Below, piece after piece: positions 1 through 64,000 of a stretch of DNA of 64,000 nt. The DNA lies in NCBI RefSeq assembly GCF_002803515.1, contig NZ_PHQX01000001.1:2046001-2110000 (forward strand). Direction: 5' to 3'. Numbering within the stretch: the first letter of the stretch is position 1; every line of letters starts with the position of its first letter. The notes under the pieces were generated by a model, which saw only the letters and a program-made list of their open reading frames with translations, made no database searches and was not told the origin of the DNA. Source of the stretch: Stenotrophomonas lactitubi. Its GTDB lineage: Bacteria; Pseudomonadota; Gammaproteobacteria; Xanthomonadales; Xanthomonadaceae. Made by a program: the position numbers and the translations under genes.

Positions 1-342
1 ACCGGCGACGCACGGGAGGTCCATCTGGTGTTCGGCGAGAAGCATCGCGAGCACGACTTCCTGTACCGCGAGCAGCTTCAGGACTGGCAGGCGCGTGGCG
101 TACTGGCTGGCCTGCACACCGCGTTCTCGCGCGATGCCGCGCAGAAGGTCTATGTGCAGCATGTGCTGCAGCAGCAGGCCGCGCAGATGCAGGATGTGCT
201 GGCCCGTGGCGGCCACATCTACCTGTGTGGCAACAAGAGCCACCTGGAAGGTGCGGTGCGTGCAGCCATCGACGCGATCGGCGGTGACGGCCATTGGGAT
301 GCCCTGCGCGGCGAGGGCCGCACCCACTGCGAGCTGTATTGA
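1..342 (+). CDS. Diflavin reductase (CysJ-like), C-terminal fragment
   Basis: The reading frame is open from the first base and ends with TGA at 340-342, so the gene starts outside the window. The visible 113 residues are the NADP-binding end of a ferredoxin-NADP reductase domain: FGEKHREHDFLYREQL, then AFSRD, then KVYVQHVL, then a GHIYLCGNKSHL segment, and a final ELY with the aromatic C-terminal residue usual in this family. Such domains close NADPH-sulfite reductase flavoproteins and related diflavin reductases, which move electrons from NADPH through FAD and FMN to a partner. The N-terminal domains are not visible, so the substrate cannot be named. It converges on modC, and the gap is filled by two REP palindromes. 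Confidence 0.75.
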   Translation, partial: TGDAREVHLVFGEKHREHDFLYREQLQDWQARGVLAGLHTAFSRDAAQKVYVQHVLQQQAAQMQDVLARGGHIYLCGNKSHLEGAVRAAIDAIGGDGHWDALRGEGRTHCELY

Positions 343-358
343 GGCGCCTCGCCCAGGG

Positions 359-422
359 GTAGAGCCGGCCGCTGGCCGGCTGCTCCGGATTCCGTGGTTG
401 CCGGCCAGCGGCCGGCACTACC
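359..422. repeat. SMAG/REP palindrome, copy 1
   Basis: A GTAG-started imperfect palindrome with arms GCCGGCCGCTGGCCGGC and GCCGGCCAGCGGCCGGC, ending in CTACC. This is the form of the S. maltophilia GTAG (SMAG) repeats. It sits between convergent genes, where such elements often act as transcript ends or mRNA stabilisers. Confidence 0.8.
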
Positions 423-430
423 ATCACAGG

Positions 431-496
431 TCAATCGCCGACGATTCGCCCATCCACCACCCGTGCAACCTGCTGGCCGAACACCGCCACGTCCTG
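431..496 (-). pseudogene. Duplicated 3' end of modC
   Basis: Read on the minus strand, this stretch encodes a copy of the last ModC residues (GQQVARVVDGRIVGD and stop), as the intact gene does 155 bases away. Similarity ends abruptly at about 496. No start codon or remaining domain is present, so it is a non-coding relic of a tandem duplication that also copied the adjacent REP. Confidence 0.75.
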
Positions 497-512
497 ATTG
501 AACCGCCCTTCG

Positions 513-577
513 GGTAGTGCCGGCCGCTGGCCGGCTGCTCCGGATTCCGTGGTTGCCGGCCAGCGGCCGGCACTACC
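513..577. repeat. SMAG/REP palindrome, copy 2
   Basis: Nearly identical to the palindrome at 359-422, offset by 155 bases, and starting with the canonical GTAGTGCCGGCC. It lies immediately downstream of the modC stop codon. Confidence 0.8.
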
Positions 578-585
578 ATCACAGG

Positions 586-1254
586 TCAATCGCCGACGAT
601 TCGCCCATCCACCACGCGCGCTACCTGCTGGCCGAACACCGCTACGTCCTGCGGATCGTGGCTGATCAGCAGCAGCGGAATACCGGTTTCATCCAGCACG
701 GTTTCCAGCTCTTGTCGCAGGTGCTGGCGCAGGTCGTGGTCGAGCGCTGCGAACGGCTCGTCCAGCAGCAAGGCCTGCGGCCGGGTCACCAGCGCTCGTG
801 CCAACGCCGTACGCTGGCGCTGGCCACCGGATACCTGTGACGGCAGCAGATCCGCCACATGCTCGATACGGAACGCCTGCAACCACTGCTCAACTGCCTC
901 GATACGGGTCCCGCGCCGCGGATTCAACCAACCCCGCTCAAGCCCGAACGCCACGTTCTGGCGCACGCTCAGGTGCGGGAACAGCGCGTAATCCTGGAAC
1001 ACATATCCCAAGCGACGACGCTGCGGTGGCAGATCAATCCCAGCACCTGCATCGAACAACGCCTGCCCGTGCAGGCGCACATGTCCGTGCTCCGGGCGCA
1101 ACAGACCGGCCACCGCTTTCAGCGTCAGGCTCTTGCCGGCGCCCGAGGGCCCGAACAGCACCACCTGCCGCTGCTTACACTGCAGTGCCACGTCCAGTTC
1201 GAAGGTCTGGCCGGATGCCTGCAATCGCCGCTGCACCTGCAGGTCAAGCCACAT
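586..1254 (-). CDS. modC: Molybdate ABC transporter ATP-binding protein ModC
   Basis: ATPase of the molybdate importer on the cytoplasmic face of the inner membrane. The 222 residues hold Walker A (GPSGAGKS, about residue 35), the Q-loop (FQDYALFPHLSV), the ABC signature (SGGQRQRTALARAL), Walker B (ALLLDEP) and the switch His (LLISHD). The protein is much shorter than E. coli ModC (about 350 residues): it stops after the nucleotide-binding domain and lacks the C-terminal molybdate-binding (MOP/TOBE) domain. It overlaps modB by 11 bases and is last in modABC. Molybdate supply fits the Moco genes and nitrate reductase upstream. A copy of its 3' end lies just beyond. Confidence 0.93.
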   Translation of the reverse strand: MWLDLQVQRRLQASGQTFELDVALQCKQRQVVLFGPSGAGKSLTLKAVAGLLRPEHGHVRLHGQALFDAGAGIDLPPQRRRLGYVFQDYALFPHLSVRQNVAFGLERGWLNPRRGTRIEAVEQWLQAFRIEHVADLLPSQVSGGQRQRTALARALVTRPQALLLDEPFAALDHDLRQHLRQELETVLDETGIPLLLISHDPQDVAVFGQQVARVVDGRIVGD

Positions 1255-1927
1255 CGCGCAGCTCCCGGCGGCGCCCGCCCACCAGCCGTGCGGCCAGCAG
1301 CAGGATCACGATGCATACCACCGACGTCAGGATCACCAGCGCATTCGCCTTGCCATCCTGCCCCGCCTGCACCGCTTCATAGATGGCGATCGACAAGGTC
1401 TGCGTGCGGCCCGGAATGCTGCCGGCCACCATCAGCGTGGCGCCGAACTCACCCATCGCCCGTGCGAACGCCAGCAGCAGGCCAGCCAGAATTCCGCGCC
1501 ATGCCAGCGGCAGGGTAATGCGGAAGAACACCGCGGCTTCGGACACGCCCAGCGTGCGCGCGGCCTGCTCCAACTGACCATCCACTTCTTCGAATGCGGC
1601 GCGTGCCGGCTTGAACACCAGCGGCAGTGACGCTACCGCGGCAGCGATCACCGCCGCCTGCCAGGTAAATACCAGGTTGATACCGAACCACGACTGCAGC
1701 CAGGCACCGATCGGGCCATTGCGCCCGATCAGCACCAGCAGGTAGTAGCCCAGCACCGTCGGTGGCAGCACCATCGGCAGGGTCAGTATCGAATCCAGCA
1801 GTTCGCGGCCGGGAAAGCGCCGTCGCGCCAGCAGCGCGCCAAGTGCCACGCCTGCTACGAGATTGATCGCGGTGGCCCAGCCGGCCACCTTCAACGACAA
1901 CCCCAGTGCACTCCAGTCCAGGTCCAT
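1244..1927 (-). CDS. modB: Molybdate ABC transporter permease ModB
   Basis: Inner-membrane channel subunit of the molybdate importer (227 residues). Several hydrophobic spans are evident, and the ABC-permease coupling loop is present at about residues 130-165 (EQAARTLG, then a span ending AFARAMGEFGAT), as in ModB/CysT family permeases. The LPMVLPPTVLGYYLL segment at about residue 50 is typical of ModB. It starts three bases after modA and overlaps modC, so the three genes are almost surely co-transcribed. Confidence 0.94.
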   Translation of the reverse strand: MDLDWSALGLSLKVAGWATAINLVAGVALGALLARRRFPGRELLDSILTLPMVLPPTVLGYYLLVLIGRNGPIGAWLQSWFGINLVFTWQAAVIAAAVASLPLVFKPARAAFEEVDGQLEQAARTLGVSEAAVFFRITLPLAWRGILAGLLLAFARAMGEFGATLMVAGSIPGRTQTLSIAIYEAVQAGQDGKANALVILTSVVCIVILLLAARLVGGRRRELRDVA

Positions 1928-1930
1928 CCG

Positions 1931-2674
1931 TCAGGGCTTGCCGAACCCGTGCTTCTGCAGGATCGCCTGGCCCTGCGCCGAGCGAACGAACGCCGCGAAG
2001 CGCTTGGCTTCCACCGGCTGCGTGCTGGCCTGCACCACCGCGAGCGGATAGGCGATGCGTCCGGCAACCGGAACGTCGAACGCGCGCCGCACGCGATCCG
2101 GCATCGCCTGCGCGTCGGTAGCGTAGACAAAGCCCGCATCCACCTCGCCCCGTGCCACGTAATCCAGCGACTGCCGCACGTTCTGCGTACTGATCACCTT
2201 GCCCTGCACTGCCGGCCACAGCTTTGCGGCCTGCAGCGCACCCTGCGCGTAGCGGCCCACCGGCACGCTGTCCGGGTTGCCCAGTGCAATGCGCTGCACG
2301 CCGGCACCCGCCAGATCGGCCAGTGCGCGCGGCGGCGCCTTCGCCTGCGGCGGCACCACCACCCACAGCGCGTTCACTGCGAAGACCGCACGCGTACCCG
2401 CTGCCAGCAGCTTCTGCTGCGCCGCCTGGTCCATCGTTGTTTCATCGGCCGAGGCGAACACATCCACCGGCGCGCCCCGCGCGATCTGCTGCAGCAGCAC
2501 GCCGGAAGCAGCAAAGTTGAAGTCGACCTTGCTGCCCGGGTTTGCCTTCTCATAGGCGGCGCCCAGCTCGCGGAAGCTCTCGGTCAGGCTGGATGCCGCC
2601 GACACGGTCAGGTTGCCCGCCCACGCAGGCAGCGAGACCAGCAGCCCCAGAAACACCATTGCGCATCGCTTCAT
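1931..2674 (-). CDS. modA: Molybdate-binding periplasmic protein ModA
   Basis: Periplasmic receptor that hands molybdate to ModBC. The 247-residue protein starts MKRCAMVFLGLLVSLPAWAG, a classic Sec signal peptide cleaved after AWA. The mature part begins LTVSAASSLTESF, the ModA/WtpA ligand loop in which the serines bind the oxyanion, and has FNFAASGVLLQQI further on. I chose the ATG at 2674 because GGGAGG lies just upstream; a TTG eight codons earlier would overlap the fnr stop. It follows the regulator gene by 20 bases and precedes modB by three. Confidence 0.94.
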   Translation of the reverse strand: MKRCAMVFLGLLVSLPAWAGNLTVSAASSLTESFRELGAAYEKANPGSKVDFNFAASGVLLQQIARGAPVDVFASADETTMDQAAQQKLLAAGTRAVFAVNALWVVVPPQAKAPPRALADLAGAGVQRIALGNPDSVPVGRYAQGALQAAKLWPAVQGKVISTQNVRQSLDYVARGEVDAGFVYATDAQAMPDRVRRAFDVPVAGRIAYPLAVVQASTQPVEAKRFAAFVRSAQGQAILQKHGFGKP

Positions 2675-2694
2675 CGTCGCCTCCCAGGCCAGGT

Positions 2695-3471
2695 TCAATC
2701 GGGGTCGTTCTCATCTGCAACGGCCAGCGCCGCCAGCCGGTCGGGTTGCAACAGCAGGATCTCGCGCTGCTTCACCGCAATCACACCGTCATCGCTCAGC
2801 CGCCGCAGCACCCGGCTGGCCGTCTCCGGCGCCATCCGCAGATAGTTGGCGATCTCGGTGCGGGCCATGGTCAGGTTGAAGCGGGTCGCGGAAAAACCAC
2901 GCCGTGCATAACGGGCCGACATATCCAGCAGGAACGCCGCCATCCGCTCTTCGGTGCGGTGGTTGGCCGCCAGCGTGGCGACCTTGCCAATCTCCGCACT
3001 GAGCAGGCTGAACAGCTTCGCCTGCAGCCCCGGCATGCGGGTGGCCAGCAGGCTCAACTTGGGGAACGAAATGCGGCACAGGTGCACCGTATCCAGTGCC
3101 ACCGCGTTGCAGGGGAAACGCGAGCCATGAATCGCGTTGAGCCCGATCACCTCGCCCGGCAGCGCAAAGCCCAGCACCTGTTCGTTGCCCTGGCTGTCAT
3201 CGACGAAGGTCTTGACCATGCCTGCGCGCACCGCCGCGATGGAATCGAAGGCCTCTCCCGCGCGGAAAATGTAGTCGCCCGCATGGAACGGCCCTACATG
3301 GTCAACCAGCACATGCAGTTCGCCCAGCGCCGTCTTGTCATAGCCCTGCGACATGCACGCATCGGAGAAGGCACAGGTGCTGCAGAAATGCAGCGCATCG
3401 CCATCATCGGCGGCGGCGGGATTCGGCGTGGTGCGGCCGGGTCTGGCCTGGGAAGGCGGAGTCGAAGACAT
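2695..3471 (-). CDS. fnr: FNR/ANR-type anaerobic regulator
   Basis: Oxygen-sensing transcription factor of the CRP/FNR superfamily, 258 residues. The N-terminal iron-sulfur ligands are present as C-x2-C-x5-C at residues 30, 33 and 39, with the fourth cysteine at 121 (FPCNAVAL), matching the E. coli FNR spacing, so a 4Fe-4S cluster is expected. A cAMP-binding-like beta roll follows, then a helix-turn-helix whose recognition helix has E-x2-SR (PETASRVLRRL), the residues that read TTGAT-N4-ATCAA. Sites of this kind occur before narK and hemN in this window. The start at 3471 is the methionine nearest the conserved region; earlier in-frame ATGs lie inside hemN. Probably co-transcribed with hemN, 11 bases upstream. 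Confidence 0.92.
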   Translation of the reverse strand: MSSTPPSQARPGRTTPNPAAADDGDALHFCSTCAFSDACMSQGYDKTALGELHVLVDHVGPFHAGDYIFRAGEAFDSIAAVRAGMVKTFVDDSQGNEQVLGFALPGEVIGLNAIHGSRFPCNAVALDTVHLCRISFPKLSLLATRMPGLQAKLFSLLSAEIGKVATLAANHRTEERMAAFLLDMSARYARRGFSATRFNLTMARTEIANYLRMAPETASRVLRRLSDDGVIAVKQREILLLQPDRLAALAVADENDPD

Positions 3472-3482
3472 CGGGACAGCAC

Positions 3483-4706
3483 TCAAGCGATGGCGGCCGC
3501 CGGCCGGAAGCATGCGGCCATCATACGCCACAGCAACCGCCCTTCCTCGGCCAGGCGAAGCACGCCGCCGTCCCAGCGCGCCCAGCCACGCGCGAGCAGC
3601 GGTGCGAGTGCGGGCAGGGTCTCGGCGAAGCATTCATCGAACGGAACATCATTGCGCCACTCGAAGGCGGCAGCATCCAGCGCATGGTCGCAGGCGATGC
3701 TCTGCGCGACCTCGGCAGCCAGGCGTTCCCCCTCGGACAGGATCAGGCCCGCGGCCACGCCCATATGCCCCGCGTGCAGGCGGGCCTGCCAGCGCGCCAG
3801 GTCATCTTCCGTCCGGTAGAACACCTCACCGATCTGGCTGCATGCCGCAAGGCCGATGCCGATGAAATCGCTGCGATCGCGGCGCGGCACGCCGGCCAGA
3901 TCGCAATGACGCTGACCGTCACCCGGGCCGTTCGGATCCGGCAGGTCGCCGCGCTGGTGATGGTCACCACCGATACCCACATAGCCCGCCTCGCGCAGCA
4001 ATCGCCACGCCTGCAGCCAGCGTTCCGATGAGGGATGCTCAGGCAGCGCGCATGGCGCCGGCAGCAGCACGCGCTCGGGCGCATCTGCCAGCACGGCCTG
4101 CAATCGCCCGATGAATCCCGCATCCTCCGCCGCAGGTACACGCAACTGGTAGTAGCGCGCGGTAAAGCCCGCGTCGCGCGCCTGCGCCAGCACTGCCGGG
4201 CCAGGTGCATCGGCACGATCGATCACGTTCAGCCGGGTGCAGCCCACCGCGCGCAGTTGTGCCGGCGCCACGGCGCTGCCGGCATCCAGCCGCACCTCCA
4301 CCTGCGGCCGGGCCACGGTGCGCAGGTGCCGCGGCACTGCATCCAGCAACTGCCCCAGCAGCGCCGGCGGCAGTGCTTCGGCAAGGCCCAGCTGCAGCAC
4401 CATCGCCACCACCTCACGGTCCTCGGCCAGAACATCAGCCTGCAGGCGCAACGCGGCCAGCAACGTGTCCAGATAGCGTTCGGCCGGCACGTCGCGGCCC
4501 ATGCGGCCGGTCTGGAAACCCAGCGTCAGTCCACGCGGAATCAGGTGCTCGTTGCTGGCGCGCACGGCGGCACGCCAGCCGCTTTCACCGAAGCCGGCAC
4601 TGAACTGGTCGGGCGGCGGAAACAGCACGTGGCGGGGTTGCCGCAGCAATGCCGCCTGCAGCGCAGTGTCCTCGCTCGCATCAACATGGAAGCTCATGGC
4701 GGTCAT
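3483..4706 (-). CDS. HemN-family protein lacking the radical-SAM cysteine motif
   Basis: A homologue of oxygen-independent coproporphyrinogen III oxidase (407 residues). The N-terminal segment (FPPPDQFSAGFG) and the whole C-terminal part align with HemN: GGDHH where HemN has GMDHF, then SDFIGIGLAACSQIGEVFY, the RWQARLHAGHMG segment, and QSIACDHALD. The essential HIPFC-x3-C-x2-C loop that binds the 4Fe-4S cluster and SAM is absent: the corresponding place reads LIPRGLTLGFQTGRMG without a cysteine. The normal oxidase reaction therefore looks impossible. It is not obviously decaying, since the frame is open throughout. It sits between narK2 and fnr behind an FNR-type site. A second ATG three codons in (4697) has a better-spaced GAGG. 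The present function is unknown. Confidence 0.8.
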   Translation of the reverse strand: MTAMSFHVDASEDTALQAALLRQPRHVLFPPPDQFSAGFGESGWRAAVRASNEHLIPRGLTLGFQTGRMGRDVPAERYLDTLLAALRLQADVLAEDREVVAMVLQLGLAEALPPALLGQLLDAVPRHLRTVARPQVEVRLDAGSAVAPAQLRAVGCTRLNVIDRADAPGPAVLAQARDAGFTARYYQLRVPAAEDAGFIGRLQAVLADAPERVLLPAPCALPEHPSSERWLQAWRLLREAGYVGIGGDHHQRGDLPDPNGPGDGQRHCDLAGVPRRDRSDFIGIGLAACSQIGEVFYRTEDDLARWQARLHAGHMGVAAGLILSEGERLAAEVAQSIACDHALDAAAFEWRNDVPFDECFAETLPALAPLLARGWARWDGGVLRLAEEGRLLWRMMAACFRPAAAIA

Positions 4707-4732
4707 CCTCGCGCGTTCCTCTTCGCACAGCC

Positions 4733-4746
4733 CTGATCGAAATCAA
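4733..4746 (-). promoter_or_regulatory. FNR/ANR box upstream of the hemN homologue
   Basis: Minus strand TTGATTTCGATCAG, one mismatch from TTGAT-N4-ATCAA, ending 26 bases before the hemN-like start. The FNR-type regulator encoded just downstream is the obvious candidate to bind it, which would make hemN-fnr(-modABC) autoregulated. Confidence 0.65.
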
Positions 4747-4767
4747 GCGTGACGCATTGCCCTGAGG

Positions 4768-4793
4768 TTGCCGGCCAGCGGCCGGCACCACCA
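4768..4793. repeat. SMAG-like REP half-element
   Basis: GCCGGCCAGCGGCCGGC palindrome, with GTGG in place of GTAG, directly beyond the narK2 stop and before the hemN FNR box. It may separate the nar transcript from the hemN-fnr-mod transcript. Confidence 0.6.
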
Positions 4794-4794
4794 T

Positions 4795-6126
4795 TCAGGT
4801 GCCGCGCGCACGATCGACCGCCGCCGCATCGATGGCCTCCGGCAGGTCGGTCTCGCGATCGATCTGCGGGAAGTGTCGACGCTCCATCCGGCGGATGGCG
4901 AAGTGCATCCACGCCAGCGCGGCGGACACCACCACGAACAGCAGCATGAAACAGCTGCTCCAGATACCCAGCGCATCGTTCAACGCACCGAACACGATCG
5001 GCAGGATGAAGCCACCAAGGCCACCGATCATGCCCACCACGCCGCCCACCGCCCCCACGTGCCGGGGGTAATACACCGGGATGTGCTTGTAGACCGCAGC
5101 CTTGCCCAGTGACATGAAGAAGCCCAGCACGAACACCAGCACGGTGAACATCACCACGCCAATGGCCAGGTGGAAGTGGATCGGACCATGGATGCCCTTC
5201 ACCACGTACTCGGTATCGGGGTAGGCCAGCAGGAACGTACAGATGGCCGAGACGCCGAAGGTCCAGTACATCACCCGGCGCGCCCCCATCCGGTCCGACA
5301 TCCAGCCGCCCACCACGCGGAACAGGCTGGCCGGGATCGAATAGCACGCGGCCAGCATGCCGGCGGTGCCGACGTCCATGCCGTACGCGCCCACCAGGTA
5401 ATGCGGCAGCCACAGCGCCAGTGCCACGAAGCCACCGAACACGAAGAAGTAATACAACGAGAACCGCCATACCTGCAGATTCTTCAACGGTGCCATCTGT
5501 TCTGCGAACGGCACCGGCTTCACCCCATCACGGCGCCGCTTCTCCAGCGAGGGGTCTTCCTTGCTGAACAGGAAAAACAGCACCGCCGTGATCGCCAGTG
5601 CCACTGCCCACACCTTGGCCACCATCATCCAGCCCGCCGCCACCATCACCATCGGCGCCAGCAGTTTGGTGACTGCCGCACCGATGTTGCCGGCACCGAA
5701 GATGCCCAGCGCCGTGCCCTGCTTGCTGGCCGGGAAGAACTTGGACACGTAGGCCACGCCTACCGAAAAATTGCCACCGGCAATGCCCACGCACAACGCG
5801 GCGAACAGGAATTGCGGGTAGGTGTGCGCATGGGTCAGCATCCAGGTGGCGACCGCGCCACACAGCATCACCAGCGCCATCACCTTGCGGCCACCGAACT
5901 GGTCGGACCAGATGCCCAGGAACACACGGCTGACCGAGCCGGTCAGCACCGGGGTGGCGATCAGCAGGCCGAACTGGGTGTCGGTCAGGCCCAGCTGCTC
6001 GCTGATCTGGATACCGATGATGGAGAAGATCATCCACACCGCAAAGCACACGGTGAACGCGAACGTGCTCAGCCACAGCGCACGCTGCTGCTGCCCGGCA
6101 CTGGCGGGGGCAAGGGCCTGGTTCAT
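4795..6126 (-). CDS. narK2: Nitrate/nitrite MFS transporter, NarK1-like
   Basis: Inner-membrane major facilitator protein of the nitrate/nitrite porter family, 443 residues with about 12 hydrophobic spans. Diagnostic segments are an early LGIWSDQFGGRKVMA loop and the nitrate-porter glycine motif GIAGGNFSVGVAYVSKFFP, with a second such loop GGWMSDRMGARR. It differs from the other narK of this cluster and resembles the shorter NarK1 type, often regarded as a nitrate/proton symporter, whereas the E. coli-like type exchanges nitrate and nitrite. AAGGAGG stands four bases before the ATG. It follows the parvulin gene by 24 bases and probably ends the nar operon, as a REP lies right after its stop. 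Confidence 0.9.
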   Translation of the reverse strand: MNQALAPASAGQQQRALWLSTFAFTVCFAVWMIFSIIGIQISEQLGLTDTQFGLLIATPVLTGSVSRVFLGIWSDQFGGRKVMALVMLCGAVATWMLTHAHTYPQFLFAALCVGIAGGNFSVGVAYVSKFFPASKQGTALGIFGAGNIGAAVTKLLAPMVMVAAGWMMVAKVWAVALAITAVLFFLFSKEDPSLEKRRRDGVKPVPFAEQMAPLKNLQVWRFSLYYFFVFGGFVALALWLPHYLVGAYGMDVGTAGMLAACYSIPASLFRVVGGWMSDRMGARRVMYWTFGVSAICTFLLAYPDTEYVVKGIHGPIHFHLAIGVVMFTVLVFVLGFFMSLGKAAVYKHIPVYYPRHVGAVGGVVGMIGGLGGFILPIVFGALNDALGIWSSCFMLLFVVVSAALAWMHFAIRRMERRHFPQIDRETDLPEAIDAAAVDRARGT

Positions 6127-6150
6127 GCAACCTCCTTCCTCAAGAGTGGG

Positions 6151-7050
6151 TCAGCCGATTTCGGCTTCGGCTTCGATCTCATCCAGCCCGCGTACCGGGT
6201 AGCGCTCCTGCAGCTGCAACAGGTAGGCCTGCACTTCGCGCTGGCGCACCTGCAGCTCCAGGTAGTCACGGATCTGTGGCAGCACTGCGTCGAACGGCAG
6301 CGGCTGCCCTTCCTCGCGCCCATCGATGCTGACCACGTGGTAGCCCCAGCGTGATTCCACCGGGAAGCCGGCCAGGCCCTCGCGCAGGCGGAACACCTGG
6401 CGATCGAACTCCGGCGTGGTCTGCCCACGCTGCAGCCAACCCAGGTCACCGCCCTCGCTGCTCGACGGGCAGCGCGAATGGCGCAGGGCGAAGTCGGCGA
6501 ACAGGTGCGGCGCTTCCTTCAGTTCATTGGCCAAGCGCTCGCCCTCGGTGCGCGCCTCCAGGCGCCCGGCCACATCATCGGCCGGCGCGGCCAGCAGGAT
6601 ATGGCGCAGGCGCACGCGGTCCGGCGAGCGGAATCGTTCCGGGTTCTGTTCGAAATACCGTTGGCAGTCCTCGTCGGTCGGCACCCGGTCTTCAATTGCG
6701 TCTTCCAGCAGTTGCTGGATCAGCACTTCCTCATCGCTTACCCGGCCGCCGGCTGGCGCCAGCAGGCCCAGGCGCTGTGCTTCCAATCGCAGCAGTTCAC
6801 GCACCACCAGTGCGCGTGCCGCCTCGGCACGCGACTGTTCCGGGCGCAGCGCCCGATGGTGTTGCATCTCGCGGGCGATGTCGGCCTCGCTGATCGCCGT
6901 GTCCTCCACGAACAACCGGCACGGTGCCGGTTGCCCAAGCGAGCGCGGACCCTGCTCTGCCCCGTCATGCTGGTGCTGGTGGGCCTCGGCCGGAACAGGC
7001 TGGGTGGAATCGATCACGGTGATCGGCAGGAACTTCGGCAGGCTGCCCAT
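6151..7050 (-). CDS. Parvulin-type peptidyl-prolyl isomerase of the nar operon
   Basis: A 299-residue protein with a PpiC/rotamase domain in its C-terminal half: RVRLRHILLA (about residue 145), FADFALRHSRCPSSSEGGDLGWLQRGQ, and the closing SRWGYHVVSIDGREEG. The N-terminal half is helical and acidic, as in SurA/NifM-like proteins, and there is no signal peptide, so it should act in the cytoplasm. A PpiC-type gene also follows narI in Pseudomonas aeruginosa, suggesting a folding role in making nitrate reductase, but I know of no proven client. GGGAG lies six bases before the ATG, and narI ends three bases upstream. Confidence 0.88.
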   Translation of the reverse strand: MGSLPKFLPITVIDSTQPVPAEAHQHQHDGAEQGPRSLGQPAPCRLFVEDTAISEADIAREMQHHRALRPEQSRAEAARALVVRELLRLEAQRLGLLAPAGGRVSDEEVLIQQLLEDAIEDRVPTDEDCQRYFEQNPERFRSPDRVRLRHILLAAPADDVAGRLEARTEGERLANELKEAPHLFADFALRHSRCPSSSEGGDLGWLQRGQTTPEFDRQVFRLREGLAGFPVESRWGYHVVSIDGREEGQPLPFDAVLPQIRDYLELQVRQREVQAYLLQLQERYPVRGLDEIEAEAEIG

Positions 7051-7053
7051 GGC

Positions 7054-7761
7054 TTACTCCCGCGGTCCGTAACGCAGCGCCGCCTGGCGACGGCGCACCA
7101 CTTGGTATGGCCGCCACAGATAGCTGACCGGAATGCTCCAGACGTGCACCAGACGGGTGAACGGCGCGATCAGGAACAGGGTCAGGCCCAGGAAGATGTG
7201 CATCTTGTAGACCCAGCTGACGCCCTCGATGTAGTCAGCGGCACCGGCACGGAAGGTCACGATGTGCTGCGCCCACTCGGCCAGCTGCACCATCACCCCA
7301 CCGTCCAGATGTCCAGCCGACACGCGGATGCTGTACAGGCCAAGACAGAGCTGGGCGAACAGCAGCACCAGCACCAGGGTGTCGCCGAAGCTGCCGGTGG
7401 CGCGCACGCGGGCGTTGGTCAGGCGGCGCACCAGCAGGATGCTGATGCCGATGAAGCACAACGCACCGAACACGCCGCCCACCACCATCGCCAGCATCTG
7501 CTTCTGCGAGGAGGTGATGAAGTGCTCGTACACCACGTGTGGGGTCAGCAGGCCCACCAGATGACCACCCAGGATGGCCAGGATGCCGATGTGGAAGCAG
7601 TTGCTGCCGATCCGCATGCCCTTGTCCGACAGCATCTGGCTGGAACCGGTGCGCCAGGTGTACATGGCCTTGTCATAGCGCGCCCAGCTGCCGATCAGCA
7701 GCACCGCCACGGCGATGTATGGGTAGTACTGGAAAGCGAATTGATGCAGGTAGTAGTTCAT
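7054..7761 (-). CDS. narI: Respiratory nitrate reductase gamma subunit NarI
   Basis: Membrane di-haem cytochrome b that oxidises quinol and passes electrons to NarH. It has 235 residues with five hydrophobic spans; the starts of the spans NYYLHQFAFQYYPYIAVAVLL and HIGILAILGGHLVG are typical. Histidines in HIGILAILGGH and in YKMHIFLG through TRLVH correspond to the haem ligands. I chose the ATG at 7761 because it begins MNYYLHQF, has GAGAGG before it, and overlaps the narJ stop by four bases; the longer frame upstream only shadows narJ. Confidence 0.95.
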   Translation of the reverse strand: MNYYLHQFAFQYYPYIAVAVLLIGSWARYDKAMYTWRTGSSQMLSDKGMRIGSNCFHIGILAILGGHLVGLLTPHVVYEHFITSSQKQMLAMVVGGVFGALCFIGISILLVRRLTNARVRATGSFGDTLVLVLLFAQLCLGLYSIRVSAGHLDGGVMVQLAEWAQHIVTFRAGAADYIEGVSWVYKMHIFLGLTLFLIAPFTRLVHVWSIPVSYLWRPYQVVRRRQAALRYGPRE

Positions 7762-8438
7762 GGCTGGACCTCTCGATGCACAGGGCGGGCCGGTGAGCGT
7801 GTCGGTGGCTTGCAGTCTTCGGCAGGAGCTTCGGCGCCGAAACGCACGGCTTCCTCTTCCCACAGCTTGTCCATCGCCTCGGCCGTATCGTCGCGGGGCT
7901 CTTCGCTGGCGCGTTGCCGCAGCGCCTCCAGGTTGACCTTGCCGTCGCCGGCCTCCACCAGGATCTCCAGCAGCGGCACATGTGGCAGCTCGCGCTCGGC
8001 GGCGCGCGCGGCCAGCATCCCGGCGATGTGGCCGATGTGGTGCAGCCACTCCCGCGCCTCTGCCTCAGGACGATGCGCCAGGAACTCCAGCAACAGCGGC
8101 AGGTAGTCCGGCAGTTCGCGTGCATCCAGCTCGAAGCCGTGCTTGCGGTAGGTTTCCACCAGATCGACCATGGCCTGGCCACGGTCACGCGATTCGCCGT
8201 GGATGTGTTCGAACAGCAGCAGGCTCATCGAACGGCCGCGGTCGAAGGTTGCCAGCCACGCGGCCTGCGCATCCAGCGGATCGCTGTCCAGCAACTGCTG
8301 CACGAAGCCGCGCAGCTGCCTGCGCCGCGTCGGCGTCAGTGCCACCTCGTCACAGGCCGCCAGCAGTTCCCCGCCGTGCTGCCACAGTTCCTCGCGGGGG
8401 TAATCCAGCAGCACCCCCACCAGCTTCAGAACGCTCAT
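7758..8438 (-). CDS. narJ: Nitrate reductase assembly chaperone NarJ
   Basis: Cytoplasmic chaperone (226 residues) that delivers Moco to NarG and guides NarGH to the membrane; it is not part of the final enzyme. Family features are the LLDYPREELWQH start, the all-helical build, SMSLLLFEHIHGESRDRGQAMVDL in part (about residues 70-93) and the ELPDYLPLLLEFLA helix. The start overlaps the narH stop as TGATG, with a full AAGGAGG seven bases upstream. The end overlaps narI by four bases, so the genes are translationally coupled. Confidence 0.95.
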   Translation of the reverse strand: MSVLKLVGVLLDYPREELWQHGGELLAACDEVALTPTRRRQLRGFVQQLLDSDPLDAQAAWLATFDRGRSMSLLLFEHIHGESRDRGQAMVDLVETYRKHGFELDARELPDYLPLLLEFLAHRPEAEAREWLHHIGHIAGMLAARAAERELPHVPLLEILVEAGDGKVNLEALRQRASEEPRDDTAEAMDKLWEEEAVRFGAEAPAEDCKPPTRSPARPVHREVQP

Positions 8439-9982
8439 CAGACCACCTCCTTGCGGCGGTGGTTGGGCCCGTTGTTCACCACGAAGCTGGTGCTCTTGCG
8501 CTGCCCGAACAGGTCGGCCGGGCTGTCGCCGTTGCAGCCGTTGCCGAAGGTGAAGCCGCAGCCGCCGCGTTCGCCGAACGCGTCGTTGGCGTACTCGCGG
8601 TGAGCGCTGGGAATCACGAAACGGTCCTCGTAGTTGGCAATGGCCAGGTAGCGGTACATCTCTTCAACCTGGGCCACGGTCAGTCCGGCCTGGTCCAGCA
8701 CAGCGGTGTCCTCAACGCCGTCCACGTTCTTGGCCCGGCGCCAGGCGCGCATCGCCATCAGGCGTTCCAGCGCACGCACCACCGGTGCCTCGTCACCGGC
8801 CGTCAGCATGTTGGCCAGGTAGCGCACCGGAATGCGCAGCGAGGCCACGTCCGGCAACTCGCCACTCATGCCGATGCGGCCACGTTCGGCGGCCGACTGG
8901 ATCGGCGACAACGGCGGCACATACCAGACCATCGGCAGCGTGCGGTACTCCGGGTGCAGCGGCAGGGCTAGCTTCCAGTCGATGGCCATCTTGTAGACCG
9001 GCGACTGCTTGGCCGATTCCAGCCAGCTGTCCGGAATGCCTTCCGCACGTGCGGCGGCAATCACCGCCGGGTCATGCGGGTCCAGGAAGATGTCCAGGTG
9101 GGCCTGGTACAGATCCTTTTCGGCGGCCACCGATGCGGCCTCGGCAATGCGGTCGGCGTCGTACAGCATCACGCCCAGGTAGCGGATGCGGCCGACACAG
9201 GTTTCCGAACAGATCGTCGGCTCACCCATCTCGATGCGCGGGTAGCAGAAGATGCACTTCTCAGACTTGCCGCTCTTCCAGTTGTAATAGATCTTCTTGT
9301 ACGGGCATGCCGACACGCACATGCGCCAGCCACGGCACTTGTCCTGGTCGATCAGCACGATGCCGTCTTCTTCGCGCTTGTAGATCGCGCCCGATGGGCA
9401 CGCCGACACGCACGCCGGGTTCAGGCAGTGCTCGCACAGGCGCGGCAGGTACATCATGAAGGTCTTTTCGAAGGCGCCGTAGATCTCCTTCTGCACTTCA
9501 TTGAAGTTGTAGTCTCGCGAGCGCTTGCTGAACTCCGAGCCCAGGATCTCCTCCCAGTTCGGGCCCCACTCGATCTTCTGCATGCGCTCGCCACTGATCA
9601 GCGAGCGCGGCCTTGCGGTCGGCTGGTGCTGGCTGTCCTTGGCGGTGTGCAGGTTCTGGTAGTCGAAGTCAAACGGCTCGTAGTAATCGTCGATCTGCGG
9701 CAGGTCCGGGTTGGCGAAGATCTTGGCCAGCATCCGCCAGCGACCGCCAGCGCGTGGCACCAGCTTGCCGCTGCCGGTACGCACCCAGCCGCCGTTCCAC
9801 TTCTCCTGGTTTTCCCATTCCTTCGGATAGCCGATGCCCGGCTTGGTTTCAACGTTGTTGAACCAGGCGTACTCGACACCCTCGCGCGAGGTCCAGACGT
9901 TCTTGCAGGTGATCGAGCAGGTGTGGCAGCCGATGCACTTGTCCAGGTTCAGCACCATCGCGATCTGTGCACGGACCTTCAT
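8438..9982 (-). CDS. narH: Respiratory nitrate reductase beta subunit NarH
   Basis: Iron-sulfur electron-transfer subunit of the membrane nitrate reductase, 514 residues. Four cysteine clusters are visible: CIGCHTCSITCKNVW near the N-terminus, CEHCLNPACVSACP, CRGWRMCVSACP and CIFCYPRIE with later CSETC. In the third cluster Trp replaces the second Cys (C-x2-W-x3-C), the known NarH feature that makes a 3Fe-4S centre. The ATG at 9982 gives the standard MKVRAQIAMVLNLDKC start and overlaps the narG stop by one base, with AAGGAGG upstream. That SD also writes the C-terminal KEVV of the preceding protein. Confidence 0.96.
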   Translation of the reverse strand: MKVRAQIAMVLNLDKCIGCHTCSITCKNVWTSREGVEYAWFNNVETKPGIGYPKEWENQEKWNGGWVRTGSGKLVPRAGGRWRMLAKIFANPDLPQIDDYYEPFDFDYQNLHTAKDSQHQPTARPRSLISGERMQKIEWGPNWEEILGSEFSKRSRDYNFNEVQKEIYGAFEKTFMMYLPRLCEHCLNPACVSACPSGAIYKREEDGIVLIDQDKCRGWRMCVSACPYKKIYYNWKSGKSEKCIFCYPRIEMGEPTICSETCVGRIRYLGVMLYDADRIAEAASVAAEKDLYQAHLDIFLDPHDPAVIAAARAEGIPDSWLESAKQSPVYKMAIDWKLALPLHPEYRTLPMVWYVPPLSPIQSAAERGRIGMSGELPDVASLRIPVRYLANMLTAGDEAPVVRALERLMAMRAWRRAKNVDGVEDTAVLDQAGLTVAQVEEMYRYLAIANYEDRFVIPSAHREYANDAFGERGGCGFTFGNGCNGDSPADLFGQRKSTSFVVNNGPNHRRKEVV

Positions 9983-12900
9983 CACACCACCTCCTTGGCG
10001 GCGGCCGGGACGGCCTCGCCATCCAGCCAATCCACCTTGTCCATCTTGCGCACGATCACGAACTCGTCGCGGTTGGTGCCGCAGGTGCCGTAGTAGTTGA
10101 AACCGTAGGCCAGCTGCGCGTAGCCACCGATCATGTGGGTCGGCTTGAGCACGATGCGGGTCACCGAGTTGTGGATGCCGCCGCGGGTACCGGAAATCTC
10201 CGAACCCGGTACGTTGATGATGCGTTCCTGGGCGTGGTACATCATCGCCATGCCCGGCATCACGCGCTGGCTGACCACCGCACGTGCGGCGATCGCGCCG
10301 TTGACGTTGAACAGCTCGATCCAGTCGTTGTCAACGATGCCGGCACTGTGCGCGTCGTCCTCGCTGATCCACACGATCGGGCCACCGCGCGACAGCGTCT
10401 GCATGATCAGGTTGTCGCTGTAGGTGCTGTGGATGCCCCACTTCTGGTGCGGGGTGATCCAGTTCAGCACGATCTCCTTGTTGCCGTTCGAGCGCTGGTT
10501 GAGCAGCGGCTCGATGGTGCGGGTGTTGACCGGCGGCCGGTAGCTCATGAAGGCCTCGCCGAAGTCGATCATCCACTCATGGTCCTGGTAGAACTGCTGG
10601 CGGCCGGTCACCGTGCGCCACGGAATCAGCTCGTGCACATTGGTGTAGCCCGCGTTGTAGCTGACGTTGTCGTCTTCCAGCCCGGACCAGATCGGCGAGG
10701 AGATGATCTTGCGCGGCTGCGCCTGGATGTCACGGAAGCGGATCGCCTCGTGCTCCTTGCCCACCGCCAGATGGGTGTGCTCGCGGCCGGTGAAGCCGCC
10801 CAGCGATTCCCAGGCCTTCACCGCCACATGGCCATTGGTTTCCGGGGCCAGGTGCAGGATCACTTCGGCCGCGTCGATCGCGGTCGAGATGGCCGGCCGG
10901 CCCTGGCTGACGCCCTCCTCGTGCACGGTGTGGTTCAACTTGCCGAGGAACTCCACCTCGTGCTTCGTGTCCCAGTTCATGCCCTTGCCACCATTGCCGT
11001 GCTTGTCCAGCAGCGGCCCCAGCGAGGTGAACTTGCGATACAGGTTCGGGTAATCGCGCTCCACCACCGTCATCGACGGCATGGTCTGGCCGGGGATGGC
11101 CTCGCACTCGCCCTTCTTCCAGTCGGCCACGCCGAACGGCATGCCCAGCTCGTTGGGGGTGTCGTGCAGGGTCGGCACCAGCACCAGGTCCTTCTCCACC
11201 CCCAGCACGCCGGGCGCCATTTCGCTTACGGTGCGCGCAACCTCCTTGAAGATGTCCCAGTCACTGCGCGATTCCCACGCCGGGTCCACCGCCTTCGACA
11301 GCGGATGGATGAACGGATGCATGTCCGAGGTGTTGAGATCGTCCTTCTCGTACCAGGTGGCCGTCGGCAGCACGATGTCCGAATACAACGCGGTGGTACA
11401 CATGCGGAAGTCCAGCGTCACCAGCAGGTCGAGCTTGCCTTCCGGCGCCTCGTCGCGCCACTTCACTTCCTCCGGCTTCACCGCCCCCATCTCGCCCAGG
11501 TCCTTGCCCTGCAGGCCGTGGCGGGTACCCAGCAGGTGCCGCAGCATGTACTCGTGGCCCTTGCCCGACGAACCCAGCAGGTTCGAGCGCCAGATGAACA
11601 TCATCCGTGGGTGGTTCTGCTGCGCGTCCGGATCGGCAAAGGCGAAGTCCAGCGAACCGTCCTTGAACTTGCCCAGTGCGTAATCGGCAGGGGCCACGCC
11701 GGCCGCTTCGGCCTCGCGCACCAGCTGCAGCGGATTGCGGTCAAGCTGCGGCGCGCATGGCAACCAGCCCATGCGCACGGCGCGCAGGTTCAGGTCGGCC
11801 AGACTGCCGCTGTACTTGCTGGCGTCGGCCAGCGGTGACAGCAGCTCGTCCACCTGCAGCTTCTCGTAGCGCCACTGCCCGGTGTTGAAGTAGAAGAACG
11901 ACGTACCGTTCATATGGCGCGGCGGCTTGCTCCAGTCCAGGCCGAACGCCAGCGGCTGCCAGCCGGTCTGCGGGCGCAGCTTTTCCTGGCCCACGTAGTG
12001 CGCCCAGCCGCCACCGGTCTGGCCCACGCAACCGCACATGATCAACATGTTGATCAGGCCGCGGTAGTTCATGTCGTTGTGGAACCAGTGGTTCATGCCC
12101 GCGCCGACGATGATCATCGAGCGGCCATGGGTCTTGTCGGCGGTACGCGCGAACTCGCGGGCGATCTCGATCACCTCGCCACGCGGCACGCCGGTGATGC
12201 GTTCCTGCCAGGCCGGCGTGCCCGGCACGTTCTCATCGAAGCTCGTGGCGACATTGGCGCCGCCGAAACCGCGGTCCACGCCGTACTGCGCCAGCAGCAG
12301 GTCATAGACCGTCGCCACCAGGGTCTCGCTGCCATCGGCCGTGGCCAGGCGGCGCACCGGGATGTTGCGGTCCAGTACTTCCTCGGCCGGGGCGGCCGTC
12401 CAGCCGTCACTCTCGATGCCACCGAAATACGGGAAGCTGACCGCCTCGATGCCATCGTTGGCATCGGACAGGCTCAAGCGCAGGCGCGTATCCGCCCCGT
12501 TGCTGGCCTTCTCCTCGATGTTCCAGCGACCCTTTTCGCCCCAGCGGAAACCGATCGAACCGTTCGGCACCACGATCTGGCCACTGGTCTCGTCGTAAGC
12601 GAGGGTCTTCCAGTCCGGGTTGTTGGCCTCGCCCAATCCACCCAGCTCACTGGCGCGCAGGAAACGCCCGGCCACCAGGCGGCCGTCGGCGCGACGCTCC
12701 AGGCGCACCAGCATCGGCATGTCCGAGTACTGGCGGCAGTAGTCCTGGAAGTACTGCGACGGTGAATCGACATGGAACTCGCGCAGGATCACGTGACCAA
12801 AGGCGAACGCCAACGCGGCGTCGGTGCCCTGCTTCGGGTGCAGCCAGTGATCGGTCAGCTTGGCCAGCTCGGAATAGTCCGGGCAGATCGAGACCGTCTT

Positions 12901-13725
12901 GGTGCCGTTGTAGCGCGCCTCGGTGAAGAAGTGCGCATCGGGTGTACGCGTCTGCGGCACGTTCGAGCCCCAGGCGATGATGTAGCGGCTGTTGTACCAG
13001 TCAGCCGATTCGGGCACGTCGGTCTGCTCGCCCCAGACCTGCGGCGAAGCCGGCGGCAGATCGCAATACCAGTCATAGAAGGACAGGCAGGCACCGCCCA
13101 GCAGCGACAGGTAACGCGCACCGGCGGCGTAGGACACCATCGACATCGCCGGAATCGGCGAGAAGCCGACCACGCGGTCCGGTCCGTACTGCTTCACCGT
13201 ATACAGGTTGGAGGCCGCGATGATCTCGTTGGCCTCTTCCCAGTTCAGCCGCACGAAACCACCCATGCCGCGCCGGGTCTTGTACGAGCGCGCCTTTTCC
13301 TTGTCCTCCACGATGCTGGCCCACGCATCCACTGGCCCCTGGGTCCTGCGCGCTTCGCGCCACAGGCGCAGCAGCGTGCCGCGGATCAGCGGGTACTTCA
13401 GTCGGTTGGCGCTGTAGAGGTACCAGGAATAGCTGGCGCCACGCGGGCAGCCACGCGGTTCGTGGTTGGGCAGGTCCGGGCGCGTGCGCGGGTAATCGGT
13501 CTGCTGGGTTTCCCAGGTCACCAGGCCATTCTTGACGTAGATCTTCCAACTGCACGAACCGGTGCAGTTCACACCGTGGGTTGAACGCACGATCTTGTCG
13601 TACTGCCAGCGCTGGCGGTAACTGTTCTCCCAGTCACGGCCTTCGCTCTTGGCAAACCCATGGCCATCGGCAAAGGGCTGGGGGTCACGCTTGAAGAACT
13701 GCAAGCGATCAAGGAAATAACTCAT
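9982..13725 (-). CDS. narG: Respiratory nitrate reductase alpha subunit NarG
   Basis: Catalytic subunit reducing nitrate to nitrite at a bis-MGD molybdenum centre on the cytoplasmic side of the membrane. The 1247 residues match the usual length exactly. The FS0 cluster ligands sit at His50, Cys54, Cys58 and Cys93 (HGVNCTGSC, RGCPRG), the numbering known from E. coli. The YIIAWGSNVPQTRTPDAHF segment (about residue 240) lies after the region of the Mo-ligating Asp. No twin-arginine signal is present, as expected for a cytoplasmic NarG. GGGAG precedes the ATG by seven bases. It follows narK by 69 bases and is probably read from the FNR-controlled narK promoter. Confidence 0.97.
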   Translation of the reverse strand: MSYFLDRLQFFKRDPQPFADGHGFAKSEGRDWENSYRQRWQYDKIVRSTHGVNCTGSCSWKIYVKNGLVTWETQQTDYPRTRPDLPNHEPRGCPRGASYSWYLYSANRLKYPLIRGTLLRLWREARRTQGPVDAWASIVEDKEKARSYKTRRGMGGFVRLNWEEANEIIAASNLYTVKQYGPDRVVGFSPIPAMSMVSYAAGARYLSLLGGACLSFYDWYCDLPPASPQVWGEQTDVPESADWYNSRYIIAWGSNVPQTRTPDAHFFTEARYNGTKTVSICPDYSELAKLTDHWLHPKQGTDAALAFAFGHVILREFHVDSPSQYFQDYCRQYSDMPMLVRLERRADGRLVAGRFLRASELGGLGEANNPDWKTLAYDETSGQIVVPNGSIGFRWGEKGRWNIEEKASNGADTRLRLSLSDANDGIEAVSFPYFGGIESDGWTAAPAEEVLDRNIPVRRLATADGSETLVATVYDLLLAQYGVDRGFGGANVATSFDENVPGTPAWQERITGVPRGEVIEIAREFARTADKTHGRSMIIVGAGMNHWFHNDMNYRGLINMLIMCGCVGQTGGGWAHYVGQEKLRPQTGWQPLAFGLDWSKPPRHMNGTSFFYFNTGQWRYEKLQVDELLSPLADASKYSGSLADLNLRAVRMGWLPCAPQLDRNPLQLVREAEAAGVAPADYALGKFKDGSLDFAFADPDAQQNHPRMMFIWRSNLLGSSGKGHEYMLRHLLGTRHGLQGKDLGEMGAVKPEEVKWRDEAPEGKLDLLVTLDFRMCTTALYSDIVLPTATWYEKDDLNTSDMHPFIHPLSKAVDPAWESRSDWDIFKEVARTVSEMAPGVLGVEKDLVLVPTLHDTPNELGMPFGVADWKKGECEAIPGQTMPSMTVVERDYPNLYRKFTSLGPLLDKHGNGGKGMNWDTKHEVEFLGKLNHTVHEEGVSQGRPAISTAIDAAEVILHLAPETNGHVAVKAWESLGGFTGREHTHLAVGKEHEAIRFRDIQAQPRKIISSPIWSGLEDDNVSYNAGYTNVHELIPWRTVTGRQQFYQDHEWMIDFGEAFMSYRPPVNTRTIEPLLNQRSNGNKEIVLNWITPHQKWGIHSTYSDNLIMQTLSRGGPIVWISEDDAHSAGIVDNDWIELFNVNGAIAARAVVSQRVMPGMAMMYHAQERIINVPGSEISGTRGGIHNSVTRIVLKPTHMIGGYAQLAYGFNYYGTCGTNRDEFVIVRKMDKVDWLDGEAVPAAAKEVV

Positions 13726-13794
13726 CGGGGGTCTCCCTTTGCGGACATCTGCATCGTGGCTGTGTGTGTCATCTGGCTGCGGTGCGTTTTCATG

Positions 13795-15213
13795 TCAGCA
13801 AGGCGTCTCTGCGCCGCGCCGGTAGTACCACCACCAGGTCACGGCCAGGCAGGTGACATAGAAAACGACGAACCCGTACAGCGCCATGTCGGGGCTGCCG
13901 GTCAACGTGATCGAAGAGCCGTAGCTCTTGGGAATGAAGAAGCCGCCGTAGGCACCGATCGCACCGGAGAAGCCCACGACCGCGGCCGACTCGATGCTGG
14001 CCTGGTGCGCCGACGCGGCCTTGCCTTCCGCATTGGCACCTGCCGACAGGCGCTCATGCAGCGTGCGGAAGATCACCGGGATCATGCGGAAGGTGGTGCC
14101 GTTGCCGATGCCACTGAGCACGAACAGCGCCATGAAGCTGAAGAGGAAGCCGTAGAAATTGCCGCCCTGGCCATCGCTGGGCAGGAAATGCAGCACGCCG
14201 AACACCGCTGCGATCATCAGCGCGAACACCCAGAACGTCAGCCGCGCACCGCCCCAGCGGTCAGCCATGCTGCCGCCCACCGAGCGCATCAGCGCACCCA
14301 GCAACGGGCCGATGAAGGCGTAGGCCAGCGGGTTCACGGCGGGGAACTGGCTCTTCACCAGCATCGGGAAGCCGGCCGAGAAACCGATGTAGGAACCGAA
14401 GGTGCCGATGTACAACCAGCACATCAGCCAGTTGTGCTTGCGGCGGAAAATCACCGCCTGTTCGGCGAACGAGGAGCGGGCGCTGGTCAGGTCATTCATG
14501 CCGAACCAGGCCGCCACCGCGCAGATCGCAATGGCCGGCACCCAGATGAAGCCGGCATTCTGCAGGTACAGCGGAGCACCCCCCTCCACCACCGGCTGCG
14601 GTGCACCACCGAGGGCACCAAACACGCCCACCGTGATCACCAGCGGGATCACCGCCTGTGCCACCGACACGCCGACATTGCCCAGGCCGGCATTCAGGCC
14701 CAGCGCCAGGCCCTGCTTCTGCTTGGGATAGAAGAAGGAAATGTTGGACATCGACGAGGAGAAGTTCGCCCCACCAAAGCCACACAGGATCGCAATCACC
14801 ACGAACACCCAGTAAGGCGTCGCCGGGTTCTGCACCGCAAAGCCAAGCCAGATCGTCGGTGCCAGCAGTGATGCGGTGGACAGCGCCGTCCATCGGCGAC
14901 CGCCAAAGATCGGAATCACGAACGAATAGAAGATGCGCAGCGTCGCGCCGGACAGGCTGGGCAGTGCCACCAGCCAGAACAACTGATCGGTGCTGAAGCC
15001 GAAGCCGATCTTCGGCAGGCTGATGGTCACCGCCGAGAACAGTACCCAGACCGAGAAGGCCAGCAGCAGCGAGGGAATGGAGATGACCAGGTTGCGGGTG
15101 GCGACCCGCTTGCCGGTGCGCTCCCAATAGCCGGGATCTTCCGGCGTCCAGTCGCTGATGACGCGACCAGGACTGGCAGTGCTGCGGACAACAGGATCGC
15201 TACCGACGGTCAT
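13795..15213 (-). CDS. narK: Nitrate/nitrite antiporter NarK, E. coli type
   Basis: Inner-membrane nitrate/nitrite porter of the major facilitator family, 472 residues. The N-terminal SDWTPEDPGYWERTGKRVA region, the FGGRRWTALST loop, the nitrate-signature GFGGANFSSSMSNISFFYP and the later GIGNGTTFRMIPVIFR follow E. coli NarK closely, so nitrate/nitrite exchange is likely. ATG at 15213 is preferred: TTGGAG lies six bases upstream, while the earlier in-frame codon is a TTG that is part of that SD. It is first in the narK-narGHJI-ppiC-narK2 run and has a perfect FNR box 96 bases upstream. Confidence 0.93.
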   Translation of the reverse strand: MTVGSDPVVRSTASPGRVISDWTPEDPGYWERTGKRVATRNLVISIPSLLLAFSVWVLFSAVTISLPKIGFGFSTDQLFWLVALPSLSGATLRIFYSFVIPIFGGRRWTALSTASLLAPTIWLGFAVQNPATPYWVFVVIAILCGFGGANFSSSMSNISFFYPKQKQGLALGLNAGLGNVGVSVAQAVIPLVITVGVFGALGGAPQPVVEGGAPLYLQNAGFIWVPAIAICAVAAWFGMNDLTSARSSFAEQAVIFRRKHNWLMCWLYIGTFGSYIGFSAGFPMLVKSQFPAVNPLAYAFIGPLLGALMRSVGGSMADRWGGARLTFWVFALMIAAVFGVLHFLPSDGQGGNFYGFLFSFMALFVLSGIGNGTTFRMIPVIFRTLHERLSAGANAEGKAASAHQASIESAAVVGFSGAIGAYGGFFIPKSYGSSITLTGSPDMALYGFVVFYVTCLAVTWWWYYRRGAETPC

Positions 15214-15308
15214 ACATGGCTCCAAGGCTGTGGAATGACGTGGGTACTGCTTTCAAGTTGTAACCCGTCGTCATGCAGCCATTAGGCCGTGCAGCAGTAA
15301 CGACGGGG

Positions 15309-15322
15309 TTGATCTGGATCAA
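15309..15322 (-). promoter_or_regulatory. Perfect FNR/ANR box before narK
   Basis: TTGATCTGGATCAA, an exact match to TTGAT-N4-ATCAA (self-complementary arms), 96 bases before the narK ATG in the gap between narK and the DUF7009 gene. It should place the whole nar operon under anaerobic activation. I could not identify NarL heptamers with confidence. Confidence 0.8.
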
Positions 15323-15357
15323 TCAGGCGCGGGTTTCCCCCTCGCCCCTGACAAATG

Positions 15358-15723
15358 TCAAACCGATGATGCGGAACTGCGGCGCGTCACCCCGCGCTGG
15401 CGCACGCTGTCGCGCACATCCACATCGAACTGCAGCTGCAGCGTGGTGCCGTCATCCAGATACAGCGCAGAGGCCAAGCCATCGCGGCACGGCAGGCGCC
15501 CGGCAAGATCCTCCACCGATGACCGTGGCAGCACCAGCCGGCAATCGGTACCGCTGTCGAGCAGCACGGCCGATTCGCCACCATGCAGCGAAACAGCCGT
15601 ACCCCAGCCGCCACTGCCGCCGAACCGGGTCACGTTCTCCACCGTCTCACCGGCCAGCAGCTGGGCCAGTTCGGCTTCGTCCAGGCGCAGGCGCATTGTC
15701 TGTTCTTGCAGCTGCACCTTCAT
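15358..15723 (-). CDS. DUF7009-like small protein
   Basis: A 121-residue protein starting MKVQLQEQTMRLRLDEAELAQL and continuing to a VTRFGG stretch, the beginning typical of DUF7009 proteins (a short beta strand followed by a helix that reads L/K-x-E-x-x-x-L). There is no signal peptide or membrane span. Its start overlaps the mobA stop (TCATG), so it is probably the last gene of the Moco operon. The function is unknown; a role tied to molybdopterin or nar use can only be inferred from position. Confidence 0.65.
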   Translation of the reverse strand: MKVQLQEQTMRLRLDEAELAQLLAGETVENVTRFGGSGGWGTAVSLHGGESAVLLDSGTDCRLVLPRSSVEDLAGRLPCRDGLASALYLDDGTTLQLQFDVDVRDSVRQRGVTRRSSASSV

Positions 15724-16268
15724 GAGGCAACGTCCTCCCATTGGGTGGGGGTATTGCAGTTGACCAGGGCGCTTTCATCAGCGTGGGCCAGGCGCAGGGT
15801 CTGCGCGTCCAGCCGGTGTTGCAGGGCCTGCAGGGAACGCGGACCGAGGGGATCGTGGATCATGTTTTCGAGGATCGTGCGACTTTCATTGTCCACATTA
15901 AACAGCATCGGAAGCGGATGCCCGTCAAAGATCGTGCAAGCGCTGCGATGCCCGTCACGCAATTGCCGCAGCAGATCCGGGGTCAGACGGGGCGTATCCA
16001 CCGGCACCACCCAAGCGGGGCCATCGGGCATCTGCATTGCCACGCTGAACAGGCCGCCCAGCGGCCCGCACCGTGTGATCTGGTCGGGCACGCCGCCGAA
16101 GGCCGGGTAGCGTCCGCTCACCCAAACACGGTCTGCCCCGGCCAGCCGCAACGTGCCGCGCATGTGCTCCAGCAGCGTGCGCCCCTGCCAGGGCAGCAGC
16201 GCCTTGTCGCGGCCCATGCGGCTGGACAGGCCACCGGCCAGCACGATGCCGGCGATGGTCGTGTTCAC
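15720..16268 (-). CDS. mobA: Molybdenum cofactor guanylyltransferase MobA
   Basis: Attaches GMP to Mo-molybdopterin, giving the MGD form required by NarG. The 182 residues begin TTIAGIVLAGGLSSRMGRDKALLPW, the nucleotide-binding LAGG-x-S-x-RMG-x-DK signature. Later segments include RCGPLGGLFSV and the metal-binding Asp in VVPVDTP. The start is a GTG at 16268, eight bases after GGAG and just before the conserved strand; the longer frame would read through a REP palindrome. A 90-base gap with that REP separates it from moaE. Confidence 0.92.
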   Translation of the reverse strand: MNTTIAGIVLAGGLSSRMGRDKALLPWQGRTLLEHMRGTLRLAGADRVWVSGRYPAFGGVPDQITRCGPLGGLFSVAMQMPDGPAWVVPVDTPRLTPDLLRQLRDGHRSACTIFDGHPLPMLFNVDNESRTILENMIHDPLGPRSLQALQHRLDAQTLRLAHADESALVNCNTPTQWEDVAS

Positions 16269-16278
16269 GCGGAAAACT

Positions 16279-16359
16279 CCAGTAGAGCCACGCCATGCGT
16301 GGCTGCCCCTGCCGGGCGCGACGGGAAGGCCCCATCCACGCATGGCGTGGATCTACTGG
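16279..16359. repeat. SMAG-type REP pair between moaE and mobA
   Basis: Inverted copies CCAGTAGAGCCACGCCATGC (from 16279) and its complement up to 16359, each itself a GCCACGC/GCGTGG hairpin. It ends two bases from the moaE stop codon, so it can fold at the moaE transcript end inside the Moco operon. Confidence 0.8.
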
Positions 16360-16361
16360 GG

Positions 16362-16841
16362 TCAATGGTGGTGCTCATGTGCCGGTTCACTGTCGGCGTG
16401 GCATAGCGTGCAGCCTTCGCTCCACTCGCTGTCGCCGTCTTCGTAATGTTCCTGTTTCCAGATCGGGCACTGGTGTTTCACCGCCTCGATCAGCTGCCGG
16501 CACGCGCGGAACGCTTCATCACGGTGCGGGCTGCCTGCGGCCACCACCACCGCCACATCGCCAATGCCCAAGCGGCCCTTGGCATGTGCCACGTACAACT
16601 TCAGCTTCGGCCCGAACGTCGCCTCGATCTCCGCCGCCACGCGCTGGATCTCGTTCAGCACCAGCGGTTCGAACAGGTCGTAGGTGATGCCGGTCACGGG
16701 CCGCCCCACATTGAAGTCGCGCACCTTGCCGATGAACACATCGATGCCGCCGAATGCCGGGTCGGACACCGCTGCGATGCCCTCGGCCGGATCGATGGCG
16801 CGCTGCGCGCGGTCCACCACTTTCGCAGTCACGTTGCTCAT
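16362..16841 (-). CDS. moaE: Molybdopterin synthase catalytic subunit MoaE
   Basis: Large subunit of molybdopterin synthase, which with thiocarboxylated MoaD puts the dithiolene sulfurs on cPMP. The 159 residues show FIGKVRDFN in place of the usual FxGxVR, then HAKGRLGIGDVAVVVA, SPHRDEAF and the catalytic KHQCPIWKQEHY with the essential lysines. The C-terminal end is unusual: CTLCHADSEPAHEHHH, a Cys/His-rich tail suggestive of metal binding, beyond the standard fold. It starts three bases after moaD. Confidence 0.94.
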   Translation of the reverse strand: MSNVTAKVVDRAQRAIDPAEGIAAVSDPAFGGIDVFIGKVRDFNVGRPVTGITYDLFEPLVLNEIQRVAAEIEATFGPKLKLYVAHAKGRLGIGDVAVVVAAGSPHRDEAFRACRQLIEAVKHQCPIWKQEHYEDGDSEWSEGCTLCHADSEPAHEHHH

Positions 16842-16844
16842 CGC

Positions 16845-17108
16845 TCAGCCCCCACTCACCGGCGGCAGGATCGCCACCTTGCCATCGGCGGGCAGCGCGT
16901 CGTGGTCACGCAGCACGCGCTGCTGGTCGGCAAAAGCCGAATAGTCCAGCAACCCGGCGCGGAAACCGGGAAAGCGCACCGGCAACAGCTCACGCAACGC
17001 CTGGCGCAGATCGGCCACGGTGCCGCCGGCCACCTCCAGCGCGATCTCGCGGCTGGCATCCAGATCGGAAAACGCACCGAACAACTGCAGATTCACCTGT
17101 TTCATCAT
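16845..17108 (-). CDS. moaD: Molybdopterin synthase sulfur carrier MoaD
   Basis: Ubiquitin-like sulfur carrier (87 residues) ending ILPPVSGG; the terminal GG is adenylated by MoeB-type enzymes and converted to a thiocarboxylate. The start ATG overlaps the moeA stop as ATGA. A second methionine follows immediately. MoaD and MoaE are adjacent in the same operon, as their protein complex predicts. Confidence 0.92.
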   Translation of the reverse strand: MMKQVNLQLFGAFSDLDASREIALEVAGGTVADLRQALRELLPVRFPGFRAGLLDYSAFADQQRVLRDHDALPADGKVAILPPVSGG

Positions 17109-18358
17109 GACTCCTGGGTCGCCAGCTGCAGCGGGTCCTGATGGCCCCAGCCCTGCACGCGCACCGGTGTGCCGGCCGTGGCCAGGTCACCCTCGCCCTC
17201 CAGCACCACCCAGGCGTTGGCCTGCAGCATGGATTTCAAACGGAACGATTCCTGGCCGGCCAGCACGCGTGCGCTCAAGCGCCCCTGCGCGTCCACTTCC
17301 ACCCGCGCCCGCGCGTGGAAGCGCAGGCCCGGCGGCTTGCGCACGTCGGCCTGCAACGGCAGGTGCAGCAGCGGCTCGGCGGCCAGGCCCAGCAGGCGCC
17401 GCAGCACCGGTTCAACGAAGAAGCGCTGCCCCACTGCCGCCGACACCGGGTTGCCGGGCAGACCGAAATACAGCGCGCCATTGGGCAGCACTGCAAACAA
17501 CAGCGGCTTGCCCGGGCGGATCGCCACTTTGTGGAACACGATGCGGGCGCCACGCGCGCGCAGCGCATCGGGAATGAAGTCGTAGCGGCCGGCCGACACC
17601 GCGCCGGTACTCACCAGCACCTGTGCCCCTGCCGCCAGCGCGTCATCCAGCACGGCATCAAAGGCAGCCACCTCATCGCCCACCGTGCCCTGCCACACCA
17701 CCTCGGCACCGGCGGCCTGCAGGCGGCCAGCCAGATAGGGCCGGTTGCTGTCACGGATCTGTCCGGAGTCCAGCGCCTGCGCCGCTTCGGTCACCAGCTC
17801 CTTGCCGGTGGCAATGACAGCGACCTTCGGCCGTGCCACCACCGCCACCTCGGCCACGCCGATCGCATGCAGCAGGGTGCGTGCATTGATGTCCAGCGCC
17901 TGCCCGGCCTGCAGCACGCGCTCGCCTTCTTCCACGTCCTGTCCACGCAGACGCACGTTCTGGCCAGGCTTCACCGCGCTCTTCAACGCAATGCGGGTCG
18001 GCCGGCCATCCTCGCTGGCGAGGATCTCAACGTTCTCGATCGGCACCACCGTATCCAGCCCGACGGGCATGCGCGCGCCGGTCATGATTTCCCATGCGCC
18101 CTCGCCGCCCTCAGCACCGGCATCGCCTGCGGCCTGCCAGCCCTGCACCGCAAACCCGGTACCGCTTTCGAAGGGCGTGCCATTGGCGCGCAGCGCGAAG
18201 CCGTCCATCGCCGAATTGTCGAACGGCGGCAGCGACTGCCCGCTGATGATGTCCGTGGCCAGGATGCGACCACCCGCCTCATGCAGTGTCAGGCGCTCGG
18301 CCGGCAGCGATGTGGCTGCCTCCATCAGGTGCTGCAGCGCTTCGCTGTAGGCGATCAT
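17105..18358 (-). CDS. moeA: Molybdopterin molybdenumtransferase MoeA
   Basis: Inserts molybdate into adenylated molybdopterin. The 417 residues show MoeA blocks in order: LPPFDNSAMDGFALR (about residue 45), EIMTGARMPVGLDTVVPIE, IATGKELV, VSTGAVSAGRYDFIPD (the usual TGG-S-x-G-x-xD loop with G to A changes), and FGLPGNPVSA, then a C-terminal small domain. I chose the ATG at 18358, beginning MIAYSEALQHL and overlapping moaCB by four bases. Molybdate for this step would come from ModABC encoded 16 kb downstream in the same block. Confidence 0.94.
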   Translation of the reverse strand: MIAYSEALQHLMEAATSLPAERLTLHEAGGRILATDIISGQSLPPFDNSAMDGFALRANGTPFESGTGFAVQGWQAAGDAGAEGGEGAWEIMTGARMPVGLDTVVPIENVEILASEDGRPTRIALKSAVKPGQNVRLRGQDVEEGERVLQAGQALDINARTLLHAIGVAEVAVVARPKVAVIATGKELVTEAAQALDSGQIRDSNRPYLAGRLQAAGAEVVWQGTVGDEVAAFDAVLDDALAAGAQVLVSTGAVSAGRYDFIPDALRARGARIVFHKVAIRPGKPLLFAVLPNGALYFGLPGNPVSAAVGQRFFVEPVLRRLLGLAAEPLLHLPLQADVRKPPGLRFHARARVEVDAQGRLSARVLAGQESFRLKSMLQANAWVVLEGEGDLATAGTPVRVQGWGHQDPLQLATQES

Positions 18359-19353
18359 GCGTGGCCACCGCCATCGACCATCGCCAGCGCGTGGCCCAGC
18401 ACCGGCGCCAGAATGTCCAGGCACTGCGCAGCCGCGCGCGGGCTGCCCGGCAGTGCAAATACCAGCATGTCATCCAGCTGCACCACCTCGGCACGGCTCA
18501 GCCAGGCCATCGGCGTGTGCTGCGCACTCAACGCGCGCACCATCTGCGCCAGGCCATGCACCGGTCGCGCGTTCAACGAACGCAGCGCCTCCGGGGTCAG
18601 GTCGCGCGGGCCCAGCCCGGTGCCGCCGGTACACAGGCACAGGCGTACGCCCTCGCCCGCCAGCGCACGCAGGCGACCTGCAAGCGGTTCGACGCCATCG
18701 GGCAGTACCTCGGCAGCCACCACCTCGCCACCGAGCGACTGCAGCCCGCTCACCAGCTTCGGCCCGGACTCGTCGGCATACGTGCCCTCGCTCGCGCGAT
18801 CGCTCAGCGTGATCACCGCGCAGGCAGCACCGTTCAAGCCCTTCGGCGGACGCGGCCTGAAGCGCTCGCGCTCACCATCCTCCATGCCATCAGGATGCAG
18901 CCACAGGCCGCGCTTGCCGCCTTCCTTGAACAGCAGACGGATGCCCTCGATGCGCAGTGCCGGCTCCACCGGCTTGCTCAGGTCGTACAGGGTCAGCAGT
19001 GCGGCGTTCACCCCGGCCAATGCTTCCATCTCCACACCGGTGCGGGCCTCGCTGGCGCACTCGCACCACACGCGGATCGACTGCCGTTCCGGCACCGGCG
19101 CGCAGTACACCTGCACCAGTTCCAGCGGCAGCGGGTGGCACAGCGGCATCAGCATCGAGGCCATCTTCGCGCCTTGCAAGCCAGCAATCTCGGCCATCAC
19201 CAGCGCGTCGCCCTTGGGCAGGCGGCGCTCGACAATCAGCGGGTAGGCCACCGGTCCGGCATTCAGCTCGCCCACCGCCACCGCGCGGCGGCGGGTAACG
19301 CGCTTGTCGCGCACATCGGCCATGTGGAAGGCCGCGTTCAATTCACCACTCAT
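18355..19353 (-). CDS. moaCB: Fused MoaC-MoaB protein
   Basis: A bifunctional 332-residue protein. Residues 1-155 are MoaC (cPMP synthase), with MADVRDKRVTRRRAVA, LPLCHP-like MLMPLCHPLPLE and the catalytic region GVEMEALAGVNAALLTLYDLSKP. After a short linker, residues 175-332 are a MoaB/MogA-type adenylyltransferase, with ITLSDRASEGTYADESGP and LCTGGTGLGPRDLTPEA. ATG at 19353 is preferred, with GAGGA five bases upstream; an ATG four codons earlier overlaps the moaA stop. Such fusions are known in proteobacteria and would join cPMP formation to molybdopterin adenylation. Confidence 0.93.
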   Translation of the reverse strand: MSGELNAAFHMADVRDKRVTRRRAVAVGELNAGPVAYPLIVERRLPKGDALVMAEIAGLQGAKMASMLMPLCHPLPLELVQVYCAPVPERQSIRVWCECASEARTGVEMEALAGVNAALLTLYDLSKPVEPALRIEGIRLLFKEGGKRGLWLHPDGMEDGERERFRPRPPKGLNGAACAVITLSDRASEGTYADESGPKLVSGLQSLGGEVVAAEVLPDGVEPLAGRLRALAGEGVRLCLCTGGTGLGPRDLTPEALRSLNARPVHGLAQMVRALSAQHTPMAWLSRAEVVQLDDMLVFALPGSPRAAAQCLDILAPVLGHALAMVDGGGHA

Positions 19354-19361
19354 CGTGTTCC

Positions 19362-20342
19362 TCATCCTCCGATCGACGCCAGGTGCGGGGTCAACCCGGT
19401 CTGGCCCTGATGCAATCCGTGCCCGGCCGCTTTCAGGCCAAGCTGTGTGGTGATGCGTGCCAGCAGCGCGTCCTGGTCATCGTCGCTCTGCAGCAGCGGG
19501 CGCAGTGGCACGCCGAATTCGCCGAACAGGCACAGCCGCAGGTCGCCCTTGGCGGTCACCCGCAGGCGGTTGCAGCCCTTGCAGAAGTCACGCGAATACG
19601 GAGCGATGATGCCCACCGTGCCGCGATGCTGCGGGTGGCTGAATTCACGCGCCGGGCCGGCATCGGCCGCGCGCGGGCGCTCGTGCCAACCGGCGGCATG
19701 CAGCTGGTCGATCACGTGTTCGGCACGCAGGTGGTGCCGCTGGAAATAGGCTTCGTTGTCGCCAGTACGCATCAGTTCGATGAAGCGCACGCTGAAGGGA
19801 CGGTCGCGCAGGAAGTCCATCCACTTCGGCAGCTCGTCGTCGTTCAGGCCGCGCAGCAGCACTGCATTGAGCTTGATGGCGGGCAGGCCCAGTGCCTGCG
19901 CCATCTCCAGCCCCTGCTGGATTTCCGGCAGGCGGTCGTGGCCGGTGATGGTGCTGAAGCGCTCGCGCTGCAGGCTGTCCATGCTCACGTTCAGCGCGGT
20001 CAGGCCGGCGCGGTGCCAGCCCGGCAGGCGACGCGGCAGCAGCGTGCCGTTGGTGGTGATGGCCACCTTGCGGATGCCCGGCACGGCCGCCACCGTGGCG
20101 ATGATTTCGTCCAGGTCCTTGCGCAGGCTGGGCTCACCACCGGTAAGACGAATCTTGGTCATCCCCAGCATGGCAAACGCGCGCACCAGGCGCGCGATCT
20201 CGTCCACCGCCAGGAAGCGCGGGCGGCCATCGGCCTGGTAGCCATCGGGCAGGCAATAACTGCAACGGAAGTTGCAGGCCTCGGTCAACGACAGGCGCAG
20301 GTAGGGAAAGCTGCGCCCGAATCCGTCGGTGAGTTGGCTCAT
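19362..20342 (-). CDS. moaA: GTP 3',8-cyclase MoaA
   Basis: Radical-SAM enzyme starting Moco synthesis from GTP. The 326 residues carry the N-terminal cluster motif C-x3-C-x2-C at Cys23, Cys27 and Cys30 (CNFRCSYC), the TGGEPSLR SAM-binding motif, and the C-terminal second-cluster motif CKGCNRLRVTAKGDLRLCLFG. The end SIGG gives the catalytic C-terminal Gly-Gly. ATG at 20342 has AGGTGG seven bases upstream. It is the first gene of the Moco operon, with a weak FNR-like site about 110 bases upstream. Confidence 0.96.
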   Translation of the reverse strand: MSQLTDGFGRSFPYLRLSLTEACNFRCSYCLPDGYQADGRPRFLAVDEIARLVRAFAMLGMTKIRLTGGEPSLRKDLDEIIATVAAVPGIRKVAITTNGTLLPRRLPGWHRAGLTALNVSMDSLQRERFSTITGHDRLPEIQQGLEMAQALGLPAIKLNAVLLRGLNDDELPKWMDFLRDRPFSVRFIELMRTGDNEAYFQRHHLRAEHVIDQLHAAGWHERPRAADAGPAREFSHPQHRGTVGIIAPYSRDFCKGCNRLRVTAKGDLRLCLFGEFGVPLRPLLQSDDDQDALLARITTQLGLKAAGHGLHQGQTGLTPHLASIGG

Positions 20343-20449
20343 GGCTGGTCCACCTTGTTGTTCCACCGTCTTGCCTGTGCCCGGAACGGCCCGGATACCC
20401 TCGCCTGCTGAGACTGACGCCAGCCTACGCGGCAGGCATTGGCAACGGG

Positions 20450-20463
20450 ATGACTTAAATCAA
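20450..20463 (-). promoter_or_regulatory. Weak FNR-like site before moaA
   Basis: Minus strand TTGATTTAAGTCAT: a perfect left half-site and a right half with two mismatches, about 108 bases before the moaA ATG. It lies between moaA and the divergent gene starting near 20537. Its functional value is uncertain. Confidence 0.4.
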
Positions 20464-20536
20464 TCGCCGCCGGCCACGCCGCGCGGGCGTTGTGGCAGCA
20501 TGCGGCTTTCCGTGCCGTGTGCGTGTGACAGCCATC

Positions 20537-20941
20537 ATGATGATGAACGATTTCCAGCAATTGCTGCAGGCCGCCGGCGAACAGGCCGAACCGCAACGCC
20601 TGCTGTTCGTATTCGCCCGCGCCGACCTGCCCGAATCGCCCACCGACGACCAGCGTGACCGGCATGACCGCCGCGAAGGCGGCACCCTGTCGCCGGTGCT
20701 GTGCGTGGACAAGCTGCCGGCCGAGGTGCCCAGCTTCCAGGCGTTGGCCAGCGAGTCCACCACCACCGGTGTGGAGTGGGACATGGTGTTCGTGGCGGCA
20801 ATGGATGGACGTGCGGGCTTCGCACCCACCACCGACGAGGCCACGCGCCCGCTGCGGCTGATGGTCAACGCCATCAACGACGGCCAGATCGGCCGCTTCG
20901 CCGCCTTCGACCGCAGCGGTGAGCCGATCCAGTTCTATTGA
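20537..20941 (+). CDS. Conserved small cytosolic protein, function unknown
   Basis: A 134-residue protein, MMMNDFQQLLQAAGEQ, with blocks QRLLFVFARADLP, LSPVLCVDKLP, DMVFVAAMDGR and IGRFAAFDRSGEP. I recognise it as a family found in many proteobacteria and often labelled 'ribonucleotide reductase subunit alpha'; nothing in it resembles a reductase (no catalytic cysteines, a tenth of the length), so that label looks like a transferred error. Any of three consecutive ATGs (20537, 20540, 20543) could start it. It is divergent from moaA and overlaps the next gene tail to tail by seven bases. Confidence 0.7.
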   Translation: MMMNDFQQLLQAAGEQAEPQRLLFVFARADLPESPTDDQRDRHDRREGGTLSPVLCVDKLPAEVPSFQALASESTTTGVEWDMVFVAAMDGRAGFAPTTDEATRPLRLMVNAINDGQIGRFAAFDRSGEPIQFY

Positions 20942-21264
20942 GCCACCAGCTGCAGGGTCAGGAAGAAGATCACCAGCACCGTGTTCAGGCCCCAGGCCAC
21001 GGTCAGCCCGCGCGCAGCAACGCCCAGGTTCGGGGTGCGCGCGGTAGGTGCTGCGCGCCAGACCGCGGGGATGATCCAGCCGGTGTAGAGCAGCAGCACG
21101 GCGAACACCGCCAGCACCAGTGTGGTGCGCTGGTTGGCCAGGCCCCAGAGGGCAACGGCCCAGAGAATGTTGCTGGGAATGACCCCCTGCAGCCAGAAGA
21201 CGTTCCAGAGGCGTGAACGGCCTTGGGTGTCGGGCGTGGGGTGCAGAGACGCGGTGGCTGTCAT
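20935..21264 (-). CDS. Small membrane protein, function unknown
   Basis: A 109-residue protein with three hydrophobic stretches (about residues 20-45, 50-70 and 84-108). It begins MTATASLHPTPDTQGRSRLWN. GGAGAC lies upstream of the ATG at 21264. I do not recognise the family. It ends convergently with the preceding gene, their stop codons overlapping. Confidence 0.6.
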   Translation of the reverse strand: MTATASLHPTPDTQGRSRLWNVFWLQGVIPSNILWAVALWGLANQRTTLVLAVFAVLLLYTGWIIPAVWRAAPTARTPNLGVAARGLTVAWGLNTVLVIFFLTLQLVAQ

Positions 21265-21421
21265 AAGTCTCCTTTGTGTTTAGGAAACGTGCTGGGCAAG
21301 CCTGCGCTCGGTGGCTGGGAACGTCAAGGCACGACGCAATCGGTAGCGCCGGGTCGTGCCCGGCGGAATGCATCCGGGTTCACGGTGATGTCGCCTTCGC
21401 CCCGGCCGTCCTGCTCACTCC

Positions 21422-21643
21422 ATGCACCCAACCACGACACCTGTCGCAGATTGCCTGGTCGCGGTGGATCATCGCGGCAATCAGCGCTGCCGGTACTTAA
21501 CAGCGTGGTTCAATGCCGAAAGCGTCTCCAATCGTGAGCTATTTGCAACTCTTCTGATTGGCATTGCACAGCGACGCGGGCTCAGATGGCGTGCCACCGA
21601 AAACGGGTGGCCGGGTTTCGAATCCCGTGTTGACCTTGAGTGA
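21422..21643 (+). CDS. Possible small protein, 73 residues
   Basis: The frame encodes MHPTTTPVADCLVAVDHRG, then a segment reading YLTAWFNAESVSNRELFATLL, and ends in SRVDLE. The middle looks protein-like (amphipathic, no low complexity), but I see no convincing ribosome binding site and no family. The last codons run into the inverted-repeat structure at 21594-21794, so the similarity pattern could come from that element instead. The 21265-21421 stretch before it holds nothing I can identify. Confidence 0.35.
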   Translation: MHPTTTPVADCLVAVDHRGNQRCRYLTAWFNAESVSNRELFATLLIGIAQRRGLRWRATENGWPGFESRVDLE

Positions 21644-21794
21644 TTGCGCTTGCCAGTCGGCGTCCACATTCCGTGGCGCCGGCTGGCAATCCGTCTGCCG
21701 GCTATGGCGGGCGGTGCGTGGGGGCGTTCGCGCCCGCCGGCTTGAGGTCAACCCGGATTCGAACCACGTACCGTCCGCCACCTCTGTGTGGCGG
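21594..21794. repeat. Structured inverted-repeat element, possible RNA leader
   Basis: Several stems lie in a symmetric order: CCACC/GGTGG at 21594-21610; a 28-29 base arm at 21612-21640 whose imperfect complement is at 21741-21768; between them a GCCAGTCGGCG/CGCCGGCTGGC hairpin (about 21651-21687) and a GGGCG-TTCG-CGCCC tetraloop hairpin at 21722-21735; then a CCGCCAC/GTGGCGG hairpin at about 21774-21794. It ends 29 bases before the ATG at 21824. The arms contain TTCGAAT and look superficially like tRNA T-arms, but no tRNA can be drawn. It may be a structured leader RNA or a repeat that travels with the downstream gene. Confidence 0.5.
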
Positions 21795-21823
21795 CTACCG
21801 ATTGCCTTGCACGGAGCCTCGCC

Positions 21824-22198
21824 ATGAACGGATCTGACCTTCCCCATCTGCACGCCTACCGTGACCCGGCCAATGCCGATGACCTGGCAGAGGCTGTGTC
21901 CTGCGCGGATGCGAATACCCTGATTGCCAACCTGAAGCGGATCGGCAAAGGCGCTGCCGCCGACGGGCAGCCCTGGCCGGAGCGGCATCAGTTGCCCGGG
22001 CGCTGCATGGCGCTGGCCGATGCGGATTGCGCGTTGGCCGGGTTGCGGGTGGTACAGGAGGTGCTGCTGGCGGCAGAGCGGACCCGGCAGAACGGCGAGC
22101 CCGAGGACTATGTGGGCGACCGGGTGATGGAAGGGCTGATGCTGGCGTGCCTGGCGTTGAGTGCGCAGGCTGTGGGGCGGTTGCAGGTGGAGGGGTGA
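21824..22198 (+). CDS. Hypothetical protein with a truncated paralogue downstream
   Basis: A 124-residue soluble helical protein starting MNGSDLPHLHAYRDPANADD and ending RLQVEG, with ADANTLIANLKRIGKG in the first half. GGAG stands seven bases before the ATG. I recognise no domain with a function. Its last 43 residues have a clear second copy at 22966-23094. The strongly folded leader immediately upstream may control it. Confidence 0.6.
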   Translation: MNGSDLPHLHAYRDPANADDLAEAVSCADANTLIANLKRIGKGAAADGQPWPERHQLPGRCMALADADCALAGLRVVQEVLLAAERTRQNGEPEDYVGDRVMEGLMLACLALSAQAVGRLQVEG

Positions 22199-22241
22199 AT
22201 GCCACACGCAACGCTTCAGCGAAGAGCGCTTTCAGCAGGCG

Positions 22242-22566
22242 TCAGTGCCCGCTGAAAGCGCTCCTCGGATCGAGGCAGATGATCGGTGAGAAGTCCACCG
22301 CCCACAATTCGAGCTCGAAGAGCTGATCGTGATCGTCCACATACAGGGTGGCCATCACCGGCATACCGCGACATCGACAAGCGTTGCGGTGGCAGCGTCA
22401 CGGCCAAGGACCTGAGTCTTGCTGGAGAGAAACAGCACGCCCCGAGTCCGAGGACATCCGCCTGGGCGAGCGCCAGATCCTTCAACAGCTGCTCGGACAA
22501 CTCGGTAGTCCCAGGCAGCATCCTCTGGATGAGGGAGACCTCGTCGGAGGTGAGCAATCTGGGCAT
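22242..22566 (-). pseudogene. DUF6984-like gene broken by frameshifts
   Basis: It begins well: AAGGA then ATG at 22566, reading MPRLLTSDEVSLIQRMLPGTT and on to ACCFS. The reading then moves to a second frame (ATLVDVAV) and a third, which gives YVDDHDQLFELELWAVDFSPI and stops at 22242. The final segment matches the end of DUF6984 proteins, where an ELDIWKVDFSP pattern is usual. At least two frameshifts are needed, so it is a decayed gene unless the sequence is in error. It lies downstream of the Rhs locus with another remnant, which suggests an abandoned immunity cassette. Confidence 0.5.
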
Positions 22567-22576
22567 CGGACGTCCT

Positions 22577-22771
22577 TCAGAGAACCGTATGCGCCATCGA
22601 CAGGTTCTCGACCCGCCATGTCCTTGCATAGACGAGAATGACGCTTCCGGTCGAGCAGGCCTCGATACGGAAACACTTCAACCCGGACGACGGGTAGCCT
22701 ACCGCCTTCCAACGATCAAGAAGATCGATGAGCCCCGGCTCGTCATCGTCAACCGGGGGGAAATCTATTCT
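22577..22771 (-). pseudogene. N-terminally truncated gene remnant
   Basis: A minus-strand frame open for 65 codons without any start codon, ending in TGA 11 bases before the next remnant. It reads PPVDDDEPGLIDLLDRWKAV in the first part and GLKCFRIEACSTGSVILVYA later, a globular-looking sequence. All three frames have stops just upstream, and a run of six C lies near its 5' end. I read it as the 3' part of a small gene, possibly an old immunity gene of the Rhs locus. The family is not recognised. Confidence 0.4.
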
Positions 22772-22965
22772 CTATTCATCTACCGGAATTTCGGATCGCG
22801 ATCCCCAGGCGCAGGGCTGAAATGCTCACATTTCTGGTCCAATTGGTAGTGGGAGTACTTCTGCCCTTTGGTACCCGGCGGCGTCGCCGGATCTATACGC
22901 AGTCGCTCTTGACACTTGCCACCCACCATCTCACCGAAGCTTCCAGGCCCATGGGGATTTTGAAC

Positions 22966-23094
22966 GCAGCGGAACGCACCCGGCAGAACGGCGAACCCGA
23001 GCCGTACGTGGGCGGCCGGGTGATGAGGGGGTTGGTCATCTTCTGCCAATCGTTATGCGCGCAGGCGGCGGGGTGGTTGCAGCGGGAGGGGTAG
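22966..23094 (+). pseudogene. Truncated paralogue of the 21824-22198 gene
   Basis: This stretch encodes AAERTRQNGEPEPYVGGRVM and ends LQREG, matching the C-terminus of the upstream gene (AAERTRQNGEPEDYVGDRVM, ending LQVEG) at both protein and DNA level. The N-terminal two thirds are missing; an open frame reaches back to 22822 but is unrelated. It marks one end of a duplicated and rearranged interval of about 0.9 kb. Confidence 0.65.
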
Positions 23095-23120
23095 CGTAGT
23101 GCATACCGCTCCCAGCGGCG

Positions 23121-23612
23121 TCAGCCAGCATCTCGCGGACGAGAGGCATTCCTGCCAATTCTTCGCCCACTCTCCTTCCCGCCACAGGATCTCTTGAGCT
23201 TCAACCATGCAGCGCAGAAAGAAAGTGCCCCAACAGCCCAGCTGCCAAGTAGCAGCGATACCGGGACGTCCCAAAGAGCAGCAATTGCCCCATATCTTTC
23301 GAAGCTGACAACGAGCCGCTGAAAGCCATCAACGATTACCAAATTGGACAGCGTAATGGCGAATGTCCCGCCTACAACGCCGGCAGCAGCCCCGATCCCA
23401 GCAACCGCGAGCACCGTCCATTCTTTGCGAATCAATGCAAAGCCATAGAATGCGAAAGACAGAATTAACGAAATCAGCACGACGTATGGAATCCGCATCC
23501 CCTCAATCTTCACAAATGCCGAAACCCATCTCCATGCCGCAATGTTGATAACAACACAAAGCATGAAACAAACTGAAGATGCCACCAACCTATCTTTCAC
23601 TTGACCGGGCAT
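23121..23612 (-). CDS. Multi-spanning membrane protein, presumed immunity to the Rhs tip
   Basis: A 163-residue protein with about four hydrophobic spans (roughly residues 10-30, 42-60, 67-90 and 108-135) and a basic C-terminal tail. Its ATG lies inside the last codons of the Rhs gene (16-base overlap), so the two are translationally linked. The base composition is visibly lower in GC than the surrounding core genes. In polymorphic-toxin loci the gene right after the variable tip encodes the cognate immunity protein. A membrane-located protector would suit a toxin that acts in the envelope. No family is recognised, and the immunity role is inferred from position. Confidence 0.65.
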   Translation of the reverse strand: MPGQVKDRLVASSVCFMLCVVINIAAWRWVSAFVKIEGMRIPYVVLISLILSFAFYGFALIRKEWTVLAVAGIGAAAGVVGGTFAITLSNLVIVDGFQRLVVSFERYGAIAALWDVPVSLLLGSWAVGALSFCAAWLKLKRSCGGKESGRRIGRNASRPRDAG

Positions 23613-26600
23613 TCGGCCTCCTTCGCCATATCATTCAGGACACCAGGACGGAACGTTTGAGTGATACCACACATTCCACTCAACGCACCCGACACAGAGG
23701 CTGCACACCCGAAACCACGAGGATCGCCCCATTCCTCTGCATTCTGGACCAGAGTAGCTTCCTGCTCCGGCGACAGGTGAATAACGGTGAACTCAACACG
23801 GCTTCCAGTCGCGCGCTGATACCTGCTGTATCCAGCCAAGCTAGCATCATCCCCCTCGAAAAGCCCACCAGTTCCCCGACGTCCACCGGGCGCGTACGAA
23901 CCTGCTGGATCGTATAGGAAGTCGGGTTGTCCGGGCCTTGCGACATGGATCGCAGAGTGACTCCCAATTCCAAAATCGTAGGTGGTTATCAAGGTGGTCT
24001 TTAGCCCCCTCGGATCGGTGAAATTCATCGGCCTTGAAAATACATAAGCATATGTATTCACACCAGAATTCAACCCAATCGGATCACTCTGGGAATAGCG
24101 TCCCACTGCCGGGTCGTATTCCCGCTGGTAGTTGTAGAACAGCCCACTCGCATCCGTCGACTGTTGCCCGGGGAAGCGCAGCGCCAAGTCGAACGCCACG
24201 CCATCGCCATCCGGATCAGCACTAGGAATCTGATCACCGAACACTTCGCTCTTGTTGCTCCACTCCCAGATCGCAACATCGCGCACGGAGTCGATCACCA
24301 CGCGCGGCGTGCCCAGGTGGTCCGGCTGGATGTAGGCCAGCTCCGGCACGCCGGTGCCCGGCACATTGATCAGTGCCACCGGATAGTTGTCCAGCCAGAT
24401 CGCCTGTTGCTGCGCCTCCCCCGTGGCCGAATAGTTGCCCAGCCACTGCCCTGCCTCGCCATACAGCGTGAGCTGTGCTGCACCACCGGCTGGGGTGCGC
24501 AGCACGCGCTCGCCGCGATGGTTGTACGCATAGCTCTCCAGCACGGCGCTACCCTGCTTCACCGCGTTCATCCGGTTGGCATCGTTATAGGTGAACACCT
24601 TGCTGCCAATGCTGGTGGTGTTGCCCGATGCGTCGTGATTCCGCACCTCGCCATCCACCGCAGTCAGCCGGTGGCTGGTTGCCGGATAGGTATAGGCGGC
24701 CGTTCCAGCCGACGTAGTCAGCGAGGTCCGGTTGCCGGTGGCGTCGTAGCCGTAGGTTTCAATCGGCGTGCCGGTCGTACCGTCCTGGGTCTGGGTCAGG
24801 CGGCCGAGCGCGTCATAAGCGTACTTGGCCAGCACTTCGGACCCTGCGCCGTTCTTCAGCTCGGTGATCGAACCCACCGGATCATAGCCATAGCTCAGCG
24901 ACAGGCCCCCTGCGGCCGGGTCATGCACGACCTGCGGGCGGTAGTCCAGGTCCAGCGGCCGCTGCAATTGACGGCCGTTGCCATAGGTCCAACCGGTCGC
25001 CGGGCCGAAGGCTGCATAGCTCACGTTGTTCACCACGATCTGGCGCGCTTGGCCAGGCCGGGTCAGTCCGATCTGGCTGATGCGCCCTTGGGTATCGCGC
25101 AAGTAGTCAGCCACGCTGCCGTCCGGGTAGGTCAACGACGTCAAGCGGCCCGACTTGCTGTAGGCGTAGCGCAGTGTACTGGCGACACCGTTGACAGCCT
25201 GCACCTTGCGGGTGATCTGGCCGAAGCGGTCGTAGCAGTACTGGGTGCTGCCACTGGCGTGCAGCACCTGCCCCAGGCGCCCCTTGGCGAATCGCTCATC
25301 AGCCACGCAGACGGCCGGCGCCACATCATAGCTGTAGCCCACGTCCAGATTGGGGTCCGGATAGGCAATACCAGTCAGGCGGTTAAGTGCATCGTAGTGA
25401 TAGGTGGCAGTGATACCGCGCGCGTCGGTGGCGGTCTTGCGGTTGCCTGCCGCATCCACGGTGAAGCTGCTGGCGCCACTGTCCGGGCTGACCTGGCCGG
25501 TCAGATCGCCAAAGCCGTTGTAGGCGTAGGTGGTGTGCAGGCCCTTCGGGTCGGTCACCTGGGTGACCTGGTCCAGCGCGTTGTACTGGCTGCGGATTTC
25601 CGCAGCAACACCTCCCACGTCCTGCAGGGTCCGAGCCAGCCGGTTCAGGGGATCGTACTGCTGGCTGGAGACGCGCTGCAGGGCGTCGGTTATCGTCTGC
25701 GGGTTGCCGTTTGCATCGTAGGTGAAGCCAGTGGCGTGGTTGCCGGCGTCTTTCAGCGCCTTAAGCTGGCCAATCGTGTTGAAGGTGCGTGCCAGGGTGC
25801 GGCGCAGGGTACCGCCCGCATCCAGGGTGTCCTCCTTCAGGCGATTGCCGACATTGTCCAGCGTGTAATGAATGGTGTTGCCTGCGTTGTCCTCGATATC
25901 GGTCAGTCGCAGTGCTGCGTCATACACGTAGGTCACGCTGCCGCCATCCGGCTCGGTGATCTGCTGCACCTGGCCGGTGGGCCAGTAGCTGATCTGGGTG
26001 GATCGATCCTCGGCGGTGGTGGCGCCGCGTACGGTCACCGAGGTGGGCCAGCCGCGGGCATGGTAGGCGTAGTCGGTGACCACCCCATTGGCATCCTTCA
26101 CCGACAACGGTCGCCCGTAGGCGTCGTAGGCCAACGTCTCCACCGTCTGACCGAGTGCATTGGTGACGCTGCGCAGGTCGCCCTTGCGATAGGTGCAGAC
26201 CCCATTGGTCGCGCACCCTGCGTCGTCTGCGGCGTAGTAGGCATAGGTGCTGACGTCGGCCACGTCGGTACGTGCGCCGTCCACGCTCTTCAGCAGCCCC
26301 TCCACGGGGCAACTGCCGGCTGCGGCTACATCCGCGGCCTCGCAATAGGTATACGTGGCCGTACGCGTCTGCCCGGACGCCAGGTCCTTCAGGGTCACGC
26401 TCACCGGCTGTCTACGGGCGTTGTAGGCGGTACGCGTCTCACGCTGAGCGATGGTCGTAGCCAGCACCGCGTTGGTAACACTGTCGCGCGTGGTCTGCAC
26501 AACACGCTGCTCAGGCAGGCCGACCGCATCGGTAATGGTATGTGTGTTGGCCGGTCGGCCCGTCACCGCGTCGACGCCTTCGCTGTAAGTGTGCTTGGTC

Positions 26601-28312
26601 TGGACGCCGCGCCGGTCCGTATAGGTATCCAGACGCCGACGGAAATCGACCGCGCCATCATAGTAGGTGCGACTGATCGAACCCTGGGCATCGGTCGTGC
26701 CCGACACCTTGCGGGGAGGTGCGCTGTCGCCACCGGCTGTCAGCGTGTAATCGGTCTGATGGCCCAATGCATCGGTGACCACCGCACCGCCATTTGGGCT
26801 GTAGGCAAGGGTTACGCCATCAGCGCCACCCGCGTGCTGGCTCGAAATGACGCGACCGATGGTGTCATAGGTGAAGGTGCTGTAGCGGCGCCCATCCTCG
26901 GCGGTAATGCCGGTCAGGTGCTGGGGGAAATCCTGATTCTCGTAGTGATAGGTGCGCACCCCGCCGCCCGCGTAGGTGACGGTAGCGACCTGCCCATGCG
27001 CAGTATAGGTATAGCTCGCCTGCGGCACGCCCGCGACCAGAACGGAGCTGATCAGGGCTTCGTAGTCGTTGGATTGATAGACGAATTCAAGCGTACGGCC
27101 ACTGCTGTGCACAACGGCAGCGAGGCGCTGGCTGTTGTCATAGACGAAGGTGAGCGAGGTACCGTCCACAAAGCGCTTCGCGGCGAGCCGACCCGCATCG
27201 TCGAATGTCGAAATGGCGTCGGACGCGTACAGCGTCCAGTTTCCATTCTGGACCAGGCGATCGCCACTGCTGTCAGCAGCCTCGTAGACCTGGCCGATCT
27301 TCTTGAAGGCGCGCTGGAAACCGGTGGCTTCAACGATGCCTGCGCCACCCGCCCCATCCAGTGCCAGTTGCGCTCCAAGCGAATGTGTCCAGCCGTGGCC
27401 GAAGCCTCCGGACGAGGTGGATATTCCCGAATGGTAATAGCGCGTCAGTGCGATCCAGCCCAGATCGAAGTCCTGCGCGATCTCGTACTTCTCGCCGGTC
27501 TTTACGTCGCAGGGGTTGCCTACCGCTCCAGTGCACGGAGGCTCCTGCGATGCCGAAGTGCTGGAGGGGTTCGGGCTCATGCCACTCATGGCGCCGTTAC
27601 CCGAGGTCGGACAGTTGCCATTCCCGCCATCCTTGTCGCACTGCGTCGTCTTGGAGGTAATGGTTGCTACGAACTCTTCGCTGACGCAGGCTTCGTACTT
27701 GTTGGACCACTGGGTGAAGGGGACCGGGCAATTTAGGCGCCGAGTCCGCGTCATCTGCGCATCGCTTGGATAGGGCGTGCACGGCGACTCGGCTGTGTTG
27801 TCGCCGGTCATGTATATCACTTCAAATTCACGTGTCTCGATGGTTCCTTCCATGTCCGGGCTGAGCGCATACCACTCGCTTGTAGGCGTGACGGCTGCAC
27901 CCGGGCATACTGGATTGAATGCCTTGATATAAGCGAGATAGGAAGCGACCATCGCCTCTTCGGTTGGGAACATATCGGTACTGAGATACGACCATTCAGG
28001 ATCGGAAGGCTGGGACTTTCCCATCCAGTAGGTAATTGAAGTATTGCCTTCCAGGTCGACCACGGTGGACTTGATCGAATTGACGGATTTCCAACCAATC
28101 TGGAACTCCGGCGGGAACGGACTCGGCGCGGGCAGGCTCTGGATCGCCTGCACCGCTGCCTGCTGGGTCTTGTACTGGGTCGAATTTCCGCCTGGCTGCG
28201 AGATGCGCCAGGTTTTTTTGCTTTCCTGCGCCTGCGCGGCAAGAGGGGCCGCGCAGCCAAGCGCGACCATCGTCAGCGCCAGACACGCCAGCTTCATTGT
28301 CCGTCCGAACAT
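23597..28312 (-). CDS. Rhs/YD-repeat polymorphic toxin with Sec signal peptide
   Basis: A 1571-residue secreted protein. Residues 1-26 form a signal peptide (MFGRTMKLACLALTMVALG, cleavage after AQA). A unique N-terminal domain follows (about 30-270). Then GNPCDVKTGEKYEIAQDFDLGW, typical of the DUF6531 start of Rhs proteins, leads into about 1000 residues of YD repeats, closing with RYSQSDPIGLNSGVNTYAYV and DPRGL (about 1438), the Rhs core boundary. The last 133 residues are the variable tip, with GSHSAIHV and GCAASVSGAL. I placed the start at the ATG at 28312, which has AGGAAGGAG seven bases upstream. No PAAR or type VI adaptor domain is present. The function is probably contact-dependent antagonism. 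Confidence 0.88.
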   Translation of the reverse strand: MFGRTMKLACLALTMVALGCAAPLAAQAQESKKTWRISQPGGNSTQYKTQQAAVQAIQSLPAPSPFPPEFQIGWKSVNSIKSTVVDLEGNTSITYWMGKSQPSDPEWSYLSTDMFPTEEAMVASYLAYIKAFNPVCPGAAVTPTSEWYALSPDMEGTIETREFEVIYMTGDNTAESPCTPYPSDAQMTRTRRLNCPVPFTQWSNKYEACVSEEFVATITSKTTQCDKDGGNGNCPTSGNGAMSGMSPNPSSTSASQEPPCTGAVGNPCDVKTGEKYEIAQDFDLGWIALTRYYHSGISTSSGGFGHGWTHSLGAQLALDGAGGAGIVEATGFQRAFKKIGQVYEAADSSGDRLVQNGNWTLYASDAISTFDDAGRLAAKRFVDGTSLTFVYDNSQRLAAVVHSSGRTLEFVYQSNDYEALISSVLVAGVPQASYTYTAHGQVATVTYAGGGVRTYHYENQDFPQHLTGITAEDGRRYSTFTYDTIGRVISSQHAGGADGVTLAYSPNGGAVVTDALGHQTDYTLTAGGDSAPPRKVSGTTDAQGSISRTYYDGAVDFRRRLDTYTDRRGVQTKHTYSEGVDAVTGRPANTHTITDAVGLPEQRVVQTTRDSVTNAVLATTIAQRETRTAYNARRQPVSVTLKDLASGQTRTATYTYCEAADVAAAGSCPVEGLLKSVDGARTDVADVSTYAYYAADDAGCATNGVCTYRKGDLRSVTNALGQTVETLAYDAYGRPLSVKDANGVVTDYAYHARGWPTSVTVRGATTAEDRSTQISYWPTGQVQQITEPDGGSVTYVYDAALRLTDIEDNAGNTIHYTLDNVGNRLKEDTLDAGGTLRRTLARTFNTIGQLKALKDAGNHATGFTYDANGNPQTITDALQRVSSQQYDPLNRLARTLQDVGGVAAEIRSQYNALDQVTQVTDPKGLHTTYAYNGFGDLTGQVSPDSGASSFTVDAAGNRKTATDARGITATYHYDALNRLTGIAYPDPNLDVGYSYDVAPAVCVADERFAKGRLGQVLHASGSTQYCYDRFGQITRKVQAVNGVASTLRYAYSKSGRLTSLTYPDGSVADYLRDTQGRISQIGLTRPGQARQIVVNNVSYAAFGPATGWTYGNGRQLQRPLDLDYRPQVVHDPAAGGLSLSYGYDPVGSITELKNGAGSEVLAKYAYDALGRLTQTQDGTTGTPIETYGYDATGNRTSLTTSAGTAAYTYPATSHRLTAVDGEVRNHDASGNTTSIGSKVFTYNDANRMNAVKQGSAVLESYAYNHRGERVLRTPAGGAAQLTLYGEAGQWLGNYSATGEAQQQAIWLDNYPVALINVPGTGVPELAYIQPDHLGTPRVVIDSVRDVAIWEWSNKSEVFGDQIPSADPDGDGVAFDLALRFPGQQSTDASGLFYNYQREYDPAVGRYSQSDPIGLNSGVNTYAYVFSRPMNFTDPRGLKTTLITTYDFGIGSHSAIHVARPGQPDFLYDPAGSYAPGGRRGTGGLFEGDDASLAGYSRYQRATGSRVEFTVIHLSPEQEATLVQNAEEWGDPRGFGCAASVSGALSGMCGITQTFRPGVLNDMAKEAECPVK
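23600..23998 (-). other. Variable C-terminal toxin tip of the Rhs protein
   Basis: The 133 residues after DPRGLK. A conserved-looking His block (FGIGSHSAIHV) near the start is followed by FLYDPAGSY, LSPEQEATLVQNAEEWG and a Cys block (FGCAASVSGALSGM). The order His then Cys resembles circularly permuted NlpC/P60-papain/LRAT folds, in which a cysteine late in the domain pairs with an early histidine. Base composition shifts toward AT here relative to the core. The enzyme class is a hypothesis. Confidence 0.45.
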
Positions 28313-28606
28313 CCGTGTTCTCCTTCCTGGGCGAATACCGCGCCGGGAGGGACGAAGGCGCACAGGCGGATCACCGCCCTGTCGCGCCCTGCTTCGGATC
28401 GTCCCTGTTCCGGAATGCGGCAATGCCGCATGGCGCCTTTATCGCGCAAGACCATTACATAATCAAGTCAAGCCCTGAGATATAGGTCACGGTTATCGAT
28501 AGCGAAAATGGCGGTCGACCCAGGTCGGGAGCAGCCCCCTTCCAAGCTACGTCCCACCCAACATCCGTGATAGCGTGCGCCATCAAACTTTCCAACAGGT
28601 GCAAGG

Positions 28607-29227
28607 ATGCGCAGCAGGATTGGATATGGCCTGGTCATCACCTCCGCCTTCCTGGCGACGGACGCTCCGGCAGCACCGCCGGCCGCAACTCCCAGCGATC
28701 GGGCCCAGGACTTCGTGCAGACACAGGCGATCTCGGCGCGCTGCCAGAAGATCCTGCCTGGCCTGAAACTACAGTTGCAGGACGGCCGCGAACGTTGGCT
28801 GTCGACCTTCGATCCCGCGCAGCTTCAGGTGGCGCAGGCCTACGCTGCCAGCAAGGAGGGAAAGAGGCTCGGCAATGAGGTCGAACGTGATGCCTCCCGA
28901 GCCTTTGGCCGCAATACGCTTTCTGCCGCCGCGACCTGCATCAGCCTTCTGGGCGAGTACTCGCCGGCCCATCCCCTGCCGACTGGCTCGGCAATGCCGG
29001 CCGAGAGAGTGCAGCATTACATGTTCCATTTCACGCCGATGGCACTGGCAAGGCTGCAATGCGCGCGCCTGGACGGGATCGATGTGGCAACGCAAGCGGA
29101 CGGCTCGGAGACTTGGCAGTACCGGGCCTGCGGCCGGGTGGAAACCGTGCGCATGGCGCCGGTCGGTCAATCGTGGTCGATGACCGATGCGGATCGAAAC
29201 CGTCTTTTCGAGGCATTGACCCGGTAG
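28607..29227 (+). CDS. Exported hypothetical protein
   Basis: A 206-residue protein, MRSRIGYGLVITSAFLATDAP with cleavage probably after APA, so periplasmic. The mature part is helical and contains four cysteines (in ARCQKI, ATCISL, LQCARL and RACGRV), which may pair in two disulfides. No family is recognised. It starts the short plus-strand group that diverges from the Rhs gene; the 300 bases between the two starts should hold both promoters. Confidence 0.55.
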   Translation: MRSRIGYGLVITSAFLATDAPAAPPAATPSDRAQDFVQTQAISARCQKILPGLKLQLQDGRERWLSTFDPAQLQVAQAYAASKEGKRLGNEVERDASRAFGRNTLSAAATCISLLGEYSPAHPLPTGSAMPAERVQHYMFHFTPMALARLQCARLDGIDVATQADGSETWQYRACGRVETVRMAPVGQSWSMTDADRNRLFEALTR

Positions 29228-29242
29228 ATCGCGAGGCAACGC

Positions 29243-29713
29243 ATGGCAGCAATGACGTTCCGACAACGTGCCAGAAGCAGCATGAGGCTGCCCATCCTCT
29301 TCGCACTCTGCTTGATACTCACCTCCTGCGATCTGGATCTGGTGATGGACAGTTCTTTCGCCACGAAGCAGGAAGCTGTTGATGCCGAGATGATTACCAA
29401 GGGCTGGATTCCCGCGTGGGTGCCCGAGGAGGCGACCGACCTGCGCGAGGTGCACGACCTCGATTCAAACGTGAGCGCGCTTGCCTTCAGCAAACCACGC
29501 AGCAAGCAGTTGTTGTTGCCGTCCGGTTGCCGGCCCGTCGACCACAGCGCTACCCAGCCGGCACTGTTCAATCGAAGCTGGTGGCCGAGTGAGGCGGCTC
29601 TGAAGCGCTCCTACTCCTTCTTTCGCTGCGAGCACGAAATAGACAGGTCGGTCTTCGTCGCAACAAGCAGAGCGGGCGATCATGTGCTCTTCTGGCGCAC
29701 GTACGCTCGCTGA
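29243..29713 (+). CDS. Putative lipoprotein
   Basis: A 156-residue protein with a lipoprotein signal: hydrophobic RLPILFALCLILTSC, where LTSC is the lipobox and the cysteine would be lipidated. The mature domain resembles small lipoproteins with a KGWIPAWVPEEATDLREVHD start. GAGG is seven bases before the ATG at 29243; an ATG 13 codons later (29282) would give a tighter signal peptide. The next gene overlaps its stop codon by one base. Confidence 0.65.
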   Translation: MAAMTFRQRARSSMRLPILFALCLILTSCDLDLVMDSSFATKQEAVDAEMITKGWIPAWVPEEATDLREVHDLDSNVSALAFSKPRSKQLLLPSGCRPVDHSATQPALFNRSWWPSEAALKRSYSFFRCEHEIDRSVFVATSRAGDHVLFWRTYAR

Positions 29714-30282
29714 TGCGTGTGCCCGCCCTCTCCTTCAACCCGACACTACAGATGCACATTCCAGGAACGGTCCTCACCACCCTCGCCCTTTGCCTGTTGC
29801 CCAGCCTTCCGGCTTGCGCAGAGCAAAGCACGCCTGCCGATGTGGAAGCGATCGAACAGGTGATCGAGTCCTTCCGCACCTCGCTGATCAACAAGGACAA
29901 ACCGACCTACATGAGCTTGTTCTTCTCGGATAGACCGGAAGACATCGGCTGGCAGTTCGTGTCCGAGGACCGGCGATTGGCGGACATCCGCACGGCCAAG
30001 CCCGATGCGGTCAAGGCACGAAAGATCCCATCGAACAACTTCATCTCGCTCATCGATGAGGCCGTGGCCACTGCAGAGCCACGAGAGGAGAAGTTCTTCA
30101 ACACGAAGATCGACACAGACGGCGATGTGGCATCGGTGTCGTTCGACTACAGCTTCCACGCCAATGGCGCGAAAGAAAACTGGGGCAGGGAAATGTGGCA
30201 GCTGGTCCGCACCGAGCAAGGCTGGAAGATCTTTTCAGTGATCTATTCGATACGCGACAAACGCAGTTCCGCGGAGAGCTGA
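29713..30282 (+). CDS. Exported NTF2/SnoaL-like protein
   Basis: A 189-residue protein. After an N-terminal hydrophobic signal (GTVLTTLALCLLPSLPACA) the mature part begins PADVEAIEQVIESFRTSLINKDKPTYMS in part and ends REMWQLVRTEQGWKIFSVIYS, the helix-first, strand-last layout of NTF2-like cone domains. The function cannot be told from sequence. It starts in the stop codon of the preceding lipoprotein gene (TGATG); an ATG 13 codons in would give a more standard signal peptide. Confidence 0.6.
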   Translation: MRVPALSFNPTLQMHIPGTVLTTLALCLLPSLPACAEQSTPADVEAIEQVIESFRTSLINKDKPTYMSLFFSDRPEDIGWQFVSEDRRLADIRTAKPDAVKARKIPSNNFISLIDEAVATAEPREEKFFNTKIDTDGDVASVSFDYSFHANGAKENWGREMWQLVRTEQGWKIFSVIYSIRDKRSSAES

Positions 30283-30305
30283 TACTTCCTTTCAGCCAGT
30301 CAACG

Positions 30306-31121
30306 TCAATCGCCACGAGCAGCAGAATCCTGATTCCGCAGCCGCGCGACAAAATACCGCGTAGGCGACTGCCCCAGCGCTTTCTTGAACATCGTGATGA
30401 ACGCTGTCACCGACTCGTAGCCCAGGGTTTCAGAAACCCGTTGCACCGCTGCGCCGCCGGCAAGCTCGCGAATCGCAACCAGCAGATGCAGCTGCTGTCG
30501 CCAGCGCCCAAACGACAGACCGGTTTCCCGATCAATCAGGCGCGTCAGGGTGCGCTCGCCCAGCGCCAGGCGTTTGGCCCATTCACTGATGGTGCTGCGG
30601 TCCGCCGGATTGGCCGACAGCGCCGCAGCCAGCGCACGGATCTTGGGGTGATCGCTCACCGGCAGGTACAACCGCTCGGCCGGCATCTGCACCAGTTCGT
30701 CCAGCAGCACCCGCGCCAGCCGCTCGACGTGCCCGCCGCGCGGGTAGTCCTGCGGCACATCGGCCAGGTGCAGGATCATCTCGCGCACCATCGGTGAGAT
30801 CGACAGCGTCACGCAGTGCAGCGGCAGGTCGACGACGCCCGGCTCGACGAACAGATAGCAGAGGCGCGCGTTCGCCGTGGCGCGATTGCTGTGCGGCAGG
30901 CTGCCGGGAATCCACACGCCGCATTGCGGCGGCACGATCCACAGGGCATTGGCCACCTCGCAGGTCACCGCGCCATGAAGCGCCAGGATCAGTTGTCCCT
31001 TGCGGTGGTCGTGCACCGGAATCTCGGCATCGTGGTCGGCCACCTGCAGGCGGCTGGCCACTGCAGGTCGATCCGTCGCGTCCGGGTCCAGATCAAAGCC
31101 AGGCAGCGAGATGCGAGTCAT
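30306..31121 (-). CDS. AraC-family transcriptional regulator
   Basis: A 271-residue regulator with an N-terminal cupin-type sensor (VHDHRKGQLILALHGAVT, PPQCGVWIPGSLPH) and a C-terminal pair of helix-turn-helices (ISEWAKRLALGERTLTRLID and VSETLGYESVTAFITMFKKALGQSPTRY). It is divergent from the FUSC efflux operon, 78 bases away, and probably controls it in response to a small aromatic or fatty ligand. ATG at 31121 is used; the in-frame codon before is TTG. Confidence 0.9.
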   Translation of the reverse strand: MTRISLPGFDLDPDATDRPAVASRLQVADHDAEIPVHDHRKGQLILALHGAVTCEVANALWIVPPQCGVWIPGSLPHSNRATANARLCYLFVEPGVVDLPLHCVTLSISPMVREMILHLADVPQDYPRGGHVERLARVLLDELVQMPAERLYLPVSDHPKIRALAAALSANPADRSTISEWAKRLALGERTLTRLIDRETGLSFGRWRQQLHLLVAIRELAGGAAVQRVSETLGYESVTAFITMFKKALGQSPTRYFVARLRNQDSAARGD

Positions 31122-31198
31122 TCTCAATGACCAGATTCAGCGATAGGCTGGCATTCTAGCGAAATTCGGCTGCAGGTCTCGCTGAATACGATGGCGGC

Positions 31199-33139
31199 AT
31201 GCAGATTCCCGCCCCTACCCTCCCCTGGCTTTCGCGCCCCAGTGCGCTGCTGACGTCGCCCGCATTGAAGGTCGACCGCGAAGCGGTGCTGTTCTCGCTC
31301 AAGTGCCTGCTCGCTGCGATCCTCGGGCTGTATGTGTCGCTGCGCATCGGCCTTACCCGCCCGTTCTGGGTGATCGGCACGGTCTACCTGGTGTCGCAGC
31401 CGATGTCCGGCGCGACACTCAGCCGGGGCCTGTTCCGCCTGCTGGGAACCGTCGGCGGTGCGGTCGCTACGGTGTTGCTGGTGCCGCGGTTCGCCAACGC
31501 GCCTTTGGTACTGAGCGTGGTGCTGGCGGCCTGGATGGGCCTGTGCCTGTACCTGGCCATGCTCGACCGCACACCGCGTGCGTATGCCTTCCTGCTGGCC
31601 GGGTATACCACCAGCCTGATCGGTTTCCCAGCGGTGATGGTGCCCGGTGAAGTCTTCACCATTGCCATCACCCGCGTGCAGGAGATCTCGATCGGCATTC
31701 TTGCGGCAACGCTGGTCCACGGGCTGGTGCTGCCACGCCGGGTTTCGCCGCGTGTGCACGCGCGCGTGGCCTCGATCCTCGGCGATGCGGAACGCTGGAC
31801 GCAGGACATGCGCGCAGGCGCCAAGGAGACGGTACTGGCGGAGGATCGCTCCAAAGTAGCCGCGGACCTGCTCGAACTGCACACGCTGTCCATCCACCTG
31901 CCGTTCGACAGCGCGCACGGCGTTGCCCAGGTGCAGATCCTGCGCGCAATGCATGACCGGATGCTGGATGTGCTGATGCTGTCCAGCGCGGTGGACGAAT
32001 CGATAGTCCAGCTACGCGCACAGCCTGTTGGCACGACAGACACAGCATGGTCGGGCCTGCTGCGTGCAGCGCTTTGCACACGTCAGGCCGAACTCGATGC
32101 TGCGCATCACGACTGCCGGCTGCTGGAAGAGCAGCTGCACGCCGCCCGCCCGGACTGGCGCCGGCGTGTGCCCGTGCACCTCGCCAGCAAGGCGAACGGC
32201 CATGTGCTGCATCGTGATCACCGGGTCGCCCTGCGCAGCGCTTTAGGTGCTTTCGTCGGCATCGTACTGAGCTGCGCGCTGTGGATCGCTACCGCGTGGT
32301 CCGATGGTGCAACTGCCGTCTCCATCATCGGCACGGCCTGCGTGTTGTTCGGGACCGCCGAGGCACCTGCCGGGCATGTCATGCGCTACCTGATCGGGTC
32401 GACCATCGGCGTGGTCATTGGGCTGTTCTACGCGCTGGTGATCTTTCCGGGCTTGTCCGATTTCGTCGGCCTGGCCATGGCGCTGACGCCCGCGCTGCTG
32501 GTGTGTGGCTCGTTCCTCGCCCGCCCGCCGTTCATCATGGCGGCGTTGGGCGTAGTGCTCACCTTCCCGCTCATTGCAGGATTGGGCGCGACCAATGCCA
32601 GCAACATCGTGGGTGCGCTCAACAGCGGCGTCGCGCTGTTCGTCGGCACGGCGGCGGCGCTGTGCAGCATGTCGCTGTTGCAGACCCTGGACAGCAATCG
32701 CAGCCGCGCGCGCCTGCAGGACGTGATCAGGCGGGACATCGCCCGTCGGGCGGCCGGGGACGTTCGAGATGCCAACGACTGGACAAGCCGCATGGTGGAT
32801 CGGCTTGCGCTGCTTGCTCCTCGCCTGCGCGGCCGTGCGGATGCGGCCCGCACATTGCGGACGATGTTTGCGGACATGCGCGCGGCCAGTGCTGTGGCCG
32901 AACTGCGTGTGATCGGCAGGACGCTCAAGGACCGGGGCAGCCGCGAGTGTCATGCGCTGCTGATGCACAGGGCCACCGCCCACTTCCGCGCTCCCGCTAC
33001 CCGCCTGGTGAATGCGCCGCTGTTGGAATCGCTCGAACGCACACGTGACGCCGTCAGCACTGGCAGCGCGCCCGGAACCGAGCATGTTCTTGCACTGCTT
33101 TCCGGCCTGCGCCGCGACCTGCTCGCTCATGAGGACTGA
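31199..33139 (+). CDS. FUSC-family inner-membrane efflux protein
   Basis: A 646-residue membrane protein of the fusaric-acid-resistance/AaeB family. It has two homologous membrane halves: about residues 30-180 (LFSLKCLLAAILGLYVSLRIGLTRPFWVIG start, in part) and about 340-490 (ALRSALGAFVGIVLSCALWIATAW), each followed by a cytoplasmic helical domain. FWVIGTVYLVSQPMSGATLSRG is the signature loop. The partners DUF1656, HlyD-type and OMF genes follow without gaps. Such pumps expel aromatic acids (p-hydroxybenzoate, fusaric acid). The substrate here is unknown. Confidence 0.9.
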   Translation: MQIPAPTLPWLSRPSALLTSPALKVDREAVLFSLKCLLAAILGLYVSLRIGLTRPFWVIGTVYLVSQPMSGATLSRGLFRLLGTVGGAVATVLLVPRFANAPLVLSVVLAAWMGLCLYLAMLDRTPRAYAFLLAGYTTSLIGFPAVMVPGEVFTIAITRVQEISIGILAATLVHGLVLPRRVSPRVHARVASILGDAERWTQDMRAGAKETVLAEDRSKVAADLLELHTLSIHLPFDSAHGVAQVQILRAMHDRMLDVLMLSSAVDESIVQLRAQPVGTTDTAWSGLLRAALCTRQAELDAAHHDCRLLEEQLHAARPDWRRRVPVHLASKANGHVLHRDHRVALRSALGAFVGIVLSCALWIATAWSDGATAVSIIGTACVLFGTAEAPAGHVMRYLIGSTIGVVIGLFYALVIFPGLSDFVGLAMALTPALLVCGSFLARPPFIMAALGVVLTFPLIAGLGATNASNIVGALNSGVALFVGTAAALCSMSLLQTLDSNRSRARLQDVIRRDIARRAAGDVRDANDWTSRMVDRLALLAPRLRGRADAARTLRTMFADMRAASAVAELRVIGRTLKDRGSRECHALLMHRATAHFRAPATRLVNAPLLESLERTRDAVSTGSAPGTEHVLALLSGLRRDLLAHED

Positions 33140-33143
33140 TGCG

Positions 33144-33359
33144 ATGTTCTCCGATATCTCCATCGATGGCGTCTTCGTTCCCGGCCTGCTGGCGGTGGCG
33201 CTCATCGCGCTGGCCCTGTCGATGATGGCCTCGCGGCTGCTGGCAAGCCTCGGGCTGTACCGGCTGTTCGCCTATCGCCCGCTGGTGGGCCTTTCGTTGT
33301 TCCTGATCCTGGCGGAGCTGCTGATCCAGCTCGCGCCCCTGTTCGAGAAACTGAAATGA
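33144..33359 (+). CDS. DUF1656 (AaeX-like) small membrane protein
   Basis: A 71-residue protein with two hydrophobic spans, beginning MFSDISIDGVFVPGLL and containing LGLYRLFAYRPL. DUF1656 proteins are constant companions of FUSC pumps, as AaeX is of AaeAB. GAGG lies nine bases before the ATG at 33144; earlier in-frame ATGs lie within the FUSC gene. It overlaps the next gene by four bases. Confidence 0.87.
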   Translation: MFSDISIDGVFVPGLLAVALIALALSMMASRLLASLGLYRLFAYRPLVGLSLFLILAELLIQLAPLFEKLK

Positions 33360-34240
33360 AACACGTGCTGAGTGTTCTTGGCCGCTGGAGCGCAACGCTC
33401 TGCCTGTTCGCCGTCGCCGTCATCGCGGCCCTGTCCCTCTGGAACCGATACGAAACGCAGCCCTGGACGCGCGATGGCCGGGTACGCGCGGATGTGATCC
33501 GCGTGGCATCGGACATGGGCGGACTGGTGACCCAGGTGCTGGTGCAGGACAACCAGCGGGTGAAAGCCGGGCAGCTGCTGCTGGTGCTGGACCAACCGCG
33601 CTACGCGGCCGCGCTGGAGAAGGCGGATGCCGCAGTGAGCAGCGCGCAGGCCACGCTCACCCTCGCCCGCCGTGAATCGAAACGGGATCTGGCGCTGGGC
33701 AACCTGGTCGCCTCGGAGACACGCGAGCGCAATGCGGCCAAGGTCGATACTGAAGTGGCCGGTCTGGCCCAGGCCCATGCGGAGCGGCGGGTGGCACTGT
33801 TGAACGTGCAGCGCACCGAAGTACGCGCCAGCGCTGATGGCACCATCACCAATCTTGATCTGCATCCGGGCGACTTCCTGCAACCGGGCGCCCAGGCCCT
33901 GGCCCTGATCGACAGCAGCAGCCTGAGGGTCGAGGGCTATTTCGAGGAAACCAAGCTCAACTGCATCAGCGAAGGCGATGCCGCGGTCGCGCGCCTGATG
34001 GGCGATGGCCGCAACGTGCATGGGCATGTGGAGAGCATCGCCGCCGGTATCGCCGACGACCAGCGCGCGAGCACCCACAACCTGCTGCCGTCGGTCGCGT
34101 CGACCTATACCTGGGTGCGGCTGGCGCAGCGGATACCGGTCCGCATCCGCCTGGATGACGTTGCGCCGGACACCCGCCTGATCGTGGGCAGAACCGCCAG
34201 CGTGACCATCACCCCGCGTGCGCCGGGGGCCTGCAAGTGA
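33356..34240 (+). CDS. HlyD/AaeA-type periplasmic adaptor
   Basis: A 294-residue membrane fusion protein linking the FUSC pump to the outer-membrane channel. It has an N-terminal anchor (about residues 5-28), a barrel-sandwich half-motif (GLVTQVLVQDNQRVKAGQLLLVLD), a short helical hairpin, the second half-motif (VRASADGTITNLDLHPGDFL) and a beta-barrel domain. The start overlaps the DUF1656 stop (ATGA), and its stop overlaps the next start. Confidence 0.9.
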   Translation: MKHVLSVLGRWSATLCLFAVAVIAALSLWNRYETQPWTRDGRVRADVIRVASDMGGLVTQVLVQDNQRVKAGQLLLVLDQPRYAAALEKADAAVSSAQATLTLARRESKRDLALGNLVASETRERNAAKVDTEVAGLAQAHAERRVALLNVQRTEVRASADGTITNLDLHPGDFLQPGAQALALIDSSSLRVEGYFEETKLNCISEGDAAVARLMGDGRNVHGHVESIAAGIADDQRASTHNLLPSVASTYTWVRLAQRIPVRIRLDDVAPDTRLIVGRTASVTITPRAPGACK

Positions 34241-35685
34241 TCGGCACCGCATCACGCGCGGGCGTGCTCGCCTGTGCGCTGTCGCTGGCCGGCTGCGTGT
34301 CCGGCCCTGACTACACACTTCCCGCCAGCGCGGTCGCCGCCGCCCCGGCTGCCCGCCGCGCATTCGTATCGGGGCCCGAGGCGGCCTACACACAGGCCGA
34401 GCCGCCGGACCGCTGGTGGCAGCTGTACGACGATCCACGGCTAGATGCCTACGTCAGCGAAGCGCTGCGGGCCAACACCGATCTACGCGCGGCCGACGCC
34501 AACCTGCGGCGCGCCACGGCGATGGTGCTGCAGGTCCGGGCCGAGGGCTCGGTAGGCACCGACGCCGACGTATCGGCCACGCTGGCCCGCGCCGGGGGAT
34601 ACACCTCCCCTTCCTCGCCACCGCAGGTGTACGCGCTCGGCATCCACCTGTCCTACCCGCTGGATCTGGCCGGTGGCATCCGCCGCGGCATCGAGGCCGC
34701 CAACGCGGATGCAGAGGCCGTCGCTGCGGCACGTGACCAGGTGCGGGTGGTTGTCGCCGCCGCCGTCACCCGCGCCTATGTCGGCATCTGTTCGACCAAC
34801 CTTACCCTGGCGGCGACGCAGCGGGTGCTCGATACGCAGCGCGCCACGTTGGACGCCACCACCCGCTTGGCGGCCGGCGGACGCGGAACCGAATTTGACG
34901 TGAGCCGGGCGCGCGCGGCGGTCAACCGCAGCGCGGCGGCTGTGCCGCATCTGGTTGCCGAGCGGCAGGCAACCCTGTTCGAACTGGCAGCACTGATGGG
35001 CCGACTACCAGCGGACTACCCGCAGGACGTCGCCAACTGCCAACAACCGCCGCGCCTGCAGCAGCTGATTCCTGTCGGCGATGGCAGCCAGCTGATCCAG
35101 CGTCGCCCGGATATCCGTGCGGCGGAGCGCAGCTTGGCGGCCGCCACTGCGATGATCGGCGTGGAAACGGCGGCGCTGTATCCACAAGTGAGCATCGGCG
35201 CGTCCGCTGGCATGGCAGGTTCATTCAAGAAGCTGCTGGGCAGCGACAGCATCGGCGCGTCCATCGGACCGCTGCTGTCGTGGCGCTGGCCGAACCGCCG
35301 CGCAACCCACGCACGGATCGACGCTGCCGGGGCCAACGCCGATGCTGCGCTGGCATCGTTCGATGGCGCGGTGCTGGATGCGTTGCGGCAGACCGAAACC
35401 GCGCTGTCGGCGTATGCGCAGGAGATCGATCGCGAGCACAGCCTTGCCCTCGCCCGCGACGACGCGGCACGTGCGAGCGGCCAGGCCGGGCAGCTGTACC
35501 GGTTCGGCAGGATCGGCTTCCTCGATGTGCTGTCTGCCGAGGCCGCGCTGGCCGATGCAGAATCCGCGCTCGCAGCGTCGCGTGCGCAGCGGGTGGACCG
35601 TCAGGTGGATCTGTTCCTGGCGCTGGGCGGAGGTTGGGCCGAGGCAGGCAATCGGACACTCGCCTCGGGTGGTACACAGGACTGA
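34237..35685 (+). CDS. Outer-membrane efflux lipoprotein, NodT/OprM type
   Basis: A 482-residue outer-membrane factor. Its lipoprotein signal LACALSLAGC gives the lipobox LAGC, followed by VSGPDYTLP, the usual mature start (GPDY) of this family. Two repeats of the OEP domain follow, with DRWWQLYDDPRLDAYVSEAL, a LSYPLDLAGGIRRGIEAA segment, and in the second half RRPDIRAAERSLAAATAMIG and LLSWRWPNR. It starts with GTG overlapping the adaptor gene by four bases and completes a tripartite FUSC efflux system. Confidence 0.9.
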   Translation: MIGTASRAGVLACALSLAGCVSGPDYTLPASAVAAAPAARRAFVSGPEAAYTQAEPPDRWWQLYDDPRLDAYVSEALRANTDLRAADANLRRATAMVLQVRAEGSVGTDADVSATLARAGGYTSPSSPPQVYALGIHLSYPLDLAGGIRRGIEAANADAEAVAAARDQVRVVVAAAVTRAYVGICSTNLTLAATQRVLDTQRATLDATTRLAAGGRGTEFDVSRARAAVNRSAAAVPHLVAERQATLFELAALMGRLPADYPQDVANCQQPPRLQQLIPVGDGSQLIQRRPDIRAAERSLAAATAMIGVETAALYPQVSIGASAGMAGSFKKLLGSDSIGASIGPLLSWRWPNRRATHARIDAAGANADAALASFDGAVLDALRQTETALSAYAQEIDREHSLALARDDAARASGQAGQLYRFGRIGFLDVLSAEAALADAESALAASRAQRVDRQVDLFLALGGGWAEAGNRTLASGGTQD

Positions 35686-35795
35686 TGGACCAGCGGTTCA
35701 CGTGCAGCCAAGCATGCCTGCCGGAAACTTCCGCAACACACTTGCATCGAGCGTACCGCGCGGCGACGATGCGGTTCGGTTTAGGGGAACCCTGC

Positions 35796-36092
35796 ATGGA
35801 ATTGCTGACGCTCGACCATTTCGCCCGCCACGTCGATCAGACCTTCTCGGCGGTCATCAACGACGGCGAGGTTCCGTTTGTGCTTGTGGAGGCGCGAGCG
35901 TTGAATCCATCGCAACTGCCACCGGGCGCGGCGCGTGTGCCGTTTTCGCTGTTGTTCCGCAACGGCTCGGCCTTCCTGTTCCCGCAGCAGATCTATCAGA
36001 TGCGCCATGACGACATCGGTGAGGTGGGCATATTCTTGGTGCCGGTAGCGCGTGAGCAGGCCGGATTCCTGTATCAGGCGATCTTCAACTGA
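35796..36092 (+). CDS. DUF6916-like small protein
   Basis: A 98-residue protein: MELLTLDHFARHVDQTF, PFSLLFRNGS and a PQQIYQMRHDDIGEVGIFLVPV end. I read it as the DUF6916 type, which is often encoded beside phage-tail-collar (microcystin-dependent) proteins, as here 0.6 kb away. There is no signal peptide. It starts 110 bases after the efflux operon. The function is unknown, possibly a partner or chaperone for the collar-domain proteins. Confidence 0.65.
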   Translation: MELLTLDHFARHVDQTFSAVINDGEVPFVLVEARALNPSQLPPGAARVPFSLLFRNGSAFLFPQQIYQMRHDDIGEVGIFLVPVAREQAGFLYQAIFN

Positions 36093-36135
36093 GAATGTGA
36101 GCCCGCGGCCAGGCTTGCGGCGGCGTGTCGCCGGC

Positions 36136-36684
36136 TCAGCCCGGTGCCCAACGCAGCAGCAGATGCGAGCCTTGATCGTGGATCAGGGCAAAGCCCGCAC
36201 GCCGGTACAGGCGCTGCGCAGCGACGTTGTCAGCCTGCACGTGCAGGGTCACGCCGCGACCCAGCGCGGCGGCCTCGCCCTGGCTGTGAGCAATCAGGGC
36301 CGCGGCCACACCGTGACCGCGCTCACCGGGAAACAAGCAGATATCGACGATCAGGTGATCCGGCGCACTGCGCTGCAGGTAGTAACGGCCCACCACCACG
36401 CCGTGGCGTTCGATGGCCAGGAAATCAGAGTCGCTGTAGTGCGCCTGGTAGTGCTGGTGCTGCAGTGCGAACTGGCTATCCAGAAACGCGCGCTTGCTCG
36501 CTTCGGGCCAAGGCACTGCCGCCAGTTCCTCCGCGCGGGTGCTGGCGTACAGTTCGCGCAGCCAGCTCAGGTCATCGTCGCACAGCGGCCGCAAAGCGTA
36601 CCCGCGCTCGCCAAGGAGCGCGGGGACGGCCAGGTGGTCGTTGCGGCCCGCCGGAAACGAAGTGAGCTGCGACATCGCTTGCAT
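36136..36684 (-). CDS. GNAT-family N-acetyltransferase
   Basis: A 182-residue acetyl-CoA-dependent acetyltransferase. It starts GYALRPLCDDDLSWLRELYA after a short lead, has the strand/P-loop region DICLFPGERGHGVAAALIAHSQ (the R/Q-x-x-G-x-G/A acetyl-CoA loop as RGHGVA) and ends HVQADNVAAQRLYRRAGFALI, the common N-x-x-A-x-x-L-Y-x-x-x-GF motif. The start is taken as the ATG at 36684; the frame also extends to a TTG, and an ATG at 36675 is possible. It follows the collar-protein genes so closely that it may share their transcript. Confidence 0.82.
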   Translation of the reverse strand: MQAMSQLTSFPAGRNDHLAVPALLGERGYALRPLCDDDLSWLRELYASTRAEELAAVPWPEASKRAFLDSQFALQHQHYQAHYSDSDFLAIERHGVVVGRYYLQRSAPDHLIVDICLFPGERGHGVAAALIAHSQGEAAALGRGVTLHVQADNVAAQRLYRRAGFALIHDQGSHLLLRWAPG

Positions 36685-36688
36685 GTTG

Positions 36689-37222
36689 TCAGCCAAAGCT
36701 GGGGAACACCCCCTCCAACGCGATGCAGAAGTTCGTCGCGAGGTAGGGCTGGCGGTTTTCGTGGGGCTGGCCGCCGCCAGACGGACCGATCATTTTGGGA
36801 CTGAACTGTGCGTTGGCGGTGGCGCTGGGCACGAACGGTGCACCTGAGGTCGGCAGACCCAGGTAGTTGCCCGCGACCGGGGTGCCGGTGCGCTTGGTCT
36901 GGTCAGGCTGGTTGTAGATCGTCAGGGAGTGGCTGTGCGACGGCATCTCCACAGTGTTCAACGTCACCGAATTGCTGCCATAGGCCTCGCCGATGGTGTG
37001 CGGGGTCAGGCCAGGGCCCTGGCCCTGTTCGGTAGCCGCGCGGTTGACGAAGTTGGGCAGCTGGAAATTCGTTCGTCCGTCGCCACCGTACTGGGTGCCC
37101 AGCAGCGAAAACAGCGCAGTGTTCTGCTGGATCGGCAGGGTGACGCCATTGCAGCTTGCCCAGCCACGTGGCGGGAAGTTGAAGCCGAAGATCTGGATTT
37201 CGCCGATGAAAGGTTCGGTCAT
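36689..37222 (-). CDS. Phage tail collar domain (microcystin-dependent-like) protein, copy 3
   Basis: A 177-residue protein, EPFIGEIQIFGFNFPPRGWA, CNG, the collar motif FSLLGTQYGGDGRTNFQLPN, and the end GGGQPHENRQPYLATNFCIA with EGVFPSFG. This is the MdpB-like layout: a tail-collar domain at the N-terminus and a conserved QP-Y-x-x-NF-IA end. No signal peptide. AGGA stands seven bases before the ATG. It is third in a run of three paralogues that lack any other phage genes. Confidence 0.88.
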   Translation of the reverse strand: MTEPFIGEIQIFGFNFPPRGWASCNGVTLPIQQNTALFSLLGTQYGGDGRTNFQLPNFVNRAATEQGQGPGLTPHTIGEAYGSNSVTLNTVEMPSHSHSLTIYNQPDQTKRTGTPVAGNYLGLPTSGAPFVPSATANAQFSPKMIGPSGGGQPHENRQPYLATNFCIALEGVFPSFG

Positions 37223-37259
37223 GGTCGTGTCCTGGAAGCGGGTATGCGCGGGTGACGAC

Positions 37260-37790
37260 TCAGCTCTGCGACGGGAAGATGCCCGCCCACGCGATGCAGA
37301 ACTGCACCGTGAGCGTAGGCATCTGGTTGTCGTGCGGCTGGTTGCCACCCATGCTGACAACTGCATTGGGCGACATGACCGCAGCATTGGCGCCGGTGAT
37401 ATCGGTGACATACATGGTCTCGCCCGACAGCGCCGCCGGCAGCACGGTAGCGCCAACCGCACCGGTGGTTGCCAAGGCCGTGGTGGCCATCAGCGACGGG
37501 GTATGCTGGGGCAACTGCGTCTGCAGCAGGGTGACACTTTCGTTGCCCGCCTTCTGCCCCATCACGTAGGCGCTCAATCCCGGGCCGCGGCCTTGATGGA
37601 TCGGCACGCAGCCGCGCAGGTCGGGCACACCAAAAGTGGTGACGCCGTTACCGCCGTACGTGGTGCCGATCAAGGTGTACAGCACTTCGTACTCGGCAAT
37701 CGATTGAAGCGAACCGTCGCATGCGAACCAGCCGTTGGGCACGCGCGCAAAACCGAACATCCGGATTTCTCCGATGTAAGGGGTGCTCAT
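37260..37790 (-). CDS. Phage tail collar domain (microcystin-dependent-like) protein, copy 2
   Basis: A 176-residue paralogue of its neighbours: TPYIGEIRMFGFARVPNGWFA, the collar motif YTLIGTTYGGNGVTTFGVPDL and the end GGNQPHDNQMPTLTVQFCIA with GIFPSQS. It is the most divergent of the three at the middle of the chain (an Ala/Thr/Gly-rich segment, about residues 100-150). It is spaced 30-40 bases from its neighbours, each with its own start signal. Confidence 0.88.
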   Translation of the reverse strand: MSTPYIGEIRMFGFARVPNGWFACDGSLQSIAEYEVLYTLIGTTYGGNGVTTFGVPDLRGCVPIHQGRGPGLSAYVMGQKAGNESVTLLQTQLPQHTPSLMATTALATTGAVGATVLPAALSGETMYVTDITGANAAVMSPNAVVSMGGNQPHDNQMPTLTVQFCIAWAGIFPSQS

Positions 37791-37820
37791 GGGGAACTCC
37801 TGTAATGGGCTTCGGAAGAA

Positions 37821-38345
37821 TCAGTTGCGCGACGGGAAGATGCCGTTCAGTGCGATCACGAAATTGATCACGGTGTAGGGCTGCAGGTTCGCGTGCGGCT
37901 GGTTGCCACCGCCCGGCCCCACGCCATTCAGCGGAACCAGGGTGCCGTTGGCAGGTCCGAAGATTGCACTGCCGCTGGTGCCATACAGGCCGCCGGTAGG
38001 ATTGCGCGCCGTACCTGCAGTGGTGGTGCCATTGACCACCGGGCTGTGGGCCGGAACCTGAGTGGGCAGCAGGGTAACGCTCTCCACGCCGCCCACTTCC
38101 CCTTGGACGTAAGGCGCAGGATTCCAGCCCCCATCCGCCGAAGGGCCGGCGCCCACCGGGGTACGCGATTGCAGATTGGGCAAGGCGAACGTGGTTCTGC
38201 CGTCACCGCCGTACATGGTCCCCAGCAGAGAAAACAGCGCCTGATTCTGGGCAATGGAAAGCAACTGTCCGTTGCAAACGGCAAATCCCTTGGGCGCGAA
38301 CGCGAACCCCGTGAGCATTATCTGCCCGAGGAATACCTGGGTCAT
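37821..38345 (-). CDS. Phage tail collar domain (microcystin-dependent-like) protein, copy 1
   Basis: A 174-residue protein and the first gene of the run: TQVFLGQIMLTGFAFAPKGFA, CNGQLL, collar motif FSLLGTMYGGDGRTTFALPNL and end GGGNQPHANLQPYTVINFVIA with GIFPSRN. Single genes of this type occur in bacteria without a prophage. Whether they form fibres, lectin-like surface proteins or parts of a tail-derived apparatus is open. Its promoter should lie in the AT-rich stretch upstream (about 38440-38510). Confidence 0.88.
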   Translation of the reverse strand: MTQVFLGQIMLTGFAFAPKGFAVCNGQLLSIAQNQALFSLLGTMYGGDGRTTFALPNLQSRTPVGAGPSADGGWNPAPYVQGEVGGVESVTLLPTQVPAHSPVVNGTTTAGTARNPTGGLYGTSGSAIFGPANGTLVPLNGVGPGGGNQPHANLQPYTVINFVIALNGIFPSRN

Positions 38346-38641
38346 ACCTTTTCCCCCGAAAGGTTGGTGGCACGGACGTCATGTCCGCTGCCGCCGCTAC
38401 TCTCGCTCACACTCCACACGCCGTACAAGCGAAATCTTTGTGCGAATGCAACATTAACCATTCATGAATATATAGGCACTTTCTTTTTCACGCTGAATCC
38501 TGCTTGAATGATTGGCAGCAGTTCGCAAGGGGTGCGGTGCCGGGTCCAGCCCGGTGTCCGCGGACAGGGGTAAGGTCTCGCCGTTCTGGCTCGATGTCCC
38601 TGGGGACGGTCGAGCCCGTGCGGTGCCAACAGGGGCAGAAC
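38346..38641. other. Divergent intergenic region with AT-rich patch
   Basis: About 300 bases between the tail-collar run (minus) and the autotransporter (plus). The stretch at about 38440-38510 is markedly richer in A and T than its surroundings and is the likely site of one or both promoters. I see no clear named operator, no small gene and no REP here. Confidence 0.4.
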
Positions 38642-41600
38642 ATGCATCAGTCATCAGCGCAACGCGTGGAGACGCCGCGTGCGCGTTCGCACGCTTTCTT
38701 TTCATCGTTCTGCTCCTGGTTCATCGTCGCGCTGTTGTGCGCGGGCAGCCTGTGGCCGCAGTTGGCGACGGCAGCCTCATCGACGTTCTGCCCGACGCTG
38801 AGCATGTCGGTGGCCAACAGTGGCTCGCAGACGATCGACATCAACCACTGTCACGGCGGCTTTGGTATCGCCGCAGGCACGGCAGCAACTCCGCACGGCA
38901 GCCGCACGGTAGGTTTGCAGTCGGGTGCCAACCTGCCGCTGACCTACACCCACAACGGCGACAGTGCCTCCACCGATACCTTCGTCATCCAGGACGACTT
39001 CGGCGGTGACATCACTGTCACCGTAACGATCGCTCCGGCGTCGGCCATCACCCTCGTCGCCACCCCCGCGGTCAACCTGACGGTGGGCGTGCCTTTCAGC
39101 ACCAGCCTCAGTGCCAGTGGTGGCACCGGCCCCTATACCTACAGCCTGGACAGCGGCTCCATTCCGCCGGGGCTGAGCCTGAGCGGAAACATCATCAGCG
39201 GTACGCCGACCCAGCGCGGCGCCTACGCCTTCACCATCCGCGCCACCGACAGCGCCTCTGCCAGCGGCGTGCGCAGCTTCAGCGGTTCGGCAGCCAACCC
39301 GACGCTTACCATCGCGCCGTCGTCGCCGTCTGCCGCGCTGAACCTTCCCTACTCTGTCACCTTCACTGCCAGCGGTGGCGTGCCCGGCTACACGTTCGCG
39401 TATGAAAACGGCACCCTGCCACCCGGCCTGAGCCTGAGCGGCGCGACCCTGAGTGGCACGCCCACCACCCAGGGCAGCTACACCTTCGGCATCCGCGTCG
39501 CCGACAGCAGCACCGGCACCGGCAGCTATGCGGAGGTCAAATCCGTGACCCTGCAGGTGGTTGCGCCGCCGACCATCGTGATCAACCCGGCCACCGTTCC
39601 GGGTGCAACCGTCGCTGTGGCCTACAGCCAGACCTTTAGCGCCAGCGGCGGCACTGCGCAGTATGGCTTCGCCATCACCGCAGGCGCCCTGCCCGCAGGG
39701 ATGAGCCTCAACACCAGCACCGGCGCACTGACCGGTACGCCCACCGCGGCCGGCACCTTCAACTTCACCGTGACCGCAACAGACGCCAATAGTTTCACCG
39801 GTTCCAACGCCTACACCCTGGTGGTGGCGCCTCCGGTGATCGTTATAGCTCCGACTACGCTGGCAGGCGGCACAGTCGGCGCAGCCTACAGTCAGAGCTT
39901 CAGCGCCAGCGGCGGCATCGCCTCGTACAGCTATGCGATCACCGCCGGCGCCCTACCGGCGGGGGTGACACTCAATGGCAGCAGCGGCGTCATCAGCGGT
40001 ACACCCAGCGCAGGCGGCACCTTCAACTTCACCGTTACCGCCACCAGCAGCAGCACCGGCGCCGGCGCGCCGCACACCGGCTCGCGTGCCTATTCGACGA
40101 CGTTCCTTCCGGCAACGGTCCTGCTGCCGGCCACCACTCTGGCCAATGGCACCGAGGGCGTGGCGTACAGCGCTGCGCTCAATCCCGCCAGCGGCGGCAC
40201 CTCGTCGTACACCTATGCGATCACTGCGGGCAGTTTGCCGGCGGGCATCGCGCTGAACGCCAGCACGGGAGCCCTGTCGGGCACCCCCACATCAGCGGGC
40301 ATCTCCAATTTCGCGGTAACCGCCACCGACAGCAGCACCGGCAGCGGGCCCTACAGCTCGGCGCCACGTGGCTATTCGCTACAGATCATCAACAGTCCGC
40401 CGGTTGCCAACCCGGTGTCGGCGACCGTGGCCTACAACAGCAGCGCCAATCCGATCACGCTGAACATCACCGGCGGCGTGCCGACCTCGGTGGCCATCGG
40501 CACTGCGGCGGCTCACGGCAGTGCCGTCGCCAGCGGCACCACCGTCACCTACCAGCCCACCGCGGGTTACGCGGGCCCGGACAGCTTTACCTACACCGCA
40601 ACAAACACTGCCGGCACCTCGGCGCCCGCAACGGTCAGCATCACGGTCGGCAATCCGACCATCACCGTGACTGCGGGCGGCCCGATGAGCGCCCAGGTCG
40701 GCGCAAGTTACAGCCAGACGTTCACCTGGAATGGTGGAACCGCACCCTATAGCGGATTCACTGTCACTGGCCTGCCAGCGGGTGTGGGCATCAGCGGCAC
40801 CACCGCCAACAGCGTGACCGTAAGCGGCACGGTGAGCGCGGCGGGCAGCTTCAGCCTCGTCGCCAGTGCAACCGACAGCAGCTCCGGCAACGGTCCGTTC
40901 ACCACCGGCCAGGGCTTCACGCTGACCGTTGGTGCGCCGACCCTGAGCATGACCCCGGCGCCGGGCAACCTGCCGATGAACTACGGCGTGGCCACCACCA
41001 TCAATTTCGCCAGCAGCGGCGGCATCGCGCCGTACAGCTACGCACTGGTCGCCGGCTCGCTGCCGGTGGGGGTCACCCTGACGTCGGCCGGTGTGCTCAG
41101 CGGTACGCCGACCGTCCCTGGCAACTACAACATCGCCGTGCGCACCACCGACTCCAGCACCGGCGCGGGAGCGCCGTTCTCGCTGCAGCAGAACTACACC
41201 ATCGTCGTTGCCACGCCGGCAATCGCCATCGATCCGCCCAGCCTGCCCAACGGCAGCGCAGGGGTGGCCTACAACGCGCAGTTGAGTTCCAGCGGCGGTA
41301 TAGCCCCCTACAGCTACGCGCTGCTCAGTGGTGCGCTGCCGATCGGCATGTCCTTCACCTCCGCTGGCGCACTGGCCGGCATCCCCCGATCGGATGGCAA
41401 CTTCAGCATCACATTGGGTTCCACCGATTCCAACGGCCAGACCGCCAGCCGCGTGTACACCTTCACGATCACTCCGGCGACCGTGGTACTGACACCCGCC
41501 ACCCTGCCCAGCGGCACGGTGGGCACGGCCTATTCGCAGAGCCTGAGCAGCAGCGGTGGCATCGCGCCGTATACCTATGCGATCGCCTCCGGCACCCTGC

Positions 41601-43714
41601 CCCCGGGCATTGCCTTCAGTTCGGCGGGTGTGTTCAGCGGTACGCCGACCACGGCCGGCAGCTATACCGCAGTGGTGCGTTCCACCGACGACGCCGGCTA
41701 CAACGCCACCCAGAGCTACAGCGTCGTCATCGCTGACGCGGTACCGGTGGCAGTGGATGACAGCGCCACCACGCCATCGCAGCAACCGGTGACGATTCCG
41801 GTAACGGCGAACGACGGCGGAGTGATCACCTCGATCGCCGTGGCAGGCGCGCCGGCACATGGCACCGCCACCGTCAGCGGCGTGACGGTTGTCTACACAC
41901 CAACAGGCACCTACTTCGGCGCGGACAGCTTCACCTACACCGCCACCGGCCCAGGTGGCACCTCGGCCCCGGCCACGGTGTCGATCACCGTCAACGCGCT
42001 GCCGGTGCCTGCGGGGCAGCCGCGCGCGGCTGTCGCCACCGTGGCAGGGCAGCCGGTGACCATCGACACCACGGTGGGTGCCACCGGCGGTCCGTTCACC
42101 GGTGTGACCCTGGTGACGCAGCCGGCCACCGGCACCACGACGGTGACCGGTACCAACATCACCTACACGCCGCTGGTCACCGCCTCGGGCACCGCGAGCA
42201 TCGTCTACACATTGAACAACGCCTATGGCGCTTCGGCTCCGATCACCACCACGATCACCATCAACCAGGTGCCTGTGGCGGTCTCGCGTCGGGTCAGTGC
42301 AAATGCGGGTGTTGCGGCGGTGGTCGAGCTGACGACCGACGCCACCGGAGGCCCGTTCACCGCAGCCACCCTGGTGTCGCTGTCACCGGCCACTGCCGGC
42401 ACTGCCACCATCGCACCGTCCGGTAGCGGCGCCAGCGCGGGCTATCGCCTGACCTTCATCCCGGCGGCTACGTTCGCCGGTACCGCCACGGCCACCTTCA
42501 CGTTGGCAAACGCATTCGCGACCTCGGCGCCGGCGACCATCGACTTTGATGTGATCGGCCGACCGGACCCGACCCTGGACGCGGAAGTGATGGGCCTGCT
42601 GGGCGCGCAGACCGCTTCCACCCGTCGCTTCGCCACTGCGCAGATCGGCAACTTCCAGCGCCGCATGGAAGGCCTGCATGGTGCCGGCAGAGGCACACGC
42701 TTCGAGAACGGGCTGAGCTTCGGCGTCGACCGCGACCGTCGCTGCCAGGATGAAGTGCGACGCATGCCCGGCGGCGATTGCCGCCAGGTCACCGCGCTGG
42801 ACGAATCTGTTCTGAGGGACGACGTTGCTGTCGCGCCCGTCGGCGGGGATCGCGGCAAACGTAGCGGCAATGGCGATAACGGCGCCCTGACCCTGTGGAC
42901 CGGCGGTTCGATCAACAGCGGTGATCGCGATGGTCGCTCGGGCAGCGCCGGCTTCGACTTCCAGACCAGCGGCATCAGTGCTGGTGCCGATACCCGCGTG
43001 AACCAGTCGTTCGCCTTCGGCGCCGGTATCGGCTACGGCCGCGACACTACCGACGTCGGTCACAACGACACCCGCAGCCACGGCGAGAGCTACACCCTGG
43101 CTGCGTACGCCAGCTATCACCCGGGCCAGTACTTCTTCGTTGATGGCCTGCTGGGTTATCAGTTGCTGTCGTTCGATTCGCGCCGCTACGTGACTGCCAA
43201 TGGCGCGATGGTGCAAGGTGACCGCGACGGCAAGCAGTGGTTCGCCTCGCTGTCGGTCGGTGGCGACTACCAGCGCGACCGGTTGTCGGTGAGCCCGTAC
43301 GCGCGCCTGGATCTGGCCCGCGCCACATTGAACGGCTATACCGAACGCGGCGACGCCATCTACGCCCTGCGCTACGAGGACCAGGATGTGGATACCACCA
43401 CCGCCAGCCTGGGCGTGCACATGGACTATCGCTTCCCGGTCCGCTTCGGCACGCTGTCGCCACAGGTGCGGTTCGAGTACCAGCACGACTTCCAGGACGC
43501 CAGCTCGGTGACGATGGGCTACGCCGATCTGCCGGGCGGTCCGTTCTACCGCGGCGAAATCGACGGGCTCAAGCGCAACCGGTTCGTGTTCGGTCTGGGG
43601 GCGGTGCTGCAGACCGAGCGCGACCTCAGCCTGCGGATCGAGTACCGCGGCCTGTTCGGCAGCAGCGAAGACACCGACCACGGTGTGCAGCTGAACCTGG
43701 AAAAGAAGTACTGA
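38642..43714 (+). CDS. Giant Ig-repeat autotransporter
   Basis: A 1690-residue surface protein. An extended signal peptide (about residues 1-45, hydrophobic part FIVALLCAGSLWPQLATAA) is followed by a passenger made of tandem Ig-like repeats of about 85-100 residues, each with the He_PIG pattern Y-x-F/Y-x-I-x-x-G-x-LP-x-G-x-x-L and GTPT-x-x-G (about residues 135-1035). Cadherin/VCBS-like repeats ending APATVSITV follow. The last 300 residues are an autotransporter beta-barrel (TLWTGGSINSGDRDGRSGSAGFDF in part, final LEKKY) that inserts in the outer membrane. An adhesin or biofilm role is likely. ATG at 38642 is chosen for its signal peptide. Confidence 0.88.
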   Translation: MHQSSAQRVETPRARSHAFFSSFCSWFIVALLCAGSLWPQLATAASSTFCPTLSMSVANSGSQTIDINHCHGGFGIAAGTAATPHGSRTVGLQSGANLPLTYTHNGDSASTDTFVIQDDFGGDITVTVTIAPASAITLVATPAVNLTVGVPFSTSLSASGGTGPYTYSLDSGSIPPGLSLSGNIISGTPTQRGAYAFTIRATDSASASGVRSFSGSAANPTLTIAPSSPSAALNLPYSVTFTASGGVPGYTFAYENGTLPPGLSLSGATLSGTPTTQGSYTFGIRVADSSTGTGSYAEVKSVTLQVVAPPTIVINPATVPGATVAVAYSQTFSASGGTAQYGFAITAGALPAGMSLNTSTGALTGTPTAAGTFNFTVTATDANSFTGSNAYTLVVAPPVIVIAPTTLAGGTVGAAYSQSFSASGGIASYSYAITAGALPAGVTLNGSSGVISGTPSAGGTFNFTVTATSSSTGAGAPHTGSRAYSTTFLPATVLLPATTLANGTEGVAYSAALNPASGGTSSYTYAITAGSLPAGIALNASTGALSGTPTSAGISNFAVTATDSSTGSGPYSSAPRGYSLQIINSPPVANPVSATVAYNSSANPITLNITGGVPTSVAIGTAAAHGSAVASGTTVTYQPTAGYAGPDSFTYTATNTAGTSAPATVSITVGNPTITVTAGGPMSAQVGASYSQTFTWNGGTAPYSGFTVTGLPAGVGISGTTANSVTVSGTVSAAGSFSLVASATDSSSGNGPFTTGQGFTLTVGAPTLSMTPAPGNLPMNYGVATTINFASSGGIAPYSYALVAGSLPVGVTLTSAGVLSGTPTVPGNYNIAVRTTDSSTGAGAPFSLQQNYTIVVATPAIAIDPPSLPNGSAGVAYNAQLSSSGGIAPYSYALLSGALPIGMSFTSAGALAGIPRSDGNFSITLGSTDSNGQTASRVYTFTITPATVVLTPATLPSGTVGTAYSQSLSSSGGIAPYTYAIASGTLPPGIAFSSAGVFSGTPTTAGSYTAVVRSTDDAGYNATQSYSVVIADAVPVAVDDSATTPSQQPVTIPVTANDGGVITSIAVAGAPAHGTATVSGVTVVYTPTGTYFGADSFTYTATGPGGTSAPATVSITVNALPVPAGQPRAAVATVAGQPVTIDTTVGATGGPFTGVTLVTQPATGTTTVTGTNITYTPLVTASGTASIVYTLNNAYGASAPITTTITINQVPVAVSRRVSANAGVAAVVELTTDATGGPFTAATLVSLSPATAGTATIAPSGSGASAGYRLTFIPAATFAGTATATFTLANAFATSAPATIDFDVIGRPDPTLDAEVMGLLGAQTASTRRFATAQIGNFQRRMEGLHGAGRGTRFENGLSFGVDRDRRCQDEVRRMPGGDCRQVTALDESVLRDDVAVAPVGGDRGKRSGNGDNGALTLWTGGSINSGDRDGRSGSAGFDFQTSGISAGADTRVNQSFAFGAGIGYGRDTTDVGHNDTRSHGESYTLAAYASYHPGQYFFVDGLLGYQLLSFDSRRYVTANGAMVQGDRDGKQWFASLSVGGDYQRDRLSVSPYARLDLARATLNGYTERGDAIYALRYEDQDVDTTTASLGVHMDYRFPVRFGTLSPQVRFEYQHDFQDASSVTMGYADLPGGPFYRGEIDGLKRNRFVFGLGAVLQTERDLSLRIEYRGLFGSSEDTDHGVQLNLEKKY
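39040..41745 (+). repeat. Tandem Ig-like repeat array within the autotransporter
   Basis: About eight or nine units of roughly 255-300 bases encoding the same Ig-like module, with recurring DNA words such as those for ASGGIAPY and LSGTPT. Such arrays tend to change copy number by recombination. Unit boundaries were judged by eye. Confidence 0.7.
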
Positions 43715-43718
43715 TCAC

Positions 43719-43742
43719 GTGGGGCGCGGCGACGCGCCCCAC
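43719..43742 (+). terminator. Strong GC hairpin after the autotransporter
   Basis: GTGGGGCGCG-GCGA-CGCGCCCCAC, a perfect ten-base stem with a GNRA tetraloop, six bases after the stop codon. There is no T run, so it may be an intrinsic terminator of reduced type or an mRNA end protector. Confidence 0.5.
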
Positions 43743-43795
43743 CCTCCCGCCGGTCGTGCATGTCGAAGGCACCGGCTGATCCTGCCGCCGATAAA

Positions 43796-43822
43796 GCCGG
43801 CCGGGCATGGGCCCGGCGCTAC
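43796..43822 (-). repeat. SMAG/REP element
   Basis: Minus strand GTAGCGCCGGGCCCATGCCCGGC, a GTAG-headed palindrome next to the 3' end of the M14 peptidase gene, between two convergent genes. Confidence 0.75.
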
Positions 43823-43832
43823 GGCACAGCCC

Positions 43833-44750
43833 TCAATTGGCCAGGGCGAAATCCAACCCCGCACACACCGCCGCCACCTGGGCGTCGTTGCATTCCTGCG
43901 GATTGGTGCGCGGGCTGTCCGGGTACACCTCGGTGGTGGTGGCATACAGCGCATCGGTGAAGCCGGCACAAGCACCGATGGAACGCGACTCGCCCCACAC
44001 CACGCCCGGCGACTGCAGCGGCATGCCCACCAGATTGCCTTCGGCGTCGGCCGGGGCAATGTGGGTGATCGGGGCCACCGCGGCGATCAGTGCCTTTTGG
44101 AATTCGTGCTGCGGGTCTTCGCTGTTGCCGATCACGTAGAAGCCATCGGGAATGGTGTCGCGCTCGAACGGCTTGCCGTCGCGGGCGCAACGGGCCGGGT
44201 CGAACTCGTGCAGGTCGCTGTCGGTGGTTTCGTGCAGGTCCAGGTGGACCCGGATGTTGGCCTTGCGTTCGGCCACCCAGCGCATCAACGAGGCGGCTTC
44301 TTCGATCAGGCCGCCGTCACGGAAACTACGGTTGGGGTCGATGGCATTGGGATTCCAGCGCTGGATGCGCTCGTAGCCCCACGGGCTCACGCACGGGGCC
44401 ACGATCAGGTTGAAGCGGCCCAGGTAACGCTCGGCATGCTGTTCCAGGAACTGCAGGGCGCCATGCACGCCGCTGGTTTCATAGCCATGCACGCCGCCGG
44501 TGACCAGCGCGGTGGGCAGAGCCGGGTTCCAGTCGTGGTTCACCACCGCAAACAGCGGGTAGTGGTCCGGGGCGTAGTCCAGCTGGCCGTACTGGACCAC
44601 GTCGAAGCGCTCGTCCAGCCGTTCCAGCGCGGCCACCACGTCTTCGTGGTAGCTGCGCTGCCGCTGCTGGCGGGCCCGCCACTGCGCTCGTTCGACGTCG
44701 CCCCAGGGCTGTCCGGGGGTGCCGATCGGGTAGAACTGCGCAACGGTCAT
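43833..44750 (-). CDS. M14-family zinc metallopeptidase / aspartoacylase-like
   Basis: A 305-residue enzyme of the M14/succinylglutamate desuccinylase superfamily. The zinc ligands are visible as H-x-x-E in GGVHGYETSG (about residue 87) and a later His in VHLDLHET; the catalytic Glu is probably in TTEVYPDSP near the end. NPNAIDPNRSFRDGG is the substrate-carboxylate region (N-x-R type). There is no signal peptide, so it acts in the cytoplasm on a small peptide or N-acyl amino acid. The ATG at 44750 has GGAG upstream; the longer frame is unsupported. Confidence 0.82.
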   Translation of the reverse strand: MTVAQFYPIGTPGQPWGDVERAQWRARQQRQRSYHEDVVAALERLDERFDVVQYGQLDYAPDHYPLFAVVNHDWNPALPTALVTGGVHGYETSGVHGALQFLEQHAERYLGRFNLIVAPCVSPWGYERIQRWNPNAIDPNRSFRDGGLIEEAASLMRWVAERKANIRVHLDLHETTDSDLHEFDPARCARDGKPFERDTIPDGFYVIGNSEDPQHEFQKALIAAVAPITHIAPADAEGNLVGMPLQSPGVVWGESRSIGACAGFTDALYATTTEVYPDSPRTNPQECNDAQVAAVCAGLDFALAN

Positions 44751-44894
44751 CTCAAGCTCCAGAAGTCGGGGTACGGTGGTACAGCCGACCATTTTAAGCC
44801 CTGTGGCCCGATCGTTGCTGCCCCCGCGCCCCGCCTTCATACGGCCGCCCTCATCTGGTTGTAAAATCAACGGTTTTTGGCCCCCACCCCCTTG

Positions 44895-45548
44895 ATGGCG
44901 AACGCAGCGCAGCCGGTCCTGGGTGGACCGGACTTCCTCCGTCTGCTCGCCCGTCTCAGCGACGGCGCGATGCCGGCCTCCAGTCCCGCCCTGACCGATC
45001 GCCTCGGCCAGTGGGTGGATTGGAGCCGTGCCGTGGCCCTTGCGGGGGCGCTGGATGACCGCCTGGCTGAACCGGCCGAGGCCGCCGAAGCGCTGGATGA
45101 TCTGCTGGCCGACTGCGCCCAGGCCGAAGCGAGCCTGTTGGCCTCGCTGAGCGAGGATGCCGAGGCCGAGCGCCTGCTGGACCTGGCCGAGGCCGCTGCG
45201 GCACCCAACTTCGCTTCGCTGCGGCAGCGCTACCGCGTGCTGCAGCAGGCCATCCAGACCGCCACCGGCCGCCTGCGCGGCCGCCTGCGTGACCAGCTGG
45301 TGCTGGCATCACCGGAGCTGGCGCGGCTGGCCGAGGTCGATGCGGTGATGGAACAGACCTTAAGCCCGCGCGAGCACAGCCTGCTCGCCACCGCCCCAGC
45401 AGTGCTGGGTGCCCGATTCGAACGCGTGCACGGCCAGCCCGGCTGGCGCGCGTCCTTCCGCCACGACATGCGCACGCTGCTGCTCGCCGAGCTGCAACTG
45501 CGCTTCCACCCGATCCAGGGGCTGCTTGCCGCCCTGCGCTCACACTGA
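44895..45548 (+). CDS. DUF3348-family protein, first gene of the stator-like cluster
   Basis: A 217-residue soluble, mostly helical protein starting MANAAQPVLGGPDFLRLLARL and rich in Ala, Leu, Glu and Arg. The middle (about residues 90-150) has coiled-coil character, and the end is FHPIQGLLAALRSH. I read it as DUF3348, a family of unknown function found with DUF802, OmpA-like and DUF2894 genes, as here. It is probably cytoplasmic and a candidate regulator or effector for the membrane motor-like pair encoded next, ten bases downstream. ATG at 44895 was chosen; a GTG/ATG slightly upstream (44877) is possible. Confidence 0.75.
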   Translation: MANAAQPVLGGPDFLRLLARLSDGAMPASSPALTDRLGQWVDWSRAVALAGALDDRLAEPAEAAEALDDLLADCAQAEASLLASLSEDAEAERLLDLAEAAAAPNFASLRQRYRVLQQAIQTATGRLRGRLRDQLVLASPELARLAEVDAVMEQTLSPREHSLLATAPAVLGARFERVHGQPGWRASFRHDMRTLLLAELQLRFHPIQGLLAALRSH

Positions 45549-45558
45549 CCGGAACACC

Positions 45559-47823
45559 ATGTCCAGAACTGTTTTCCACGTCCTTGTCTTCCTTGCTGGC
45601 CTGCTGGCCGTGTGCTGGATCGGTGTCGGCTATGTCTCGGTTCACCCGCTGGGTGCGGCCGTGGCAGCGATCATTGCGGCCTGCTACATCGCCGGTGGCG
45701 TGGAGCTGTACCGCTACCGGCAGGCCAGCAATGGCCTGCGCGCCGCGCTGAATGACGTTTCGCTGGCCAAGGACAGCCTGGCGCCGTGGCTGGAGCGTGT
45801 GCCGCTGAGCCTGCGCAACGCCGTGCGACTGCGCGTGGAAGGCGAGCGCACCGCCCTGCCCTCGCCGGTGCTGACCCCCTATCTGGTGGGCCTGCTGGTG
45901 CTGCTGGGCATGCTCGGCACGCTGCTGGGCATGATGGACACCCTGCGCGGCACGGGCCTGGCCCTGCAGAGCGCTACCGACATGGCCGCCATCCGCGGCT
46001 CGCTGGCCTCGCCAGTGCAGGGCCTGGCGGTGGCGTTCGGCACGTCCATCGCCGGTGTCGCCAGTTCGGCCATGCTGGGCCTGTTGTCGGCGCTGCTGCG
46101 CCGCGACCGCCTGCAGGTGGTGCAGCAGCTGGACCGCGCCATCGCCACTGACCTGCATCCGTATTCGCAAGCCTGGCAGCGTGCCGAGTCGCTGCGCCTG
46201 CTGCAGTCGCAGTCCGCAGCGCTGCCTGCGCTGGTCGATCGCCTGCACGCGATGACCAGCACCTTCGAACAGCACAGCGCGGCCGCCAATGAGCGCCTGC
46301 TGGCCGGTCAGGCCGAATTCCTTACGCAGAGCCAGGCGTTGCAGGAGCGCCTGGCCACCTCGCTGCAGCAGTCGCTGCGCGAAGGTGCCGAAGCCAGTGC
46401 CGCCGCCATCGGGGGCGCGCTGCAACCGATGGCCGAAACCACGCTGGCTGGTCTGGCCAGTCACGGCCAGGCGCTGCATTCGCGCGTCGAACACGCGGTG
46501 CAGCAGCAGTTGAAGGGCCTGACAGAGGGCTTCGAGCGCAGCCGCCTGGCCACCGAGGCCAGCTGGGCCAACGTCGTGGCTGAGCAGACCGGCGCGCAGC
46601 AGACACTGGTGTCTGAACTGCGCCAGCATCTGCAGGCCTTCAGCGAAGGCCAAAGCGCACAGAGTGAAGCGCTGGTGGTGCGCATCGGCGAGCGCCTGCA
46701 GGCCGACGCCAGCGCCAACGCCGACGCCTGGCATGCCGCTGCCGAACAGCAGCATGCGTTGAACAGTGAACTGGTCGAGCGTCAGCAGCAGGTACTGCAG
46801 CGTGCCAGCAGCCATCTGGACGAACGTGCGCAGACGCTGCTGCAGGCGCTGGATGAGCGCCACGCCGCCGGCCAGTCGCTGCTGCAGGACCACGAACAAC
46901 AGCGCCTGCAGGACTGGCAGGCTGCACAGGCCGCCACCGCCACGGCGCACGCCGAACTGCAGGCGGGCCTGGATGCACGCGAACAGCAGCGCCAGCTGCG
47001 TTGGGACGCGGTGAGTACCGAGCTGCAGCAGGCGCATGCCGCATTGCAGGCTCAGCTGGTGGCCGCTGACGAACAGCGCCTGCAGCGCTGGAGCGAGGCG
47101 TTGCAGAGCGTTTCGACCGAGCTGGCCGAGCGCCTGCAGGCCAATGGCGAACGCTTGTCCGCGCAGCAGCAGCAGGTGTGCGACACGCTGGCGCAGACCG
47201 CGCAGCAGATCGGCGAGAACGGCCGCGCACAGGCCAGCGCCACGCTGGCCGAAGTATCCACCCTGCTGCAGACCGCGGCCGAGGCGCCGAAGGCCGCGGC
47301 CGAGGTCATCAACGAACTGCGCAGCACCCTGTCCGAAAGCCTGGTGCGCGACAACGCGATGCTGGAGGAGCGTGGCCACCTGCTGGCCACCGTGCAGACC
47401 CTGCTGGAGGCGATCAACCACGCCTCGCACGAGCAGCGCACGGCCGTGGACGCGTTGGTCGGTGGTTCAGCTGAACTGCTGGAACGCGTCGGCAACCGCT
47501 TCACCGACCACATCGCCGCCGAGACCGGCAAGCTCGATGGCATCGCCACCCTGCTCAACGGCAGTGCCGGTGAGGTAGGTCAGCTGGCCGGCACCTTCGG
47601 TTCTGCGGTCGAGCAGTTCGGCACTGCCTCGGCGGAGCTGTCGGGACGCCTGGAGCAGATCGGCGGGGCGTTGGATGCCTCGCTGGCGCGCAGCGATGAG
47701 CAGCTGGCGTACTACGTGGCACAGGCGCGCGAGGTGGTCGACCTCAGCCTGCTGTCGCAGAAGCAGGTGATGGAAGAACTGCAGCAGCTGGCCGCGCGCC
47801 GCGGCAAGGCCGGCAGCGCATGA
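45559..47823 (+). CDS. DUF802 protein: MotA/ExbB-like membrane core with long coiled-coil tail
   Basis: A 754-residue protein. Four membrane spans occupy residues 5-25, 30-52, about 112-135 and 155-180. The third and fourth carry the MotA/TolQ/ExbB hallmark: LVGLLVLLGMLGTLLGMMDT, then AVAFGTSIAGVASSAMLGLL. The remaining 550 residues are an almost unbroken Gln/Ala/Leu/Glu-rich coiled coil reaching far into the cytoplasm. This is the architecture of ZorA of the Zorya defence system and of stators in general: a pentameric proton channel with a rotating tail. It overlaps the MotB-like gene by four bases. GGAACACC precedes the ATG. No function has been established for DUF802 proteins to my knowledge. 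Confidence 0.82.
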   Translation: MSRTVFHVLVFLAGLLAVCWIGVGYVSVHPLGAAVAAIIAACYIAGGVELYRYRQASNGLRAALNDVSLAKDSLAPWLERVPLSLRNAVRLRVEGERTALPSPVLTPYLVGLLVLLGMLGTLLGMMDTLRGTGLALQSATDMAAIRGSLASPVQGLAVAFGTSIAGVASSAMLGLLSALLRRDRLQVVQQLDRAIATDLHPYSQAWQRAESLRLLQSQSAALPALVDRLHAMTSTFEQHSAAANERLLAGQAEFLTQSQALQERLATSLQQSLREGAEASAAAIGGALQPMAETTLAGLASHGQALHSRVEHAVQQQLKGLTEGFERSRLATEASWANVVAEQTGAQQTLVSELRQHLQAFSEGQSAQSEALVVRIGERLQADASANADAWHAAAEQQHALNSELVERQQQVLQRASSHLDERAQTLLQALDERHAAGQSLLQDHEQQRLQDWQAAQAATATAHAELQAGLDAREQQRQLRWDAVSTELQQAHAALQAQLVAADEQRLQRWSEALQSVSTELAERLQANGERLSAQQQQVCDTLAQTAQQIGENGRAQASATLAEVSTLLQTAAEAPKAAAEVINELRSTLSESLVRDNAMLEERGHLLATVQTLLEAINHASHEQRTAVDALVGGSAELLERVGNRFTDHIAAETGKLDGIATLLNGSAGEVGQLAGTFGSAVEQFGTASAELSGRLEQIGGALDASLARSDEQLAYYVAQAREVVDLSLLSQKQVMEELQQLAARRGKAGSA

Positions 47824-48479
47824 GCGACGAGCTGGAGGTCGACGGCGGCTCGCACGCCCCGATCTGGGCGGCATTCGGCGATCTGATGTCGGTGCTGCTG
47901 GGCGCGTTCGTGCTGATCCTGGTCGGCGTGGTTGCGGTGCAGCTGGAGCTGTCACAACGGCTGGACCAGGAGGTCAAGCAGCGCCAGGCCGAGGCCAAGC
48001 GCCTGCAGACGCTGGAACAGGCGTTGGCTGGCCCGCTCGCCGCCGGCCGGGTGACGCTGGTGGATGGTCGCATCGGCATCAGCGGCAGCGTGCTGTTCGC
48101 GCTGAACTCCGACCAGCTGCAGCCGGAAGGCCAGGAACTGCTGCGCAGCCTGGCCGCGCCGTTGGCGGCGTACCTGGGTTCGCGCGAAGAAATCCTGATG
48201 GTCAGCGGCTTCACCGATGACGCGCCGGTGCGCGAAGGCAACCGCCGCTTCGCCGACAACTGGGAGCTGTCCGCACAGCGCTCGCTGACGGTGACCCGGA
48301 CCCTGATCGCGGACGGCGTACCGGCCGATGCGGTGTTCGCCGCTGCGTTCGGCAGCGAGCAGCCGGTCAGCTCCAATGCCAACGAAGAGGGCCGCGCGCG
48401 CAACCGCCGCGTGGAGATCGCGCCGATTCCCAAGCCCAAGGCTGCTGCGCCGGGTGAAAAGAGCGGCGATGGCAGCTGA
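47820..48479 (+). CDS. MotB/ZorB-like protein with OmpA domain
   Basis: A 219-residue protein with one N-terminal span (about residues 17-42) that opens FGDLMSVLLGAFVLILV. The Asp in this D-x-M setting occupies the place of the proton-carrying Asp of MotB (ADFM) and ZorB. A short coiled segment follows, then an OmpA/MotB peptidoglycan-binding domain (about 80-205): NSDQLQPEGQELL, VSGFTDDAPVR, NWELSAQRSLTVTRTLI, NRRVEI. Together with the preceding DUF802 protein it makes a complete stator-type pair anchored to the cell wall. The end overlaps the DUF2894 gene. Confidence 0.85.
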   Translation: MSDELEVDGGSHAPIWAAFGDLMSVLLGAFVLILVGVVAVQLELSQRLDQEVKQRQAEAKRLQTLEQALAGPLAAGRVTLVDGRIGISGSVLFALNSDQLQPEGQELLRSLAAPLAAYLGSREEILMVSGFTDDAPVREGNRRFADNWELSAQRSLTVTRTLIADGVPADAVFAAAFGSEQPVSSNANEEGRARNRRVEIAPIPKPKAAAPGEKSGDGS

Positions 48480-48846
48480 GTCCTCGCCATTGGATGGATT
48501 GCGTGCGCTGGTGCGCGATCTGGATGCCGGCTCGCGTGCACTTGCGCACTATCCGCAGGTGCCGATGCTGGACGACGTGCGCCGCGAGTGGTCCGAACTG
48601 CGCAGCGAACTGCAGGTGCGCCGCTCGCTGCGCACCGAGGCCCCGGCCGACGGCGGCCCACTGAACTCGGCAGTGCTGGTGCAGCGCATGCTGGACACGA
48701 TGCAGGCAACCAGCCCCGGGTATCTGCGCCACTTCATCGACTACGTCGATACGCTGTCGTGGCTGCAGGCGTTGCAGGATGGTGCAGCCAGCGTTGCGGA
48801 TACCGCAAAGCCGAAACGCACACGCAAGCCACGCAAGGCGGATTGA
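48469..48846 (+). CDS. DUF2894-family protein, last gene of the stator-like cluster
   Basis: A 125-residue cytoplasmic helical protein: LDGLRALVRDLDAGS, then a central charged region, PGYLRHFIDYVDTLSWLQAL, and a Lys/Arg-rich tail (PKRTRKPRKAD) that could bind nucleic acid or membrane. Assigned to DUF2894 by its pattern and by its neighbours. It overlaps the preceding gene by 11 bases, so the four genes are surely one operon. The function is unknown. A cluster of REP hairpins starts ten bases after its stop. Confidence 0.75.
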   Translation: MAAESSPLDGLRALVRDLDAGSRALAHYPQVPMLDDVRREWSELRSELQVRRSLRTEAPADGGPLNSAVLVQRMLDTMQATSPGYLRHFIDYVDTLSWLQALQDGAASVADTAKPKRTRKPRKAD

Positions 48847-48855
48847 GCACGCGTT

Positions 48856-48998
48856 GACGCCGACCTCGATCGGCGCTTCTGGAAACGACGATCCTGATCC
48901 GCGCTCCTGGTAGACGCCAACCTTGGTTGGCGCTCCACAAACCGGGTAGCGCAGCGTCCATTCGACGCTGCGCATGCCAACCAAGGTTGGCATCTACC
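48856..48998. repeat. Cluster of SMAG-type REP hairpins
   Basis: Four palindromes in a row: GCCGACCTCGATCGGC near 48859; GTAGACGCCAACCTTGGTTGGCGC at about 48910-48933; GTAGCGCAGCG with its partner CGCTGCGC at 48946-48974; and GCCAACCAAGGTTGGCATCTAC ending at 48997. The second and fourth are inverted copies of each other. They close the DUF3348-DUF2894 operon. Confidence 0.8.
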
Positions 48999-49070
48999 AC
49001 AGCAGTGCGCCGGTCGTTCCAACGTTCAAAGCAGTGCCGCCACCCGGCCCAGTCGCAAGCACAGATGACC

Positions 49071-49088
49071 ATGTCACCAGACAGTCAT
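49071..49088 (+). promoter_or_regulatory. Possible Pho box before the TonB receptor
   Basis: ATGTCAC-CAGA-CAGTCAT: two seven-base units separated by four, near CTGTCAT-N4-CTGTCA(T/C), with one mismatch in each unit. It is about 130 bases upstream of the receptor gene, whose partner resembles phytases, so phosphate control would make sense. Evidence is weak by itself. Confidence 0.4.
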
Positions 49089-49220
49089 CTGTCTAGCGCA
49101 CCATTTTCACGTTGATCGAACGACGCCTCCGGTGTCTGTGATCGCATCGCGTGTTTCCCCTTTCATCTGCCTGAGCTCCGCTTCCATGCGGCGGCTCGCG
49201 CCTGCCTGAGTGCCTGCTCC

Positions 49221-51521
49221 ATGACCAAGACCCTGTTGGCTGCTGCGTTGTCCCTTGCCCTTGCGCCAACCGCATGGGCGCAGCAGGCGCCGTCGGCCAC
49301 CGACCTCGATGCCGTTTCAGTCATCGGCAGTGGCGAGGCGCGCCAGGTGCAGCGCATCACCCGCGAGAACCTGGACATCCTGCCGCCAGGCACCAGCCTG
49401 CAGAAAACGCTGAACCTGCTGCCCGGCGTCAACGCGCAGTCGGCCGATGCGCTGGGTACCAACGAACAGTCGATGACCCTCAGCCTGCGCGGCTTCAACG
49501 CCACCCGCCTGGGCTACACACTGGACGGCGTGCCGCTGGGCGATGGCGCGTACAACAACTACAACGGCCTGACCATCAACCGTGCGCTGATCAGCGAGAA
49601 CATGGCAGGCGCCGAACTCGCGGTGGGCATCGGCAGCCTCGGCACGCCGTCCACCAGCAACCTCGGCGGCACCATTTCCTATACCTCCGACCGACCGGCG
49701 CAGGAACTGGGCGGCCGCGTGGTGCAGACCTTCGGCAGCGATGCCAACCGCCGCACCTTCGTGCGCGTGGACAGCGGCGAATACAACGGATTCTCCGGCT
49801 ACGTGTCGGGCATGAACGCGGTCTCGGACCTGTGGAACGACCAGACCGCCTACAACAAGTCCACCACCAAACAGTTCAACGCCAAGGGCGTGTGGAACTT
49901 CGGCAGCGGCCAGATCACCGGCTTCGTCGACACCTCGCGCACCAGCCAGGCCGACTACTTCTACCTTTCGAAGGACGAGATGTCCCGCGGCCTGGGCTGG
50001 GACTGGGGCGGCTACGCACCGGACTGGAACAAGGCCGTGGCCAAGGCCTACTGCAACACCGCCAGCCTCAACGCGAAGAAGTGCGACAACAGCGGTCCTG
50101 ACAAGGACGCCGACGGCGCCTTCACCGCCGGGCAGATCCTGCGCGATGACAACCTGTACTACCTGGCCGGCGACTTCTTCCTCGCCGACGGCTTCACCCT
50201 GCGGGCGCTGGCCTACCACCACGACGATCGCGGCGAAGGCCACAACTGGAACAGCGGCGCCTGGTCGAACAAGGGCACTGCGCAGGAAATCCCGATCATC
50301 TTCCGCAACACCATCTACACCATCGATCGCGATGGCGGCACGCTGTCGTTCGATTGGGAACTGGGTGCGCACCGCATCGAAGGTGGCGTCTGGTACGAAC
50401 GCAACACCAGCAGCGCCGAACGCTACCAGACTGCGGTGGACGGACCACGTGACCTCAGCGGCATGAACACCCTGCCCTCGGATGTGGGTGTGTTCGCCCA
50501 GCGCACGCGTTGGAAAACCCACCAGTTCTTCCTGAAGGACACCTGGCGCCTGCTTGACGACCGTTTGACCCTGGAATTCGGCGCCAAGAGTCCGCATGCC
50601 ACCTCCGACGCGCAGGCACTGCCCGGCGATGCGAAGACACCGATCTCGCCAAGCTCGAACAACCAGTTCGCCACCGGTTCGCTGAAGGCCAGCAAGAACT
50701 TCCTGCCCAGCGTTGGCGCCAACTTCCGCCTCAGCGAGCATCACGAAGTGTTCGCCAGCTACGCCGAGAACATCGCCATGTTCCAGGGCGGCTTCAAACT
50801 CGGCCCGCAGGCGGTCAGCCAGGCCACCTGGAACGCGCAGGGCAACCTGAAGCCGGAAGAATCACGTTCGCTGGAGGCGGGCTACCGCTTCGTCACCGAC
50901 ACGCTGCAGGCATCGGTTGCTGCCTACAGCGTGCGCTTCGACAACCGTCTGCTGCAGTACAACCCCTGCGACTCGCGGCAGGCGGTCGGACCGACCTGCG
51001 GCAACCGCTTCTACAACGTCGGCGGCGTCGACAGCCGCGGTGCCGAACTGACCGTGCTGTGGACACCGAACGAGCACTTCAGCTGGTACACCTCGGCATC
51101 GCTGAACCGCTCGACGTATGCCTCCAACTACATCCAGGCTGGCGTCGAGCAGCAGATCAAGGGCAAGATCCAGACCGACACGCCCAAGCAGCTGCTGGCC
51201 ACCGAGATCACGTGGCGCGACAACGGCTGGTTCGCCAGTCTGCGCGGCAAGTACACCGGCGAGCGCTTCTACACCTATACCAACGACCAGGGCTTCGGCG
51301 GCTTCACCGTGTTCGACCTGGCCGGCGGCTACGATTTCGGCCAGGTCGGCTTCGCAAAGGGCATGCGCCTGTCGCTGAACGTCACCAACCTGGGCGACAA
51401 GCGCTACGCCAGCAACCTGGATTCGAGTGTGTTCGCACCCAGCGACCCGTCGGGCAAGCTGTATGTGTTCCATGCGTCGGCACCGCGCCAGGTGTTCGGT
51501 ACCATCGACATCCGCTTCTGA
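49221..51521 (+). CDS. TonB-dependent outer-membrane receptor
   Basis: A 766-residue receptor importing an unknown ligand with TonB energy. The signal peptide is MTKTLLAAALSLALAPTAWA. The plug starts at TDLDAVSVIGSGEARQV (about residue 29), then MTLSLRGFNATRLGYTLDGVPLGDG and LGGTISYTSDRP; a 22-strand barrel follows and ends in IDIRF with the C-terminal aromatic residue. The downstream partner is a phytase-like esterase 22 bases away, suggesting uptake of a phosphate-ester or a product of that enzyme. The upstream gap holds REPs and a possible Pho box. Confidence 0.92.
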   Translation: MTKTLLAAALSLALAPTAWAQQAPSATDLDAVSVIGSGEARQVQRITRENLDILPPGTSLQKTLNLLPGVNAQSADALGTNEQSMTLSLRGFNATRLGYTLDGVPLGDGAYNNYNGLTINRALISENMAGAELAVGIGSLGTPSTSNLGGTISYTSDRPAQELGGRVVQTFGSDANRRTFVRVDSGEYNGFSGYVSGMNAVSDLWNDQTAYNKSTTKQFNAKGVWNFGSGQITGFVDTSRTSQADYFYLSKDEMSRGLGWDWGGYAPDWNKAVAKAYCNTASLNAKKCDNSGPDKDADGAFTAGQILRDDNLYYLAGDFFLADGFTLRALAYHHDDRGEGHNWNSGAWSNKGTAQEIPIIFRNTIYTIDRDGGTLSFDWELGAHRIEGGVWYERNTSSAERYQTAVDGPRDLSGMNTLPSDVGVFAQRTRWKTHQFFLKDTWRLLDDRLTLEFGAKSPHATSDAQALPGDAKTPISPSSNNQFATGSLKASKNFLPSVGANFRLSEHHEVFASYAENIAMFQGGFKLGPQAVSQATWNAQGNLKPEESRSLEAGYRFVTDTLQASVAAYSVRFDNRLLQYNPCDSRQAVGPTCGNRFYNVGGVDSRGAELTVLWTPNEHFSWYTSASLNRSTYASNYIQAGVEQQIKGKIQTDTPKQLLATEITWRDNGWFASLRGKYTGERFYTYTNDQGFGGFTVFDLAGGYDFGQVGFAKGMRLSLNVTNLGDKRYASNLDSSVFAPSDPSGKLYVFHASAPRQVFGTIDIRF

Positions 51522-51543
51522 TCACCGGCCGAGGAGTCCATCC

Positions 51544-53028
51544 ATGTCCGCTACTGCCCTGCTGTTGGCCGCGCTCTCGGTCAGCGGCTACAACGCCCCG
51601 CATGAAGCCCGCGGCATGCCACCACGCGCGGTGGACGTGGGCAGCTTCACCTACGTGGACAAGGGATTGGTCGCCGCCGGGCGATTGCCGGCCGGCACCG
51701 TGGACTTCCTCGGCGATACGCTGGGCTCGTTCTCGTCGTTGGCGGTGCAGCCGGGTACGTGGCGACGCACCGCGCGGGGTTACGAGGGGGTGCTGTGGAC
51801 GCTGCCCGACCGCGGCCGCAACGATCCGGAGGCCGGCCTGTTCTACGACTATGCCGGCCGCCTGGAACGCATGAAGCTGCGCATCGATTGGCCGCAGGGG
51901 ACGTCCAAGGGCTTCGGCGTGGTGACGATGACGCCCGACAAGGGCCTGGTGCTGAAGGACTACAACGGCCATCCCTTCACCGGTGCCGACCCCGGTGATC
52001 ACACGATCAACCAACGTGGCGTGGTGCTGCCCTCGCCCGCCGTGGGCCCGGGGGCCGGCAAGGTCGCACTCGATGCCGAATCGCTGCAGTTCACTGCCGA
52101 CGGCCACTTCTACATCGGCGACGAGTACACCGCCAACGTCTACTACTTCGATGCACAGGGCCAGCTGCAGGGAGTGATCGTGCCGCCGCTGGCGATCCGG
52201 CCACAACGTGATGGCAAGCCTGCCTTTGGATCGTTGACCCCACCGCAGACCGGGCGCCGCAACAACCAGGGCGTGGAAGGCATGAGCCTGTCGCCCGACG
52301 GCACACGGCTGGTTGTTGCCCTGCAGAGCGCCTTGATCCAGGACAGCGCGCCGGGCAATGCCGCTGGCCGCATCAATACCCGCGTGCTGGTCTACGACGT
52401 GTCCACCAACCCGACGCCGACGCAACCGGTCGGCCATCACGTGATGATCCTGCCCGCCTATGCCCATGACGGCAAGGGCAAGCTGGACCGTACTGCTGCA
52501 CAGAGCGAGCTGCGTGCGTTGGACAACGAGCGTTTCCTGATGCTGGCGCGCGATGGCAATGGACTGGGCAAGGATGGCGACGACCCGATCGTCTATAAAT
52601 CAGTGCTGCTGGTGAACGTGGCGCAGGCGTCCAATCTGGTGGATACGGAATATGAGAACGGCACGGCATCGGTGCTGGCCGACCCGGCTGATGCGATCTT
52701 GAAGACCGGTATCGTTCCCGCCAACGTCAAAGAGGTGCTGAACCTGCTCGACCGGCCACAACTGGCCCGGGCCGGGCTGGACCTGGATACAGGGCGCGGC
52801 CCCCACCCGGGACTGCTGTCGGAGAAATGGGAGGCGATGGACGTGTTGCCGGCGCTTGATCCAGAGCACCCGAACGACGTACTGCTGCTGATCGGCAACG
52901 ACAACGACTTCATCGCCCGCAGCTGCCGCATGCAGGGCGAGCACTGCGACAGCGCGTACGACAACGACAACCGGGTACTGGTGTATCGGCTCACCCTGCC
53001 GCAGCCACTACCCGTCACGCCACGATAG
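51544..53028 (+). CDS. Phytase-like esterase family protein
   Basis: A 494-residue secreted or periplasmic protein of the 'esterase-like activity of phytase' type. It has a beta-propeller-like series: LGDTLGSFSSLAVQPG, GYEGVLWTLPDRGRND, LDAESLQFTADGHFYIGDEY (acidic metal-binding pattern), QGVEGMSLSPDGTRLVVALQ, and the end NDVLLLIGNDNDF. Its signal peptide is short (MSATALLLAALSVSG) and may be incomplete. GAGGAG stands seven bases before the ATG. It forms an operon with the TonB receptor. The substrate is not known; phytate or another phosphomonoester is the family guess. Confidence 0.82.
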   Translation: MSATALLLAALSVSGYNAPHEARGMPPRAVDVGSFTYVDKGLVAAGRLPAGTVDFLGDTLGSFSSLAVQPGTWRRTARGYEGVLWTLPDRGRNDPEAGLFYDYAGRLERMKLRIDWPQGTSKGFGVVTMTPDKGLVLKDYNGHPFTGADPGDHTINQRGVVLPSPAVGPGAGKVALDAESLQFTADGHFYIGDEYTANVYYFDAQGQLQGVIVPPLAIRPQRDGKPAFGSLTPPQTGRRNNQGVEGMSLSPDGTRLVVALQSALIQDSAPGNAAGRINTRVLVYDVSTNPTPTQPVGHHVMILPAYAHDGKGKLDRTAAQSELRALDNERFLMLARDGNGLGKDGDDPIVYKSVLLVNVAQASNLVDTEYENGTASVLADPADAILKTGIVPANVKEVLNLLDRPQLARAGLDLDTGRGPHPGLLSEKWEAMDVLPALDPEHPNDVLLLIGNDNDFIARSCRMQGEHCDSAYDNDNRVLVYRLTLPQPLPVTPR

Positions 53029-53031
53029 ATT

Positions 53032-53116
53032 CTGTAGAGCCGAGCCCATGCTCGGCTGCGCTGCACGGAATGTTCCCGCATTGAGTAATAAGCCGAGCAT
53101 GGGCTCGGCTCTACAG
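53032..53116. repeat. SMAG/REP inverted pair
   Basis: Perfect 25-base inverted copies, CTGTAGAGCCGAGCCCATGC onward from 53032 and its complement ending at 53116, each also a small hairpin (GCCGAGCCCATGCTCGGC). Placed exactly between the convergent esterase and entA stop codons, it probably acts as a bidirectional transcript end. Confidence 0.85.
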
Positions 53117-53125
53117 AGTGCATTC

Positions 53126-53890
53126 CTACCCGCGCAACGTGGCGCCACCATCCACGTACAGGTCACTCATCGCTACGTGGCCGGCCTGCTCGGACAACAG
53201 GAACATCACTGCCTGTGCGATGTCCTCCGGCGTGGCCAGCTTCCGCAACGGAATGCCCGCCTTGTAGGTAGCCGGATTGCCAGCGATCACCCGCGCCGCG
53301 CCCTGCTCGTCTTCCCACATGCCGATCTGCATCGGGGTCAACGTGGAGCCCGGCGCCACGATGTTGCAGCGGATGCCCAGCGGCGCCAGCTCCAGGCCCA
53401 GGCAGCGGGTGAACATCGTCGCTGCCGCCTTCGAGGCGGCATAGGCGGCCATGCCGTGCCGTGGCACGCCCGCCGCGTTGGAGCTGACGGTCACGATGGC
53501 GCCTTGCCTGCGCGGCGACATCACCCGCGCCAGTGTGCGACCGACATGGAACACACCGTCGGCATTGACCGCGAACACCCTGCGCCAATCCGCGTCGCTG
53601 GTATCCACGACCTCGCCGACATGCAACACGCCAGCCACGCTGGCCGCCAGCATGATCGGCCCCACCGTGGCTTCCACCTGGTCGACCAGCGCGTCCACGG
53701 CCGCGCCGTCGGTGACGTCCAGTGCGAAGGCCTGCACGCGCCCATCGTCGGTCGCCAGCGGGGGTCGCTCGCGATCGGTTGCCACGACCCGGCATCCTGC
53801 GTCCAGCAGCTGCCCCACCAGTGCCGCGCCGATACCACCGGCTGCGCCGGTCACCAGCGCCACGTTTCCTTCAAAACCCGTCAACTGCAC
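53126..53890 (-). CDS. entA: 2,3-dihydro-2,3-dihydroxybenzoate dehydrogenase EntA
   Basis: Short-chain dehydrogenase making 2,3-dihydroxybenzoate, 254 residues. The NAD motif VTGAAGGIGAAL (about residue 12), catalytic Ser region VTVSSNAAG and YAASKAA are visible; the SDLYVDGG end is typical. Start is a GTG at 53890 with GGAG eight bases upstream, overlapping the entF end by ten bases. It is the last gene of the siderophore operon and is followed by a REP pair. Confidence 0.92.
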   Translation of the reverse strand: MQLTGFEGNVALVTGAAGGIGAALVGQLLDAGCRVVATDRERPPLATDDGRVQAFALDVTDGAAVDALVDQVEATVGPIMLAASVAGVLHVGEVVDTSDADWRRVFAVNADGVFHVGRTLARVMSPRRQGAIVTVSSNAAGVPRHGMAAYAASKAAATMFTRCLGLELAPLGIRCNIVAPGSTLTPMQIGMWEDEQGAARVIAGNPATYKAGIPLRKLATPEDIAQAVMFLLSEQAGHVAMSDLYVDGGATLRG

Positions 53891-56800
53891 GTTGCATTCT
53901 CCTGTTGCCTGTCCCACTGCTGCAGACGCGACGATAGCCACGGTGCCAGCTGTGCCACTGCGTCGCGGCTGGTCAGTTCGGCGTGCAGGAACGGCAGCTC
54001 GATGGCATCCACCTGCAGCGCATGGGCCTTCCACAGTGCGGACTGCAACTGCGGCCGCGCCTGATGATCGCGTCCGGCGCGTACATGCGCCAGCGTTCCC
54101 ACGAAGGGTCGGTGCTGGTGTTCGCGGATCAGTCGATTGGTTCCGGTCACCGCCCGCACCACACCGTCGAGCACCACCTCGGGCAGGCTGCCCAGCGCGC
54201 TGCCGCCGCGCCGCAGGAAGGCGAGGATGCGCGCGCGGTCGTCCAGCTCGGGATGCGCGTCAGGATCGTGCCCGGCGATGGCCAACAGCGCCCGCAGCGC
54301 CGCGATCGGGTCGGGCTCCGGTTCGGCACGCCAGCATTCGCTGGGATAGGCATCGAGCAGCACCAGTTCGCCGACCTCGCGGCCGATGTCGTGCAGGCGC
54401 ACCGCCATCGCCTGCGCAAGGATGCCGCCGACCGACCAGCCGAGCAGATGGATCGGCCCCTGCGGCTGCAGCGTGATCACCCGCTGCACATAGTCATTGG
54501 CCATGGCCTCGATGCTGCCTGGCAGGGGTTGCGTGGGATCGAGTGCAGGTGATTGCAGCCCGTACACCGCGCGCGTTGGCTGCAACGCACGGGCAAGCGC
54601 GCGATAGTTCCATGCAATGCCCCCCGCCGGGTGCAGCACGAACAAGGGCGCCACGGTTGGCTCGTCGGATGCAGACAGCGCAATCACCGGTCCCAACGCG
54701 TGATCGGCACGTGCGGGCGGCTCGGCAATGCGTGCCGCCAGCGCGGCAACGGTCGGCTGCGCGAACAGCGCGCCGAGACCCAGCTCGCAACGCCAGCGCT
54801 GCTCGATGGCCAGCAGCAGGTGCACGGCCGAAAGCGAGTCGCCACCGAGACTGAAGAAATCCACATCGATGGCCACGGGCGCTTCACGTCCCAGCGCCTG
54901 CGCGAACAGCCCTGCCAGTTCCCGCTCCAGCGGCGTGCGTGGCGCCTGCCCTGCGACGTCCTGCTGCGGCGGCTTCGGCAGCGCAGCCCGGTCCAGCTTG
55001 CCATTGGCAGTCACCGGCCACTGATCCACGCCTACGAACGCAGACGGCACCATGTAGTCGGGTACCCGCGTCAGCAGATGACTGCGCAGCTCCGCTGTAT
55101 CCGCCTGGGTCGACGGCACATAGGCGACCAGCCGCGCCTCACCGGGAAGATCATCGCGCAGCAGCACTTCCACCCGGTCCATGCCAGGCAGCTCGCGCAA
55201 CGCCGCTTCGATCTCGCCGAGTTCGATGCGCAGGCCGCGCAGTTTCACCTGGTGGTCGCTGCGCCCCAGGTATTCGACAGCACCGTCGGCCCTCCAGCGC
55301 GCCACGTCGCCAGTACGATAGATGCGTTCACCCGTCAGGAACGGATCGGCCAGGAAGCGCTCGGCCGTCAGGTCGTCGCGGCCGAGATAGCCGCGCGCCA
55401 ACTGCACACCACCAAGGTAGAGGTCACCTGCCACGCCCACCGGCACGGGCTGCATCCGTGCGTCCAGCACATACAGGCGGGTGTTCCAGACCGGGAAACC
55501 GATCGGCACCGGGCGCGAGCAGTCATCGGCCGACGCCGGCCACCAGCTTACATCCACAGCAGCTTCGGTCGGCCCGTACAGGTTGTGCAGTTCGGATTGC
55601 ATTCTCGCGTGGAAGCGATCACGCAGGGCGGCATCCAGCGCCTCGCCACTGGTGAACACGCGCCGTAGCTGCAGGTCCTGTGAGGCCGGTGCAGTCAGGA
55701 ACGCGTCCAGCATCGACGGTACGAAATGGGCGGTGGTGATGCCATGCACGCGGATCAATCGCGCCAGCTCGGTCGGGTCGCGGTGTGCGTCCGGCCCCGC
55801 CAGCACCAGCGTCGCGCCACACAGCAGTGGCAGGAAGAATTCCCAGACCGATACGTCGAAGGTTGCCGGGGTCTTCTGCAGAATCCGGTCGTCGGCGCCG
55901 ATGCCGTAGTGCTCGCGCATCCACAGCAGGCGATTGACGATGGCGCGGTGCTCGATCACCACGCCCTTGGGCTCGCCGGTCGAACCGGAGGTATAGATCA
56001 CATAGGCCGGATCGTCGCCCATCGGGCCCGGCCACGGTGCGGCGAAGCTCACATCGGTCCACTGCTCCGGCGGCAGCACCGGTACGTCTGCCAACCGGGA
56101 TTGTGCGCTGGCCTCTGCCAGGATGCAGACAGGTTGCGCCGACGCCAGGATGCGCGCCAGTCGCTCCGCCGGATGGGCGAGGTCCAGTGGCAGATATGCG
56201 CCGCCTGCACGCAGTACCGCCAGCAGCGCCACCACCAGTTCCAGCGAACGCGGCAGCGCTACCGCGACGATGGTGCCCGGCCCCACGCCCAGCGAACGCA
56301 GCTGCGCGGCCAGGGCGAAGCTGCGCGCCTCAAGCGTGGCATGGTCCAGCGTCGTCTCACCGAACACCAGCGCCGGTGCCGACGGATCACGGTCCATGCC
56401 CTGCTGCAGCAGTTCGACCAGGGTGGTGTCAGGCAGCGGATGGGCGGTGGCATTGAATCCATGCAGGACATGCCTGGATTCTTCCGGCGTGGCCAGCGGC
56501 ACCGCCGCGATGTCTTCGGCCTGCAGCGCCGCCGACACGAAATGCAGCAGCCGCCGGGCATGCGCCTTCACCTCGTCCAGATCGTACAGGGCGGGGTTCG
56601 CTTCAATCTCCAGATCCAGCAGGGTCTGTCCATCGCCACGGAAGCCCAGTGTCAAATCGTCCACCGGCCCGGTGCTCAGCACCTCCAGCGAGGCCTGAAC
56701 ACCCGGCAGCGCCAGCGGCTTGTAGAAGGGCTGTACGTTGATCAACGGCCCATGCAGGCGGTGCTGTGCGCCGACCAGCCCAAGGTCACGACGCAACTGC

Positions 56801-57765
56801 TCGCCACGGTAGCGGCCATGCTTGCGGCCCTGGCTGAGCTGGCGCCCGATGCGCCGGCAGAATTCCTCGACGCTGTCCTCGCCGTCCGCCACCCGCAGCG
56901 GCAGTACGTTCATCACCATCGCCGGCACCCGCGCCGCAACGCTGCCCAGCCGCGCCATGTAGGGCACGCCGAGCACGACTTCCCCGGACGCGCTCATGCG
57001 GCGCACATACTCGGCGGCCAATGCAGCGAGCACATCCGGCCACGGCTGCAGCCACGATGCCGAAACCTGCAGCAGGCGCTCGCGGAAAGCAGGGTCCACC
57101 GGCTGCACCCAACGCACGGCATCGTCGCTGGCAGCGGCAGTTCCGGCCAGGCCGGTGGAGGCCGGCGCGCCCTGCAGTGCCTGCAGCCACCACTGCCTGT
57201 CGGCGTCGCGGCGCGCATCGCGGCGGTAGCTGGCATCGTCGGCCAGCACGCCCGCCAGCGCTGGCAACGCGCTACCGGTGCGGCCCGCATACAGTGCGCA
57301 GACACGGTCAGTAAACAGCGCCATGCCATAGCCATCGGTGGCCAGGTGATGCACGCGCAGGTACCAGGCCCAGCGCTGGCCGCCCAGGTTGAACAGCACC
57401 TGCTGGCTCAGTCGGTCGCGGGTCGGATCAACTACGCTGGAGCGATCGGCCTGCATCGCGGCGCATGCCGTCTGCTGCGGATCGGCCGCAGCAGCAACAT
57501 CGCGCAGCTGCAGTGATGGCACCCGCGTGGATTCGTGCCATTGCACCGGCTGGCCGTCCTCGGCCTCGGCGAAACGCAAGGCCAGCGCCTCGGCCTCGGC
57601 GGCGGCCTGATTGGCGGCGGCAGTGAACGCCGCCACATCCAGCGAACCCTCGATCCACACCGCATGCGCGGTATTGAATGCAGGGTTTTCCGGTGCCAAC
57701 CGCTGGGCGAACCACAGCCCGGCCTGCGCCTCGGTCAGCGGCAGCGGCAGCGGCAGTCCATTCAT
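53881..57765 (-). CDS. entF: Non-ribosomal peptide synthetase EntF
   Basis: The 1294-residue serine module that builds the trilactone of an enterobactin-type siderophore. Domains in order: condensation (about 1-430; HHLATDG active site), adenylation (about 445-950; YTSGSTGEPKGV, then GDVARWRADGAVEYLGRSDHQVK in part), peptidyl carrier (about 965-1035; SLGGDSLSAVHLL with the pantetheine Ser) and thioesterase (about 1055-1294; LGWSVGG active-site Ser). This matches E. coli EntF in order and length. No MbtH-like gene is adjacent. The ATG at 57765 overlaps the carrier-protein gene by four bases. Confidence 0.94.
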   Translation of the reverse strand: MNGLPLPLPLTEAQAGLWFAQRLAPENPAFNTAHAVWIEGSLDVAAFTAAANQAAAEAEALALRFAEAEDGQPVQWHESTRVPSLQLRDVAAAADPQQTACAAMQADRSSVVDPTRDRLSQQVLFNLGGQRWAWYLRVHHLATDGYGMALFTDRVCALYAGRTGSALPALAGVLADDASYRRDARRDADRQWWLQALQGAPASTGLAGTAAASDDAVRWVQPVDPAFRERLLQVSASWLQPWPDVLAALAAEYVRRMSASGEVVLGVPYMARLGSVAARVPAMVMNVLPLRVADGEDSVEEFCRRIGRQLSQGRKHGRYRGEQLRRDLGLVGAQHRLHGPLINVQPFYKPLALPGVQASLEVLSTGPVDDLTLGFRGDGQTLLDLEIEANPALYDLDEVKAHARRLLHFVSAALQAEDIAAVPLATPEESRHVLHGFNATAHPLPDTTLVELLQQGMDRDPSAPALVFGETTLDHATLEARSFALAAQLRSLGVGPGTIVAVALPRSLELVVALLAVLRAGGAYLPLDLAHPAERLARILASAQPVCILAEASAQSRLADVPVLPPEQWTDVSFAAPWPGPMGDDPAYVIYTSGSTGEPKGVVIEHRAIVNRLLWMREHYGIGADDRILQKTPATFDVSVWEFFLPLLCGATLVLAGPDAHRDPTELARLIRVHGITTAHFVPSMLDAFLTAPASQDLQLRRVFTSGEALDAALRDRFHARMQSELHNLYGPTEAAVDVSWWPASADDCSRPVPIGFPVWNTRLYVLDARMQPVPVGVAGDLYLGGVQLARGYLGRDDLTAERFLADPFLTGERIYRTGDVARWRADGAVEYLGRSDHQVKLRGLRIELGEIEAALRELPGMDRVEVLLRDDLPGEARLVAYVPSTQADTAELRSHLLTRVPDYMVPSAFVGVDQWPVTANGKLDRAALPKPPQQDVAGQAPRTPLERELAGLFAQALGREAPVAIDVDFFSLGGDSLSAVHLLLAIEQRWRCELGLGALFAQPTVAALAARIAEPPARADHALGPVIALSASDEPTVAPLFVLHPAGGIAWNYRALARALQPTRAVYGLQSPALDPTQPLPGSIEAMANDYVQRVITLQPQGPIHLLGWSVGGILAQAMAVRLHDIGREVGELVLLDAYPSECWRAEPEPDPIAALRALLAIAGHDPDAHPELDDRARILAFLRRGGSALGSLPEVVLDGVVRAVTGTNRLIREHQHRPFVGTLAHVRAGRDHQARPQLQSALWKAHALQVDAIELPFLHAELTSRDAVAQLAPWLSSRLQQWDRQQENATCS

Positions 57766-58019
57766 GCTGTCTGCGCGGCCTGCAGCTGCTGCACCACTGC
57801 CCACCACTGGCGAAGCGTGGTGTGTTCGGCCAGCTGAGAAAATTCCAGTGGCAGCCCGGTGTTGCCCCAGGCCAGCACCAGCCCCAGCATGCGCATCGAA
57901 TCCAGATCCAGATCGATCAGGTTGTCATCGTCACCGATGTCGGCCGCCTGGCAGTCCAGTACGCGGGCGACGTCGGCGCGCATGCGCTCCAGGGTCAAGG
58001 TTTCGGTCGTCGCGTTCAT
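57762..58019 (-). CDS. Stand-alone aryl carrier protein (entB')
   Basis: An 85-residue carrier protein: DDDNLIDLDLDSMRMLGLVL holds the DS pantetheine site, followed by FSQLAEHTTLRQWWAVV. In E. coli this domain is the C-terminal third of EntB; here it is a separate gene right after a short entB. It carries 2,3-dihydroxybenzoate loaded by EntE and hands it to EntF. The ATG overlaps the entB stop (TGATG); a GTG one codon earlier is possible. Confidence 0.92.
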   Translation of the reverse strand: MNATTETLTLERMRADVARVLDCQAADIGDDDNLIDLDLDSMRMLGLVLAWGNTGLPLEFSQLAEHTTLRQWWAVVQQLQAAQTA

Positions 58020-58651
58020 CACAATGCTTCCAGCAGCTGGTCGGTGGTCATCGGTACGCCGCAGGTGCGGGCGATCCAGTGCAGCGCCTGATCATGGTCG
58101 GCACGCGAGAAATCAGCCACGGCATCGGCAGCGATGAAGGTCTCTATGTCGCGCTGGAACGCCTCCACCGCCGTGGCGGTGCATCCGATGTGCGCGTACA
58201 CGCCGGTGATCAGCAGCTGGTCGCGGCCACGCACGCGCATCAGGGTCTCCAGATTGCTGCGCTGGAATGCGCTGTAGCGGTGCTTGACCAGCACATGCTC
58301 GCCCGTCGCAGGTGCCAACGCGTCGATGATCGGCTCGTGGTCGGCACGACGGCCCATGCCCGGGCCCCACAGATCTGCCTGCAGGCCGCGGTCACGGCGG
58401 TCCTGGTCGCCGTGCTGGGCGGTGTAGAACACCGGAATGCCGTGTGTACGGCAATGCCCCAGCAGCCGCGCGATGTTGTCCACTGCCGGCCGCAGCGGCG
58501 CATTGCCCGCATCGAAGGCGGCAAGGAAATAGCGCTGCATGTCGTGCACCAGCAAGGCAACACGATCACGCTGGGGGCGCCAGGCGCCACGCGCCTGCGG
58601 CAGTTCCGCGGCGGTCGGCAGGGAATACGGGGCAATACGGGGCAGCGCCAT
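58019..58651 (-). CDS. entB: Isochorismatase EntB, without carrier domain
   Basis: Cytoplasmic isochorismatase (210 residues) that hydrolyses isochorismate to 2,3-dihydro-2,3-dihydroxybenzoate. The motifs LVHDMQRYFL (Asp), KHRYSAF (Lys) and TGVYAHIGCTATA, where Cys is the usual family position, are present. The protein ends where the fused carrier domain of E. coli EntB (285 residues) would begin. It starts in the entE stop codon (TGATG). Confidence 0.93.
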   Translation of the reverse strand: MALPRIAPYSLPTAAELPQARGAWRPQRDRVALLVHDMQRYFLAAFDAGNAPLRPAVDNIARLLGHCRTHGIPVFYTAQHGDQDRRDRGLQADLWGPGMGRRADHEPIIDALAPATGEHVLVKHRYSAFQRSNLETLMRVRGRDQLLITGVYAHIGCTATAVEAFQRDIETFIAADAVADFSRADHDQALHWIARTCGVPMTTDQLLEAL

Positions 58652-60303
58652 CAGCGCGTTCCTCCTGTCTGTTGCAGATGACGCGCACGCAGCTGCGCGC
58701 GCAGTTCGCGGCGGCTGATCTTGCCAACCGCCGTGGTATCGAAGCTGTCCACGAAGACAATCTGATCGGGCACCTTGAACGCGGCCAGGCCACGTCCGCG
58801 CATCCACGCCTTCAGCGCTGGCGCCTTGATCGCCTCGCCCTGCTGGATCACGAAGGCACAGCTGCGCTCGCCCAGATAGTCGTCGGGAATGGAGACCACG
58901 GCAGCATCGAACACGCTGCCATGGGCCAGCAGATGGTCTTCGATCTCCTCGGCGGAGATCTTCTCGCCCGCCCGGTTGATGTGGTCGCCGGCACGGCCCT
59001 GCACCACCAGGTAGCCCCCGGGCAGCTGCTGCACGCGGTCGCCGGTGCGATAGAAGCCATCGTCGGTGAACGAGCGCGCGTTCGCCGCCGCGTCATTGTG
59101 GTAACCGCGGATGGTATACGGGCCCCGCGTGAGCAGATGGCCAACCTCGCCTTCGGCAACAGGCTGGTCATGGTCATCGACCACACGCACTTCATCATCG
59201 GCGCTGATCGGCCGCCCCTGGCAGGCAACGATCAGTTCCTGCGGATCATCCAGCCGGGTGTAGTTGACCAGGCCTTCGGCCATGCCGAACACCTGCTGCA
59301 ATGTGCATCCAAGGCCATCAATGACCCGCCGTGCGGCCTCCGGCACCAGCTTGGCTCCACCAACCTGCAGGACCTGCAGGCTGGACAGATCGTGCTTGCT
59401 GGTCGCCGCCGCCTGCGCCCACAGCAGCGCCAGCGGCGGTACCAGACCACAGCAGGTCACCTTCTCGCGCGCGATCAGCGGGAATGCCGCATCCGGGCCC
59501 GGGCCCGGGCTGAGCACCACGCGGGCGCCGGCGTACAGCGCACCGAAGAAACCCGGTGAACTCATCGGGAAGTTGTGTGCCGCTGGCAGCGCGACCAGGT
59601 ACACGCTGTCGCGGTCGATACCGCAGATTTCGTTGCTGGCGCGGAACGAGTAGATGTAATCGTCATGCGTGCGCGGAATGAGCTTTGACAGCCCGGTGCT
59701 GCCACCGGAAATCTGCAGGAACGCCACCGACTGCGGATCAGGATCGGCCGGCAGCTGGCTGCGGTCGCCCTGCAGCGAGTCCAGCGCAACAAATTCGGCT
59801 GCGTCGCCATCGATCAACACGTGGCGTACCGCTGGCACCTCCGCCTGCAGCGCGCGCGCCAGGCCACGGTGGTCGAAACCCTCATGTACATCGGTGCTGA
59901 TGTAGGCACTGGCCTCGGCCTTGCGGGCGAAGTGGGCCAGCTCGGTGATGCGGTGCGCCGGCAGCGCGTACACCGGCACCAGCCCGGCGCGGAACAACCC
60001 GCAGATGGTGCTGATGAAACTGGCGCTGTTGCCCAGCTGCACCAGCACGCGCTCCCCGGGTTGCAGGCCCAGCGCCAGCAGGCCGGCACCGATGCGCCCG
60101 GCCTCATGCCAGAGCTGCGCATAGCTCAAGCGCACATCGCCAGCCACCACCGCGATGTCATCGGCATGGCGCTCGGCGCGTTCGCGCAGGAAACCGGGGA
60201 AGGTTTCGCCACGCCAATGACCTGCAGCCCGATAACGCGCGACCAGCGCTTCGGGCCATTGCTGCTGCAGCGGCAGGCGGGAGTCAACGGTGGACGGCGT
60301 CAT
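58651..60303 (-). CDS. entE: 2,3-dihydroxybenzoate-AMP ligase EntE
   Basis: Activates dihydroxybenzoate and loads it onto the aryl carrier protein. 550 residues of the ANL family: [21 protein letters not shown] in the ATP loop (about residue 195), [10 protein letters not shown] (the aryl-acid pocket Asn-Phe region), [36 protein letters not shown] and the final GKISRRELR with the catalytic Lys. It overlaps entC by four bases and entB by one base. Confidence 0.94.
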
Positions 60304-61493
60304 GCGGATACCTCGATCAGGGGCAGCGGGTCCTGCACGCCCAGTGCGTTCAACAGCGCAGCGAATTTGGCGGCGGTCTCGGCGACCTCGGCGTCAGGCT
60401 GCGAGTCGGCGACGATGCCGGCGCCGGCATACAGGCGCAGCTGGGTGCCCTGCAGGCGCGCGCAGCGGATCGCCACATACCAGTCGCCGTCACCCTGTGC
60501 ATCCAGCCAGCCTACGGCGCCGGCATAGAAGCCGCGCGGTACCGGTTCCAGCGCACGGATGCGCTGCAGTGCTTCCAGCCGCGGGGTACCGCAGACGGCC
60601 GGGGTGGGATGCAGCTCGGCCAGCAGGGTCGCCGCCGAGGTGGCAGCGTCCTTCAGCGTGGCGTGGATGCGTGTTCCCAGATGCCACATGCTGGCGGTAG
60701 CGTGCAGCACCGGGCGCGGCTGCGCCTCGATGTGGCTGCACCACGGCGACAGGCCATCGACGATGGCCTCCACCACATGGCGGTGTTCGTCGTGATCCTT
60801 TGCCGATGCCAGCAACGCCTGCGCGGCGCGCTCGTCGGCGGCCGGGTCAGCACTGCGCCGGGCCGAACCGGCAAGCGGATGCGACAGTACCTGCGCACCG
60901 CGCTTGCGCAGCAGCAGCTCCGGCGTCGCCCCCACCAGCCACGCCGGTGCCTGGCCGACGTCCACCGGCAGCGGCACGGCGTAGGTTGCCACCGAAGGAT
61001 CGGTGCCCAGGCGGGCCAGCAGCGTTTCCGGCGACAGCGCCTGCTGCGTGCGCGCCAACAGGCTGCGCGCCAGTACCACCTTGTGCAGCACCGGGTTGGG
61101 CGCGCGCATCGCGCTGACCGCGTCGGCCACTGACGCTGCATAGTCCTGCGCGGACGGCTCAGCGGCCAGCACTCCGGCCAACGCCGGCGCCGCCTGTGAC
61201 TGCACAGGCAATGCTGGCAACAGTCGCTCGGGCTGGTACAACGCATCATCGGCACGCGGCTCGAACGGCACCGCGCCGACCAGCAGGCCCGGGCCACCGC
61301 GCTGCTGCGCGAAGAACGTCGCCACGCGCTCGGCCAGCGTGGCCAGCGCGCCCGCCGGCAAAGGTGCGCGGCAGCCCCGCGCGTGCATCTGCTGATCGGC
61401 CTGCCGCAGCAGGAACAGCGGTGCTTCAGCGGTGGGCTCCGGCAGCATCGACGCAGCCTCCGGCCATGCGCCCTGCATCAGGGAATCGTTCAT
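60300..61493 (-). CDS. entC: Isochorismate synthase EntC
   Basis: Converts chorismate to isochorismate, 397 residues. Chorismate-binding motifs are in order: VLARSLLA and the [11 protein letters not shown] loop, HRHVVEAI (catalytic residues), [14 protein letters not shown] [40 protein letters not shown] and [18 protein letters not shown] at the Mg site. The start, MNDSLMQ at 61493, overlaps the entS stop as ATGA. Confidence 0.94.
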
Positions 61494-62686
61494 GTCGTCT
61501 CCTTCATCCGATACGCTGCGGCCAGCACGCACAGCACCAGCAGCAACACGCCGACCAGCAGATAAGGCAGGCTGGCCCCGCCGCGATACAACAGGGTGCC
61601 GAGCATCGGCCCGGCTACCATGCCCAGCCCCTGTGCCGCCGCGACCGTGCCTGCCGCCGCACCCTGTTCGTGCGCCTGCACCGCATCGGCGGCCAACGCC
61701 TGGAACGAGGGAAACACGAAGCCCATGCCGAACGCCGCAAGCGCGTACGCTGCTGGCAACTGCCAGGTCTGCTGCACCGCGGCCACCGAGGCGAAGCCGA
61801 TGCCGGCGATCAGTGCGCCGAGGATGATCCAGCGCCGGGGATGCACGTCCAGCTTCATCACCAGCCCCTGCGCAAGAATCAGGCCCACGCCCACTGCAGT
61901 CAGGGCGATGCCGGCCATGCGTGCGCCTTCGGCTGCATCCAGGCCGAAGCGATCGATGGCGAAGAAGCCCACCGTGACCTGCGCGATGGTGACCGACACC
62001 ATCGCCACGAAGGCGGCCATCTGCGGCAGACGCAGACGCGGGTCGAGGCGCGACAGTGGTATGCGCTTGCGGTTCTGTGCGGCAGCCACCGGGGGCGTGG
62101 CCGGCAGGCGCCACGCCAGCAGACCCAGCGCGAGCAGCGGCAACAGCGCCGCCACATACAGCGCCAACGGCAGGTTCTTGTAGGCAAGCCATCCGGCAGC
62201 AGCCGGGCCCAGCACCATGCCCAGCGCATTGGCGCTGCCCAGCCGGGCCAGGAACTTGGTGCGTTGACCCGGCGGGGCCTGGTCTGCGATCAGCGCAGCG
62301 GCGGTTGGCGGCACGGCCGCATAGAACAGGCCCACCAGCCCGCGCGCACCTACCAGTACCAGTACCGAGACCAGCACCGGCGGTATCGTCTGCAGCGCGA
62401 CATCGATGAACACCGCCAACGCGATGTAGACCAGCGTGTAGGCGCTCATGGCCAGCACCAGCACGCGCTTGCGGCCGATGCGATCGCTGAGCTGGCCCCA
62501 GGGGCGAGCGGCCAGCATCCACAACACCCCGGCAGCCGTGACCGATAGTCCGGCATGCCATTCAGACAGGCCCAGCAGGCGGACCACCGGGCCGATGACG
62601 GCGACAAAGGACATCATCGCCATGGTGCCGATCAGGGCAGCCAACACCAGCGCCGGCAAGCCGGGAACCACGGGACGTGCATGCAT
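61490..62686 (-). CDS. entS: EntS-like siderophore exporter, MFS
   Basis: Inner-membrane major facilitator protein (398 residues, about 12 spans). MFS motif A is seen as GQLSDRIGRKRVL in the 2-3 loop; LARLGSANALGMVLGPAAAGW is in span 5. As first gene of the ent operon it is the likely exporter of the siderophore, like EntS in E. coli, though it is closer to a generic drug-type MFS than to E. coli EntS by eye. It is preceded by an AT-rich stretch with a possible Fur site. Confidence 0.82.
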   Translation of the reverse strand: MHARPVVPGLPALVLAALIGTMAMMSFVAVIGPVVRLLGLSEWHAGLSVTAAGVLWMLAARPWGQLSDRIGRKRVLVLAMSAYTLVYIALAVFIDVALQTIPPVLVSVLVLVGARGLVGLFYAAVPPTAAALIADQAPPGQRTKFLARLGSANALGMVLGPAAAGWLAYKNLPLALYVAALLPLLALGLLAWRLPATPPVAAAQNRKRIPLSRLDPRLRLPQMAAFVAMVSVTIAQVTVGFFAIDRFGLDAAEGARMAGIALTAVGVGLILAQGLVMKLDVHPRRWIILGALIAGIGFASVAAVQQTWQLPAAYALAAFGMGFVFPSFQALAADAVQAHEQGAAAGTVAAAQGLGMVAGPMLGTLLYRGGASLPYLLVGVLLLVLCVLAAAYRMKETT

Positions 62687-62772
62687 GGAACACCAACCGT
62701 AACCAAGGAGGGAACGCCGGGCGCTTCCGCACCCTGCGCGACGTCGCCCTGTCAGGCGGCGACGCCATCCTT

Positions 62773-62803
62773 AAATGATAACGGCTCGCATTTGCATTTG
62801 ATA
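62773..62803 (-). promoter_or_regulatory. Possible Fur box before entS
   Basis: An AT-rich stretch in otherwise GC-rich DNA, plus strand AAATGATAACGGCTCGCATTT followed by GCATTTGATA. AAATG/CATTT form inverted ends, and GATAAC and ATTTGATA resemble Fur hexamers. Located about 90-115 bases before the entS ATG; iron-Fur repression of this operon would be expected. The match to the 19-base consensus is partial. Confidence 0.5.
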
Positions 62804-62838
62804 CCCATTCGCTTAACGGGCATGCACCCGCAGGTGCA

Positions 62839-63168
62839 TCACTGCCCTGCGCGTACCGACAGCAGGCCGCGACGCTTGAACCACCACTCCAGCGGCAGGG
62901 TCACCAGCGGCGGAATCGCGGCCAGCAAGGCCAGCCCCGTTGCCCACCATGGCCAGCGCAGGCGCAGGGCCGCAAACAGGGTCACCGCCACGTACACCAT
63001 GAACGCCACGCCATGCAGCGGCCCGAACAGCTTCACCAGCGCGACGTTGGCCTGCGGGCCGTACTTGAGCCACATGCCGGCCAGCAGACCGGCCCAGGTG
63101 ATGGCCTCGATGAAGGCGACGATCGCGAACAGGCGTCCGGTCGGATGCAGCGGGTTGCGGTGGGTCAC
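62839..63168 (-). CDS. DUF3817-family membrane protein
   Basis: A 109-residue inner-membrane protein with three spans: GRLFAIVAFIEAITWAGLLAG (about 10-30), FGPLHGVAFMVYVAVTLFA (about 47-70) and WWATGLALLAAIPPLVTLP. The E-x-x-T/S-W and K-x-x-GPLHG-x-x-F pattern is the DUF3817 signature. Start is a GTG at 63168 with GGAG seven bases upstream. The function is unknown. Confidence 0.82.
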   Translation of the reverse strand: MTHRNPLHPTGRLFAIVAFIEAITWAGLLAGMWLKYGPQANVALVKLFGPLHGVAFMVYVAVTLFAALRLRWPWWATGLALLAAIPPLVTLPLEWWFKRRGLLSVRAGQ

Positions 63169-63234
63169 GCAAGGCTCCAACAGTGGATATCAAATGCGAA
63201 AGATACGCAGATGCGAACGATCCGAACACCGAGG

Positions 63235-63294
63235 GTAGTGCCGGGCCATACCCGGCGAACGGTAGAGCTGTGTCCACCAAGGTGGACACCTACC
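63235..63294. repeat. Two SMAG/REP units
   Basis: GTAGTGCCGGGCCATACCCGGC at about 63235-63256 and GTAGAGCTGTGTCCACC through its partner ending CTACC at 63294. The second unit supplies the stop codon of the downstream minus-strand gene. Confidence 0.8.
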
Positions 63295-64000
63295 GACGCG
63301 TTTCCGGCAGGATCTGCTCCCCGATCTCACGCAGCACCTCGTCCAGCGGCCGGCCGTTGTCGACCAGGTTGAACATCACATGGGCCACGCCCTGCGCGTG
63401 CACCCGCAACAGGTAGTCGCGCAGGCCATCGCGGCCCACCTTCAGACCCAGCGGCAACGGCTCTGCCGGCGCAGCCGGGTCGGCCTGCAGGTCCAGCAGC
63501 ATCGACTGCACGAACGGTTTGGGCGTGCCGCCGCGTTGGGCCAGGGCCTGCTGCCAAAGACCGATGCGCCCTTCCTGCGCGGCTTCTTCGCGGTGGTAGG
63601 TCGCCCAGCCTTCGGCTTCGCGCGCGATCCACTGCAGGCTCTGCCGTGCAGTCCCGACCACCAGCATCGGAATGCGCCTGGCCGGCGCGGGAAGTACGTC
63701 GTATCCACCGGTTGCCTGCAACACCGGCGCACGCTCGGACGGTTCGGGCGACAGCGCTGCACGCAGCAGCGACCAGCGTTCGCGGAAGGTCGCTGCCCTG
63801 CTTTCCAGATCCTCGCAGAATGCCGCGAACTCTTCAGGTCGATCACCCGAGCCCAGGCCCAGCACGAAGCGCCCACCACTGATCCGGTCCAACGTCAGCG
63901 CCGACTTCGCCACCTGCAACGGGTGCCGCAATGGCAGCACGATGGCCGCAGTGCCGATCACGATGCGTTCGGTCGCCGCGGCCAGCATGCCCAGCCACAG
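63290..64000 (-). CDS. Luciferase-like (LLM class) oxidoreductase, partial
   Basis: The reading frame runs off the right edge, so the N-terminus is missing. The visible 236 residues show bacterial-luciferase-like features: ERIVIGTAAIVLPLRHPLQVAKSALTLD in part, SGGRFVLGLGSGDRPEEF, then a C-terminal half ending QILPETRR. Such enzymes use FMNH2 or F420-like flavins to oxidise unknown substrates. Its TAG stop lies within the GTAG motif of a REP element. Confidence 0.85.
   Translation of the reverse strand: MWLGMLAAATERIVIGTAAIVLPLRHPLQVAKSALTLDRISGGRFVLGLGSGDRPEEFAAFCEDLESRAATFRERWSLLRAALSPEPSERAPVLQATGGYDVLPAPARRIPMLVVGTARQSLQWIAREAEGWATYHREEAAQEGRIGLWQQALAQRGGTPKPFVQSMLLDLQADPAAPAEPLPLGLKVGRDGLRDYLLRVHAQGVAHVMFNLVDNGRPLDEVLREIGEQILPETRR

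Follow-up and report, generated by a model that had tools for sequence, protein, structure and literature searches.

What does an operon do that joins a MotA/MotB-like motor to two protein families of its own? The question is raised by four genes in the window, i.e., the whole 64,000-nucleotide stretch of DNA analysed here, in which a sequence-only reading had seen a Zorya-type ZorA/ZorB stator with its own partners in place of the ZorC, ZorD and ZorE effectors, and for which it had considered defence, envelope surveillance or motility as roles. Open reading frames and Pfam matches agree with the composition and position of the operon described there: four ORFs on the forward strand follow one another in the order DUF3348, DUF802/MotA-like, OmpA/MotB-like and DUF2894 (Table 1), with Pfam E values of 2.5e-7 for DUF802 and 7.7e-27 for DUF2894 in addition to those tabulated for DUF3348 and OmpA. 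Successive ORFs are spaced by +10, -4 and -11 bases, in line with the overlaps of 4 and 11 bases noted earlier. The general motor profiles of Pfam stayed below their curated cut-offs, both for MotA_ExbB (21.4 bits vs. a cut-off of 22.9) and for MotB_plug (13.1 vs. 24 bits). Hydropathy indicated membrane-like stretches at residues 5-23, 21-48, 108-126 and 158-180 of the second protein and at residues 22-40 of the third. Hairpins just beyond the operon were also part of the earlier description; inverted repeats are present there, and they are REP-like.

Table 1 Features of the operon and its 3' flank (positions in the window).
Feature	Position	Strand	Details
DUF3348 partner (ZorF)	44895..45548	+	217 aa; Pfam PF11828 2.3e-58; PADLOC PDLC00658 8.2e-73
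ZorA3: four-span motor subunit, DUF802 rod, conserved tip	45559..47823	+	754 aa; PADLOC PDLC00647
ZorA TM3-TM4, residues 108-180; Thr121, Thr162, Ser163 are polar ring candidates	45880..46098	+	
ZorA rod, residues 185-579; length varies, phase-locked among relatives	46111..47295	+	
ZorA tip, residues 580-745; conserved, length near-constant	47296..47793	+	
ZorB3: single membrane span and OmpA-type domain	47820..48479	+	219 aa; PADLOC PDLC00651 4e-116
ZorB Asp21 codon (GDLM Asp; candidate aspartate of the ion channel)	47880..47882	+	
ZorB OmpA domain, residues 92-196	48093..48407	+	Pfam PF00691 4.6e-18
DUF2894 partner (ZorG), short form without N-terminal helical domain	48469..48846	+	125 aa; PADLOC PDLC00654
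ZorG C-terminal tail, Lys/Arg-rich	48805..48843	+	net charge of last 25 residues at least +4 in 109/122 ZorG
Inverted repeats 3' of operon	48908..48999	.	two 24-nt arms, inner 10-nt hairpin 48949-48973

The PADLOC models for type III Zorya matched all four genes over nearly their full length, with bit scores of 1066 for ZorA3 (residues 1-753), 384 for ZorB3, 244 for DUF3348 and 222 for DUF2894 (E 1.1e-66 for the DUF2894 model; the E values for ZorB3 and DUF3348 are given in Table 1). Type III Zorya was named by Payne et al. 2021 (PMC8565338), where it is defined as a zor gene pair (printed as zorBC) between DUF3348 and DUF2894 genes, with 6,401 cases. The window operon contains a ZorA with a MotA/ExbB-like channel and a long tail, a ZorB with a membrane aspartate and an OmpA domain, and DUF3348 and DUF2894 genes on either side of zorAB. 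As described in that paper, the tested representative likewise comes from Stenotrophomonas, and all four genes and families are alike; the ZorG of the window is short, at 125 aa compared with about 170-300 in long-form type III loci. The system of S. nitritireducens DSM 12575 is reported to lower plaquing in E. coli BL21-AI, as one of three systems that cut plaquing of at least one phage when expressed in E. coli (PMC8565338). We therefore conclude that the operon is very probably a complete type III Zorya motor, an anti-phage system already known. The sequence-only reading was right about a ZorAB stator with replacement partners, and it erred in regarding DUF802, DUF3348 and DUF2894 as families without known function: the arrangement is that of the published type III Zorya, so novelty fails as well. 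Genes of these three families thus belong to a named defence system with experimental support, which settles the question about the families.

We use ZorF for DUF3348 and ZorG for DUF2894 in the sense of Payne et al. 2021 (PMC8565338). The labels are reversed in PADLOC-DB 2.0, where DUF3348 is ZorG3 and DUF2894 is ZorF3. The NCBIfam models for ZorA gave 33.5 and 21.1 bits, where their own cut-offs are 100 and 500 bits, respectively. Among the matches listed, the closest named ZorA proteins belong to Stenotrophomonas maltophilia, S. geniculata, S. sepilia and similar strains, with 91-94% identity over the motor region, which suggests that the window comes from this group.

The order ZorF-ZorA-ZorB-ZorG was found in all 60 fetched loci (in four of these, one partner gene was set by ORF position instead of sequence match). 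It was likewise found in every one of 80 named loci, 79 of them tightly packed, these being the best 80 of at least 560 relatives; the two sets have some genomes in common. Conservation of the order in both sets indicates that the association of the genes is more than chance.

A profile built from 23 type III ZorA motor regions matched Shewanella ZorA (PDB 8VVN) over TM3-TM4 with E 1.5e-6, the sole PDB sequence retrieved up to E 0.1, whereas the whole-length ZorA of the window as a single-sequence query did not retrieve 8VVN from the PDB. Thr121, Thr162 and Ser163 are invariant in all 23 type III sequences; by hand count along the alignment, their counterparts in chain C of 8VVN are Thr158, Thr197 and Ser198. 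For the first 80 residues of ZorB the top PDB matches were 8VVN_B (E 0.0018) and 8QYD_F (E 0.024), the latter from what we take to be E. coli ZorAB, and Asp21 aligns with Asp24 of the former and Asp26 of the latter. In 99 of 99 deduplicated ZorB sequences (of 141), Trp16, Phe19, Asp21, Leu22 and Met23 are invariant. These alignments agree with the ZorA/ZorB layout and the D-x-M aspartate in the ZorB span that had been recognised by eye. The likeness to type I ZorAB of Shewanella sp. ANA-3 (8VVN, PMC11890865) comprises TM3-TM4 with the aligned Thr/Ser residues, the ZorB channel aspartate, the OmpA-type domain and the long cytoplasmic rod. As reported for these systems, defence by both type I and type II depends crucially on the ZorB aspartate (D24 in type I), 5:2 ZorA:ZorB structures are known for both types, and bound Na+ is present in the type I structure (PMC11890865). 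In view of this Na+, the proton of the sequence-only reading is a candidate ion for the motor of the window. Homology thus supports a wall-anchored ion motor, and by analogy with the solved type I and II complexes the operon would encode an active, rotating 5:2 assembly.

The cytoplasmic part of ZorA is conserved at both ends and variable in between. Among 123 deduplicated ZorA sequences (of 140; locus L271, in which the calls for ZorA and ZorB lie apart, was excluded), conservation covers the motor and approximately the last 200 residues, with a mean top-residue fraction of 0.63-0.86 in 25-residue blocks from ZorA 576 to 750, and residues 326-525 are variable. Two DUF802 matches of the window ZorA lie in this tail (best 377-428, Pfam). 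Relatives carry 202 to 868 residues between the sites that correspond to residues 185 and 580 of the window ZorA, whereas the motor stretch 30-185 is near-constant (154, 155 or 157 residues), as is the tip stretch 580-745 (165 or 169 residues, plus one low value of 72). At 99.0 degrees per residue, i.e., 3.636 residues per turn, the 41 distinct rod lengths are phase-locked (R 0.756 vs. a random mean of 0.31; 0/5000 random sets and 0/5000 sets under a jittered-length null as high), and these lengths are tied to phylogeny and not independent. The hydrophobic periodicity of the tail has its broad peak at 99.0 degrees too (60-residue windows). Phase locking was retained with four further pairs of anchors that take in rod sequence, in the 29 loci outside the taxonomic order of the window (19 lengths, R 0.668, 5/2000 as high) and in the remaining 94 loci (26 lengths, R 0.883, 0/2000 as high). 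It was absent from two loop regions of ZorF and two ZorG length measures. Some of 14 ZorA proteins examined contain internal repeats of 40, 51, 62 or 69 residues; one ZorA of 1048 residues (locus L122) carries a strong 69-residue repeat inside the rod. We read the rod as a single continuous helical bundle that changes size by phase-preserving units. Because continuity of a coiled coil alone demands such a phase rule, the rule by itself is no proof of torque transmission. It predicts, with length free and helical phase fixed, which rod insertions should be tolerated.

The partner proteins are small and predicted to be all-helical. The AF2 model of ZorF reached a pLDDT of 87.0 and a pTM of 0.81, the predicted fold of ZorG is of the same kind, and neither had a Foldseek match in the PDB at E ≤ 0.001. 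No enzyme fold or nuclease was recognised in the operon. The match of ZorG to DUF2894 begins at profile position 104 of 185, and the part of the protein that is present in every form is the C-terminal domain, usually with a basic tail. The short form is common to loci of the maltophilia group and a few other Stenotrophomonas examined; most relatives have the N-terminal helical domain. A net charge of at least +4 over the last 25 residues was found in 109/122 deduplicated ZorG, compared with 49/99 ZorB, 2/124 ZorA and 0/121 ZorF. As the median net charge of ZorA without its last 25 residues is -24, the basic tail of ZorG may bind acidic ZorA rather than DNA. Covariation of distances links ZorG to the proximal rod and not to the tip, a signal confounded by linkage.

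These partners set type III apart from the other Zorya types, with which it shares the core. Type I uses ZorC and ZorD, both of which type III lacks. Type II (ZorA, ZorB, ZorE) is alike in its ZorAB core and rod, and its ZorE is reported as a nickase, a gene that the window operon does not contain. Neither ZorC and ZorD nor ZorE was found in the operon and its ten flanking ORFs. The general Zorya model, as published, has a nuclease complex recruited by ZorAB, and wall binding, the rod and the ZorB aspartate are reported to be needed in types I and II. A mechanism study of type III Zorya was not found in the openly licensed literature.

Taking over the sensing, ion flow and rotation steps from types I and II, we propose that five ZorA and two ZorB would form an ion channel in the inner membrane, that disturbance of the envelope by a phage would let the OmpA domain of ZorB grip the cell wall, and that ion flow past Asp21 would turn the ZorA ring together with its long cytoplasmic rod. 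ZorF would most likely sit near the motor base, and ZorG, with its basic tail, would be recruited to the rod and hold incoming DNA there; this placement and role of the two partners we regard as possible and fall short of calling probable. DNA so held might be blocked from entry or use, or be exposed to host nucleases, an outcome that we propose because none of the four genes was recognised as coding for a nuclease. In a broader picture, an unlikely one in our estimate, type III would be a nuclease-free branch of Zorya: a wall-anchored motor of the core genome that, when the envelope is punctured, turns a rod whose length evolves freely at a fixed helical phase, and whose helical ZorG adaptors with their basic tail seize or block DNA without cutting it. 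Such an action would resemble that of Kiwa, which the table of a review lists with DNA binding, not cleavage (PMC12904381). The small size and predicted all-helical folds of the partners make the question of Zorya defence without a recognised nuclease more testable.

The same observations, i.e., all-helical predicted partners and no recognised nuclease in the operon, would suit a motor in which ZorF and ZorG act merely as a gate. Its channel would open on infection, and the cell would lose its energy supply through the leak of ions (abortive infection), no effector on DNA being involved. In line with such a gate, Payne et al. 2021 (PMC8565338) propose regulation of ZorAB by ZorF and ZorG. However, recruitment of a nuclease and a need for the rod have been reported for types I and II, and neither the common basic tail of ZorG nor the conserved tip of ZorA has an obvious place in a pure leak, and we consider this mode of action rather unlikely.

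The distribution of the operon bears on the identification as a type III Zorya defence motor from another side. Among 91 Stenotrophomonas genomes, DUF3348 is present in 87 and DUF2894 in 88; one genome (G029) has DUF2894 and a ZorB of 82% identity in the 3.3 kb at the start of a contig. Copies truncated at a contig end being included, the operon is therefore counted in 88/91, a count that rests on the DUF3348 and DUF2894 searches. There is one DUF3348 gene per genome, with seven genomes listing two pieces of one ORF. The comparator defence gene HsdR_N (type I restriction) occurs in 47/91. DUF3348 was found in 98/247 genomes and 19/54 genera of the family sample, in 8/369 genomes of the class sample, four of them from the family, and in 13/299 genomes of the phylum sample, 12 of them above the cut-off. 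The DUF2894 profile also scored above its cut-off in Corynebacterium glutamicum, a control genome outside the expected range. Searches confirmed no relatives on viral contigs and found none on phage records. Plasmid matches amounted to 27 records, 26 in genera classed as Burkholderiales and one in Azoarcus, and the plasmids among the 20 matches listed measure 0.59 to 3.2 Mb.

FastTree phylogenies of RpoB and Zor were compared for 59 of the 60 loci and the window (G290 was left out for want of a retrieved RpoB sequence). Mantel correlations were 0.63 overall, 0.44 in the family and 0.72 inside the genus (0/2000 permutations each); the trees have 21/57 splits in common, and 18/40 Zor branches with support of at least 0.9 conflict with an RpoB branch supported to that degree. 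Flanks of the operon are common within subclades and mostly different between them, with a few links across genera. Partial agreement of the trees together with this flank pattern suggests that descent is mostly vertical within clades, that the operon has at times passed from one genus to another, and that it has changed its site as a four-gene cassette.

With regard to the defence islands for which a neighbourhood survey had been suggested, the window itself gave a negative result: none of the ten flanking ORFs tested, some of which may not be genes, had a PADLOC match at E ≤ 1e-5, so that no defence island is visible beside the operon in the window. Presence in 88/91 genomes of the genus and the lack of PADLOC matches in these flanks differ from the patchy pattern of defence islands, and this combination of near-fixation and absence of flanking PADLOC matches is unusual for a defence system. 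Elsewhere, type III Zorya is reported among the systems of Ralstonia solanacearum that are highly conserved, i.e., present in at least 90% of the genomes of a species (PMC13064858), and among the predicted defences of a Variovorax strain (PMC11953036).

Near-fixation in Stenotrophomonas, compared with 47/91 genomes for HsdR_N, would fit a motor that serves envelope surveillance as a core function in Lysobacterales and Burkholderiales and whose action on phages is one result of this function or arises on expression in E. coli, as would the single gene per genome, the lack of copies on viral contigs or phage records in the searches made and the flanks common within subclades. Against such a core function, the well-supported Zor branches in conflict with RpoB and the change of neighbours between subclades show that the cassette does move, and outside the genus it is found in only part of the family sample and in few genomes of the class sample. 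We judge this explanation to be improbable.

A flagellar or other motility stator is highly improbable: despite ancestry shared with MotA/MotB, related channel subunits and an OmpA-type domain that matches MotB structures too, the operon differs from MotAB/PomAB in its long phase-locked ZorA rod, in being linked to DUF3348 and DUF2894 genes at every locus examined, in scores under the MotA and MotB cut-offs of Pfam and in having 8VVN_B and 8QYD_F, not MotB, as the closest solved ZorB spans. The motility-related role that had been entertained for the locus gained no support in the analyses.

Next to the type III Zorya operon lie an AstE/M14-like gene in divergent orientation and the gene of a TonB-dependent receptor, which is followed by that of a phytase-like esterase (49221-53028 for these two). 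Receptor and esterase are possibly a pair for uptake of phosphate esters. Upstream of the operon, an ORF of 1736 aa (38504-43714) contains, by eye, many repeated Ig-like segments, and its C-terminal part resembles an autotransporter barrel.
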